Shown: in pieces, positions 1 to 43,805 of the stretch
How the letters are laid out: the number at the start of each line of letters is the position of its first letter
Numbering within the stretch: the first letter of the stretch is position 1
Assembly: GCA_021792615.1 (NCBI GenBank)
Contig: JAJYUJ010000022.1
Coordinates: 1 to 43,805 of the forward strand
Direction: 5' to 3'
Source of the DNA: a bacterium
GTDB taxonomy: Bacteria > JAMCPX01
Length of the DNA stretch: 43,805 nt
The notes under the pieces: generated by a model
What the model saw: only the letters and a program-made list of their open reading frames with translations
What the model was told of the DNA's origin: nothing
The model's database searches: none
Position numbers and translations under genes: made by a program

Positions 1-2
1 TA

Positions 3-68
3 TAAGCGTGACGATCCACGCTAAAAGACGGGCTTTCTGCCCATAGGGGAAACGGTCTGTCACGCTTA
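3..68. other. Nested hairpin element of unknown identity
   Basis: Perfect 10-bp inverted arms lie at 3-12 and 59-68 (TAAGCGTGAC and its complement). Inside them AGAC 26-29 pairs with GTCT 55-58, and GGGC 30-33 pairs with GCCC 39-42. The inner 26-29/55-58 stem abuts the outer stem on its 3' side and leaves a 13-nt bulge at 13-25. This could be a structured RNA, part of a riboswitch cut by the window edge, or the end of a mobile element. I match it to no known family. Confidence 0.4.
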
Positions 69-566
69 ATTACCTTACCTTTTTGTACTGAATAATACCA
101 TATTTTGAACATACAAGGGGAAGGCAGGGATGAGGTCTGGTAACAGGCTGTCCTACAATTCCTTTTTTTCTCAGTCCCTTGACGCTTATCATTACCCATA
201 TCTTTTACTGAACAGATTAGAAGAAGAAAAGAAAGGTAGGAAAATGACAGGCAGGAAAACGAAGATGTAAGATTCCACTCTTAAAATAAGAGAGGCTAGG
301 GGATTTATGAAATTTATGCGCTATTATCCAGCATTAAAAGAAACAAGACAAACGTTAAAAATCAATCAAACAGATGTAGTGAAAACATCGAAGTTGATGC
401 AGAAGTTTAAATGATGGATAGAAAATAGATTTTCTGTTTCTTTATATTGTTTATCCTGTAAAAGAAATGGGACACGTTAAGCTTTATTAAAGGGAGAATT
501 TGTTTTCATGGTTGCTTCTTTCCTTGACAGTTGTAAAGTTCATGAATAAATGTGATCATTATTTTG
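69..566. other. Intergenic stretch without a convincing gene
   Basis: AT-rich sequence with no supported gene. A 34-codon frame starts at 307 (ATGAAATTTATGCGC) and has no recognisable product. TTGACA at about 525-530 followed 17 bases later by TAAATG could be the promoter of the downstream tRNA gene; this is a weak inference. Confidence 0.3.
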
Positions 567-615
567 CCCCGTTAGATAGCCCCGCGATTTATGGCGGAGA
601 CGGCTCTAACAGGGG
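567..615. repeat. Palindromic intergenic hairpin, REP-like
   Basis: CCCC-GTTAGA (567-576) pairs with TCTAAC-A-GGGG (605-615). Inner stems are GCC 579-581 with GGC 602-604 and CCGC 582-585 with GCGG 594-597. It lies immediately 5' of the tRNA gene, so it may be part of the tRNA leader or a dispersed palindromic element. No second copy was noticed in the window. Confidence 0.45.
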
Positions 616-624
616 GTTCTTAGC

Positions 625-697
625 GGCGGCGTAGCTCAGTTGGTAGAGCGGGGGTCTCATAAGCCCTATGTCCGGGGTTCGATTCCCTGCGCCGCCA
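625..697 (+). tRNA. tRNA with CAT anticodon (Met, or Ile if lysidine-modified)
   Basis: A full cloverleaf can be drawn. Acceptor stem GGCGGCG 625-631 pairs with 690-696, and A697 is the discriminator. D stem is GCTC 634-637 with GAGC 646-649. The anticodon stem is 651-655/663-667 around loop CTCATAA, with CAT at 658-660. The T stem 673-677/685-689 encloses TTCGATT. The CCA end is not encoded. CAT can serve elongator Met, initiator Met or tRNA-Ile2; the first acceptor pair (G-C) argues against an initiator, but Ile2 is not excluded. Confidence 0.93.
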
Positions 698-905
698 TTC
701 TTTACGAGGTCTTGATTTATAAGGCTGGGTGTCTACAAACCCGCTCCAGTAAAGTCTTTGCACTATTCAATGCATTATCTTCAGTTATCACACTTTAACA
801 TCAATTATGACCTTCTACTGACACAAAGCAAGCACAGGCAAAAATCGTATATATACAAGATATATGAAACCGTTAAAATACGAATGCCTAAAGCTGTTAT
901 GTTTA

Positions 906-1020
906 CTAGTGTCCAAGCTCTTTTAGTATCACCAATGCTGTCTTTAAAGCCATCTTGATATGCTTGGGCTTGTAGTGTGATAGTTCTTTCAAAAGTTTAG
1001 TAGCATAGCCAAGTGAAACG
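906..1020 (-). pseudogene. Possible gene remnant, unknown product
   Basis: The minus strand reads open for about 38 codons to a TAG at 906-908, with a lysine-rich helical-looking end (KHIKMALKTALVILKELGH). No start codon with a ribosome binding site precedes it. It sits directly downstream of the XRE remnant and may be the tail of the same decayed locus. I do not recognise a family. Confidence 0.25.
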
Positions 1021-1029
1021 TGAAAAGAA

Positions 1030-1197
1030 TTATTCTGCTTTGGTTGTTAAAGTTTTACCAAATATAAACAAATCTAATAACTGTATGCCAAATCCTGTTG
1101 CTAAGTGTTCTAATGTTGAAACTGTAGGATTTATCTGCCCGCATTCTATGACAGGATTTGGTTGACAAATAGCTAACAATGAGGTGCTCTAAAGTAG
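1030..1197 (-). pseudogene. Remnant of an XRE-family HTH regulator (C-terminal half of the domain)
   Basis: The minus strand encodes ECGQINPTVSTLEHLATGFG followed by IQLLDLF and a TAA at 1030-1032. This matches the second half of the Cro/C1 (XRE) helix-turn-helix domain, whose usual pattern is IExGxxxPTxxTLxxLAxALxVxxxxLF. An in-frame TAG upstream (about 1195) and the absence of the first HTH helices show the N-terminus is lost. The region from 698 to 1292 otherwise holds no convincing gene. XRE fragments beside a tRNA fit decay of an old integrated element; that is an inference. Confidence 0.5.
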
Positions 1198-1292
1198 AGC
1201 GGGAGCTTGTTTCAAGGCAAAAATTTATTTTTGAGTGCTTAAATGGAGGATTCTAAATTAATTTTCTAAATTCGCACAGGTTCCGGGATAAT

Positions 1293-2759
1293 ATGATCTG
1301 CATACTTAAGTTAAGGTTCTTTTATTCCATGATTTTGTTCTTTTTTTTAATTTCGTGTTCAAAGAAAAACTCAGCAATAAGTCTTCATCACGCGGGTGGG
1401 TGGAATAAAGACTTCAACTTAAGCCAAAAACAGTTAAACTCATCTCTGAGAGGTACTACTGAGAATGGGCATATAGCAGTTAATCCAGCTTACAATGCGG
1501 CCGACTCTCAAACATGCGGCATACAAGAAACTATCAATCAAATTAAAAACGTTAATTATTTTGATAATCTTATTGGGCAACCATCGGCTGGACTTTTTCC
1601 TAATTTTATAAAAATAACGCATCCTTGTATATTATCGGCTCCAATATATGTAAGTGGTATGCAATATCTCACAATAGGCGGTGCAGGCCCCGGCGCAGAA
1701 TCAGCTCAGATTGTAGCCCTGCATCGAATGCCAGCTATGTTTATCATAACTGGAACTACCGGTGCATTTTCAGACATAAATTTATATAATATGATGCTTA
1801 TGTCTGCAAAGGGGGCTTTATCGGCGGCATTTATATCAGAAACAAATAATTTTTACGGAACAATAGAAAATGTGGATATGTTGCCAGGAGCTTCTTCTAA
1901 ACCACCTTGGGCATTATACCTTACTGGAACATCCGAACAAACGATTAAAAATATCAAAGAAATATTCACCAAAGGATCATTTATCTTTGCTAATGCTGAA
2001 ACAGGATATGATAATGTTATCGACAACTATAATGGTTCAAATATGATTATTTATACGCAAAGGGGGGAATTAATACTGAGTCGATTTTATTTCGAAGCCG
2101 GGGGCCTCTATATAACTGGTGTTGGTACAGATTCAAGCAGTGGTGCAACGGTCATCAATTATCCTGGATATATGGCTTATGGAATGCATCTTTATAATAT
2201 GTGGAATGTTTCTATTAACAATGTTTCTTTTCTTGATAATAATAGGGGAAATGTCCCTTCAATATCGCTGGATGCAAATTGCGGGAATATAATTGTTATC
2301 AATCCGGCTCAGTCTTTAAATATGAGTAATGCTTCCCAAAATCCTATATTCGTCCTTGGAAATCTGAGATATGGAGTTGACAGTATTGTTGGCAAATATG
2401 TGGTTTTAGGTGGCAACACGCTCCAGACAAATACCGGTTATTTTATCAAAGGTGGTATTACAGCAGATAGCCTGACGGCAGCTTCATTCCAAGACATGAA
2501 TGGTTTTTCCATCATACCTCAATCATATACTGCAAAGCTCTTTAAAGGTAAGGTAAATGTGTCGCTGCCGAAAAACTTTGTGAATACTTCTTACCATTGT
2601 TCTGCAAATTATAACGAGTCTAGAGCGAAAAGCGTGTTCGGAATACTGAATGTAAAGATCATCACACGTAATACCTTTGCAATTACAAGCTACTCTACAT
2701 CAGGGGCTATTAATACCGCAGACAGCGGCACTATCGAAGGTATATGTACGGCACAATAA
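1293..2759 (+). CDS. Secreted lipoprotein, probable right-handed beta-helix protein
   Basis: The N-terminus has a basic start, a hydrophobic stretch and a clean lipobox LISC with Cys22, so the mature protein should be lipid-anchored. A second Met at residue 13, just before the hydrophobic core, is an alternative start; neither has a strong Shine-Dalgarno sequence. The rest is rich in short beta-strand stretches, Asn and Gly (for example around residues 110-380), as in pectate-lyase-like beta-helices and tail-spike-type proteins. I see no catalytic motif, so an enzyme assignment would be unsupported. The gene is AT-rich compared with the glycogen genes and stands alone between repeats, suggesting acquisition by transfer. 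The fold call is moderate; the surface location is more secure. Confidence 0.6.
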   Translation: MICILKLRFFYSMILFFFLISCSKKNSAISLHHAGGWNKDFNLSQKQLNSSLRGTTENGHIAVNPAYNAADSQTCGIQETINQIKNVNYFDNLIGQPSAGLFPNFIKITHPCILSAPIYVSGMQYLTIGGAGPGAESAQIVALHRMPAMFIITGTTGAFSDINLYNMMLMSAKGALSAAFISETNNFYGTIENVDMLPGASSKPPWALYLTGTSEQTIKNIKEIFTKGSFIFANAETGYDNVIDNYNGSNMIIYTQRGELILSRFYFEAGGLYITGVGTDSSSGATVINYPGYMAYGMHLYNMWNVSINNVSFLDNNRGNVPSISLDANCGNIIVINPAQSLNMSNASQNPIFVLGNLRYGVDSIVGKYVVLGGNTLQTNTGYFIKGGITADSLTAASFQDMNGFSIIPQSYTAKLFKGKVNVSLPKNFVNTSYHCSANYNESRAKSVFGILNVKIITRNTFAITSYSTSGAINTADSGTIEGICTAQ

Positions 2760-2829
2760 AAGGCAACAGGGCCTGCCCTTGAAATGATAAATGATACCAT
2801 TGTTTCCTTCTGCAATCTTTATCTTCATA

Positions 2830-3242
2830 CAGTTGCTTTTCCAGACCGCCGGCGGCCTTGCTCACCGATGAATAGCTTAATCAAAAATGTTTTCCTAAGA
2901 AATGGGAACCGGTTTTGATCTTGACATCGGATAAATGATTTCTACTTCCTTTTAAATCTTTTTATGAGATCGTTTTTTATTAAAATGAAGTGTGAGACCT
3001 CATCCTAACCTTCACTAAAAGGGGAAGGAATTGCACACATCCCTGCGCCCTGCTGACAGAAAGAATTTTTAAACCCCCTTTATCCCCCTTATCAGGGGGA
3101 GACTCATAAGGCTGTCCCAGAAGCCAGCCGTGCGGAGATGATAATTTTATATTCGGCAGACAAGGGGCACTCGGCAGAGAAAAATTAAACGCAGGGAAAT
3201 GCAGAAAACCCAAAAAAATGGGTGTCTGTCTCTAATTAGACC
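2830..3242. repeat. Large intergenic direct repeat, copy 1
   Basis: About 413 bp, nearly identical to 3974-4412 in the same orientation. It differs by scattered substitutions and lacks a ~26 bp segment present in copy 2 near 4150-4175. It contains the palindrome TCCCCCT-TATC-AGGGGGA (3083-3100). No long convincing reading frame is conserved in it. The flanking stretch 2760-2829 holds nothing recognisable. Confidence 0.85.
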
Positions 3243-3267
3243 TACTTCCCAGGATAAAATGCCTATC

Positions 3268-3297
3268 TTGACTTCTGTCAATGTGCGGCATTATAAT
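3268..3297 (+). promoter_or_regulatory. hicBA promoter with small palindrome
   Basis: TTGACT (3268-3273), an 18-bp spacer and perfect TATAAT (3292-3297). TTGAC-TTCT-GTCAA (3268-3281) forms a palindrome over the -35 element, a possible autoregulatory operator. The start of hicB lies 20 bp further, preceded by AGGAGG. Confidence 0.65.
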
Positions 3298-3316
3298 GAA
3301 TTAAACAGGAGGCAAC

Positions 3317-3583
3317 ATGGTACCAATAGAATATGACATTATCATTTTTCAAGAAGATGAAACCTACGTAGCATATTGTCCCGAACTCGATATTTCAAGC
3401 TGTGGCAATTCGGTAGAACATGCAGAAAATATGCTTAAAACAGCGGTAAGATTGTTCCTTGAAGAAGCTGAAAAGATGGGTACTGTTGAAGAGATCCTTG
3501 AAGAATCGAGATATAAGAAAAATGAGTCAGGTAAATGGTTGCCACCCAAGATAGTGAGAACCGAATTGGTAAGCACGCTATAA
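3317..3583 (+). CDS. hicB: HicB-family antitoxin
   Basis: 88 aa. Residues 5-60 (YDIIIFQEDETYVAYCPELD, then SCG and a helix ending in a LFLEEAEKMG-like stretch) show the HicB partial RNase H-like fold that binds and neutralises HicA. The start has a strong AGGAGG at 3307-3312. The stop is one base before hicA, so the pair is co-translated. Order is antitoxin first, the reverse of E. coli hicAB but common in HicBA pairs. The C-terminus is short with no obvious ribbon-helix-helix or HTH domain, so whether this HicB itself binds the palindromic promoter is open. Confidence 0.8.
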   Translation: MVPIEYDIIIFQEDETYVAYCPELDISSCGNSVEHAENMLKTAVRLFLEEAEKMGTVEEILEESRYKKNESGKWLPPKIVRTELVSTL

Positions 3584-3584
3584 G

Positions 3585-3815
3585 ATGCCCAGAATTGTTC
3601 CTATTCCTGCAATCAAGTTACGGAGAGTATTTGAAAAAGCAGGTTTTAGCTGTGTAAGAATAGAAGGAGATCATTTCGTATACACAAAAAAGGGCATTCC
3701 AAGACCGGTTGTTATTCCAGACTGGAAAGAATTACCGGTATTTATAATTAAAAATAATCTGAGAACAGCTGGTATATCAAGAGAAGAATATTTTTCATTG
3801 TTAGATCAAATTTAG
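3585..3815 (+). CDS. hicA: HicA-family mRNA interferase toxin
   Basis: 76 aa, a typical HicA size. The fold pattern is helix (KLRRVFEKAGF), then strands with GDHFVYTKKG, where His30 is the expected catalytic residue of the family, then PVVIPDWKEL and a C-terminal helix NNLRTAGISREEYFSLL. The family has a double-stranded-RNA-binding-like fold and cleaves mRNA, halting translation until HicB is restored. Start ATG follows the hicB stop by one base. The pair lies between two copies of a ~0.42 kb repeat, which may have helped move or maintain it. Confidence 0.8.
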   Translation: MPRIVPIPAIKLRRVFEKAGFSCVRIEGDHFVYTKKGIPRPVVIPDWKELPVFIIKNNLRTAGISREEYFSLLDQI

Positions 3816-3840
3816 AAGCACGCAGCGTCAGCCCTTGAAA

Positions 3841-3973
3841 GGTTGTTGAAAAACTCGGTTTACTGTCATTACGAACGCGGGCACACAGCGGAGCTGGGTC
3901 GAGCAATCTCAGTTTTTATAAATCAATAAGTTATAGATTGCTTCGTCGCAAAATCGCTCCTCGCAATGGCTTG
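3841..3973. repeat. Degenerate inverted intergenic repeat
   Basis: AGCAATCT (3902-3909) and AGATTGCT (3935-3942) are inverted arms. The outer parts (a TCATTACGAACG block near 3867, and CGTCGC...CCTCGCAATGG around 3945-3970) resemble the dispersed unit with CATTGCGAGGAGC and GCGACGAAGCAATCT seen in many bacterial genomes. No gene is present between hicA and the next repeat. Confidence 0.5.
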
Positions 3974-4412
3974 CAGTGGCTTTTCCAGACTGCCGGCGGC
4001 CTTGCTCACCGATGAATAGCTTAATCCAAAATGTTTTCCTAAGAAATGGGAACCGGTTTTGATCTTGACATCGGATAAATGGTTTCTAATTCCTTTTAAA
4101 TCTTTTTATGAGATCGTTTTTTATTAAAATGAAATGTGAGACCTCATCCGCACCCTTCCCTGTCGGGTGGGTACCCGTTCCCCTAAAAAGGGGAAGGAAT
4201 TGCACACATCCCTGCGCCCTGCTGACAGAAAGAAATTTTAAAACCCCCTTTATCCCCCTTATCAGGGGGAGACTCATAAGGCTGTCCCAGAAGCCTGCCC
4301 TGCGGAGATGACAATTTTATATTCGGCAGACAAGGGGCACTCGGCAGAGAAAAATTAAACGCAGGGAAATGCAGAAAACCCAAGAAAATGGGTGTCTGTT
4401 TCTAATTAGACC
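3974..4412. repeat. Large intergenic direct repeat, copy 2
   Basis: Second copy of the 2830-3242 repeat, about 439 bp, with an extra ~26 bp containing CCCTGTCGGGTGGGTACCC. It ends four bases before the stop codon of the abiEii-like gene and contains the same TCCCCCT-TATC-AGGGGGA palindrome (4253-4270). The 600 bp between hicA and abiEii consist of this and the preceding degenerate repeat. Confidence 0.85.
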
Positions 4413-4415
4413 ATC

Positions 4416-5216
4416 TCAAAGCAGGCGATCCAAATTGTCTTTTGTTAATAGTGCGGAATCTGCGGTTGTATCCAAAAACGGACGGACATCATTTTCAATG
4501 TTTTTCCAGTTCATCGTATCTATTTTTCCCCGGATCAATGCACGCCAATTGCTTTCTTTCAGTTCAGGTCCCGGCCAATGCGTCTGTCGAAGTGCATTGT
4601 TAAGTAAGGCCAGATTAGGAGAGGGCCATGCGGGGTCACTTAAGTACCAGAATAAATCATAGATGTCACGCCCTTTTAGATGTGGCCGCTGAAGTATAGC
4701 GTGCAGCTTTCCGGCAAGAAGAGAAGCTTTATCATGATGTTGCAACTGCAGAGTAACATAGCGCCGGATAATAGTAGTTGTCAGTACTGCACCGCGGGGA
4801 GGGTTGGTGTCTACTTCGATTTTGATCGCAGCGATCTCCTCTCTGTGTGATGAAAGCCCGAGTTCATAGAGCAAACTGCGGAAGTTTACGAACGCGCTAT
4901 GCACGGTCTTTTTGTCGCTAACCTTGAGTCCGATATCATATCCTTCACTGGCCAGTCCATGTTTGATGCTCTTCAGATATTTATGGAAGTCATAGACATC
5001 CTTGTTCTTTTCCAATGAGAAGTCCAGATCTTCTGAATAGCGAGGTGTCGAAAAAAGAAACCGTAAAGCTGTACCTCCATGGAAAGATAGCGGAAGCATA
5101 GCTCCGGCATGCTGCATTTTGCCGAGGATTCTGGCCTGCAAGTATTCCCGAACAATATTCCTCGCTTGAAAAGGTGTTGTTGTATTGCGGATTAAATCGG
5201 CAAGATATTCCTTCAT
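4416..5216 (-). CDS. abiEii: AbiEii/AbiGii-type nucleotidyltransferase toxin
   Basis: 266 aa nucleotidyltransferase-fold protein. Visible motifs are GGTALR (residues 47-52), the metal-binding SEDLDFS (61-67), IKIEVDTNPP near 132 and HDKASLLAGKLHAIL followed by RDIYDLFWYL. These are the conserved blocks of the AbiEii toxin family, which is related to enzymes that transfer nucleotides to tRNA (MenT) and acts in type IV TA and phage abortive infection. It overlaps the upstream antitoxin gene by 4 bp (ATGA), so they are translationally coupled. Shorter than classical Lactococcus AbiEii (about 300 aa) but within the family range. Its 3' end abuts repeat copy 2. Confidence 0.82.
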   Translation of the reverse strand: MKEYLADLIRNTTTPFQARNIVREYLQARILGKMQHAGAMLPLSFHGGTALRFLFSTPRYSEDLDFSLEKNKDVYDFHKYLKSIKHGLASEGYDIGLKVSDKKTVHSAFVNFRSLLYELGLSSHREEIAAIKIEVDTNPPRGAVLTTTIIRRYVTLQLQHHDKASLLAGKLHAILQRPHLKGRDIYDLFWYLSDPAWPSPNLALLNNALRQTHWPGPELKESNWRALIRGKIDTMNWKNIENDVRPFLDTTADSALLTKDNLDRLL

Positions 5217-5854
5217 AGTGCCCTGTACTCCTCTGCTTCCTCACCAGCCAAGATGGAAATTCTTCGTGCAGCCTTGAGTAGCTTTTTACTTTTTGATTTC
5301 ACGGCAAGCTCATGCAGATGATTTAGATCCAGTGTCTCAAGATTATGTAGTCGCAACTCATCAAGATACGACTCTGTATCTCCGCCTGGCTGCAAATATA
5401 CAAGATCCAATAATGCTTTCTCCGCAGTGGCTATAAATGCTTTCTGTCCATTCCCAAGGTCGGATAATTTGTACCCGGTGAACAAACTTTGTTTCATGTG
5501 ATGGAATTCGAAGGTTCCTAAAGGTGTTTTCCAGTGTCCGGGCCGCACTGTTGTAACACTTACGGTAACAGGGGTGTGTTCGGGAATAAGCCCATAAAAT
5601 TCAAGTGCAGATTGGCAACTGACGTAAGAAGCCTTTACCATATGGTTCGCAATTAAAAACGGATGGGGTTTCACTTTCTGGTAAGGTGGCGCAAGTGCGT
5701 AAATACCGCGCCGGATCTGGTAAATTCGTCCGGACTTGACCCAGCGGGAAAGTTGTGAAAGCACATCATGCGGTTCAACATTTCCGGCAAGGAGTAAACC
5801 GGTTTCGAAAACGGGCTCATTGTCGACAAGTTTTGCTAATTGTTCGAATTCCAT
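5213..5854 (-). CDS. abiEi: AbiEi-type antitoxin and transcriptional repressor
   Basis: 213 aa. The N-terminal 60 residues form a winged-helix domain ending in RIYQIRRGIYAL, the usual AbiEi pattern. The following block (SYVSCQSALEFYGLIPE, then the TATAEKALLDLVYL-like helix IATAEKALLDLVYL) is the AbiEi C-terminal antitoxin domain. Known AbiEi proteins silence their toxin and negatively autoregulate through inverted repeats in the promoter. Here the annotated ATG itself lies inside one arm of a long palindrome, with no Shine-Dalgarno sequence, so either the mRNA is leaderless or expression is unusually tight. No other in-frame Met lies near the N-terminus. Confidence 0.8.
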   Translation of the reverse strand: MEFEQLAKLVDNEPVFETGLLLAGNVEPHDVLSQLSRWVKSGRIYQIRRGIYALAPPYQKVKPHPFLIANHMVKASYVSCQSALEFYGLIPEHTPVTVSVTTVRPGHWKTPLGTFEFHHMKQSLFTGYKLSDLGNGQKAFIATAEKALLDLVYLQPGGDTESYLDELRLHNLETLDLNHLHELAVKSKSKKLLKAARRISILAGEEAEEYRAL

Positions 5855-5895
5855 TGCAATAACTTAGCATCATTGTCAAGTTATTGCAATGGAAT
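5848..5895. promoter_or_regulatory. Long perfect inverted repeat, probable AbiEi operator
   Basis: Two perfect 18-bp arms (5848-5865 and 5878-5895) are separated by 12 bp. The left arm contains the abiEi start codon (5852-5854). Read on the minus strand, TTGACA (complement of 5874-5879) lies at the spacer/arm border; another reading is TTGCAA-N17-TAAGTT ending 6 bp before the ATG. Placement and symmetry fit an autoregulatory operator of the AbiEi type. Confidence 0.75.
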
Positions 5896-5929
5896 ATGAT
5901 ATGTTTCATGAACCGAGGCGAGCATCTCT

Positions 5930-6463
5930 CTAATGTCCCCCGCTGCTCGCCTCGATATATTTCTCGAGTCCTTTGTAGATCGTGATAAAATTTGGCTCCA
6001 CCAGCGAGTAAAGAATGCCCGATATCTGCTCGTTTATCTTGTTCTTGAGCACCGTAGGAATAAGGGGATAATGCAGGAAATTCACATCGATGTCCCCCTG
6101 AATCTTGACAATCGTTTCGTTTCCCTCCTGAGTATACGAATCTGTTCCACCCATCCTGATATAATCCTTAAAAACGAACGGCTCATAGCTCCAGTTGCAT
6201 ATTTGTTTATCATTCTGCCACTCTGCCCTGTCGAGCCACGCCATGTCCGGTACCTTTATTATCTGGCCTATAATGTCGGGCAGTACATGTTTGCCCTGCC
6301 AATGGCTTATGATGAAGGTTGAATTGCCGGTGTCCCTTCTCTCGAGTATTTTCATGCCAACTATGTTGGGTAAATAGACGATAATCTTATCGATATGATC
6401 CCGCATGGTTTCATACGCTACCTGTGCATGCAAAGCTAACTTTATAGAATATTCAAAATGCAT
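5930..6463 (-). CDS. SRPBCC/START-like protein, function unknown
   Basis: 177 aa with no signal peptide or membrane segment. The arrangement of an early helix (VAYETMRDHIDKIIVYLPNI), alternating strands with IKVPDMAWLDRAEWQNDK, and a long C-terminal helix resembles SRPBCC (START/polyketide-cyclase) ligand-binding proteins. The call rests on overall pattern, not a diagnostic motif. It is the last of three minus-strand genes, 56 bp after two geranylgeranyl-reductase-like flavoproteins. That context suggests it binds a hydrophobic or isoprenoid-like substrate or intermediate of the same pathway; this is an inference. Start ATG is followed by a clear frame with no competing start. Confidence 0.5.
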   Translation of the reverse strand: MHFEYSIKLALHAQVAYETMRDHIDKIIVYLPNIVGMKILERRDTGNSTFIISHWQGKHVLPDIIGQIIKVPDMAWLDRAEWQNDKQICNWSYEPFVFKDYIRMGGTDSYTQEGNETIVKIQGDIDVNFLHYPLIPTVLKNKINEQISGILYSLVEPNFITIYKGLEKYIEASSGGH

Positions 6464-6519
6464 GTTTCTTTGTTCTTCTTACACTTATAATATGCAGTAT
6501 ACCTATAACCTATAGGATA

Positions 6520-7818
6520 TTACCGGTCAACACGTTCCTGAGATTTTGTCGGGAATACGAAAGCAGGCAGATGCTTAAAAAAGCTATATCCGAGTTTCGT
6601 GATTTCTTTTATACCTGCAATTTCCCGGATAACCTCGTGGTACGTACCTTCGCCCGAAACAACTTTGAAGAGAACATCCCTGAGATGCGGATCGTCTTTT
6701 GCCATGCCGATGACCTGTTCCACGAACCCGGTCTTTATCGAGATCATGACAAGCAGTCTGAAAAGTCGTCCATAAAAGAAGTCGGCGCGGAGGTGGTCGA
6801 ACGCAGCGGGATACGCAGACAGGTCAGAGGCCGATATGCCGTTTTTGATCATAATCTCCGCTGCCTTCGCCCCTGTCTCAAGCGCCACATTTATCCCCTT
6901 GCCCTTGTAGGGACGTATCAGACCTGTCGCATCACCGGCAGCGGCAAACCGGTCGCCGATGATCCTCTGTGCAGGCCGTATGGGATACTTGCCTTTATAA
7001 TAGTCAAGCCCTGAAAGTTTGAGACCTTTGAGAAGGACCCGGACAGGCGGATAACCGAGGAAGTTGTCCATGTCGATCGAGGTAAGGTTCCTGCCCGCAA
7101 TGTTGATAATGATGTGATCCCCTTTCGGAGTTATGGCACCGAACTCTATGTTCTTCAGCTCGAGCGGTATGAACGCGTGGATCCTGCTGCCAAAACGCTC
7201 CTGCAGAATGTTTAGATCTATATGCGTCTTCACAACAAGTGTATCCAGCACCTTCGGCGGTCTTTTATACGCAAACACATTTCTTGAAGCATGTTCTATG
7301 ACAGACATGATCCCGTCGTCAAGACCGAATGCCCCGATGACGGCATCCGCCCGCAAAAACTTGTCCTCGGCATAGATTTTTACCCCGCTGTCGTTAAACT
7401 CGATATCCGTTACCCTTGACCGTGTTACCTCCGCACCCAGATCCTGCGCGGTCTGAAGCATAAACCTGTCGAACAATATCCTCCGGGTGGCATACGTACC
7501 CTTTTCACCGGAAAGTTCCAGGGCACTGTTGGTCGCCGAATACAGCATATAGCTCGATATCTCCCGTTTTATGAGATGCTCCGGGAACGGCATCTCAAGC
7601 TTTTCCTCGAATATCTCGACAATGGGATGCGAGAGTACTCCGACACATTGATTGTAATGCCGGTCAAAATCCTTGCCCTCGAAAACAACCACCTTGATCT
7701 TGATCCCTTTTTTTGCTGCCTCTTTGATAAGCTTTATCGCAGCGGCACTGCCCGCAGGCCCGCCGCCGATAACGGCTACGGTGGAACCGTCCATAATCTT
7801 TAAATGGTCATTTTCCAT
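6520..7818 (-). CDS. Geranylgeranyl-reductase-family FAD oxidoreductase (first paralogue)
   Basis: 432 aa. A Rossmann FAD-binding motif IGGGPAGS occupies residues 17-24. A conserved Cys is at 58 (NQCVGVLS). The second FAD-contact block GDATGLIRPYKGKGINVALE lies near residue 290, as in geranylgeranyl reductases and the wider PHBH-like flavoprotein group. Family members reduce isoprenoid double bonds or oxidise hydrophobic substrates, usually at the membrane. The start overlaps the end of its upstream paralogue by 11 bp, so the two are coupled. The C-terminal helix-rich part (residues 330-432) may bind membrane or lipid. The substrate cannot be read from the sequence; hopanoid, quinone or isoprenoid side chains are possibilities. 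Confidence 0.75.
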   Translation of the reverse strand: MENDHLKIMDGSTVAVIGGGPAGSAAAIKLIKEAAKKGIKIKVVVFEGKDFDRHYNQCVGVLSHPIVEIFEEKLEMPFPEHLIKREISSYMLYSATNSALELSGEKGTYATRRILFDRFMLQTAQDLGAEVTRSRVTDIEFNDSGVKIYAEDKFLRADAVIGAFGLDDGIMSVIEHASRNVFAYKRPPKVLDTLVVKTHIDLNILQERFGSRIHAFIPLELKNIEFGAITPKGDHIIINIAGRNLTSIDMDNFLGYPPVRVLLKGLKLSGLDYYKGKYPIRPAQRIIGDRFAAAGDATGLIRPYKGKGINVALETGAKAAEIMIKNGISASDLSAYPAAFDHLRADFFYGRLFRLLVMISIKTGFVEQVIGMAKDDPHLRDVLFKVVSGEGTYHEVIREIAGIKEITKLGYSFFKHLPAFVFPTKSQERVDR

Positions 7819-9145
7819 GTGCCCTCTTTTTTATTCCGGCAATCCTGAACAAAAATCCAATCATTTCCATAATATTTAATATACTCCTTAAGATCGCCCT
7901 GTAGGGTTCGTCCCCTATAAACATGTGCCATGTAATATTCGACATCCACTGTTTTTCTATGGGCCCCTTTCCTTCATCGTTGATCGTGTCAATAACCGCC
8001 CCGCCTAACCGACCGTGTGCGGTAATCACCGAATGCATAAAAAACATTGCCCTTCCGAACCTGTTGTCCCTGACAAACTTCATAACACATTCGGGATAAT
8101 AGCTGTCCCTGAACGCAGCTTCGTCAATACCGCGCATCATGACGGTCTGAGCGGCAGACATCGACGTGATGAAGGCGGATTCTATGCCGTTCTTCATGTA
8201 CCGGGATACACACGCATCGCCGACCATAACAACCCGGGTATAGAACGGCCGTACCGCCGCTGTTACCGGAAGTCTCGGATGACAGTGGCATACGGAAGTC
8301 AGGTTCACGTTCATGGCCTCATCAAGATGCAGGGCCTTCAGCTCTTCAACAAGCTCGGAAAATTTGACATGCTCCCCGATGCCGCTTACCGTAAGATACT
8401 TTCCTTTCGGGGTAATGGCCGTAAACAGGAACTTCGATTGCTTGCGCGAAAATATGTTTATGTAGCCCGTTATATCGCTTTCGCTCCCGGCCATAAGCTC
8501 TGTCTGGCATGTGTGCCAGTACCCGGGCTCGACATAACCGAACCTGAATTTTTTGCTCAGGCTGGAATTTACGCCGAATGCACCGACAATAAGCGCTGCC
8601 TTCAGTTCATGGGATTTGTTCATTTCATCCTGATACAGGACCGTACATTGTTCAACGACCGGATTTTGCGGTATACGTATGTCGGTAACCGTACCGTTTA
8701 TTACGGCAGCACCCCTTCTTTTTGCCTCTTCAAGCAAAAAAGAATCGAAACCGATAAATCCTTCCGATGATGCTTCACTGCGCGGGCCGACACCCCTGAA
8801 AACCGTATAGACCTTTGATGAAGGCCTCATGATAAGCGCATCCCTTCCCTGGATATTGAGCTTGAAGCCCTCCACGTTCTGACGAATTACCCTGCTGTCG
8901 AGCTTCAGTAAATCCAGATCCAAACCCGAGATCATGTTCACGATGTTCCCGCCCAGCACCCCGGCACACATGTTGCATCCGGTCGGGCCGTGTGCGACGA
9001 ACGACTTCCGTTCCAAGATGATCAGGTTCAGAGAGATACCGAGCTTTCTTGCAAGCCCGCTGATATGCATGACAAAAAAGCTGCCCGCAGGTCCTCCACC
9101 GAGTATCGCTACGGTATCACCGTCTTTAAGCTTCAGATAATCCAT
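7808..9145 (-). CDS. Geranylgeranyl-reductase-family FAD oxidoreductase (second paralogue)
   Basis: 445 aa, first gene of the operon. FAD motif LGGGPAGS is at residues 15-22. A C-x-x-C-A-G cluster (Cys57, Cys60) follows GPTG, and the second FAD block VMVGDACVSRYMKNGIESAF lies near residue 310. The double cysteine differs from the single Cys of its downstream paralogue, so the two may be subunits of one enzyme or act on different steps. TATAAT lies exactly 7 bp before the ATG and there is no Shine-Dalgarno sequence, so the transcript may be leaderless. The C-terminal 100 residues are hydrophobic and basic (ending FRIAGIKKRAHGK), consistent with membrane association. Function beyond the family is unknown. 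Confidence 0.75.
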   Translation of the reverse strand: MDYLKLKDGDTVAILGGGPAGSFFVMHISGLARKLGISLNLIILERKSFVAHGPTGCNMCAGVLGGNIVNMISGLDLDLLKLDSRVIRQNVEGFKLNIQGRDALIMRPSSKVYTVFRGVGPRSEASSEGFIGFDSFLLEEAKRRGAAVINGTVTDIRIPQNPVVEQCTVLYQDEMNKSHELKAALIVGAFGVNSSLSKKFRFGYVEPGYWHTCQTELMAGSESDITGYINIFSRKQSKFLFTAITPKGKYLTVSGIGEHVKFSELVEELKALHLDEAMNVNLTSVCHCHPRLPVTAAVRPFYTRVVMVGDACVSRYMKNGIESAFITSMSAAQTVMMRGIDEAAFRDSYYPECVMKFVRDNRFGRAMFFMHSVITAHGRLGGAVIDTINDEGKGPIEKQWMSNITWHMFIGDEPYRAILRSILNIMEMIGFLFRIAGIKKRAHGK

Positions 9146-9152
9146 TGCCGTA

Positions 9153-9158
9153 ATTATA
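9153..9158 (-). promoter_or_regulatory. -10 element placed for a leaderless transcript
   Basis: Minus-strand TATAAT ends 7 bp before the ATG of the upstream flavoprotein gene. A poor -35 (TTAGCT, spacer 18) precedes it. With normal spacing, transcription would start at or next to the A of the start codon. Confidence 0.5.
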
Positions 9159-9243
9159 CACCATTGCAGTATAAAAAGCTAAGCCGGCATAGCGGTACCG
9201 GTGAAACTGCAAATTTCTGTTCAAATGCTCCCGCTGATCTCTA

Positions 9244-9275
9244 TTGACATTCCATGAAAAGGCTATTAAAATAGC
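9244..9275 (+). promoter_or_regulatory. phd/relE promoter with operator palindrome
   Basis: TTGACA (9244-9249), 17-bp spacer, TAAAAT (9267-9272). The palindrome GCTATT-AA-AATAGC (9262-9275) covers the -10 element, the usual position for autorepression by a Phd/YefM antitoxin. Confidence 0.7.
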
Positions 9276-9296
9276 TCTATAAGAAGGTGATACAGT

Positions 9297-9554
9297 ATGA
9301 AAATAGTAAATACGGTTGAATTAAAAAATAAGACAAATAAGCTTTTGCATGAAGTAATAAAGGGCGAACCACTCATCATTACCTACAGAGGAAAGCCGTC
9401 TGCATCTCTTATACCGCTTACAGAAGACGATATTGAAGACTTTATCATAGAAAACAGCCCTTCTATAAGAAGAAAGATAAGAAAAGCCGAAGAGGACATA
9501 AAAGCGAACCGAGTCATTTCGCTTGATGAATATTTATTAGGTAAAAAGTACTGA
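9297..9554 (+). CDS. Phd/YefM-family antitoxin
   Basis: 85 aa. The N-terminal pattern VNTVELKNKTNKLLHEV, then PLIITYRGKPSASLIPL, is the Phd/YefM DNA-binding dimer domain, with the conserved R-G-K-P-x-A turn at about residues 37-41. The acidic, helical C-terminus (EDDIEDFII to KAEEDIKANRV) is the part that wraps the toxin in this family. It stops 2 bp before the toxin's GTG start. It likely represses its own promoter through the palindrome at 9262-9275. Confidence 0.85.
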   Translation: MKIVNTVELKNKTNKLLHEVIKGEPLIITYRGKPSASLIPLTEDDIEDFIIENSPSIRRKIRKAEEDIKANRVISLDEYLLGKKY

Positions 9555-9556
9555 GC

Positions 9557-9841
9557 GTGGATGCATTCACTGTTCAGATGACCGGTTCTGCGGTTGATGA
9601 TTTGCAGGATATCCAGTTGAGGTTCCGTGAACAAATAGTTGCTGCAATCAAAACGTTGTCTGCGAATCCTCTGGTTTCAGGAACAGGCATTAAAAAATTA
9701 AAGGGATTTAAGCCGCCGCTGTACCGGCTTCGCTCCGGAGATTATAGGGTTCTTTATAGAATAGAAGGCAGGACGATTACCATAATGCGAGTCATTGATA
9801 GAAAAGAGCTTGAAAAAACAATCAAAAGATTGCATTTCTAA
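9557..9841 (+). CDS. RelE/ParE-family toxin
   Basis: 94 aa starting at a GTG. The nearby ATG at 9561 is out of frame. The order helix-helix-strand with AIKTLSANPLVSG, KKLKGFKPPLYRLRSGDYRV, LYRIEGRTITIMRVIDRKE is the RelE/ParE fold; RLRSGDYRVLY is the most diagnostic stretch. RelE toxins cleave mRNA on the ribosome while ParE toxins poison gyrase; the basic residues in the RSGDYR segment and the final helix favour RelE, but this is not settled by reading. It is co-transcribed with the Phd-type antitoxin. Confidence 0.85.
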   Translation: MDAFTVQMTGSAVDDLQDIQLRFREQIVAAIKTLSANPLVSGTGIKKLKGFKPPLYRLRSGDYRVLYRIEGRTITIMRVIDRKELEKTIKRLHF

Positions 9842-10333
9842 GTCCCAGCTCACGAAACGGAAAATATCGTACGTTAAGGATCAGCGGGCCCATCTTCTGA
9901 TGGTAAAGGATTGAAAAATAACAACATTTTAATCTTCCCATAAGAAAGGTTATGTAAACTATTATATCTCATATACTATAAAATATGAATGGCGACCCTC
10001 CCAGCACTCATTACTGCCTATTATTCATCCTTTTCAGTTCACGGCGGTGCACTGTCCGCAGATTATTCCGTTCTGGTGTCCTCCGTATTTGGATAAAAGG
10101 GGCTAAAAATCATTTTAGAAAATCGGACAGACCAGTTTTGCATCCACGGCGCTCGTGGCTACGGACGTGAATGACCCCGGGGATCCAAAAATATTGACAA
10201 TCTCAGTTTGTTGTGATGTCATAAAATCAATTCGAAAAGCGAAGCTGACGCCATTCACCTCCGAAAGCAGATTGTTTTAGATTATTAAAACCCTGTAAGG
10301 GGATTAAATATTTAATTTATAAAGGAGGTTTTT
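9842..10333. other. Intergenic region with a possible promoter for the secreted-protein operon
   Basis: No convincing gene. TTGACA at 10194-10199, a 17-bp spacer and TGTCAT at 10217-10222 form a fair sigma-70 match, giving a 5' leader of about 105 nt ahead of the HEAT-repeat gene. A strong AAAGGAGG lies at 10321-10328. The leader was checked by eye for known riboswitch consensus cores and none was recognised. Confidence 0.4.
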
Positions 10334-11164
10334 ATGAAAAGCTTTACCTGTCAGCACCACACCGGGAAGCTTAAGTATTTCGTTATTCTCTTATTGGTTT
10401 CCGTATCAATATTTTTTCTCAGTATTCTTGCCTATGCAGACGAAGGTCAGACTTGCTACAATAATGGATGGCAACAGAACTATTGCAGTGACATAAATGT
10501 AGATGGTGTCAGAGACGAACTGTTATCTTCAAAGCCATTCTTAAAACTCTATGCCGCGCATAAGATATTACAGGCACCTGTATGTTACGGTATCGGACTG
10601 AGCCAGCTTGCAGAAGATATTGTGGCAAAGTACGCAGATATAGGATCAATTCCTTTTCTTTTAAGGATATTGAACCCAAGACGTGATAATCAATGCGGTT
10701 CAGGACTTGATATAAACTTACGAGCATTGGCTGCCCTCTCTATAGGTAAAATTGTAAATAAGCACATCGGCGACAAGCAAGGAGAAGACGAGATGGCTCC
10801 TGATGATGTTGTTGTTACATTGATTAATACACTTGGCGATGGCTATGATTTAAGGATACGAATGGCCTCGGCACAAGCTCTTGGAGATGTACGAGATGAG
10901 AAAGCAATACCTGTATTACAGACCATCGTATCAAACCCCAATGAAAACCCAACGTTACAATTCGTAGCCATGCAGTCCCTTGCAACCCTTCAATCGGTTG
11001 CAATTAACAAAGGCTGCTCGCGACAATCGGGACAGGCGAATGCGGATCCGGCTATCAGTGGTTCTGCAATTGGTGATCCTCCCCCCGATATTGCACAATC
11101 GGCACAAAACTATCTTTTACTCAATTTTGCTCCTACATATTATAGATTATCACCACAACCATAA
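10334..11164 (+). CDS. Secreted HEAT-repeat protein
   Basis: 276 aa with an N-terminal signal peptide (basic start, hydrophobic residues 16-35, likely cleavage after LAYA). The mature part contains paired helices typical of HEAT repeats: IPFLLRILNP, LRALAALSIGKIV, VVVTLINTLGDG, LRIRMASAQALGDVRDEKAI and PVLQTIVSN. Four cysteines (CYNNGW, YCSD, VCYG, QCGSG) may form disulfides in the periplasm. HEAT proteins are scaffolds that bind other proteins; no catalytic residues are seen. It leads a three-gene operon with two lipoproteins, 15 bp upstream of the next gene, and may help assemble or bind them. Base composition is AT-rich. Confidence 0.65.
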   Translation: MKSFTCQHHTGKLKYFVILLLVSVSIFFLSILAYADEGQTCYNNGWQQNYCSDINVDGVRDELLSSKPFLKLYAAHKILQAPVCYGIGLSQLAEDIVAKYADIGSIPFLLRILNPRRDNQCGSGLDINLRALAALSIGKIVNKHIGDKQGEDEMAPDDVVVTLINTLGDGYDLRIRMASAQALGDVRDEKAIPVLQTIVSNPNENPTLQFVAMQSLATLQSVAINKGCSRQSGQANADPAISGSAIGDPPPDIAQSAQNYLLLNFAPTYYRLSPQP

Positions 11165-11179
11165 ATAATAGGAGGAAGT

Positions 11180-14100
11180 ATGAATATATGGAAACTACGG
11201 CATTATATTCCTGTAATTCTTATTTTAGCATTTTTTATCGGGGTGGATGCGTGCAGTAATGGGGCATCCTGGTCGGCCACTACATTTTCGTGCACTCTTC
11301 CGCCACCTGCAAATTATCCGCCTCTTTCAGAGTATATTAACAGTATTCATATTACCAATCAAAACGGTGTTTCTGTCCCAGGGCCGATCCTTGAATATGG
11401 TGTACAATATGAGCTTATGATTAAATTCAGTGTACCGATAGCAGGATTTCCTATGACCGTGTTGACTTCATATCCTGCAGGTACCTGCGCAGGTGAACCG
11501 AACATAATAATAGTGGGGCCTCCATCGATTTCTACTGATGGTTTGACTGTAGCGATACCAATAACAACCCCCGCATCTCAGTCCGGAGTGAGCGGATCCG
11601 GGTGCCCTTATTATCCGTATGGTTATCAAATAAACATATGTGGCGCCGGCTCTGCGGAATGCTTAGGTTTTTTTAGTATAACTACAGTAAACGCAATCAG
11701 TTATCAGGGTACTAATACGCATGTACTCGCCGGTGGATTTTCATTCAATGTCTGGCTGAACAACCTTGATAATGACTTTCCCTATATCATGAGTTTTACA
11801 CCCGGATATCCGGCCCCTATTGACAGCTATCCTCCGCCCGTGCCTGTCTCTGGATATTTCCCTCCCCATTCGCCGATAAATGTGGTGTTTAGTGAAATAA
11901 TGATGGGAGGGACAAGCATGCCTATCTCCATGCTGTATAGCAGGAACAATGCTTCAGAAGGCGATGTGTTTACGCCGTCCGAGTTACCGGAGATAAGTTT
12001 TACCCGTACTGATACAAGTAACAATCAGACTATTCTTATATCAGATGGATTACTCGAACCTGCCAGCGAATATATGTTTACTTTTTTATCGGCAAGCAAT
12101 CTCGATTTATATCATAGTCTGTACGGAAATCAGGATTCCTCAGGGATGCCGCTGTTTCCTTATGTGAATACCATTAATTGTGCGCAGAGTGATAAGGCTT
12201 GTATAGAGAATGCTTATTGGTCTGCTATTGAAAATGGCATTCCCAATGACCTTCGAGCCTTCAATACAAGCCTGGTAAGAATAGAAGGTCCATCTTACCC
12301 TGCATTCAGCGGTTTCAATGAAAGGGATGCTATCTATGTTACACCGACATCACTCTCGCTCAATGTTACCGGCAGCACTGGTACCGGTGTAAGTGCGGTA
12401 CAGTTTACTGCAGAGTCTTATTTAAACGGCGCGATAACTCCATTGGGCTCTACCAGTGTAACAAACAATCAATTTTCTGCTAACGTGCCTTTTACCGGTC
12501 TTACCGATGGTCCCTATTATTTTGTGGCACAGGAGACCGCAGACAATAGTTATGACTTCATACCAGTTGTAAAAGACACTGTCCCTCCGGCTGCTCCTGG
12601 GAGTGTAATAATATCACCGACGGATATGAACATAGACAATATGCAGGACTTGAATTCTGTTTGTGCGACGGCGACTACATCGAACATAGAAGAAGCGCAG
12701 CTGTACATAGTGGATCCTAATAATCAGATTACTTACATAACATCGGTAACTCTGCCCGCTAATATGACGAGTTCGCAGGGATACCAATTCTGTTTCAGCA
12801 ATATCGGTGTTCCTCTTACAGTTACCGATATAGGGCAGAACGAGGCTGGTTATCCAGTAAATATTCTGGCAGCAGGGATTTATACTGTAGAAATAACGTT
12901 TGTTGATTTCGGAGGTTTGGAAAGTACCGCAGGAACAGCACAGCTGAAAATACACCCTGAGATAAACTACGTCATAAAAGACAACGCAACTGCGGGATCG
13001 TCTTACGACGGTTGCCCGGGACAAACATTCGCTGTTTACGGTGATGGCTTTAATTTAACCAATACCACGGTTTTTGTTAATGGTATAGCATGGCCTACAA
13101 CGCCATACGCAGTTTATACAAACTGGGGCATCTTATATGGACAACCAATTCCAACTTCTATAGCTTTATCCACAGCTATGCCGCCAAACGCGATATCCGG
13201 ATATATAACAGTTGCAACCAACGGCGTAGCAAGTGTACCGGGCACATCACCTTCTTTAGCCAATACTAAAGTAATAGTGCCGCGGGCAATAGATAAGTAT
13301 GTAGATACAGGGTATACACCCATCGGTATATCAATGGTGCTCGATCAGTTTGATAATCCGCTCATTGCAGCAACTGATGGGAATAAATTGTATTTTAGAT
13401 ATTGGGATGGGGATGAGTGGACAGATCCTACCAGAACTTTATTTGGATCTACACAGACAACAAGCGTACTTGATTCTGCACCCTCATTATCATCATCGAA
13501 TGTAAATGGTTGGACGTTCGGAATAGCTCCAAAGATTTCCCTTGCACTTGATGCGTCTGGTAATCCCGCAATTGCTTATGCAAAGGCAACATTAGTTAAT
13601 GGTATTCCTTCTGTTCGCATATATTATTTAAGAGGCACAAAAAATACGGATGGGACATATTCGTTTCCACCGCCAATATTAGCACCGACAATAATACCAA
13701 ATTATGTGTTAGTAGATACATTTACTCCGTGTCAGAATGAAGGTTCTCTGGGATGGTTCTGTGATCCGGGATGGTTGGATAACAATTATTCTATAAACTT
13801 GGTTTTTGATACCAATCCTCCTTCATTATATGCCGCGCTTAAAAATGCTCCTATTATTTCATATAGAAGTGGCGATTACACTGGAAACCAGGTGCTTAAA
13901 ATAGCAGAGATTCTTAGTAGTAACCAAACTGGTAATACAGGTGTTCCATGGATTTCAACAATTGCAAATGCAATAACAGAACCAGCAGGGTTATGCAGCG
14001 GATATAATATTCCTATGTGGGGTGCACAGTATGTATCTATGAATAAAGATCAATCTGGTAATATTGGCCTTATTTACAATCTTGCATATTGTGATGATAA

Positions 14101-15937
14101 CGCTGCTCCTAATCAAAGCTATATATATTATGCACAAAGAACAACAGATACGAATGGACTTATTACATGGCAAAACGATGTTTCCGACTCAGGGTATTCT
14201 GCTTTATCCATACCATCTCTAATAATAAATTATAGCAATCCAACATTTGCCTTGAATAATGGAGGGCATGAGCTGATATTTAAAGGTATTGGAAACCCTC
14301 CATCTTCATGGAACGGTTTTACCATAGACACTATACCATACTCAAGTTTTGTATATACTTCGCTCGGATTTAATAGCGATAATAATGGATTAGCAGTAGT
14401 TTACTATGACCCTACTAATAAAACATTAAAAACGGCAGACGGTAATAACTGGATGCCCAATATAGCTGATATGGGTATTAACGTAGGTAGTGCAAATGCT
14501 GTTGCAATAGATAGTGCCGGTAAAGCCGATATTGCATATAGTGACAGCTACAATGGCAAACTACTCTTCTTTCAGGAGGCAAACGGAGACTTCATATCAA
14601 CGAATCCTAATTATGTTAACAGTCCGACATCATGTGATGCAAATAAGTTTGAAAAGGTTAATATACCAGCATCTACTATAAATTCCCTTGCAAGCAATCT
14701 TGTGACAGATACCTCTATAAATTTACCATTCCCATTAAATATAGGTTATATTGGTATTGAAGCAAATGAGAATAATTTACCAATGTTTCTCTTCGGAACA
14801 CTCCATTCCGGACATGCTATAAGAATAGATCAGAATGCAAGCACTAATCCCACCTCGTTTACATTTACATTCTATAACGAAGATAATTCATTCTTAAATC
14901 CTGCACAAGGTATAAAAGATATTGGATTTGATCTTCTTGCTTTGGAGAATAACATCATATCATTCAATACAGACTTTATGGATTCTAGCGATCCCTTATA
15001 CTCCTCTTTATTACATAATTTTTCCTTTTCTATCTCCTCAAACAATGTCACTATTACAAACACATTAACGGGTGGCGGTTTCTATGGATTTGTAAATATA
15101 GGGAATGGGAGCTATGTAGGGATTCCTTATGGTCTTTCAAAGCCCTGTCCACCCGGATCTACCTCAACATGGGGAGGATACGCATGTGATATTAGAAACG
15201 TAACAATGAGTGATTTCTTCAGTTACTTCTTTCCACCCAATATTGGGGCAAATTTTCAATTGATGGTAGCTTTATGGATAGGGAGTAATTATACATCGGA
15301 GACGGTACAAGACTTTTTTACAAGTAGCAATATAACCATAATAATGAACGGTTTTCAGTTTCCTGTGATACCATCACCGATAGATATAATCTCTCAGAGT
15401 AGTGGTTATGCACCATCTCATATATTTATAGATTTAAGCAACATTCAGTACAATGGTTTAATAGGTAACAATATTCATCAGGGTGCTCTGGATTTTAAGG
15501 TAAATATGTTTGCAGAAGCATGGATAAATGGTGGGACAGTTACTTGTGGAGGCGGGAGTGAGGGCATTCACATACCAATTGTGCCCAATACTCCAAATAG
15601 CCTAATCCAGTACACCACTCCACAATATATAACTTCCAATATGATTAACCTATTTGCCATAGATGGAACATTTGTCCCTCTTTTAGATGCCACATGTTCT
15701 GCTCATATTCAATCGATGCTTGAGAAATGGGGAGCGGAACTGATGGGTATATCCTTGACTTTTGGTATACCTGAGCAAACAGGAGGTATACTGTCAGGTC
15801 TGTTTTATGCATCACAATTCCTTACAAATGAAGTTGTAAATACCTCTTCTCTTTCTACTTACCTATCTACACAAGTGGAACTTAACAGCATGGTTCTATC
15901 AACCAACGGCTTGGATGTGTATATAAGGGGGCAATAG
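11180..15937 (+). CDS. Giant multidomain lipoprotein with Ig-like, IPT/TIG and propeller-like parts
   Basis: 1585 aa. The signal sequence ends in VDAC with Cys25, giving a lipid anchor. Beta-rich modules follow: a region of Ig-like character to about residue 460, a segment with PPAAPGSVIISP near 470 that starts another Ig-like module, and an IPT/TIG-like domain near 600-700 (GQTFAVYGDGFNLTNTTVFV). From about 715 to 1150 short repeats such as ISLALDASGNPAIAYA, GLAVVYYDPTNKTLKT and AVAIDSAGKADIAYSDS suggest a BNR-type beta-propeller. The C-terminal 400 residues show no recognised domain. It is likely displayed on the surface and may bind or degrade a polymer or take part in adhesion. No catalytic motif was identified. 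It stops 1 bp before the next lipoprotein gene. Confidence 0.6.
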   Translation: MNIWKLRHYIPVILILAFFIGVDACSNGASWSATTFSCTLPPPANYPPLSEYINSIHITNQNGVSVPGPILEYGVQYELMIKFSVPIAGFPMTVLTSYPAGTCAGEPNIIIVGPPSISTDGLTVAIPITTPASQSGVSGSGCPYYPYGYQINICGAGSAECLGFFSITTVNAISYQGTNTHVLAGGFSFNVWLNNLDNDFPYIMSFTPGYPAPIDSYPPPVPVSGYFPPHSPINVVFSEIMMGGTSMPISMLYSRNNASEGDVFTPSELPEISFTRTDTSNNQTILISDGLLEPASEYMFTFLSASNLDLYHSLYGNQDSSGMPLFPYVNTINCAQSDKACIENAYWSAIENGIPNDLRAFNTSLVRIEGPSYPAFSGFNERDAIYVTPTSLSLNVTGSTGTGVSAVQFTAESYLNGAITPLGSTSVTNNQFSANVPFTGLTDGPYYFVAQETADNSYDFIPVVKDTVPPAAPGSVIISPTDMNIDNMQDLNSVCATATTSNIEEAQLYIVDPNNQITYITSVTLPANMTSSQGYQFCFSNIGVPLTVTDIGQNEAGYPVNILAAGIYTVEITFVDFGGLESTAGTAQLKIHPEINYVIKDNATAGSSYDGCPGQTFAVYGDGFNLTNTTVFVNGIAWPTTPYAVYTNWGILYGQPIPTSIALSTAMPPNAISGYITVATNGVASVPGTSPSLANTKVIVPRAIDKYVDTGYTPIGISMVLDQFDNPLIAATDGNKLYFRYWDGDEWTDPTRTLFGSTQTTSVLDSAPSLSSSNVNGWTFGIAPKISLALDASGNPAIAYAKATLVNGIPSVRIYYLRGTKNTDGTYSFPPPILAPTIIPNYVLVDTFTPCQNEGSLGWFCDPGWLDNNYSINLVFDTNPPSLYAALKNAPIISYRSGDYTGNQVLKIAEILSSNQTGNTGVPWISTIANAITEPAGLCSGYNIPMWGAQYVSMNKDQSGNIGLIYNLAYCDDNAAPNQSYIYYAQRTTDTNGLITWQNDVSDSGYSALSIPSLIINYSNPTFALNNGGHELIFKGIGNPPSSWNGFTIDTIPYSSFVYTSLGFNSDNNGLAVVYYDPTNKTLKTADGNNWMPNIADMGINVGSANAVAIDSAGKADIAYSDSYNGKLLFFQEANGDFISTNPNYVNSPTSCDANKFEKVNIPASTINSLASNLVTDTSINLPFPLNIGYIGIEANENNLPMFLFGTLHSGHAIRIDQNASTNPTSFTFTFYNEDNSFLNPAQGIKDIGFDLLALENNIISFNTDFMDSSDPLYSSLLHNFSFSISSNNVTITNTLTGGGFYGFVNIGNGSYVGIPYGLSKPCPPGSTSTWGGYACDIRNVTMSDFFSYFFPPNIGANFQLMVALWIGSNYTSETVQDFFTSSNITIIMNGFQFPVIPSPIDIISQSSGYAPSHIFIDLSNIQYNGLIGNNIHQGALDFKVNMFAEAWINGGTVTCGGGSEGIHIPIVPNTPNSLIQYTTPQYITSNMINLFAIDGTFVPLLDATCSAHIQSMLEKWGAELMGISLTFGIPEQTGGILSGLFYASQFLTNEVVNTSSLSTYLSTQVELNSMVLSTNGLDVYIRGQ

Positions 15938-15938
15938 A

Positions 15939-17258
15939 ATGCAAAAGAATATAAAAATAAAAACAGTAGCAATAGTACTTACTTTATTCATTATAAGCTT
16001 TTTGGGGGAGAGCTGCAGTAGTATACCTAACAAAATTACGCTTTTCTCGCCAGCACCGCCTATTCTTTATAAGGCAGTAATTGCTGGTAGTGGCATAGTA
16101 GGGTTATACTGGTCTGAACCTACGTTCGGGGGATCATCAACTGCAGGTATCACTTATGAAATTTATATGACTAAAAGTGTGAATGTGCCTCTTCAGAAAA
16201 TTGCCTCTTCAACAACATGTTTTGGATATGCAACTGGATTAAATATCGATACAATATATTGGTTCGCTGTAAGGGCAAATTATAACGGTGCAGAGAGTCA
16301 ATTCTCTAATATGATAAGCATGACGACGTGGCCTACGTATACGATAACCAACTCAGAGCCTATGGCAATAGCCATAGATAACAATAATAATGTGTGGGTT
16401 ACGGGCGTTAGCTTAGAAAATAATATTTATCTTACTGGATTAACACCGACAGGAACTATTATAGGTAATTATCCTCTAGGGAACAATCAAACATTTTTTC
16501 CGGGAGATATAGCTATAGATGCTCAAGATCATTTATTGATAACTAATTTGTCCGGCAATTATATAATCAAGATCGGTCAGACAGGTAACATCATTGGCGA
16601 GTATACTGTTGGGAATAATCCTTACGGTATAGCTATAGCCCATAGCGGGAATATATGGGTTAATAGTGCCAATAATGTTGTAACAAACTTAACATCGAAC
16701 GGATCTATTATCGGAACTTATTCTGGTGGGGGACCTTTAGGAGGTATAGTCATAGATGCTAATGGAAATATATGGACAGTAAATGAAGGAGATGCAACTG
16801 TCACAGCATTGACCCCGACAGGTTCTGTTATCGGTACTTATTCAGTGGGAAATCAGCCCACAGGTATAGCCATAGCCCCCTCCGGTAATGTCTGGGTGGT
16901 CAATTATGGAAATAATTCTGTTACAGCATTGACCCCGACAGGTTCTGTTATCGGTACTTATTCAGTGGGAAATCAGCCCACGGGTATAGCCATAGATGCT
17001 AATGGAAATGTATGGGTGGCAAATTCTGGAGATGCAACTGTCACGGAATTGAACCCAACAGGTACTGTTATTGGTACAATTAATAGTTATGCATATACTC
17101 CAGGAACCCCCCAGTTCTTAGGAGGTATAGCAATAGATGGCTCTGGCAATATATGGGTAACACCACCGATCATCTCCTCCTCAAATTTTGTTATAGAACT
17201 TGTCGGCGTTGCCAAAGGCCCGCAATACTTTCCGTATACTGGCCCACAATGGCCGTGA
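15939..17258 (+). CDS. Lipoprotein with fibronectin type III-like domain and streptogramin-lyase-like beta-propeller
   Basis: 439 aa. The signal ends in LGESC (Cys26), a slightly irregular lipobox. Residues about 38-130 have the FN3 pattern (VIAGSGIVGLYWSEP, YEIYMTKS, IYWFAVRANYNGAESQFSN). Residues about 135-420 are tandem ~40-aa units of the type GIAIDANGNVWVANSGDATV then LTPTGTVIGT, the repeat seen in Vgb/NHL-type six- or seven-bladed propellers. Two neighbouring blades are almost identical at DNA level (120-bp period), showing recent internal duplication. Despite the Vgb-like repeats this is not evidence for streptogramin lyase activity; a binding role at the cell surface is more likely. 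Third gene of the operon. Confidence 0.7.
   Translation: MQKNIKIKTVAIVLTLFIISFLGESCSSIPNKITLFSPAPPILYKAVIAGSGIVGLYWSEPTFGGSSTAGITYEIYMTKSVNVPLQKIASSTTCFGYATGLNIDTIYWFAVRANYNGAESQFSNMISMTTWPTYTITNSEPMAIAIDNNNNVWVTGVSLENNIYLTGLTPTGTIIGNYPLGNNQTFFPGDIAIDAQDHLLITNLSGNYIIKIGQTGNIIGEYTVGNNPYGIAIAHSGNIWVNSANNVVTNLTSNGSIIGTYSGGGPLGGIVIDANGNIWTVNEGDATVTALTPTGSVIGTYSVGNQPTGIAIAPSGNVWVVNYGNNSVTALTPTGSVIGTYSVGNQPTGIAIDANGNVWVANSGDATVTELNPTGTVIGTINSYAYTPGTPQFLGGIAIDGSGNIWVTPPIISSSNFVIELVGVAKGPQYFPYTGPQWP
16803..16981 (+). repeat. Recent 120-bp tandem duplication within the propeller gene
   Basis: Bases 16803-16861 recur without a mismatch at 16923-16981, exactly 120 bp apart, which equals 40 codons or one propeller blade. 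The remaining half of each unit is diverged. Confidence 0.85.
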
Positions 17259-17405
17259 AGGCAGGCTCACTTCAAAGGTCCAACCCGTCCAATAAACGTC
17301 CCTTTTTTGGTCATCCATCGATGCCGAGCTTTTCAGAGGGAAGCCCCTACCCTGTTTTTGATACCCCTTTTTTGGACACCTGTTATTGCGACAAAAATGG
17401 GAGTT

Positions 17406-18104
17406 TTACTTGTGCCGCCGTTTGTGTTCGATGTCCTGTCCGTGATGCTTATCTTGCTCTTGACCGTATATAATATCGTGAGTGATACCTTTAAACAATT
17501 CCTTGATTTCTTCGGTCGAGACAGGTTTCACCCAATTTATATTTTGTTCTATGAGTCCGTAATCAAAATCCGTTAAACGTTTTGCAATGAATGGAGGGCT
17601 TATGCCGGCTGCCTTGCTATCCGCATCGAGTAATGCCTTTTTTATATCCAGCCCGTCCCTGAGCAGAAAGAAAATGTCTACCATGTCCTTTGGTTCTTCC
17701 CGGCCAATCAACGCAGTCAATTTGTTCGCAAGAATGTTGTCTTTAGAGTCTAAAATACCAAGGACGGGGTGGTCTACCAACTTACCGATATGCGAAGGCA
17801 CGTCATTTATTAGCTCTATTTTAAGGTTATTTTTCTCTACATAAACTCTCGCAAAATTTGTCTCTTCTTTATCAATTTCAAGGTCTGGAAATATCAAGGT
17901 TAATTTTTCGATCTGTTTCTTTGTAATTCTTTGAAAATCGGGGTGGTCGTTCACAAAATAATCAAGATCATCTGAATACCTATGATTGTAATACCCTCTT
18001 GAGAGCGCTGTGCCGCCGGTAAGATAGAAGGGTGAGTCCCTGAATACGGTGATTACTTTATCCTGTATGGGATAAAGAACCTGTGTGTAGTATTCTGCAC
18101 GCAA
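17406..18104 (-). CDS. AbiEii-like nucleotidyltransferase, putative toxin
   Basis: 232 aa. GGTALSR (residues 30-36) and SDDLDYF (44-50) form the nucleotidyltransferase active-site blocks of the AbiEii/AbiGii family. DNILANKLTALIGREEPKDM and DIFFLLRDG match the later conserved helix block. The C-terminus is His/Lys-rich. It is distinct from the other AbiEii-like gene in the window and shorter. It is preceded by and overlaps, by 47 bp in another frame, a 104-aa gene rather than an AbiEi winged-helix gene, so the pairing is non-standard. The start ATG at residue 1 fits the family N-terminus. Its toxicity is inferred from the family only. Confidence 0.72.
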   Translation of the reverse strand: MRAEYYTQVLYPIQDKVITVFRDSPFYLTGGTALSRGYYNHRYSDDLDYFVNDHPDFQRITKKQIEKLTLIFPDLEIDKEETNFARVYVEKNNLKIELINDVPSHIGKLVDHPVLGILDSKDNILANKLTALIGREEPKDMVDIFFLLRDGLDIKKALLDADSKAAGISPPFIAKRLTDFDYGLIEQNINWVKPVSTEEIKELFKGITHDIIYGQEQDKHHGQDIEHKRRHK

Positions 18105-18372
18105 AGTCCATACCTTCTTTTGTGTAATCTCCTCTTACCAGTCGCTTTACTTCGGGGGTCCATAAGGCGCATATCTCCTCCGGCTTAAAGACCTTAACAA
18201 TCCTGTACCAATTGACATAATTTATCAGCCTTGCTACGCAAAACGCCCTTGTAGGCCACTTTGGTGCGCTCCGGCCTTTTATAATATCGTAAAACTCCTC
18301 TGGTGTCTCCGGCCTGTCCCAAAGGCACTTTTTAAGTATTTGTTTCTGTTCTTTTGTGAGCTTTTCGTTCAT
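18058..18372 (-). CDS. Small partner of the AbiEii-like gene, possible antitoxin
   Basis: 104 aa, no match to a family I know. Basic and aromatic, with an N-terminal helix (LTKEQKQILKKCLWDRPE) and YDIIKGRSAPKWPTRAFCVARLINYVNWYRI in the centre. Its long overlap with the nucleotidyltransferase gene implies translational coupling. By position it would be the antitoxin, but it lacks the winged helix of AbiEi. It could instead be a substrate-binding subunit. Only the coupling and open frame are seen; the role is inferred. Confidence 0.55.
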   Translation of the reverse strand: MNEKLTKEQKQILKKCLWDRPETPEEFYDIIKGRSAPKWPTRAFCVARLINYVNWYRIVKVFKPEEICALWTPEVKRLVRGDYTKEGMDFACRILHTGSLSHTG

Positions 18373-18644
18373 GTTATGAATTATAGCACGCCTTAGGAAT
18401 TTTTCAATAACAAGATCGTAGACCCTTTCGCCAGTTTGATCGGCATGATGTTTCTCTGTTTTTTAGATTCTTCGGCTGCGCCCCGGGATGACAATCGCCG
18501 TACCATTGGCAAGCTCCGGTCTTTTCAGGTTGTCCGACAATTCAAAATTATCAAGTCTGTCATTCTGAACGAAGTGAAGAATCTAACGCGGGTAAACCCG
18601 TGGTTTTCTGCGTAGGTGTACAAATGCACAAGGACCGCGTTTCA
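18373..18644. repeat. Intergenic region with a pair of oppositely oriented dispersed repeats
   Basis: AGATTCTTC...GGGATGACA (18465-18493) and TGTCATTCTG...GAAGAATCT (18558-18584) are two inverted versions of a unit common between bacterial genes (AGATTCTTC followed by a variable core and ATGACA). They separate the divergent AbiEii-like pair and the glycogen operon. No gene is evident here. Confidence 0.6.
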
Positions 18645-18674
18645 TTGACTATACGGTAATAACGATGTTATTTT
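18645..18674 (+). promoter_or_regulatory. Glycogen operon promoter, possibly leaderless
   Basis: TTGACT (18645-18650), 18-bp spacer, TATTTT (18669-18674), then 7 bp to the glgC ATG. There is no Shine-Dalgarno sequence before this ATG. The -10 match is modest (4 of 6). Confidence 0.45.
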
Positions 18675-18681
18675 AAATGTT

Positions 18682-19914
18682 ATGATCAGCAAACGAATAC
18701 TTGTTATGATCCTTGCCGGTGGTGAAGGCAAAAGGCTGCACCCTCTTACGCAGGACAGGGCAAAGCCTGCCGTCCCCTTCGGGGGCAGGTACAGGATCAT
18801 AGACTTCGTTTTGAGCAATTTCATAAACTCCGGCTTCTACAAGATCAAAGTCCTCACGCAGTACAAATCCGAGTCGCTGAATTCGCACATAGCACGGGCA
18901 TGGCACCTCTCCCCTTCCATAGGACATTCTATCGACCTCGTTCCTGCACAGATGCGTATCGGGAAGGATTGGTACAAGGGCACTACAGACGCCGTTTATC
19001 AAAACATAAACCTTATTCACGATGAACGTCCCGACCTCGTATGCATTTTCGGCGGGGACCACGTTTACAAGATGGATGTGAGGCAGATGATAGACTTCCA
19101 TATAAAAAAGGGTGCACAGATCACGGTCGAGGCCGTTCCGTATCCATTGAAAGAGGCGAGTTCTTACGGTATCATAGAGATCGACCGGGACTACAACATA
19201 ACGGGGTTTAAAGAAAAACCGCAGCATCCGAAGCCCATGCCGAACAGGATGGACATGGCACTCTGTTCCATGGGCAATTACATTTTCAACACGGATGTGC
19301 TTTTGAAAATGCTTGCGGATGATGCAAAGAAAGACTCAAGCCATGACTTCGGCAGGGATTTGATTCCGTCCGCTGTAAAGTCTCATGCGGTAAAAGCGTA
19401 TGACTTTTCAAAAAACATCATCCCCGGTGAAAGCAAAGAGGCAGCAGGTTACTGGAGGGATGTCGGCGAAATAGACAGCTACTGGCAGGCAAATATGGAC
19501 CTTGTTTCCGTAACACCAAGGCTTAACCTGTATAACTTTGAATGGCCCATCAGGACCTTTTATCCACCCTACCCTCCCGCAAAATTCGTATTCGCGGATG
19601 AAGACACCAAAAGGATCGGTATAGCAACGGACTCCATGGTTGCCGAAGGTTGTATCATCAGCGGAGGACAGATAAACAGGACGATTCTTTTCCCCGGCGT
19701 AAGAATAAATTCATTTTCCACGGTGGAGGATTCGGTATTGTTCGAGAGGGTCGATGTCGGCAGGTACGCGAGGATCAGGCGGGCTATCATTGATAAGGAC
19801 GTGAAAATCATGCAGAATGTAACAATCGGCTACGACCCCGAAAAGGACAAAAAGAGGTTTACTGTTTCGGAGAAAGGCATCGTCATTATTCCTAAAGGGA
19901 CTGTTGTGGATTGA
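18682..19914 (+). CDS. glgC: Glucose-1-phosphate adenylyltransferase (ADP-glucose pyrophosphorylase)
   Basis: 410 aa. Converts glucose-1-phosphate and ATP to ADP-glucose, the committed step of glycogen synthesis in the cytoplasm. The nucleotide-binding block LAGGEGKRLHPLTQDRAKPA (residues 11-30) and FGGRYRIIDFVLSN (34-47) are intact. Further hallmarks are GTTDAVYQN, FGGDHVYKMD, the sugar-phosphate site FKEKP near 180, and a C-terminal left-handed beta-helix with AEGCIISGGQINRTILFPGV. Length is normal for the family. First gene of a six-gene operon; its stop is 1 bp before the next start. The family is usually allosterically controlled by glycolytic intermediates; that control is not readable here. 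Confidence 0.95.
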   Translation: MISKRILVMILAGGEGKRLHPLTQDRAKPAVPFGGRYRIIDFVLSNFINSGFYKIKVLTQYKSESLNSHIARAWHLSPSIGHSIDLVPAQMRIGKDWYKGTTDAVYQNINLIHDERPDLVCIFGGDHVYKMDVRQMIDFHIKKGAQITVEAVPYPLKEASSYGIIEIDRDYNITGFKEKPQHPKPMPNRMDMALCSMGNYIFNTDVLLKMLADDAKKDSSHDFGRDLIPSAVKSHAVKAYDFSKNIIPGESKEAAGYWRDVGEIDSYWQANMDLVSVTPRLNLYNFEWPIRTFYPPYPPAKFVFADEDTKRIGIATDSMVAEGCIISGGQINRTILFPGVRINSFSTVEDSVLFERVDVGRYARIRRAIIDKDVKIMQNVTIGYDPEKDKKRFTVSEKGIVIIPKGTVVD

Positions 19915-19915
19915 T

Positions 19916-22093
19916 ATGCCTGAACTCTATGTATCCTTTCTCTGGCACATGCACCAGCCTGTATACAAGGACCCGTTTACCGGGAAGTATACCCTTCCCT
20001 GGGTGAGACTCCATGCGGTAAAGGCATACTACGATATGCCTTCAGTGCTGAAAAGCTATCCCGGCATAAAGGTCAACATCAATCTCGTGCCCTCCCTCGT
20101 CGAACAATTGGCGGATTATGCATCCGGGAATGCACAGGATGTTTTCTATGAATACTCCGCAAAACCTGCCGCTGATCTGGACAAAGACGAAAGGGCTTTT
20201 ATACTGAAGTACTTTTTCATGGGCAACTGGGAAACCATGATAAAACCATATCCCCGCTATTTTGAGCTGCTCCTCAAACGCGGCAAGGGTACCGATGAAA
20301 TTGATATAGAAAATACGATAAATACCTTCAACAAGCAGGACTTTCTCGACATCCAGGTATGGTTCAACCTTTCATGGTTCGGATTTACAGCACTTCTCGA
20401 TTATCCGGAGCTTGCAAGATTAAAGGAAAAGCAGAGGGGCTTCACAGAACAGGACAAGAAGTTTGTCCTTGATACGCAGATGGACATCATAAAGAAGCTG
20501 TTCCCCCTTTATAAAGAGATGCAGAAAAGCGGACAGATAGAGATAACGACAAGCCCGTTCTACCACACCATTATGCCTCTTTTGTATGATTCGGATACGG
20601 CACACCGGTGCATGCCCAGGGCTGTACTGCCCAAAAGGGTAAGTTTCCCGGAAGACGTGCTGTCACAGCTCAAGCTGGGCAGGCAGTTTATCATCGATCA
20701 TCTCGGTATCGAACCGAAAGGGCTCTGGCCTTCCGAGGGATCCGTATCACCCGAAATCATACCTCTTGTAAAAGAGGCGGGGTTTGAATGGATGGTCACC
20801 GATGAAGATATACTGTTTGCATCCATTAACAGGGATCGTGCAGGCGAACTTTTGTATAAGCCCTACGTTGCAACCTACAAAAATGCCGGTATACCCGTCC
20901 TTTTCAGGGACAAAGGCATCTCAAATTTCATAAGCTTCGATTGTGCACGGTATTCCTTGAGGGAAGAGGCCGTGGAAGAGTTAAGAAGACAGATTATGGG
21001 CGTAAAGTCATATCTTTCGGACAAAAACATGGATGGTATTGTGGTCATTGCGCTTGATGGTGAAAACCCGTGGGAATACTATCTCTACAGCGGCAAAAGG
21101 TTCCTCAACAGCATGTATGATGCCCTGAGTAAAAGCCAGGGCATAAAAACAACAACCATTTCTGCCTATCTTGAAACCCATGCGCCCGCGGACAAAATAG
21201 ACAATCTTTACACCGGCTCATGGATAAACAAACGGTTCGATATTTGGATTGGACAGGAGGAAAAGAACCTTGCATGGGATTATCTTGCTTCGACCCGGGA
21301 GTATCTCAAGCAGAATGCAAACGGACTTACTCAGGAACAATTGAATACAGCCTTGAAATACCTGTACGCTGCAGAAGGGAGTGACTGGTTCTGGTGGTAT
21401 GGAGATACCTTTTACACGGTCAACGAAGAAGAATTCGACCGGTTATTCCGGAAAAATCTCAAAAAGGTGCTTGAGATAATAAAAAAGCCCATGCTCGATT
21501 TCCTCCATACCCCGGTCATCGCACTTTCCGAAACCCAGTTCAACGCACAACCGCTTAATTTCATAACACCGGTGCTTGACGGTATACCTACGGATTATTA
21601 CGAGTGGGAAGGCAGTTCCATAAGCTACTCCACATCCATTGCGGGGAGGCATAACCCAGAGCCTTTCATCCATAAAATATATTACGGCTTTGACCTCAAC
21701 AATCTTTATATCCGGTTCGATCACAACATAGAAAAGATCAAAAATGAAAAATACAACGTGTACTTCGCAATAAACATCTTTGACCACAGCTTCGAATACC
21801 GCATTGTTATCCCCATAAAACACCTGCTGGATACAAAACCGTACTATGAGCTGCACTATGCAAAGGACCAGATTGTATTTGAATTCGTTAAGGTCAGTGA
21901 AGCGATTGCCATAAAAAAGATCATCGAATTGAAAATTCCCTTTGCAGACATAAGTGCATCACCGAACATGAAGCTCAACATGATCATCAGTGCAAGGGAC
22001 GGTGATGTGGAACTCGAGAAGTATCCTGCAAAAGGCATCATAAGTATTATTGTGCCCGATCGGGACTACACAAATAAAATGTGGAGCGTGTAA
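19916..22093 (+). CDS. GH57 glycoside hydrolase (alpha-amylase/amylopullulanase type)
   Basis: 725 aa from ATG 19916, 1 bp after the glgC stop; an upstream in-frame TTG is less likely. Motif 1 HMHQP is at residues 11-15. The putative nucleophile Glu274 lies in GLWPSEGSVSPEI and the putative acid/base Asp381 in VIALDGENPWEYY, both in the GH57 context. YAAEGSDWFWWYGD precedes a C-terminal beta-rich domain (about 540-725). The N-terminus is like archaeal GH57 amylases such as MJ1611, not like GH57 branching enzymes, which start with an HAHLPY-type motif. It probably trims or hydrolyses alpha-glucan made by the operon. No signal peptide, so it is intracellular. Its stop overlaps the next start by one base. 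Confidence 0.85.
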   Translation: MPELYVSFLWHMHQPVYKDPFTGKYTLPWVRLHAVKAYYDMPSVLKSYPGIKVNINLVPSLVEQLADYASGNAQDVFYEYSAKPAADLDKDERAFILKYFFMGNWETMIKPYPRYFELLLKRGKGTDEIDIENTINTFNKQDFLDIQVWFNLSWFGFTALLDYPELARLKEKQRGFTEQDKKFVLDTQMDIIKKLFPLYKEMQKSGQIEITTSPFYHTIMPLLYDSDTAHRCMPRAVLPKRVSFPEDVLSQLKLGRQFIIDHLGIEPKGLWPSEGSVSPEIIPLVKEAGFEWMVTDEDILFASINRDRAGELLYKPYVATYKNAGIPVLFRDKGISNFISFDCARYSLREEAVEELRRQIMGVKSYLSDKNMDGIVVIALDGENPWEYYLYSGKRFLNSMYDALSKSQGIKTTTISAYLETHAPADKIDNLYTGSWINKRFDIWIGQEEKNLAWDYLASTREYLKQNANGLTQEQLNTALKYLYAAEGSDWFWWYGDTFYTVNEEEFDRLFRKNLKKVLEIIKKPMLDFLHTPVIALSETQFNAQPLNFITPVLDGIPTDYYEWEGSSISYSTSIAGRHNPEPFIHKIYYGFDLNNLYIRFDHNIEKIKNEKYNVYFAINIFDHSFEYRIVIPIKHLLDTKPYYELHYAKDQIVFEFVKVSEAIAIKKIIELKIPFADISASPNMKLNMIISARDGDVELEKYPAKGIISIIVPDRDYTNKMWSV

Positions 22094-24249
22094 TGGGCAA
22101 GTTTCAATTTCATTTTACCGTTCACTGCCATCAGCCGGTCGGTAATTTTGACGGCGTCTTCAGGGAGGCTTTCGAGAAAAGCTACAAGCCGCTCATAAAG
22201 ACCCTGATACGGCATCCTGCCGTAAAGTTCGGGCTTCATATATCCGGACCCGTATGGGATTGGATTGGAGCAAACGAACCAGCGTTCATAGCGGACATAG
22301 AACGGCTGACGGACAGGGACCAGGTAGAAATAATCTCCGGCGGCTATTATGAGCCCATACTTGAAATCCTGACACAGCAGGATGCGATCGGCCAGATCGA
22401 ATTGATGAATAAATTTATCAGGACAAGGTTCAAGCAGAACCCAAAAGGTATATGGCTTACCGAAAGGGTCTGGGACCCGTCTCTCCCCGTATTGCTTTCA
22501 GGGCTCGGGATCAAATACACGACCGTCGATGATACGCATTTTTACTATGCGGGTCTGGAAGAAAAAGACATACACGGCTTCTACATTACAGAGCGTGCGG
22601 GACACCCGCTGAATATTTTTCCCATTCAGAAACAACTGCGGTATGCCATACCGTTCAAAGAGCCGTCGCAGGTCATCGACATTTTGAAAAAATACAGGGA
22701 TACGGGTACGATACATTCCGTAACGTATGCCGACGACGGGGAGAAATTCGGACTCTGGCCCGGTACCTACAAATGGGTTTTTGAAGAAGGCTGGTTAGAG
22801 CGTTTCCTGACGGACCTTGAAAAGAACATGGACTGGCTGAGCATGACAACCCAGGCCGAAGATATTGAATCGAACAGGCCTACCGGCAGGATATACATAC
22901 CCTCTGCCTCGTACGAGGAGCTGCTTGAGTGGGCATTACCCGTGGAGGCAGCTACAAAATTCAAATTATTCAAGTCGTCTTTGAGTACTATCGGCGCGGA
23001 AGAATGCTGCAATCCATTCATACGGGGCGGGTTCTGGGATAACTTCCTCGTAAAATACCCGGAAAGTAATTGGATGCATAAAAGGATGCTCCTGGTAAGC
23101 ACGATGCTTGCAACCATAGAAAGCAGGATTGGCCTTCAACTGGACGATGCAAGGACCGAGCTTTTCAAGTCCCAGTCCAACTGTGTCTATTGGCATGGGC
23201 TGTTCGGGGGGGTTTATTTAAACTACTTAAGGCATGCGGTATTCGAACATCTTCTCAAGGCAGAGGCATTGATAGATACGCACAGGCCCCAATCGAACGG
23301 TATTTCCTACACCGAACAGGACATCGATCTTGACGGCATGAACGAAATTATACTCAAAAACAAACACCTCGCCCTGTACATAGCCCCGTCAAAAGGCGGA
23401 GCACTGCTTGAGATCGATGTGCGGGATCATCATTTCAATATCACCAATGTTATGACACGGCGCAAAGAAGCCTATCATGAAATTATCGCGGACAAACAAA
23501 CGCACCACTCTTCCACACTGTCACCGGTAACGATTCACGACATGACAAATGTAAAGGAAGATTCCCTCGATCAAAAATTGATTTATGACTGGCACCCCCG
23601 GTACAGTTTTGTGGAGCATTTCCTTCCGTCCCAAACCCTTGAATTGGACAGGTTGCATAAGAATCAATACATAGACCTCGGTGATTTCACCCTTGAACAG
23701 TATACCCTCGTTCAACACGAGGGTAACACGGTTTTACTGTCGAGAGACGGACATCTGTTGTACGGCAGCGGAAAGCATTCTCTCAGGATCGAGAAAAGCT
23801 ACCGGGTGTTAGAAAAAAGGCTCGAAGCAGGCTACAGGGTCACCAATACTTCCGATCAAAAGTTCGAGATATCGATGCTCATCGAATTGAATCTGACCTT
23901 ACTTGGCACCGACGGCCAGCGTTCCCTCATCATCAACAGGGATGGTGAAAAAGATATGAAAGGCATGGGCGACTATCTGAAATACGGCAAGATAGACAGC
24001 CTTGAACTTTTGGATCAATGGCAGAGACTCGGCATAAAGATATCAACGCCGTCATTATCCTCTTTGTTTACCTACCCGATAGAAACGGTTTCGGCATCGG
24101 AAGACGGCCTTGAAAAGACGTATCAGGGAACATGTTTCCTGCTTGTCTACGAACTGCATATGGCACCGGCAGAAAGTAAAGGTATCACTCTGCCTGTTGA
24201 TTTTTACCCCGTGAGAAACCCGGGAGACAAAAATGGTACACCGGATTGA
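22093..24249 (+). CDS. GH57 4-alpha-glucanotransferase
   Basis: 718 aa from the ATG at 22093 (GGAG at 22083-22086, 6 bp upstream). An in-frame GTG four codons earlier is less likely. The N-terminal barrel has HCHQPVGNFD, nucleophile Glu124 in WLTERVWDP and acid/base Asp214 in YADDGEKFGLW; these positions almost coincide with Glu123 and Asp214 of the Thermococcus litoralis enzyme (as I recall it). The DUF1925/DUF1926-type C-terminal region follows (residues about 300-718). It transfers alpha-1,4-glucan segments, so it can lengthen or disproportionate chains during glycogen synthesis or breakdown. The TAATG stop-start overlap couples it to the previous gene. Confidence 0.9.
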   Translation: MGKFQFHFTVHCHQPVGNFDGVFREAFEKSYKPLIKTLIRHPAVKFGLHISGPVWDWIGANEPAFIADIERLTDRDQVEIISGGYYEPILEILTQQDAIGQIELMNKFIRTRFKQNPKGIWLTERVWDPSLPVLLSGLGIKYTTVDDTHFYYAGLEEKDIHGFYITERAGHPLNIFPIQKQLRYAIPFKEPSQVIDILKKYRDTGTIHSVTYADDGEKFGLWPGTYKWVFEEGWLERFLTDLEKNMDWLSMTTQAEDIESNRPTGRIYIPSASYEELLEWALPVEAATKFKLFKSSLSTIGAEECCNPFIRGGFWDNFLVKYPESNWMHKRMLLVSTMLATIESRIGLQLDDARTELFKSQSNCVYWHGLFGGVYLNYLRHAVFEHLLKAEALIDTHRPQSNGISYTEQDIDLDGMNEIILKNKHLALYIAPSKGGALLEIDVRDHHFNITNVMTRRKEAYHEIIADKQTHHSSTLSPVTIHDMTNVKEDSLDQKLIYDWHPRYSFVEHFLPSQTLELDRLHKNQYIDLGDFTLEQYTLVQHEGNTVLLSRDGHLLYGSGKHSLRIEKSYRVLEKRLEAGYRVTNTSDQKFEISMLIELNLTLLGTDGQRSLIINRDGEKDMKGMGDYLKYGKIDSLELLDQWQRLGIKISTPSLSSLFTYPIETVSASEDGLEKTYQGTCFLLVYELHMAPAESKGITLPVDFYPVRNPGDKNGTPD

Positions 24250-24272
24250 TAAAAGCATTTTCTGTTTCTAAC

Positions 24273-24299
24273 GGACTCAATGTGTGGTAAGAGGAGTCC
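24273..24299 (+). other. Small hairpin upstream of galT
   Basis: GGACTC (24273-24278) pairs with GAGTCC (24294-24299) in the only sizeable gap of the operon, just before the galT ribosome binding site GAGGAG. It could tune galT translation or mRNA processing; this is speculative. Confidence 0.25.
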
Positions 24300-24314
24300 A
24301 AAGAGGAGAATGGA

Positions 24315-25313
24315 ATGTCTGAATTAAGAAAAGATCCGATTTTAGGAAGATGGGTGATTATATCGACCGAGCGCTCGAAAAGGCCGACTGACTTCAACAA
24401 TAAAAATAGAGAAAAAACAAACAATGCATTTTGTCCGTTCGATTACGGCAATGAGGACAAAACTCCCCACGAGATTCTTGCCATCAGAAAAGACGGCAGC
24501 CATGCGGATAAACCGGGCTGGTCGTTACGCGTTGTCCCGAACAAATTTCCGGCACTTCAGATAGAAGGAGACCTGAACAGGGAAGGCAACGGCATGTATG
24601 ACAAGATGAACGGCATAGGAGCGCACGAGGTAATCATCGAGACCAACGAACACAACAAGATAATGTCCGCTTTCACCGCAGCGACCATGAAGGATATCCT
24701 CTGGACGTACCGGGAGAGGATCCGGGATTTGAAACGCGACAACAGGTTCAAGTATATACTGATATTCAAAAACCAGGGAGAGGCAGCAGGCGCATCGCTC
24801 GAACACACGCATTCACAATTAATCGCATTACCCATTATCCCCATAGCAGTGGAGGAAGAACTCCACGGTTCGAAGGATTACTATGAGTATAAGGAGCGGT
24901 GCATATTCTGCGATATGATACGCCAGGAAATAACAGAAAAAGACAGACTGGTAACACAGAACGTGGATTTTATCGCATTTACACCGTACGCTTCCAGGTT
25001 CCCGTTCGAGACATGGCTCCTGCCGAGACGGCATTTTTCTCACTATGAAACCATATCGAATGACCTGCTCGAGAGCCTGTCAAACATATTCCTCGAGGTC
25101 ATCGGCAAGCTCGATAAAGCACTGAACTATCCCTCTTTCAATTTTATGCTCCACACATCACCGCTCACGCTGGATCAGTGCGAGTATTATCACTGGCATT
25201 TCGAGATCATACCTGTCCTTACCAAGGTAGCCGGCTTTGAATGGGGAACGGGCTTCTTCATAAATCCAACATCGCCGGAACAGGCAGCCGCCTATTTAAG
25301 GGAGATATCATGA
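24315..25313 (+). CDS. galT: Galactose-1-phosphate uridylyltransferase family protein
   Basis: 332 aa, with a GAGGAG ribosome binding site. The catalytic block SLEHTHSQ has His164 and the nucleophile-equivalent His166; it is HTHSQ instead of the more usual HPHPQ. Zinc-ligand-like cysteines are seen in AFCPFDYGNED and RCIFCDM. RKDPILGRWVIISTER is the family N-terminus. The enzyme swaps UMP between UDP-glucose and hexose-1-phosphate in the Leloir pathway. In a glycogen operon it may instead move sugar-1-phosphates into the ADP-glucose pool, as proposed for GalT-like ADP-glucose phosphorylases; that alternative is an inference. The stop overlaps the glgA start (ATGA). Confidence 0.85.
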   Translation: MSELRKDPILGRWVIISTERSKRPTDFNNKNREKTNNAFCPFDYGNEDKTPHEILAIRKDGSHADKPGWSLRVVPNKFPALQIEGDLNREGNGMYDKMNGIGAHEVIIETNEHNKIMSAFTAATMKDILWTYRERIRDLKRDNRFKYILIFKNQGEAAGASLEHTHSQLIALPIIPIAVEEELHGSKDYYEYKERCIFCDMIRQEITEKDRLVTQNVDFIAFTPYASRFPFETWLLPRRHFSHYETISNDLLESLSNIFLEVIGKLDKALNYPSFNFMLHTSPLTLDQCEYYHWHFEIIPVLTKVAGFEWGTGFFINPTSPEQAAAYLREIS

Positions 25314-26782
25314 TCATAGTTCATGCAGGTTCGGAGGTTGTACCTTTTTCCAAGACCGGGGGACTCGCGGATGTATTGGGCTCATTGCCTCTTTCACTGG
25401 CAAAGAAAGGCCATGACGTGCTGATCGTGTCACCGCTGTATAAGTCCGTTGCGGAAAAGTTCAGGCCCGAGAAGCAAAACATATCATTCAGCATCAGGCT
25501 GAATGATCAAGTCATACCGGCAACTATTTACTCGATAAAGATCAACGAACACGCAACCGCATACTTTATCGGCAATGATGCATTATTCATGAGGGACGGA
25601 CTCTACGTGGACAAGAACGGCATCGACTATCCTGACAATGCAAAAAGGTTCATATTTTTCTCAAGGTCGGTCCTGGAACTCATAAAACAATTGAATAGTA
25701 AACCCGATGTTATCCACACCCATGACTGGCAGGCAGGGCTTGTCCCTGTTTATATGAAAACGCTGTACAGAAATTATTTCAGCGGTACCGCATCCGTGTT
25801 CACCATACATAATATAGGTTATCAGGGCCTGTTCTGGCACTTCGATATGCCGCTGACAGGGCTCGGCTGGGAACATTTTACAAGCGACGGGCTTGAATTC
25901 TATGGAAAGCTCAGCTTACTCAAGGCCGGCAGTGTGTTTGCAGACGCAGTTACGACGGTAAGTCCGACGTACAGCAAGGAGATCCTGACACCGGAGTTCG
26001 GATACAGGATGGATGGCGTATTAAAGACAAGGAAGCCGGATCTGTTCGGTATACTCAACGGTGTCGACTACGAACAGTGGAACCCGGAGCACGACCGGTT
26101 TATACCGCATCAATACAGCGCGGATACCTTAGAGGTAAAACAAGACAATAAAATGACCCTGAACAGGATGTTCAATCTCGATGAGAGCGCCGCCCCGGTA
26201 ATCGGTATGATAACTCGGCTCGCACAGCAAAAGGGCATCGATCTCATTCTTGAGGCAATGGGCAGAATCATATCCATGGGATTTAAGTTCGTACTGCTCG
26301 GCAGCGGTGATAAACCGTATGAAGAGAAGATAAAGGATGCCGCTGCCCGCTATAACGGCAGGATGAGCGTCAAGATAGGCTTTGACAACAGCCTTGCTCA
26401 TCTCATAGAAGCTGGGGCGGACATCTTTCTTATGCCGTCGGTTTATGAACCGTGCGGGCTGAACCAGATGTACAGTCTGAAATACGGGACAGTACCCGTG
26501 GTCAGGTCTACCGGCGGTTTAAACGATACGGTCATGGAGTATAACCCGTCTTCGGAAAAAGGAAACGGGTTCAAGTTCAAAGATCAGAGTGCAGACCAGA
26601 TGCTGTCCGCCCTCAAAAAGGCAATGGATGTTTATCACGACAAACAGAGATGGCTGAGGCTTCTCAAGGCATGCATGTTGTATGATTTCTCATGGGACAG
26701 GAGTGCAGCAGATTACGAGCTTTTGTATAAAGCGTATGCGATAAAATCGTATTTACATGGACACCGCAGTTCATATACTTAA
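25310..26782 (+). CDS. glgA: Glycogen synthase, GT5 family
   Basis: 490 aa from the ATG at 25310, which overlaps the galT stop; the 23 codons upstream in the same frame lie within galT and are not expected to be translated. The ADP-glucose-binding motif KTGGLADV starts at Lys15. THDWQAGLVP, FTIHNIGYQG, ILNGVDYEQWNPEHD and the C-terminal donor-site MPSVYEPCGLNQM with FKFKDQSADQ are all intact. It elongates alpha-1,4-glucan from ADP-glucose in the cytoplasm. Length is typical of bacterial GlgA. It overlaps the downstream Crp/Fnr gene by 26 bp. Confidence 0.95.
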   Translation: MIIVHAGSEVVPFSKTGGLADVLGSLPLSLAKKGHDVLIVSPLYKSVAEKFRPEKQNISFSIRLNDQVIPATIYSIKINEHATAYFIGNDALFMRDGLYVDKNGIDYPDNAKRFIFFSRSVLELIKQLNSKPDVIHTHDWQAGLVPVYMKTLYRNYFSGTASVFTIHNIGYQGLFWHFDMPLTGLGWEHFTSDGLEFYGKLSLLKAGSVFADAVTTVSPTYSKEILTPEFGYRMDGVLKTRKPDLFGILNGVDYEQWNPEHDRFIPHQYSADTLEVKQDNKMTLNRMFNLDESAAPVIGMITRLAQQKGIDLILEAMGRIISMGFKFVLLGSGDKPYEEKIKDAAARYNGRMSVKIGFDNSLAHLIEAGADIFLMPSVYEPCGLNQMYSLKYGTVPVVRSTGGLNDTVMEYNPSSEKGNGFKFKDQSADQMLSALKKAMDVYHDKQRWLRLLKACMLYDFSWDRSAADYELLYKAYAIKSYLHGHRSSYT

Positions 26783-27419
26783 AAAATTTCCTTTTTTTTA
26801 TACGGTATCGGATGTCCTTCTCGAGAAGGTCGGCAACATAGGTATCGAAAAATCTTATGCAAAGGAAGAGTGTATATTTAACGAAGGGGAGCAACCGAAA
26901 GCAATGGGCCTGATCATCGAAGGCAGGATAAAGGTCGTCAGGCATTCACCGGAGGGCAAGGATGTCATTGTGCGCATCATAGATAAAGGTCAGATATTCG
27001 GAGAGGTCGCGGTATTCGATAATAAACCCTACCCTGCCGCAGCCATCGCAATGGTCGATACGAGGGCATTTGTGCTGGAGCGGTATAAGCTGATAGAGCT
27101 GCTCAATCATGAACCGCAGATAGCCCTTGATATTATTGCCGACCTCGGCCGCAAGCTCAGGGACATGCTGGACATGGTGAAAAACATCGCAACCGAGCAC
27201 GTGGACAGGCGGATCATTTTCACCCTCCTGAAGATGTATGAATCAAGCGGCAACCCGGTTTTAAAGGTAAAAAGACAGGATATAGCCGAGATGTGCGGTA
27301 CAACCGTTGAAACGACCATACGGATAACAAGAGAGCTTGAAAAAGAAGGTCTGATATCAACGGAGCGAGGCGGGATAACGCTCCTGAATACCGGGGCACT
27401 AACGCAAAAACTGCAATAG
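26757..27419 (+). CDS. Crp/Fnr-family transcriptional regulator
   Basis: 220 aa. Residues about 10-120 form a cyclic-nucleotide-binding-like barrel (EGEQPKAMGLIIEGRIKVV, GQIFGEVAVFDNKPYPAAAI). A dimer helix around 125-145 precedes a winged HTH (KVKRQDIAEMCGTTVETTIR, ITRELEKEGLI). There is no N-terminal cysteine cluster, so it is not an oxygen-sensing iron-sulfur Fnr. Effector identity is unknown; GEVAVFDNKPYPAAAIA approximates the phosphate-binding cassette, but the canonical cAMP Arg is not obvious. The 26-bp overlap with glgA makes it part of the operon and a candidate regulator of glycogen genes. I did not find a clear Crp palindrome near the operon promoter. Confidence 0.88.
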   Translation: MDTAVHILKKFPFFYTVSDVLLEKVGNIGIEKSYAKEECIFNEGEQPKAMGLIIEGRIKVVRHSPEGKDVIVRIIDKGQIFGEVAVFDNKPYPAAAIAMVDTRAFVLERYKLIELLNHEPQIALDIIADLGRKLRDMLDMVKNIATEHVDRRIIFTLLKMYESSGNPVLKVKRQDIAEMCGTTVETTIRITRELEKEGLISTERGGITLLNTGALTQKLQ

Positions 27420-27441
27420 AAAGAGGAACTTCTTTCGAGTG

Positions 27442-27540
27442 TCCCCCTGACAAGGGGGAGTAAGGGGGTTGACTGTGCAACAGCAATTTATTCCCTGAAA
27501 ACACCGGCTCAAACTACCCCTCCATACCTCTTATCAGGGG
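27442..27540. repeat. Short G/C-run palindromes between convergent genes
   Basis: TCCCCCT-GACA-AGGGGGA (27442-27459) and a looser CCTCTTATCAGGGG near 27525-27540 resemble the palindrome inside the large repeats at 3083-3100 and 4253-4270. They lie between the convergent ends of the crp-like gene and apgM and may act in transcription termination, though no long T-run follows. Confidence 0.5.
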
Positions 27541-27557
27541 ATAAGATGGGGAAAAAT

Positions 27558-28760
27558 TCACTTCCAGCCGTTCAAAAGCTTCGGCATCATCTCAAAGCCG
27601 TTCTCGATAAACACTCCGCTCTTCTCCGCACCGAACTCGTCGTATGAAGAGGTGTTTTTAACCTCATGCTCTGAATCATAAAAGAGGAACGGGACCGGTT
27701 CTTCTGTGTGCGTTTTCCGTGCTATCGGTGTCCTGTGGTCCGGCATGATAAGCATTCTGAAAGGACCGGATCGTTTAAGTCCTTCGAGCACACCGCCCAC
27801 GACCTTCTCATCAAAATCCTCTATCGCCTTTATCTTAAGTTCCGTGTCTCCGTTGTGTCCGGCTTCATCCGGTGCTTCCACGTGTATATAGACAAGGTCG
27901 TGGTCCTGCAGCGCATGAACGCCGTACTCTGCCTTGCCTTTGTAGTTCGTGTCCACCCAGCCGGTTATACCCGGGACAGCAATGATATCAAAGCCCGCGA
28001 GCTTGGCAATGCCCCGCACAAGGTCAACCGCTGATATGCATGCGCCCGAGAGATTGTGCAATTTTTTGAACGGGGGGATGTGCATCGCCTTGCCAAGTCC
28101 CCATATCCATATACTGTTAGCCGTGTCCTTGCCCTGAGCTCTGCGCTTTCTATTTACCGGATGGGATTCGAGAATGTCCCATGATGATTTCATCAGGTAT
28201 GTGAGCTTGTCGGCGCCATTGCCCTCGGGCATGTGTGTTGCTATATCCTGATCCGTTATGTCGTGGGGCGGGAACGTATTGATCTTGTCCATGCCATGAT
28301 GCCATACAATGAGGTGGCGGTAGCTGACACCGGGGTAGAAGGTAAAACCGTCATGTTTTAACGAGGAGGAGAGCGCATGAATAAGCTCTACGGCCTCTTC
28401 GGTGGTTATATGTCCTGCGCTATAGTCTTTCATCCTCGCACTGTTACCCTGTCTATCGAGGGTAACGAGGTTGCATCTGCACGCGACATCGTCTTTGTCG
28501 AGCGCTATATCCTGCCCTGCCGCCTCTATCGGTGCCCTGCCGGTATAGTATTCCTTCGGGTCGTAACCGAAAATGGACATATTACCGACATCGCTGCCGG
28601 GATGCATGCCCGCAGGAATCGTCCGTACCATCCCGACAATGCTCTTTTTCGCAAGCATGTCTATGTTCTTCTTCCGTGCAACCGAGAGCGGCGTGCCGCC
28701 TTTCAATTGCTCAAGGGGATAATCGGCCATGCCGTCGCCCTGTAAAATAATATATTTCAT
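27558..28760 (-). CDS. apgM: Cofactor-independent phosphoglycerate mutase, ApgM type
   Basis: 400 aa. Interconverts 3- and 2-phosphoglycerate without bisphosphoglycerate. It belongs to the alkaline-phosphatase superfamily: the first metal site is in QGDGMADYPL (residues 8-17), a nucleophile-region PGSDVGNMSIFGYDP near 54-68, and later metal sites HVEAPDEAGHNGD and MPDHRTPIARKTHT. This is the shorter archaeal-type enzyme (about 400 aa) rather than the ~510-aa GpmI. Start ATG has AAGGAA upstream. It is convergent with the glycogen operon and links to it through glycolysis/gluconeogenesis. Confidence 0.92.
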   Translation of the reverse strand: MKYIILQGDGMADYPLEQLKGGTPLSVARKKNIDMLAKKSIVGMVRTIPAGMHPGSDVGNMSIFGYDPKEYYTGRAPIEAAGQDIALDKDDVACRCNLVTLDRQGNSARMKDYSAGHITTEEAVELIHALSSSLKHDGFTFYPGVSYRHLIVWHHGMDKINTFPPHDITDQDIATHMPEGNGADKLTYLMKSSWDILESHPVNRKRRAQGKDTANSIWIWGLGKAMHIPPFKKLHNLSGACISAVDLVRGIAKLAGFDIIAVPGITGWVDTNYKGKAEYGVHALQDHDLVYIHVEAPDEAGHNGDTELKIKAIEDFDEKVVGGVLEGLKRSGPFRMLIMPDHRTPIARKTHTEEPVPFLFYDSEHEVKNTSSYDEFGAEKSGVFIENGFEMMPKLLNGWK

Positions 28761-28783
28761 GTATCAATTCCTTTCTCGTTTTA

Positions 28784-28789
28784 ATTATA
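28784..28789 (-). promoter_or_regulatory. -10 element of the apgM promoter
   Basis: Perfect minus-strand TATAAT, 23 bp before the apgM start. The -35 is weak (CTTTTT with 17-bp spacing). Confidence 0.45.
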
Positions 28790-29081
28790 TAAATTCATTT
28801 TTAAATAAAAAGCAAGGCAGGCAGACCGCCGCCATCCATGGTAACTATTGAGATAGTGTGAACTAAATGACGATTTTCTCCGACATTACAGGATGCATCG
28901 ATGCTACTCAAGGTGTTACAATTCGCGGGCATCACATGGTACATTGATTTACCCCGGTAGAAAACCACGACCTTTTTAACGGGACTGCCTTACTTGATAA
29001 TCGTATTGAATATGGTAAACTGGAATGCAACGGAGAGGAGTATACCCACAAAACAGGAATGCTGCGCACTTTCCCCTGTTT
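28790..29081. other. Intergenic stretch, nothing recognised
   Basis: About 300 bp between apgM and the stop of the holin-like gene. No reading frame with a ribosome binding site, RNA or strong palindrome was recognised. Confidence 0.3.
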
Positions 29082-29366
29082 TCATTTTACCCGCCATTTT
29101 GCTATGCCCGCGAAAGTCAGTGCGAGTACAAAAGCCAGGAGTGACACGAGGAGCGATGCGGCCGCAGAGGACATCAGTACGGCAAGGTACTGGTATATAC
29201 CCGTCAGGAAAAAGCCCGCAGCGGCAAGGACCAGAACAGAGGCAACCCCGACAAATGCAAGCGCCCATCCCAGATTCATTACGGCTTTTTTCAATATTTT
29301 TCCTTCTGTTTCCAGCAAACGCAGAAAGGCTGTCACGATATCAAGGAGCGTCGTTAGTATCTGCAT
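29082..29366 (-). CDS. Small membrane protein, phage-holin-superfamily-like
   Basis: 94 aa. An amphipathic N-terminal segment (ILTTLLDIVTAFLRLLETEG) precedes two strongly hydrophobic helices (WALAFVGVASVLVLAAAGFF and a second around 62-88). This matches the DUF1469/holin-superfamily-like proteins often paired with YqjD/DUF883 proteins in proteobacteria. The reading frame overlaps the upstream gene by 26 bp, so the two are coupled. Despite the name, the family is usually linked to envelope stress and not to lysis. No phage genes lie nearby. Confidence 0.6.
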   Translation of the reverse strand: MQILTTLLDIVTAFLRLLETEGKILKKAVMNLGWALAFVGVASVLVLAAAGFFLTGIYQYLAVLMSSAAASLLVSLLAFVLALTFAGIAKWRVK

Positions 29367-29706
29367 GTTTGCTTTCCTGATACCACAGTTTGGCGATTAT
29401 ATAGCCGAGTCCGAATGCGGCCATAATACTCACCAGCGGGTACTTCCCGACTTCAGCTGCAAGGTCGCTAACCACCTTTTCACCCTGGATCTTCGATGAG
29501 TTGAACTTGTGAAACAGGTCAGACCATACACTATGGCCTTCTTCGCCACGGGTTGAACCTTCCTCCCCGGCCGATGCATGCAGCTGTTCATAGGAAACCC
29601 CGGCTGCTTTCTTCGCGCCGGCAGAGAGACCGGCAATCTCCTGACGTAGATTGGCAATCTGGGCCTTCAGTGCATCCAGTTCGTTTTCATGTGTTTTGTT
29701 CGTCAT
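29341..29706 (-). CDS. DUF883/ElaB/YqjD-like membrane-anchored protein
   Basis: 121 aa. A coiled-coil-prone N-terminus (ENELDALKAQIANLRQEIAG) is followed by a polar middle and one C-terminal hydrophobic segment (YPLVSIMAAFGLGYIIAKLW). The layout is that of ElaB/YqjD proteins, inner-membrane tail-anchored proteins that bind ribosomes in stationary phase in E. coli. Alternatively a generic tail-anchored stress protein. It lies at the end of the AI-2E transporter gene (4-bp overlap) and before the holin-like gene. Confidence 0.6.
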   Translation of the reverse strand: MTNKTHENELDALKAQIANLRQEIAGLSAGAKKAAGVSYEQLHASAGEEGSTRGEEGHSVWSDLFHKFNSSKIQGEKVVSDLAAEVGKYPLVSIMAAFGLGYIIAKLWYQESKHADTNDAP

Positions 29707-30827
29707 ATTCGTTTCTCCTTATGTGTATTTTCCCTCTGTGTTTTGGTATCGGGATCGTTATCTTTTTTCGATATTTGTGGAATACTTTCAGCGGCCGATT
29801 CTCGTCCGAGTAATACAGCGATCCATTGCGTGCTTTTATTGTTCTCGCATGCAAACTTCAGGGTCATGGTTAACGGTACGCACAGAATCATCCCGATCGA
29901 ACCAAGCATGCTTCCCCAAAAGACCAATGAGAGAAAGACAACCAGCGTGGACAGTCCGAGCCTCCACCCCATAAGCCTCGTTTCAATCACATTGCCAAGT
30001 ACGAGATCAACAGCCAGATATCCTGCAGCCGCGAGCGCTGCAGTGCCTGCTCCGAGTTGGATAAGGGTGAGAAGGATAGCTGGGACGGCGGCGATAATAC
30101 CGCCGATATTGGGTACGTAGTGCAGCAAAAAGGCGATGAAGCCCCAAAGGACGGGAAATTTCACACCAAGGATGGACAGCAGCAGCCATATCAGAATCCC
30201 CGTAGCCAGGCTTATAATCGTCTTGATTACCATATAGCGCTCGATATTCCCGACAAACCCCGTGAACTCGGGAAATGTCTGCTGCGGGTCGCCAAGAACA
30301 GCGCGGAGTTTGACAGGAAAGCTTGGGGCCTCAAACAGGATGAAGGCTACGGTGAGCAAAATAAGAATAATGTTCGAAAGCGCAGCACCCAACCCGGAAA
30401 GCAAGCGGGTGGTCAGGCTCATCACAGCACCCGGATTGATAAATCCGAGCAGAACCTTGCTCATACCCTGGATCCTGATACCCTTGGTTGCCAAAAAAGA
30501 CTGGAATTCTGGCACTTGTTCCTGTAAACGTGCCTGATAAGCAGGCAATTCCGTGTAAAACCTGTTGATGGACACACCTACGCTTGCACCGACAATCAAC
30601 AGGACGATGATCATACCCGTCAGCACGATGAGCACCGAAACAATGGAAGGGATGCGTTTGCGCTCAAGCCATAGTACAGGTGGCGTCCCGATGATAGCAA
30701 AAAAAACCGCTATAAAAAAAGACACCAGAACTGTTTGTGCCTGATTGATACCCCAGATGATGATCGCGAGCGCTGCCACTATGATGAGGAAACGCATTAC
30801 CCGGTCAGATTTACTCTGATCCTTCAT
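29703..30827 (-). CDS. AI-2E family (PerM/YdiK-like) transporter
   Basis: 374 aa from the ATG at 30827, chosen for the GAGGAGG upstream; the open frame extends 99 codons further but this lies over other genes. Hydrophobic helices include FLIIVAALAIIIWGI, VLVSFFIAVFFAIIGTPPVL, SIVSVLIVLTGMIIVLLIVG and a C-terminal cluster with LLHYVPNIGGIIAAVPAILL and VLGNVIETRLMGWRLGLSTL, the family signature region. AI-2E proteins export small molecules or ions; TqsA exports AI-2, while others act as Na+/H+ antiporters, so the substrate is unknown. It overlaps the DUF883-like gene and an upstream 18-codon leader by four bases each. Confidence 0.85.
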   Translation of the reverse strand: MKDQSKSDRVMRFLIIVAALAIIIWGINQAQTVLVSFFIAVFFAIIGTPPVLWLERKRIPSIVSVLIVLTGMIIVLLIVGASVGVSINRFYTELPAYQARLQEQVPEFQSFLATKGIRIQGMSKVLLGFINPGAVMSLTTRLLSGLGAALSNIILILLTVAFILFEAPSFPVKLRAVLGDPQQTFPEFTGFVGNIERYMVIKTIISLATGILIWLLLSILGVKFPVLWGFIAFLLHYVPNIGGIIAAVPAILLTLIQLGAGTAALAAAGYLAVDLVLGNVIETRLMGWRLGLSTLVVFLSLVFWGSMLGSIGMILCVPLTMTLKFACENNKSTQWIAVLLGRESAAESIPQISKKDNDPDTKTQRENTHKEKRI

Positions 30828-30880
30828 AGACAAATTGCCTCCTCGCCATGGACATGCAGATACACTTTTTTGCCCTTCAT
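30824..30880 (-). CDS. 18-aa leader ORF coupled to the AI-2E transporter gene
   Basis: ATG at 30880 is preceded by GGGAG at 30887-30891 with ideal 6-nt spacing. The frame encodes MKGKKVYLHVHGEEAICL and its TGA overlaps the transporter ATG (ATGA). This is the arrangement of a translationally coupled leader peptide. The sequence has no known family, and a chance frame remains possible. Confidence 0.35.
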   Translation of the reverse strand: MKGKKVYLHVHGEEAICL

Positions 30881-30916
30881 CGCAAACTCCCTGCAGCCAA
30901 AACGATTTTATTTCTG

Positions 30917-31138
30917 TCAGCCTTTTTTCTTTCCCACGACCAGCAATACAATACCGCCCACGAGCGCAATACCGCCCACGATCGGCGGCAGAGGAAGCGT
31001 TTTCGTCTTCTCCGCAGTCATCTGGATAGGACCGATATTCACGACCTTCTCTCTGGTCGTGTACGTGATACCCTGATACGTGAGTATGACGATCCCGATC
31101 ACGACAAGGATGATTCCTGTCCACGTGTATGTCTTCAT
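30917..31138 (-). CDS. DUF3185-like small membrane protein
   Basis: 73 aa with two hydrophobic helices (IILVVIGIVILTYQGI and IVGGIALVGGIVLLVVG) and a central TREKVVNIGPIQMTAEKTKT stretch that is characteristic of DUF3185. The ribosome binding site is GAAGGAG. The family is found in delta-proteobacteria and others beside stress genes; no function is established to my knowledge. It lies in the same-strand series of small membrane proteins. Confidence 0.75.
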   Translation of the reverse strand: MKTYTWTGIILVVIGIVILTYQGITYTTREKVVNIGPIQMTAEKTKTLPLPPIVGGIALVGGIVLLVVGKKKG

Positions 31139-31186
31139 TTTTCTCCTTCTTTCATTACCCTGTATGAATTGATATCTTCACGCAGA

Positions 31187-31336
31187 TTACAAAACTTTTC
31201 GTCCCTGAATGACCCTGACCAGAACCACGATAATAGCAATTACCAGAAGGATGTGAATCAACCCACCCATGGTGTAACCAGTCAAGAACCCCAGCAACCA
31301 CAGAACTATCAGTATTACAGCGATCGTCCACAACAT
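31187..31336 (-). CDS. lmo0937-family small membrane protein
   Basis: 49 aa from the ATG at 31336, preceded by AAGGAAG; an upstream ATG at 31372 in frame would add 12 polar residues not typical of the family. MLWTIAVILIVLWLLGFLTG, then TMGGLIHILLVIAIIVVLVR, is the classic two-helix pattern of these ~50-aa proteins, which are widespread and often stress-induced. A half-site TGTAAG of the nearby promoter palindrome lies at 31376-31381, about 40 bp upstream. Confidence 0.75.
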   Translation of the reverse strand: MLWTIAVILIVLWLLGFLTGYTMGGLIHILLVIAIIVVLVRVIQGRKVL

Positions 31337-31406
31337 ATCTTCCTTTATTTGTTCCACGAGGTATTGCCTCATGGACTTACATCAAATGATTGTCTTTATT
31401 TTTGCC

Positions 31407-32237
31407 CTACGGGGCGGTAACCGCATTATTGTTCAAAGTGACCGCGGTCTGTGCCAACAGTCTGCCGTTTACTGATGCGCCCTTATTGAGCGTGATCCCG
31501 GTCTGCGACAGTATCACACCCTCCATGTGTGCGGTCGTTCCGATGGCTACGACACCTGCGGACTGCCAGAAAATGTTCTGGGGCAATGCACCACCGGCCA
31601 AGATCACCTTCGCTCCGGAAGCCACGGTAATACCTTTTGCAATCTGGAAGATCCAAACATCATTCGGTCCGCCGTTGAGTGTGACATTCGTTGGGATTGA
31701 AACTCCTGTACTCCATTTGTAGGTTGCAGGGGAAAGGGTCATCCCGCCGATATTTCCGGCACCAAGTTCGGTATAATCAGGAGTTCGTCCTGCGGCATCG
31801 GTGTACGCAGTCAGCATATCGCTTACAGCCGTGGTCAGGTTGGAAGGGGTCGGAGGCGCATAGTTAGCTGCGTATACTTTTCCGGTCACCTGAGACGATG
31901 TCGCAAATACACCGGTACTGTCCAATACCAATGCCCATCCGGTTAAGAAACTCGCGGCCGCCGGACTCACTCCGATATCTCCGGTTATAGCAGAGGTTGG
32001 AACGGTTGAGATCCCTGTTTTAGCCAGAATCACATAATTGCCGGCGGTACCAAGAACCACCGGTGCAGGGCCTTTCCCTATGCCGCCTACTCCTGTGCCG
32101 GAGCCTGGGACGGTTGGTGAAGCAACAGAGGATGAACTGCTTGAACTCCCGCATCCCGTAATTAAAAACACAGCCAGCAATGATGCGATAAGCCACAGAT
32201 TAGCATACCCTTTGCATTTGTTTTTTGATTTGTTCAT
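31407..32237 (-). CDS. Ice-binding-like (DUF3494) lipoprotein
   Basis: 276 aa from the ATG at 32237, which has AAGGAGG upstream; a further in-frame ATG at 32294 lacks this. The signal ends in ITGC (Cys29), then a Ser-rich linker (SSSSSS). Residues about 57-276 form the DUF3494 ice-binding domain: LGTAGNYVILAKTGISTVPT, ITGDIGVSPAAASF, YKWSTGVSIPTNVTLNGG, PNDVWIFQIAKGITVASGAK, and IFWQSAGVVAIGTTAHMEGV followed by ILSQTGITL. Family members bind ice or act as adhesins; lipid anchoring here would place it on the outer membrane or periplasmic face. Its promoter carries the duplicated palindromic module (32310-32402), linking it to the response regulator and RpoH. Confidence 0.85.
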   Translation of the reverse strand: MNKSKNKCKGYANLWLIASLLAVFLITGCGSSSSSSSVASPTVPGSGTGVGGIGKGPAPVVLGTAGNYVILAKTGISTVPTSAITGDIGVSPAAASFLTGWALVLDSTGVFATSSQVTGKVYAANYAPPTPSNLTTAVSDMLTAYTDAAGRTPDYTELGAGNIGGMTLSPATYKWSTGVSIPTNVTLNGGPNDVWIFQIAKGITVASGAKVILAGGALPQNIFWQSAGVVAIGTTAHMEGVILSQTGITLNKGASVNGRLLAQTAVTLNNNAVTAP

Positions 32238-32309
32238 ATATGTTTCCTCCTTGAAAACAGTTAGCTCTTCGTTGCAAACCTGAATAGACTGCAACTCTTT
32301 TTGTTGTTA

Positions 32310-32402
32310 TTTTATTACAGGGAGATCAAGAAGAACATCGGAAGGTTTCCAAATATATTGTAGGAATATACCCATGTTTTTGTAAGCAGTTGTCTTACAG
32401 GT
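32310..32402 (-). promoter_or_regulatory. Duplicated promoter module, copy A (ice-binding gene)
   Basis: About 93 bp, almost identical to 33263-33355 without indels. It contains the exact inverted repeat TGTAAG-N7-CTTACA (32381-32399). On the minus strand the arm CTTACA serves as -35, with an 18-bp spacer to TACAAT (-10, 32357-32362). The start codon of the ice-binding gene is about 120 bp downstream of this -10. The operator overlapping -35 suits activation or repression by a NarL/FixJ-type regulator. Confidence 0.75.
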
Positions 32403-32417
32403 AAGTACCGGATTACT

Positions 32418-33227
32418 TTAATCTACCAGAGGGGTAATAGAATATTTGAGTTTAGACAGGGCCTTTTGCTCAAGCTGTCGCACACGTTCTTTGGATATAC
32501 TGTATTTCTCGCCGATCGCCTGCAGAGAAAACGGGGTATCCGACATGACCCTGTGCTTTATAATGTACTGTTCCCTTTCCGGAAGGGTTTTTACCATGCT
32601 GTTCACTGTTTGTTTTAAAACCGATGCCTCTTCCAACCTGCTAATACTTTCTTCGGTGTTCTCGCGATCATCAACAAGCTGGTCAAGGTGCGACTCCCTG
32701 CTCTCTTCGTCCAGGGGAATATCCAGGGAAACATCTCGTAATCTGAGCCTGTTTTCAAAGTCTTTTGCCTTTTTCTCTGTATTTCTTTCATCATCCAGCA
32801 TGTCCGGGTTGGGTTCCGGCTGAACTTTGTTCAGAGAATAGAACAGCTTCCTTTGCAGTTGCGTGGTACCTATCTTTACGAGACTCCATGTTTTCATGAT
32901 GAAGTTCTGTATGTAAGCCCTTATCCACCACACCGCATAAGAGATTAACCGGAACCCCTTATATGGATCGAATTTCTTTACAGCCATCATGATCCCCACG
33001 TTGCCTTCCTGAATCAAGTCCATCAGTTTCACATTGTAATGCCTGTACTCCAGAGCTATCTTTACGACAAACCTCAAATTGGATGTCACCAGCGTGTGGG
33101 CTGCGTGGACATCTTTTTTCTGATAGTATATTATTGCCAGTTTCTTTTCCTCCTGAGGAGTTAAAAGAGGGTATTTATCTATCTGGGCCAGGTATTTTGT
33201 AATGCTATCATCCACTACCGTTTGCAT
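32418..33227 (-). CDS. rpoH: RNA polymerase sigma-32 factor (RpoH type)
   Basis: 269 aa, start at ATG 33227, six bases after AAGGAG; an ATG two codons earlier touches the ribosome binding site. Region 2 is intact (LMDLIQEGNVGIMMAVKKFD, YAVWWIRAYIQNFI). QRKLFYSLNK matches the RpoH box (QRKLFFNLRK), which separates heat-shock sigma factors from RpoD/RpoS. Region 4 ends with GEKYSISKERVRQLEQKALS. It directs polymerase to heat-shock-type promoters. Its gene follows the response regulator gene by 144 bp, with promoter-module copy B between, and lies upstream of the ice-binding gene. Confidence 0.85.
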   Translation of the reverse strand: MQTVVDDSITKYLAQIDKYPLLTPQEEKKLAIIYYQKKDVHAAHTLVTSNLRFVVKIALEYRHYNVKLMDLIQEGNVGIMMAVKKFDPYKGFRLISYAVWWIRAYIQNFIMKTWSLVKIGTTQLQRKLFYSLNKVQPEPNPDMLDDERNTEKKAKDFENRLRLRDVSLDIPLDEESRESHLDQLVDDRENTEESISRLEEASVLKQTVNSMVKTLPEREQYIIKHRVMSDTPFSLQAIGEKYSISKERVRQLEQKALSKLKYSITPLVD

Positions 33228-33262
33228 AGTCATCTCCTTCTTTCCATTTTTACACTGTTTAA

Positions 33263-33355
33263 TTTTATCGCAGGGAGATCAAGAAGAACATCGGAAGGTT
33301 TCCAAATATATTGTAGGAACATACTCATGTTTTTGTAAGCAGTTGTCCTACAGGT
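33263..33355 (-). promoter_or_regulatory. Duplicated promoter module, copy B (rpoH)
   Basis: Second copy of the 32310-32402 module. The palindrome is TGTAAG-N7-CCTACA (33334-33352), with one arm changed. TACAAT is conserved (33310-33315), about 80 bp before the rpoH start. It lies 16 bp downstream of the response-regulator stop codon. Confidence 0.7.
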
Positions 33356-33370
33356 CAGCAGAAGATTGAT

Positions 33371-34003
33371 TCAATCTACAAGGTGGTTCTGTATGGCATA
33401 GCTGGTCAATTCAGCATTGTTTTTCAGGTGCATTTTTTCCAATATACGGCTTCTGTATGTGCTGATGGTCTTGACACTCAAAAACAGTATCCCGGCAACT
33501 TCGCCTATTGTCTTACCCGAGGCAATCATACATAAAACCTCATACTCCCTGTCGGAGAGCTGTTCATGAAGCTCCTTTTCCTTATCGACATCAAGATTGA
33601 GGGCCAATATTTCAGCAAATGTAGGGCTGACATATTTTCTGCCCTCTGCCACAATCCGTATTGCTGATACCAGTTCCTCAGGTGCGCTGTCCTTTGTCAT
33701 ATACCCCGCTGCTCCTGCCCGCAAGACCCGTATCGCGTATTGATCTTCAGGATACATGCTCAGTATGAGAACGGGGAGTTTGGGGCGTTCGGTCTTTATT
33801 TCCTTTAAAGCATCGAGACCGCTCTTGCCGGGCATGGCTATGTCCAGGACAACCACGGAATAATCGTTTTTTCTGACCTTATCGAGCACTTCTATGGCGC
33901 TGGCGGCTTCATCGACTACCGCAATGTCGGAGACTCCCGAAAGAATCTTCTTCAGCCCTATGCGAACCACAGAATGATCATCACCTATGAGCACATTAAT
34001 CAT
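33371..34003 (-). CDS. LuxR/NarL-family response regulator, GacA/UvrY-like
   Basis: 210 aa. Receiver domain: acidic pocket DD8-9, phospho-acceptor Asp54 in VVLDIAMPGKSG, and the conserved Lys in GYMTKDSAP. The C-terminal LuxR HTH (SDREYEVLCMIASGKTIGEV, then LSVKTISTYRSRILEKM) resembles the GacA/UvrY recognition helix (SPKTVNSYRYRM). It should bind the TGTAAG-type palindromes beside rpoH and upstream of the ice-binding gene; this is an inference. The kinase gene ends 71 bp upstream on the same strand; a TGTAAGACA half-site lies at 34071-34079. Confidence 0.9.
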   Translation of the reverse strand: MINVLIGDDHSVVRIGLKKILSGVSDIAVVDEAASAIEVLDKVRKNDYSVVVLDIAMPGKSGLDALKEIKTERPKLPVLILSMYPEDQYAIRVLRAGAAGYMTKDSAPEELVSAIRIVAEGRKYVSPTFAEILALNLDVDKEKELHEQLSDREYEVLCMIASGKTIGEVAGILFLSVKTISTYRSRILEKMHLKNNAELTSYAIQNHLVD

Positions 34004-34074
34004 AATTCTATCATAACAGACAATACGTGGATAAGTCTATCAGCATAACAATGATTCTTCTATCGGTTTTTGTC

Positions 34075-35415
34075 TTACAAGAAAACCTTTGAAGGAGCAT
34101 CAGCGGTAAATTTCTTATCGTTGGGCGTATGGCGTTTCTGAAGTGGAATGCTTACAACAATCGAGGTCCCTTTACCATGAATCCCTTTGATCTCGAATTG
34201 ACCGTCCAAATAATTCACCCGTTCTCTTATGCCCATCAGGCCAAAGCTTCTGTGCCTGGTAAGCTGCTTTTGTGTTATCCCTTTGCCGTTATCTCTGAAA
34301 TATAAAGCAATTTCCTTTTTCTTTTTTTCTAAGGCGCATCGGACTTTTGTTGCTTGTGCATGACGGGCAACATTGGTAAGCAGCTCCTGGAGGATTCGGA
34401 AAATCGCTATGGTGACCTCCTGATCAAGAATTATCCCTTTCGGTTTTATGAAAACAGAGCATTGAATTCCTGTCCGTTTCTCAAATTCGGTCATTTGCCA
34501 TTCAATTGCCGCTCCTATGCCAAGGTGATCAAGTAATGAGGGTCTCAAGTCCGTGCAAATTCTTTTTATTGTTTCGATACTCCCGTCGATCTGTTTCATC
34601 ATGCTTTCTATTTTTTCCATGATCGGTTTGTGGGCTTTGTTCAGTCTGCCGATCAATGACAAATCGATTTTCAAAGCTGTCAGTTCCTGCCCCATTCCAT
34701 CATGCAGCTCGCGTGCTAATCTCGCCCTCTCCTCTTCCCTTACCGATCGCAGGTGCCAGAAAAGGTCACGCAACTGTTTATTGGCTCTAATTAATTCTTT
34801 CTCTGCTTTCGTTCGTTCCTGTATTTCCCGCTTCAGATGTTCGGTTGTTCCTTGCAATTCAGCGGTCCGTTGTTTCACGCGAAGCTCCAATTCATTGCGT
34901 GCTTTTTCGAGCTCCTTTTCTACACGTTTGCGCAGTGTGATGTTGCGGACGTTGCACTGGATAATCTTCTCATGATCGACAAGGTAGACATTACTGACAA
35001 ATTCGACATCAATGGGACGGCCGTCTTTTGTCTCAATCGGTAAATGTTCGTACCGCACATACCCTTTGGTTTGCAATTCTGAAAACCGGAGCTTCGATGC
35101 TGCAATGTCTTTGAAAGGACCGATTTCCCAGAGTTTCTTTTTCAGAAAATACTGATGTGAATATCCCAGCATCTTTATCAGGAATGGGTTAACATCGAGG
35201 ATTTGCCCTGTATCTGCATCGAGAAGTAATATCCCGTCTTGGGCGGTTTCGAAGAGCCTGCGGTAACGGGTTTCCGATACCTGCAATGCCTCCTCTGCCT
35301 TTTTGCGTTTTGTTGATTCTGCTACCAGCTCCTCAATGCGATGATGCAGCGTGGCTGATTCATTTATGGTTGTATATTGCTCTTTTGCTCTTTTGCTCTT
35401 TTGCTTTGTCTTCAT
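34075..35415 (-). CDS. Cytoplasmic PAS sensor histidine kinase (HisKA_3 type)
   Basis: 446 aa with no transmembrane segment. A PAS domain spans about 45-165 (YRRLFETAQDGILLLDADTG). A long coiled coil (165-230, VEKELEKARNELELRVKQRT) leads to the HisKA_3 dimerisation domain with the phosphorylatable His238 in RLARELHDGMGQELTALK. The HATPase_c domain has LQELLTNVARHA (N box), FRDNGKGI (G1) and GLMGIRERV (G2). It is the likely partner of the downstream LuxR-type regulator, as NarX/DegS-type kinases pair with NarL-type regulators. The PAS ligand is unknown; no haem- or FAD-specific motif is evident. Confidence 0.9.
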   Translation of the reverse strand: MKTKQKSKRAKEQYTTINESATLHHRIEELVAESTKRKKAEEALQVSETRYRRLFETAQDGILLLDADTGQILDVNPFLIKMLGYSHQYFLKKKLWEIGPFKDIAASKLRFSELQTKGYVRYEHLPIETKDGRPIDVEFVSNVYLVDHEKIIQCNVRNITLRKRVEKELEKARNELELRVKQRTAELQGTTEHLKREIQERTKAEKELIRANKQLRDLFWHLRSVREEERARLARELHDGMGQELTALKIDLSLIGRLNKAHKPIMEKIESMMKQIDGSIETIKRICTDLRPSLLDHLGIGAAIEWQMTEFEKRTGIQCSVFIKPKGIILDQEVTIAIFRILQELLTNVARHAQATKVRCALEKKKKEIALYFRDNGKGITQKQLTRHRSFGLMGIRERVNYLDGQFEIKGIHGKGTSIVVSIPLQKRHTPNDKKFTADAPSKVFL

Positions 35416-35461
35416 ATCCCATATTTATTTTTTTAATAAACATTGTATGATCCTGTATTAT

Positions 35462-35489
35462 TTAATACCATTCCTTTGCTAAGAGTCAA
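35462..35489 (-). promoter_or_regulatory. Promoter of the kinase/regulator operon
   Basis: Minus-strand TTGACT (complement of 35484-35489), 16-bp spacer and TATTAA (complement of 35462-35467), about 45 bp before the kinase start. The ribosome binding site before that start is weak (GGGA). Confidence 0.45.
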
Positions 35490-35547
35490 TCTTTTTAAAT
35501 AGTATACAATCATCTGTAAACCATTTTTCAGCGTGATTAATGAAGAT

Positions 35548-35631
35548 TGCCGGGGAAGGGAATTGAACCCTTATGTCCCGGAGGACGGGGGATTTTGAGT
35601 CCCCTGCGTCTACCAGTTCCGCCACCCCGGC
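35548..35631 (-). tRNA. tRNA-Leu (CAA anticodon)
   Basis: Class II tRNA of 84 nt. Acceptor stem GCCGGGG (complement of 35625-35631) pairs with CCCCGGC (complement of 35549-35555), A discriminator at 35548. Anticodon loop CTCAAAA holds CAA; a long variable arm (CGTCCTCCGGGACA) and the T loop TTCAATT are clear. CCA is not encoded. Decodes UUG. Confidence 0.95.
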
Positions 35632-35864
35632 GTGGTATCAGCGTATTTCTAAAGCATATTCTTGTTATTTTCAAGTAAAATGTATCAGATGAATATAACC
35701 GCATGATTCTACATTATACCTGTAGAGCACAAAAAACGTTATTTTACGGACAAAATGTGTAATGGCGTCCGGCTTAACTATTGAGATTTGAGATAATAGT
35801 GCAGGGCAGAACGCCTTCTTTTTTTCGGCAGGATAAGTCAGCTAAGATCTGTTATATCAGGCAC

Positions 35865-36542
35865 TCATCCTTTGTCTTTCTTCGAGTGCCGGGCAATCTC
35901 CAGGGCCTTTTCATCCAGCATCCCGGTAAAGTGCGCCCACTCTTCCTTTTCTGAGTCTCCGGCTCGCCAGATCGTGAAATGACAGGTCTCCGCGCCGGAT
36001 GGAATGGTGGTATCGAAGCGAACCTGGAACCCCTTGTCTTGCCCGAAGTACTCCTTGACGGCATCGATCATACCCTGGACAAAATAACGCTGTACACGGC
36101 AGTCGAATGCCCGGTAATGATCCTGATGAGGACACCAGAGGATATCGAAGCTCACCTTGTCTGTGCCGTCAATGTTCGGTTTCTCAAGGGATGCGTATAC
36201 TATACGGTTTATCACGGTGGCATAAAAGCTCATGAACTCCATATCAGACATATCTTCCGGCTTTTTTGTCCCTTTGAGGATCTGTCTTCCGATGTCCAGA
36301 CCTACATCGTGCAGGGTTTGGGCAACCACCTGCTGCCCTTCCCGTCCAAAGGCCTTTTCGCAAGCCTTAAGGACCCCGATGACCGCCATAGCTTGCATGG
36401 TTCCCCACTGCCACAGTGTGGCGGTATCAAAATCAGTTTCGGTCAACACCTTTTCTTTGAGCCGTTTCAGTCCTTCGTTGTAAGGCTGATTGAATCTGAA
36501 CTTTTTCCAGGACGCTTCCGGGCGATTTTCCCAATGTGCCAT
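35865..36542 (-). CDS. ATC-hydrolase-like protein (L-2-amino-thiazoline-4-carboxylic acid hydrolase family)
   Basis: 225 aa from the ATG at 36542, preceded by AAGGAGG; an in-frame ATG six codons upstream has a weaker site. No signal or membrane segment. Helical N-terminal half, then LWCPHQDHYRAFDCRVQRYF and TTIPSGAETCHFTIWRAGD at the C-terminus. The closing P-x-G-x-x-x-C-x-F-x-I-W pattern is like that of the ATC-hydrolase family, in which the C-terminal Cys is close to the active site. Many members have unknown substrates and none is established here. The gene has its own promoter (36615-36643). Its neighbours are a tRNA and an SPFH gene, and give no pathway clue. Confidence 0.55.
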   Translation of the reverse strand: MAHWENRPEASWKKFRFNQPYNEGLKRLKEKVLTETDFDTATLWQWGTMQAMAVIGVLKACEKAFGREGQQVVAQTLHDVGLDIGRQILKGTKKPEDMSDMEFMSFYATVINRIVYASLEKPNIDGTDKVSFDILWCPHQDHYRAFDCRVQRYFVQGMIDAVKEYFGQDKGFQVRFDTTIPSGAETCHFTIWRAGDSEKEEWAHFTGMLDEKALEIARHSKKDKG

Positions 36543-36614
36543 ACCTGCCTCCTTGTTCATTATCCCCTCGCTTCAGTCTCTCCTGCCAAAGGAGGAGGAT
36601 TGATGATTAAATCA

Positions 36615-36643
36615 AATGTACGGCATTGCATAATTCCAGTCAA
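36615..36643 (-). promoter_or_regulatory. Promoter of the ATC-hydrolase-like gene
   Basis: Minus-strand TTGACT (complement of 36638-36643), 17-bp spacer and TACATT (complement of 36615-36620), giving a leader of about 65 nt. Confidence 0.55.
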
Positions 36644-36669
36644 GAATATAGCAGTTTTCCAGTTATCTA

Positions 36670-38547
36670 TTACCCTTCTTTTTTCGGTGCGTTTTGAACC
36701 ATCATTTGAGATAACCATGCATTAAATAGATTGCCGCTAGTTGAGCCCTCGCCGCCCCCGACCAGGACCTGGGGCACAATCTGAATCTTACCGGCCGCTA
36801 TCTCCTGAATGAGTTTGATTATCGCCACGTTCTGCTGACCTATGGCCGCTTTTTGAGCGTTGTAAGCGGCGGCAACACCGTCGCCCTCGATCTTGCTTTT
36901 GTGAGAATTGGCATCAGCCACTAATATTATAGCTTCTTTGGTCCCTTGCGCTTCGAGAATCACAGAGCGCCTTTTCCCGTCGGCTTCTTTCACCATGGCT
37001 TCGGCCCTGTCATTATTGATGTCTATAGATAATTTGGCATCAATGACATCTTTTTGTTTATCCGCCCGGGCCGCTTTTTCCATGACTGCAATACGTTTTT
37101 CCTGGGCCATTGCCTCCTGGTCGTACTGGGCCTGCTGCTGATTGGCAATCTCTTTTTTGGTTTGAGTGTCCAACAAATCTTTCGGTATATCGATATAAGC
37201 AATGAGTAAGTTTTGTGCCTCTACGTTGTACTCGGAAAATCTTTCTTTGGCGTGTGCCAATGCTTCGGTCTGCAAGTCCGTCCGGCTTTGGAAAAAGTCA
37301 ATCGCTTTCTTCTCTCCAGCTTTGTTCCTGAAAGACGAATCGATCAGTGGATGCACGATTTGATCGATCAGATTCGCCACCGACCCGAACCGCGCTATGA
37401 CATATGCCGCGTTCCCAGGTTGAATCCGAATCACCATCCGGACATTGACTTCCAGCTGAAAACCATCTTTAGAAGTCACCTTCAGGGGATCAAAGCTATA
37501 CAGTACCCCCGCAGCCTTGGCGTCTATAGGTTTAACTCCTTTTACATCCGTCCCGATTTTTCCCTCACTCGCCCAATCGATGGTGACGGCTGAAGTCGGC
37601 ACTTGATAGGCTGTAAAAGCAATTGCATTGAGATTGTATTTTCCGGGTGCTACCGGCTCTCTCCAGATGCCGCGTGTATATTTATCGGTTATCAAGATTT
37701 TCTCAACATCTTCATGGATCGGACCGCCGAGTCCTCCTTCTTTGACGGCTAAATCGGGCCCTAACACTGACCGTTCCAGTTCTATACCCACATTAGACCT
37801 GATTACTGCCACATATCCCGGAAGGACTTCGGCTACGTCTTCGATCTTAATATCAAATAAGTTCGGATTGATGTAATATATGCCTGGCTGCAGGGTATCC
37901 AACTGCGGCCCGCGGTATCCTTTGCTGTCAATAAAGAGCTGGCCATTTTGATAGGATTTATGGTCTGCTTCAGTACCGTTATCATTGCGTGCCTTCGGAG
38001 CGATGACATAGCCATTCGGTAAAGGAATACCGTCTTTGGCAACAGCGATACCAAGGGTATTCTCAGCTATTGTTAGCGCGGAAGCCTTGGTAATATTGAA
38101 CAATCTGGTATTGATCCGGTAAGTGCCTGGACGTAGGATTCCAACCTGAGGTCCCTTCTTTCCATGGTTGGCCAAAAACATCTCTGCATCCTGGAATTGA
38201 TTGCTCTCGACTTCATCGGCCAACACTCTGCCTTTGGGAAGTGGATCACCGTCGATGGATTCGACGATACCGACACTGTCAATATCTACCGTCACGACCG
38301 GGACCTTGGTGATTGACCAGATTACCGGTAACTTCCAGTACAGTCCCGGCATTAAGGTCTTCGCCTGAACCCCTATTTCTCCGCTTCGTGCGATTACTTG
38401 TCCTGCCGGCATTTTATTGCCGAACATGTTTTTGGTAAGGATGCCGACTTCGTTGGGCCCGATTAAATAGAAACCTTTAAGAATAACCATCAAAACAATA
38501 ACAACAACTAAACCTGCCGCAATAATTTCTATCGTTACTGGTGTCAT
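36670..38547 (-). CDS. SPFH/band-7 membrane protein with vault-like repeats
   Basis: 625 aa, AAGGAG start site. One N-terminal transmembrane helix (residues 7-27) is followed by repeated modules with a PGxYxIN turn: Pro67-Gly68, Pro140-Gly141, Pro221-Gly222 and APGKYNLN near 305. Modules 2 and 3 share about 80 residues (PLPKGRVLADE / PLPNGYVIAPK, then KGPQVGIL / RGPQLDTL, then PGTYRINTRLFNI / PGIYYINPNLFDI). These resemble repeats of major vault protein. An SPFH domain covers about 340-500, followed by a charged coiled coil (QQQAQYDQEAMAQEKRIAVM) and a Gly-rich end. SPFH proteins oligomerise into membrane rings or cages. Here the fold is expected to face one side of the inner membrane. Function unknown. 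Confidence 0.75.
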   Translation of the reverse strand: MTPVTIEIIAAGLVVVIVLMVILKGFYLIGPNEVGILTKNMFGNKMPAGQVIARSGEIGVQAKTLMPGLYWKLPVIWSITKVPVVTVDIDSVGIVESIDGDPLPKGRVLADEVESNQFQDAEMFLANHGKKGPQVGILRPGTYRINTRLFNITKASALTIAENTLGIAVAKDGIPLPNGYVIAPKARNDNGTEADHKSYQNGQLFIDSKGYRGPQLDTLQPGIYYINPNLFDIKIEDVAEVLPGYVAVIRSNVGIELERSVLGPDLAVKEGGLGGPIHEDVEKILITDKYTRGIWREPVAPGKYNLNAIAFTAYQVPTSAVTIDWASEGKIGTDVKGVKPIDAKAAGVLYSFDPLKVTSKDGFQLEVNVRMVIRIQPGNAAYVIARFGSVANLIDQIVHPLIDSSFRNKAGEKKAIDFFQSRTDLQTEALAHAKERFSEYNVEAQNLLIAYIDIPKDLLDTQTKKEIANQQQAQYDQEAMAQEKRIAVMEKAARADKQKDVIDAKLSIDINNDRAEAMVKEADGKRRSVILEAQGTKEAIILVADANSHKSKIEGDGVAAAYNAQKAAIGQQNVAIIKLIQEIAAGKIQIVPQVLVGGGEGSTSGNLFNAWLSQMMVQNAPKKEG

Positions 38548-38887
38548 TGGTATTTCTCCTTTTTTATTTTTTCACACCCTTTGGATCTTAAGTAACGTGA
38601 TAAGTTTTTTTATAACTGCGATCCTTTCTCTTACTTGTCAATACCTCTATTGGACAAAAGACCGTCCGTTCTATTCAAACCGTCCGATAAGTTCTGACAC
38701 CTCTGCAGGAAGTTGATCGTCCATGCCGGCAATATACCATATTATGCTGTGGATTACTATGAAAATAAAACTGATGGACAACCCCATATTTTCATTGCAA
38801 GTAGCTCGCTCAGCTCACAATCCCCCTCCCGCCATAGGATGGTATTTGCGGCAGATGTCAATTTTGACTTGCTAAAAGCAATAAAAG
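38548..38887. other. Intergenic region with a possible gene remnant
   Basis: Near 38675-38735 the minus strand reads MDDQLPAEVSELIGRFE then a stop, which looks like a coherent protein end without a body. TTGACT at 38864-38869 (plus strand) starts the vapBC promoter. A plus-strand frame from 38713 runs into vapB but lacks a ribosome binding site, and I did not accept it. Confidence 0.3.
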
Positions 38888-38908
38888 ATATATACTTTAA
38901 GTATATAT
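38864..38908 (+). promoter_or_regulatory. vapBC promoter with 21-bp palindrome
   Basis: TTGACT (38864-38869) precedes an AT-rich -10 region lying inside the perfect palindrome ATATATACTT-T-AAGTATATAT (38888-38908). This is the usual layout of VapB-type autorepression. AGGAGG (38913-38918) follows. Confidence 0.7.
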
Positions 38909-38923
38909 TATCAGGAGGTGATT

Positions 38924-39151
38924 ATGAAAATTGCAAAACTATTCAAAAATGGTCAAAGCCAGGCTGTGCGTCTGCCGAAAGAATTTAAATTCCAGGATAG
39001 CTATGTGTTCGCAAAAAAGTCAGGGAATGTAGTGGTATTGATTCCTGCCACAAATTCGTGGAATTCTCTTATCGAAAGTCTTGATAAATTTACCGATGAT
39101 TTTATGTCGAAAAGAAAGCAAGCAAAGGTACAAACCCGCGAGGCTCTCTGA
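38924..39151 (+). CDS. vapB: VapB-type (AbrB-like) antitoxin
   Basis: 75 aa from the ATG at 38924, placed 5 bases after AGGAGG; an in-frame GTG two codons earlier overlaps that site. The N-terminus KIAKLFKNGQSQAVRLPKEF is the swapped-hairpin AbrB DNA-binding motif of VapB (SQAVRLP is diagnostic). The C-terminus (LIESLDKFTDDFMSKRKQ) is the toxin-binding tail. Its TGA overlaps the vapC ATG. Confidence 0.9.
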   Translation: MKIAKLFKNGQSQAVRLPKEFKFQDSYVFAKKSGNVVVLIPATNSWNSLIESLDKFTDDFMSKRKQAKVQTREAL

Positions 39152-39552
39152 TGAAGTTCATGCTGGATACCAACATCTGCATTTACCTCATCAAGCAGAA
39201 ATCTCCATCAATATTGAAACATCTGAAAAGGTATTCCGTAGGAGACATCGGCATTTCCTCAATCACGCTTGCAGAACTTTATTATGGTGTGGAGAAAAGC
39301 CGGTATATTCAAAATAACCGCGAGGCACTCGGCGAATTTCTGCTCCCTCTTGAGATCACAGACTTTGACGAAAAAGCTTCACAGATCTATGGAGTTGTCA
39401 GAGCAAATCTCGAAAAAGACGGGAATCTTATTGGATCTATGGATATGCTCATAGCTTCTCATGCCCTGAGTCTTGATGTAACCCTGATAACGAACAATAC
39501 GAGAGAATTCAAACGCATTAAGCAACTCAAAGTATCAGACTGGACGGTTTGA
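39151..39552 (+). CDS. vapC: VapC-type PIN-domain ribonuclease toxin
   Basis: 133 aa PIN domain with the expected acidic residues: Asp6 in MLDTNICIYL, Glu in TLAELYYGVE, Asp in SMDMLIASHA and the final acidic/Asn cluster TNNTREFKRI. VapC toxins cut tRNA or rRNA with Mg2+. Start codon shares its A with the vapB stop (TGATG), so translation is coupled. Length is normal for the family. Confidence 0.92.
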   Translation: MKFMLDTNICIYLIKQKSPSILKHLKRYSVGDIGISSITLAELYYGVEKSRYIQNNREALGEFLLPLEITDFDEKASQIYGVVRANLEKDGNLIGSMDMLIASHALSLDVTLITNNTREFKRIKQLKVSDWTV

Positions 39553-39694
39553 ACGGGTACTCGCCTGAACCAGCTTCGCCGACTGCCCGCCCGCTATTTA
39601 TAGCAGGGGCAAGGCAAGCTATAGAATGAACAAATTCCTTACCGGCGTAGAATCCACGTAATTTACAGCGGGGTTCTTCAAAATATCAGCGATA

Positions 39695-41602
<1,908 letters not shown>

Positions 41603-41604
41603 TT

Positions 41605-41610
41605 ATTATA
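41605..41610 (-). promoter_or_regulatory. -10 element of the aldo/keto reductase operon
   Basis: Perfect TATAAT on the minus strand, 29 bp before the upstream AKR start; the -35 (TTTTGA, spacer 16) is weak. The rest of the 193-bp gap to the hybrid kinase shows nothing recognised. Confidence 0.45.
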
Positions 41611-41768
41611 ATATACTCATGAAAGATCAAAAACCGGTAGACCGATCCTGTTTATTTCTTGCCTAATCGTACGGGCTCTTCGATAAACGTGTTATTCGGC
41701 AGGATCGGTTGCAGGAGTGGATTTCGCAAGTGAGAGAATGAATAAACTTTCCTGCTGTACGCCGGGGG

Positions 41769-43775
41769 TTAATCCGTCCCCTGCATCACCTCTTTTATTT
41801 TCACCGCAAGGTCCTTGATGTGAAACGGCTTCTGAATGAAAGGCGTACCGGGATCGAGTATCCCCTGGTGCACGATAGCATTGTCGGTATACCCTGACAT
41901 AAACAAAACCCTGAGAGCCGGTTGATTCTTCCGAAGGCGTTCGACCAGCTCCACGCCTCCCATGCCGGGCATAACCACATCCGTGACGACCAGGTCGGGT
42001 TTCAACCCCCGTTCCTCTACCAGGACCAACGCCTCACTCCCGTTGGCAGCGGTTGTAACGCGATACCCCATGGAAGGGATAGTTGCCTCAAAAAGGCGCC
42101 GCAGTTTTGCTTCATCTTCGACGACGAGAATGTGCTCGTTGCCTCCCCGGTGCTCTTTGACTCTCTGTAAATCCGCAGTTACGTCCGGGGCAGCATCGGT
42201 ACAGGGAAGGTATATCTTGAAGGTTGTACCGTGTCCGGGTTCCGAGTAGACAAAAATATGTCCACCGGATTGTTTTATGATACCATATACCATTGCAAGA
42301 CCAAGACCCGTGCCTTTTCCCTTGTCCTTCGTCGTAAAAAACGGCTCGAATATTTTTGATTTCGTTTCATCGTCCATGCCCTGGCCTGTATCTGTTATTG
42401 CGATCATGCTATACCTTCCGGGAGCAACTTCGGCATGGTCTTTAGAATACAGATCATTGAGATCCGCCATTGCGGTTTCGATGGTCATTTTGCCGCCCTT
42501 GATCATGGCATCACGTGCATTGATGGCAAGGTTCATGATGACCTGCTCAATCTGCACGGGATCCGCTTTTACGCGCCCGACATTCTGTTCCAATGCAAAT
42601 ACCACGTCGATATGCTCGCCAATCAACCGCCGAAGCATTTTGTCGAGATTCTTTAACAGGGCATTAATATCCAGCACCCTTGGTTGAATGATCTGCTTTC
42701 TGCTGAAGGCCAAAAGCTGCTGGGTAAGCGACGCGGAGCGGGTAGCTGCCTTAATTATTTCTTCCACCTCATTTCTCGGAAATGCGTCCTGACCGATTTT
42801 GCCGAGAACAATTTCCGCATAACCGATGATGACATTGAGCATGTTGTTGAAATCGTGTGCAACCCCTCCGGCAAGCCTGCCCACTGCTTCCATTTTTTGC
42901 GCATGGAGAAGCTGGCTCTCGAGTCTCTGCTTTTCTTCCTCTGCATGCTTACGCTCGGTAATGTCAAATGCAGAGGCTATCGCTGCAGTCTTTCCCTGCC
43001 ATTGGATCTTTCCGGAGGTGAAATCAATCCACCGCTCCGTACCATCCTTGCGGACGATCTTAAATTCGTATCGGGACGGTATGTTCTCACCGCGCTGGCG
43101 GGCAAACCCCCTTTCCTTGATTAATTCTTGATACTCGGGATGAACCACGTCCCAAAACCGCCGTGAGAGTAATTCATCGGCAGAATAACCGGTGAGCTGC
43201 TGGCAGGCATTGTTCACATAAACAAACCGGTCGTTTGCGTAAACGAAAATGGCCGTGGCGGTCGTTTCGGTGAGTGTCCGAAATCGTTCCACGTTCTCAC
43301 GCAGGGTCTCTTCGGTGAGCTTACGCAGCGTAATGTCTTCAATAATGCCAATGCCGCCCTCAACGGCCCCCTCTCTGGAAAACACGGGACCAAAAACGAC
43401 CCTGACCGGCGTAACCTTTTGTGCGGTCGTAGACTTGTAATCTCCCTCAAACGATGAAACCCTCCCCTCAAGCGCCTCCCGTAAGGCAGTAACAACCTTC
43501 CGGTCCGGCAGTCCGGGCATATTCAATCCGATCAACTCTTTCCGGGAAGAGCCGATGATCTTTACAAAGTTGTCGTTACATGCCGTTATCGTTCCGTTGC
43601 GGTCGAAGTGCAATATTCCGAGCGGTGCGTATTCGAAGATCGGCCTGAATTTTTTTTCACTCTGGTCCAGCGCTTTTTCTACCTGACTGAACCCGGAACG
43701 CGTTTTCCTTGCAGCATGCTTTTTCACATTGCTTCCACTGATTTTCTTACGCATAATTCTGCCCGTCTTTTTCAT
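41769..43775 (-). CDS. Hybrid PAS histidine kinase with C-terminal receiver domain
   Basis: 668 aa, with AAGGGGGG before the ATG. No transmembrane segment. A basic N-terminus is followed by two PAS domains (about 42-155 with RPIFEYAPLGILHFDRNGTI, and about 165-280 with IFVYANDRFVYVNNAC). HisKA has His307 in LAGGVAHDFNNMLNVIIGYA. HATPase_c has NLAINARDAM (N box), DTGQGMDDETKSKIFEPFF (G1) and GTGLGLAMVYGI (G2). The receiver (HILVVEDEAKLRR, phospho-acceptor in DLVVTDVVMPGMGG near 600, Lys in FIQKPF) ends the protein. The output partner is not in the window. Signal unknown; the gene is complete. Confidence 0.92.
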   Translation of the reverse strand: MKKTGRIMRKKISGSNVKKHAARKTRSGFSQVEKALDQSEKKFRPIFEYAPLGILHFDRNGTITACNDNFVKIIGSSRKELIGLNMPGLPDRKVVTALREALEGRVSSFEGDYKSTTAQKVTPVRVVFGPVFSREGAVEGGIGIIEDITLRKLTEETLRENVERFRTLTETTATAIFVYANDRFVYVNNACQQLTGYSADELLSRRFWDVVHPEYQELIKERGFARQRGENIPSRYEFKIVRKDGTERWIDFTSGKIQWQGKTAAIASAFDITERKHAEEEKQRLESQLLHAQKMEAVGRLAGGVAHDFNNMLNVIIGYAEIVLGKIGQDAFPRNEVEEIIKAATRSASLTQQLLAFSRKQIIQPRVLDINALLKNLDKMLRRLIGEHIDVVFALEQNVGRVKADPVQIEQVIMNLAINARDAMIKGGKMTIETAMADLNDLYSKDHAEVAPGRYSMIAITDTGQGMDDETKSKIFEPFFTTKDKGKGTGLGLAMVYGIIKQSGGHIFVYSEPGHGTTFKIYLPCTDAAPDVTADLQRVKEHRGGNEHILVVEDEAKLRRLFEATIPSMGYRVTTAANGSEALVLVEERGLKPDLVVTDVVMPGMGGVELVERLRKNQPALRVLFMSGYTDNAIVHQGILDPGTPFIQKPFHIKDLAVKIKEVMQGTD

Positions 43776-43805
43776 GACGCCCCCCTTTATGACGAATATG
43801 CGCTG

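Follow-up and report, generated by a model that had tools for sequence, protein, structure and literature searches.

A duplicated promoter-like module with a UvrY-type box upstream of a second rpoH gene and an ice-binding-type lipoprotein operon

The window analyzed here, a 43,805-nt stretch of bacterial DNA from genome G000, carries one short block of sequence twice, once upstream of a gene for an RpoH-type sigma factor and once upstream of a gene for an ice-binding lipoprotein, both on the minus strand. This raised the question of how a single block came to precede two such genes, and whether the response regulator encoded next to it might control both.

The locus and its duplicated module

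In the locus, the minus-strand genes follow one another in the order histidine kinase, response regulator, rpoH2, lipoprotein, DUF5670 protein, and small membrane protein. The kinase (34075..35415; Pfam PAS, HisKA_3, and HATPase_c) is the putative partner of the regulator, which is of the NarL/UvrY type (33371..34003; Response_reg and GerE). The gene rpoH2 (32418..33233) encodes a second RpoH-type sigma factor, scoring above the cut-off of NCBIfam NF005143. It is followed by the ice-binding-type (DUF3494) lipoprotein (31407..32237; Pfam Ice_binding, 1.5e-73) and by two probable operon members, the DUF5670 small membrane protein (31187..31336) and a small membrane protein with weak DUF308/DUF202/DUF3185-like matches (30917..31138). 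Next on the minus strand (29082-30827) come genes for an AI-2E-family transporter and two small proteins, one of 121 aa with no match in Pfam and one of 94 aa that matches Holin-X weakly; they may form the end of the lipoprotein operon.

The block is part of a direct repeat of 121 nt (32309-32429 and 33262-33382; 88% identity, no indels), with a core of 97 nt by BLAST (94%, no indels). Copy 1 (33262..33382, minus strand) comprises the last codons of the regulator, module A, and the rpoH2 leader, while copy 2 (32309..32429, minus strand) comprises the end of rpoH2, module A, and the lipoprotein leader. Module A itself, taken from the dyad to GATAAAAT (91-92 nt), differs at 5 of 91 compared positions between the two copies. 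The duplicated promoter module of about 93 bp without indels that had been claimed in the original prediction was therefore recovered by both BLAST and module alignment. The dyads claimed for it were also found, namely TGTAAG-N7-CTTACA at 32381-32399 and TGTAAG-N7-CCTACA at 33334-33352 on the plus strand; read on the minus strand, these are the boxes TGTAAGACAACTGCTTACA of copy 2 (32381..32399) and TGTAGGACAACTGCTTACA of copy 1 (33334..33352).

Each module is laid out on the minus strand as box, CTTACA, 18 nt, TACAAT, and leader. An independent, simple consensus scan chose CTTACA-18-TACAAT at both modules on that strand (9/12), placing the putative promoter of rpoH2 at 33310..33339 and that of the lipoprotein operon at 32357..32386. 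Thus, the earlier reading of the right arm as a -35 element, 18 bp from TACAAT, agrees with the predicted promoters. BLAST of the whole G000 assembly (2.54 Mb, 77 contigs, 99.55% complete) returned these two copies of module A and no third. Separately, long direct repeats of 179-181 nt (96-97% identity, about 1.15 kb apart) lie at 2830-4412 of the window and are unrelated to module A.

The block could also act as RNA, through a hairpin at its 5' end (GGAAACCUUCC) and a stretch of pyrimidines able to pair with the Shine-Dalgarno region of rpoH2 in the manner of an RNA thermometer. A six-pair helix is present in 93% of cells, and the leader is predicted to pair with the rpoH2 Shine-Dalgarno region. 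However, no pair was changed on both sides, so that covariation was lacking, and folding was no better than that of shuffled sequences (z 0.41). Moreover, Rfam gave no match in the module, only a tRNA being above threshold, and the leader of the ice-binding protein has no equivalent Shine-Dalgarno sequestration. Accordingly, we consider a role as RNA improbable.

Origin of rpoH2 and module copies in congeners

In G003, a congener, the kinase and regulator genes are followed by the module and the ice-binding lipoprotein, with no rpoH in between. The kinase-regulator region is 84.5% identical in the two genomes. On aligning the window with G003, two blocks were obtained, and their overlap was exactly the 121-nt repeat (G003:C68 5918-6038). 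This points to the gain of rpoH and one module copy in G000; it is less likely that they were lost in G003. Accordingly, a diverged second rpoH appears to have been inserted in G000 with duplication of the module. The repeat begins within the last codons of the regulator, and the C-terminal VD and stop are common to RpoH2 (...PLVD) and the regulator (...HLVD), whereas the family's other RpoH proteins have C termini such as ...VPAIAS. With the insertion and duplication, RpoH2 thus ends in the last codons of the regulator.

Such exact flanking of the inserted rpoH2, with one end of the repeat inside the regulator's last codons, would also be expected of a recombination or insertion scar without a regulatory role. 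We regard this as extremely improbable, since the block is conserved in two other genomes between different genes, always in promoter position and facing a gene.

The sigma factor gene of the window is an extra one: the ortholog of the chromosomal rpoH (G000:C33:14488-15294) was present in all nine searched genomes of the phylum. In the searched set, the phylum comprises only these nine genomes and a single family, and it is thus a sparsely sampled lineage. The chromosomal rpoH and rpoH2 are 82% identical. Compared with all orthologs of the phylum, rpoH2 shows synonymous differences near saturation (pS 0.73-0.98) and little amino-acid change (pN 0.10-0.15), so that it is an old or foreign paralogue that kept its protein constraint and came under the module only much later. 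The sigma recognition regions of RpoH2, VWWIRAYIQNFIMKTW and SKERVRQLEQKAL, are the same as in RpoH1. The protein reaches the NCBIfam sigma-32 model NF005143 (273.3 bits; cut-off 241) and falls short of the proteobacterial equivalog TIGR02392 (284.7 versus 323.1).

Heat-shock sigma factors often feed back, and one rpoH lies directly behind a module; both points would favor a module read by RpoH itself, with rpoH2 autoregulated. Sigma-32-type promoters have the form CTTGAA / CCCCAT, and TACAAT with an 18-bp spacer is not of this type. Moreover, most module copies drive genes without rpoH nearby, and this reading is considered very improbable. A sigma-32-type motif was sought near five HSP20 genes of the genus and none was found, so that no comparison motif was obtained.

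In total, seven copies of module A were found in three genomes of one genus: two in G000, one in G003, and four in G004. Together with a pairwise divergence of 5-19% over the six copies compared, this excludes a chance origin. In the case of G004, two copies lie on contig C216, one before a DUF5670 - small protein - Usp group and one before an ice-binding protein; a third (C40) precedes a 48-aa lipoprotein, and the fourth (C151) precedes a Big_5 lipoprotein whose signal peptide is of the ice-binding-protein type. A near-identical promoter thus stands before non-homologous genes within one genome, with two genes in G000 and four contexts in G004, as in propagated promoters. Three of the G004 modules are accompanied by remnants of the regulator cassette: the 3' end of the regulator on C216, an internal piece of it on C40, and on C151 the regulator promoter joined to the module. 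At the last site (G004:C151 807-994, L132), the regulator promoter and module A are fused and the regulator gene is gone.

An intact regulator or kinase gene was not found in G004, an assembly 87% complete, only remnants lying beside the modules. In two of its modules the arms are worn (CGTAAG/ATTACA and CGTAAG/CTTACG), as would be compatible with either loss of the regulator or simple drift. Module A was absent from the congeners G001 and G002 (assemblies 80-82% complete), and an exact pattern scan of approximately 85,000 species genomes returned it only in public records matching the G003 and G004 contigs. Between genomes, the module diverged by 13-15%, compared with 29-33% of synonymous sites in flanking genes. 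Furthermore, dS between G000 and G004 was 0.38 for the ice-binding gene and 1.32 for rpoH1, a difference that points to movement of the cassette from species to species within the genus.

In the window, similarity to G003 ends at about 35445, as though the cassette had entered beside the tRNA-Leu (CAA) gene at 35548-35631 (minus strand), which immediately precedes the kinase gene; the tRNA-Leu end was not found a second time in the window. In G003, an integron-cassette-type protein (VCH_CASS14; 2819-3163, L057) lies upstream of the kinase.

A box shared by two different promoters

The promoter of the response regulator, promoter B (TAGACT-18-TATGAT; 34010..34039, minus strand), was located by the consensus scan, which thus predicts promoters with 18-bp spacers at the regulator, rpoH2, and the lipoprotein. 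Promoter B is unlike module A except for TGTAAGACAA, which is followed by a looser right half. The resulting box, TGTAAGACAAAAACCGATA (34061..34079, minus strand), overlaps the stop codon of the kinase. Promoter B with TGTAAGACAA also occurs elsewhere: it precedes the regulator in G003, and G004 has it upstream of bacterioferritin (C259) and of a gene group with a DUF2934 member (C277). In the window, in G003, and at both G004 sites, its -35 and -10 elements are always 18 bp apart.

The UvrY site of E. coli csrC was mapped by ChIP-exo, and the sites upstream of csrB and csrC were located by DNase I footprinting (PMC4682653). The sequence TGTGAGACATTGCCGATA was located upstream of csrC in the MG1655 record, and TGTAAGACAAAAACCGATA agrees with it at 14 of 15 positions outside a 3- or 4-nt center, with one extra base. 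A UvrY-type box with at most one mismatch was found in promoter B and in both module A copies of the window, compared with 4 of 4000 Markov-shuffled 100-mers. The idea of a GacA box had guided the choice of templates, and the csrC template was selected only once its resemblance had been noticed; this frequency therefore serves as a guide and not as a clean P value.

The bare palindrome behaved differently. Exact TGTAAG-N6-8-YTTACA occurs in three places in G000, and TGTARG-N7-CTTACA with one mismatch allowed was at the level of the reversed-pattern control in G000, G003, and G004. Genome-wide enrichment of TGTAAG-N7-CTTACA, whose absence the original prediction had named as refuting its link to the regulator, was thus not obtained. 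TGTARGACAA was not enriched in the approximately one-third of G000 scanned; a further TGTAAGACAA in that part (G000:C33, about 29265) points away from the adjoining gene and is in line with the chance rate.

These counts bear on the principal alternative, in which the module would be a sigma-70 promoter, constitutive or under some other control, that was copied by recombination, and the palindrome and neighboring regulator would have nothing to do with its control. Besides the control-level palindrome, this explanation is favored by the arms, which within module A are no better conserved than the spacer or the rest of the module, and by G004, which keeps four modules though its regulator is seemingly lost. 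On the other hand, TGTAAGACAA recurs in the otherwise unrelated promoter of the regulator and upstream of bacterioferritin, and the match to a mapped UvrY site is close. We therefore judge a regulator-independent promoter to be unlikely, although it is the most serious of the alternatives.

Two further candidates concerned single elements. A sigma-B-like GGGTAT in one module copy was set aside, since it is not conserved in the others. In the literature, nothing was found on an EvgA-type half-site that would bear on reading TTCCTACAA, over the -10, as a third half-site.

As for the regulator, its best NCBIfam match is NF007018 (UvrY/SirA/GacA), but its 181.8 bits miss the equivalog cut-off of 280, E. 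coli UvrY itself scoring 450.9. It is identical to E. coli UvrY at 77 of 210 residues, belongs to the same NarL subfamily, and has the same KT-TYR-R recognition helix. The half-site TGTRAGA is likewise shared with BarA-UvrY/GacS-GacA (PMC4682653), and the box of the regulator's own promoter is nearly identical to the csrC site. Judged from this match, binding of the regulator to TGTRAGA-type half-sites is plausible.

In other respects the systems differ. The GacA/UvrY box, as at E. coli csrB and csrC, is TGTAAG-N6-CTTACA (PMC4682653), whereas the spacer is N7 in every copy here, and the N6 box with up to two mismatches was not found in the window. The kinase consists of PAS, HisKA_3, and HATPase only, without the receiver or Hpt domains of a tripartite BarA-type hybrid kinase. 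By sequence, the boxes lie near -40 or -67, compared with about -160 to -183 in BarA-UvrY, and the putative targets are structural and sigma-factor genes controlled directly instead of Csr sRNAs. In published work, the Csr RNA pathway is regarded as the principal task of UvrY, and BarA-UvrY as characteristic of Gammaproteobacteria (PMC4682653). No CsrA gene was found in G000 (99.55% complete), G003, or G004 by a search in which 3 of 14 controls gave a signal. Homologues of the regulator in other lineages (G009, 56%; G020, 46%) have no comparable box beside them.

Consequently, the regulator is UvrY-like and not a member by the curated cut-off. With that score, a kinase unlike BarA, no CsrA found, and an N7 spacer, the system may function as a GacA box does, yet should not be classed as Gac/Rsm. 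The proposed GacA-like box and regulator were thus supported as regards type and best family match, and not as regards the cut-off, spacer, and Csr pathway. The compact regulon was supported, as a small set of stress genes stands behind the box when the congener copies and the regulator's own promoter are included. Most of this support came from evidence beyond that behind the original prediction, namely TGTAAGACAA in the otherwise different promoter of the regulator and before other stress genes of a congener. A GacA/UvrY-like regulator may plausibly act directly on a small set of stress genes.

A proposed model and comparable systems

The duplication, the insertion, the copies before other stress genes of a congener, and the box common to two different promoters are observed. 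In the model that we favor, the repeat would be a complete portable stress promoter (module A with box, weak -35, -10, and early leader), whose usual place would be just downstream of the UvrY-like regulator, driving the ice-binding-type lipoprotein operon. Insertion of rpoH2 at that place with a module copy would have left rpoH2 and the lipoprotein operon each with the promoter. The phosphorylated regulator would bind TGTARGACAA(N3)CYKAYA, with the box center at about -40 in module A, beside or over the -35, if TACAAT is the -10, and further upstream, at about -67, in promoter B. The difference between these distances, approximately 27 bp, does not correspond to an integral number of helical turns. 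The regulator would activate itself in a positive loop together with rpoH2, the surface-protein operon, and membrane stress proteins. As the promoter-reading regions of RpoH2 are those of the housekeeping RpoH, the kinase would thereby supply additional sigma-32 to the ordinary heat-shock regulon.

Taken as a whole, with binding, activation, start sites, and signal inferred, this model is considered moderately probable. Its main weak point is G004, in which the boxes are recognizable in the module and promoter-B copies though only remnants of the regulator were found (87% complete). From the sequences, one switch that resembles, and does not equal, GacA/UvrY plausibly stands before several stress genes, that of a spare heat-shock sigma factor among them. 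More tentatively, a UvrY-like regulator without Csr may enlarge its regulon by copying the regulator with its downstream promoter, as a cassette, to sites before new genes and then losing the extra regulators, so that the regulator gene would itself seed the promoters and even a second sigma factor would be recruited in this way. If so, stepwise regulon expansion would be visible through its intermediates: beside the copied promoter, the regulator is whole in some, half-deleted in others, and elsewhere cut down to a few codons. A UvrY-type box would also be placed in a lineage that lacks the Csr RNA pathway, and a sensor kinase would be linked to the heat-shock regulon via a spare sigma factor.

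The arrangement had been thought to be without a described case. This was incorrect for rpoH, as CenR of the Rhodobacter sphaeroides CenKR system directly activates rpoHI (PMC9275681). Both systems have a two-component regulator that directly, here putatively, activates rpoH and envelope genes. Unlike the present locus, CenKR has an OmpR-family regulator and a TGA-N8-TGA direct repeat, and it lacks a promoter module that is shared or copied.

Putative mobile promoters and promoter propagation have likewise been described (Matus-Garcia 2012 and van Passel 2014, as cited in PMC8049555). As far as that account goes, the likeness lies in a near-identical short promoter before non-homologous genes in one genome, and the difference in that the mobile promoter is a free element there, whereas the copies here adjoin remnants of regulator genes. 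Control of rpoH by a response regulator and propagated promoters are therefore known; what is new is their combination and the visible regulator remnants beside the copied promoters. On account of these remnants, the promoter seems to have been carried with, or shed from, a regulator-promoter cassette and not to have spread as a free element.
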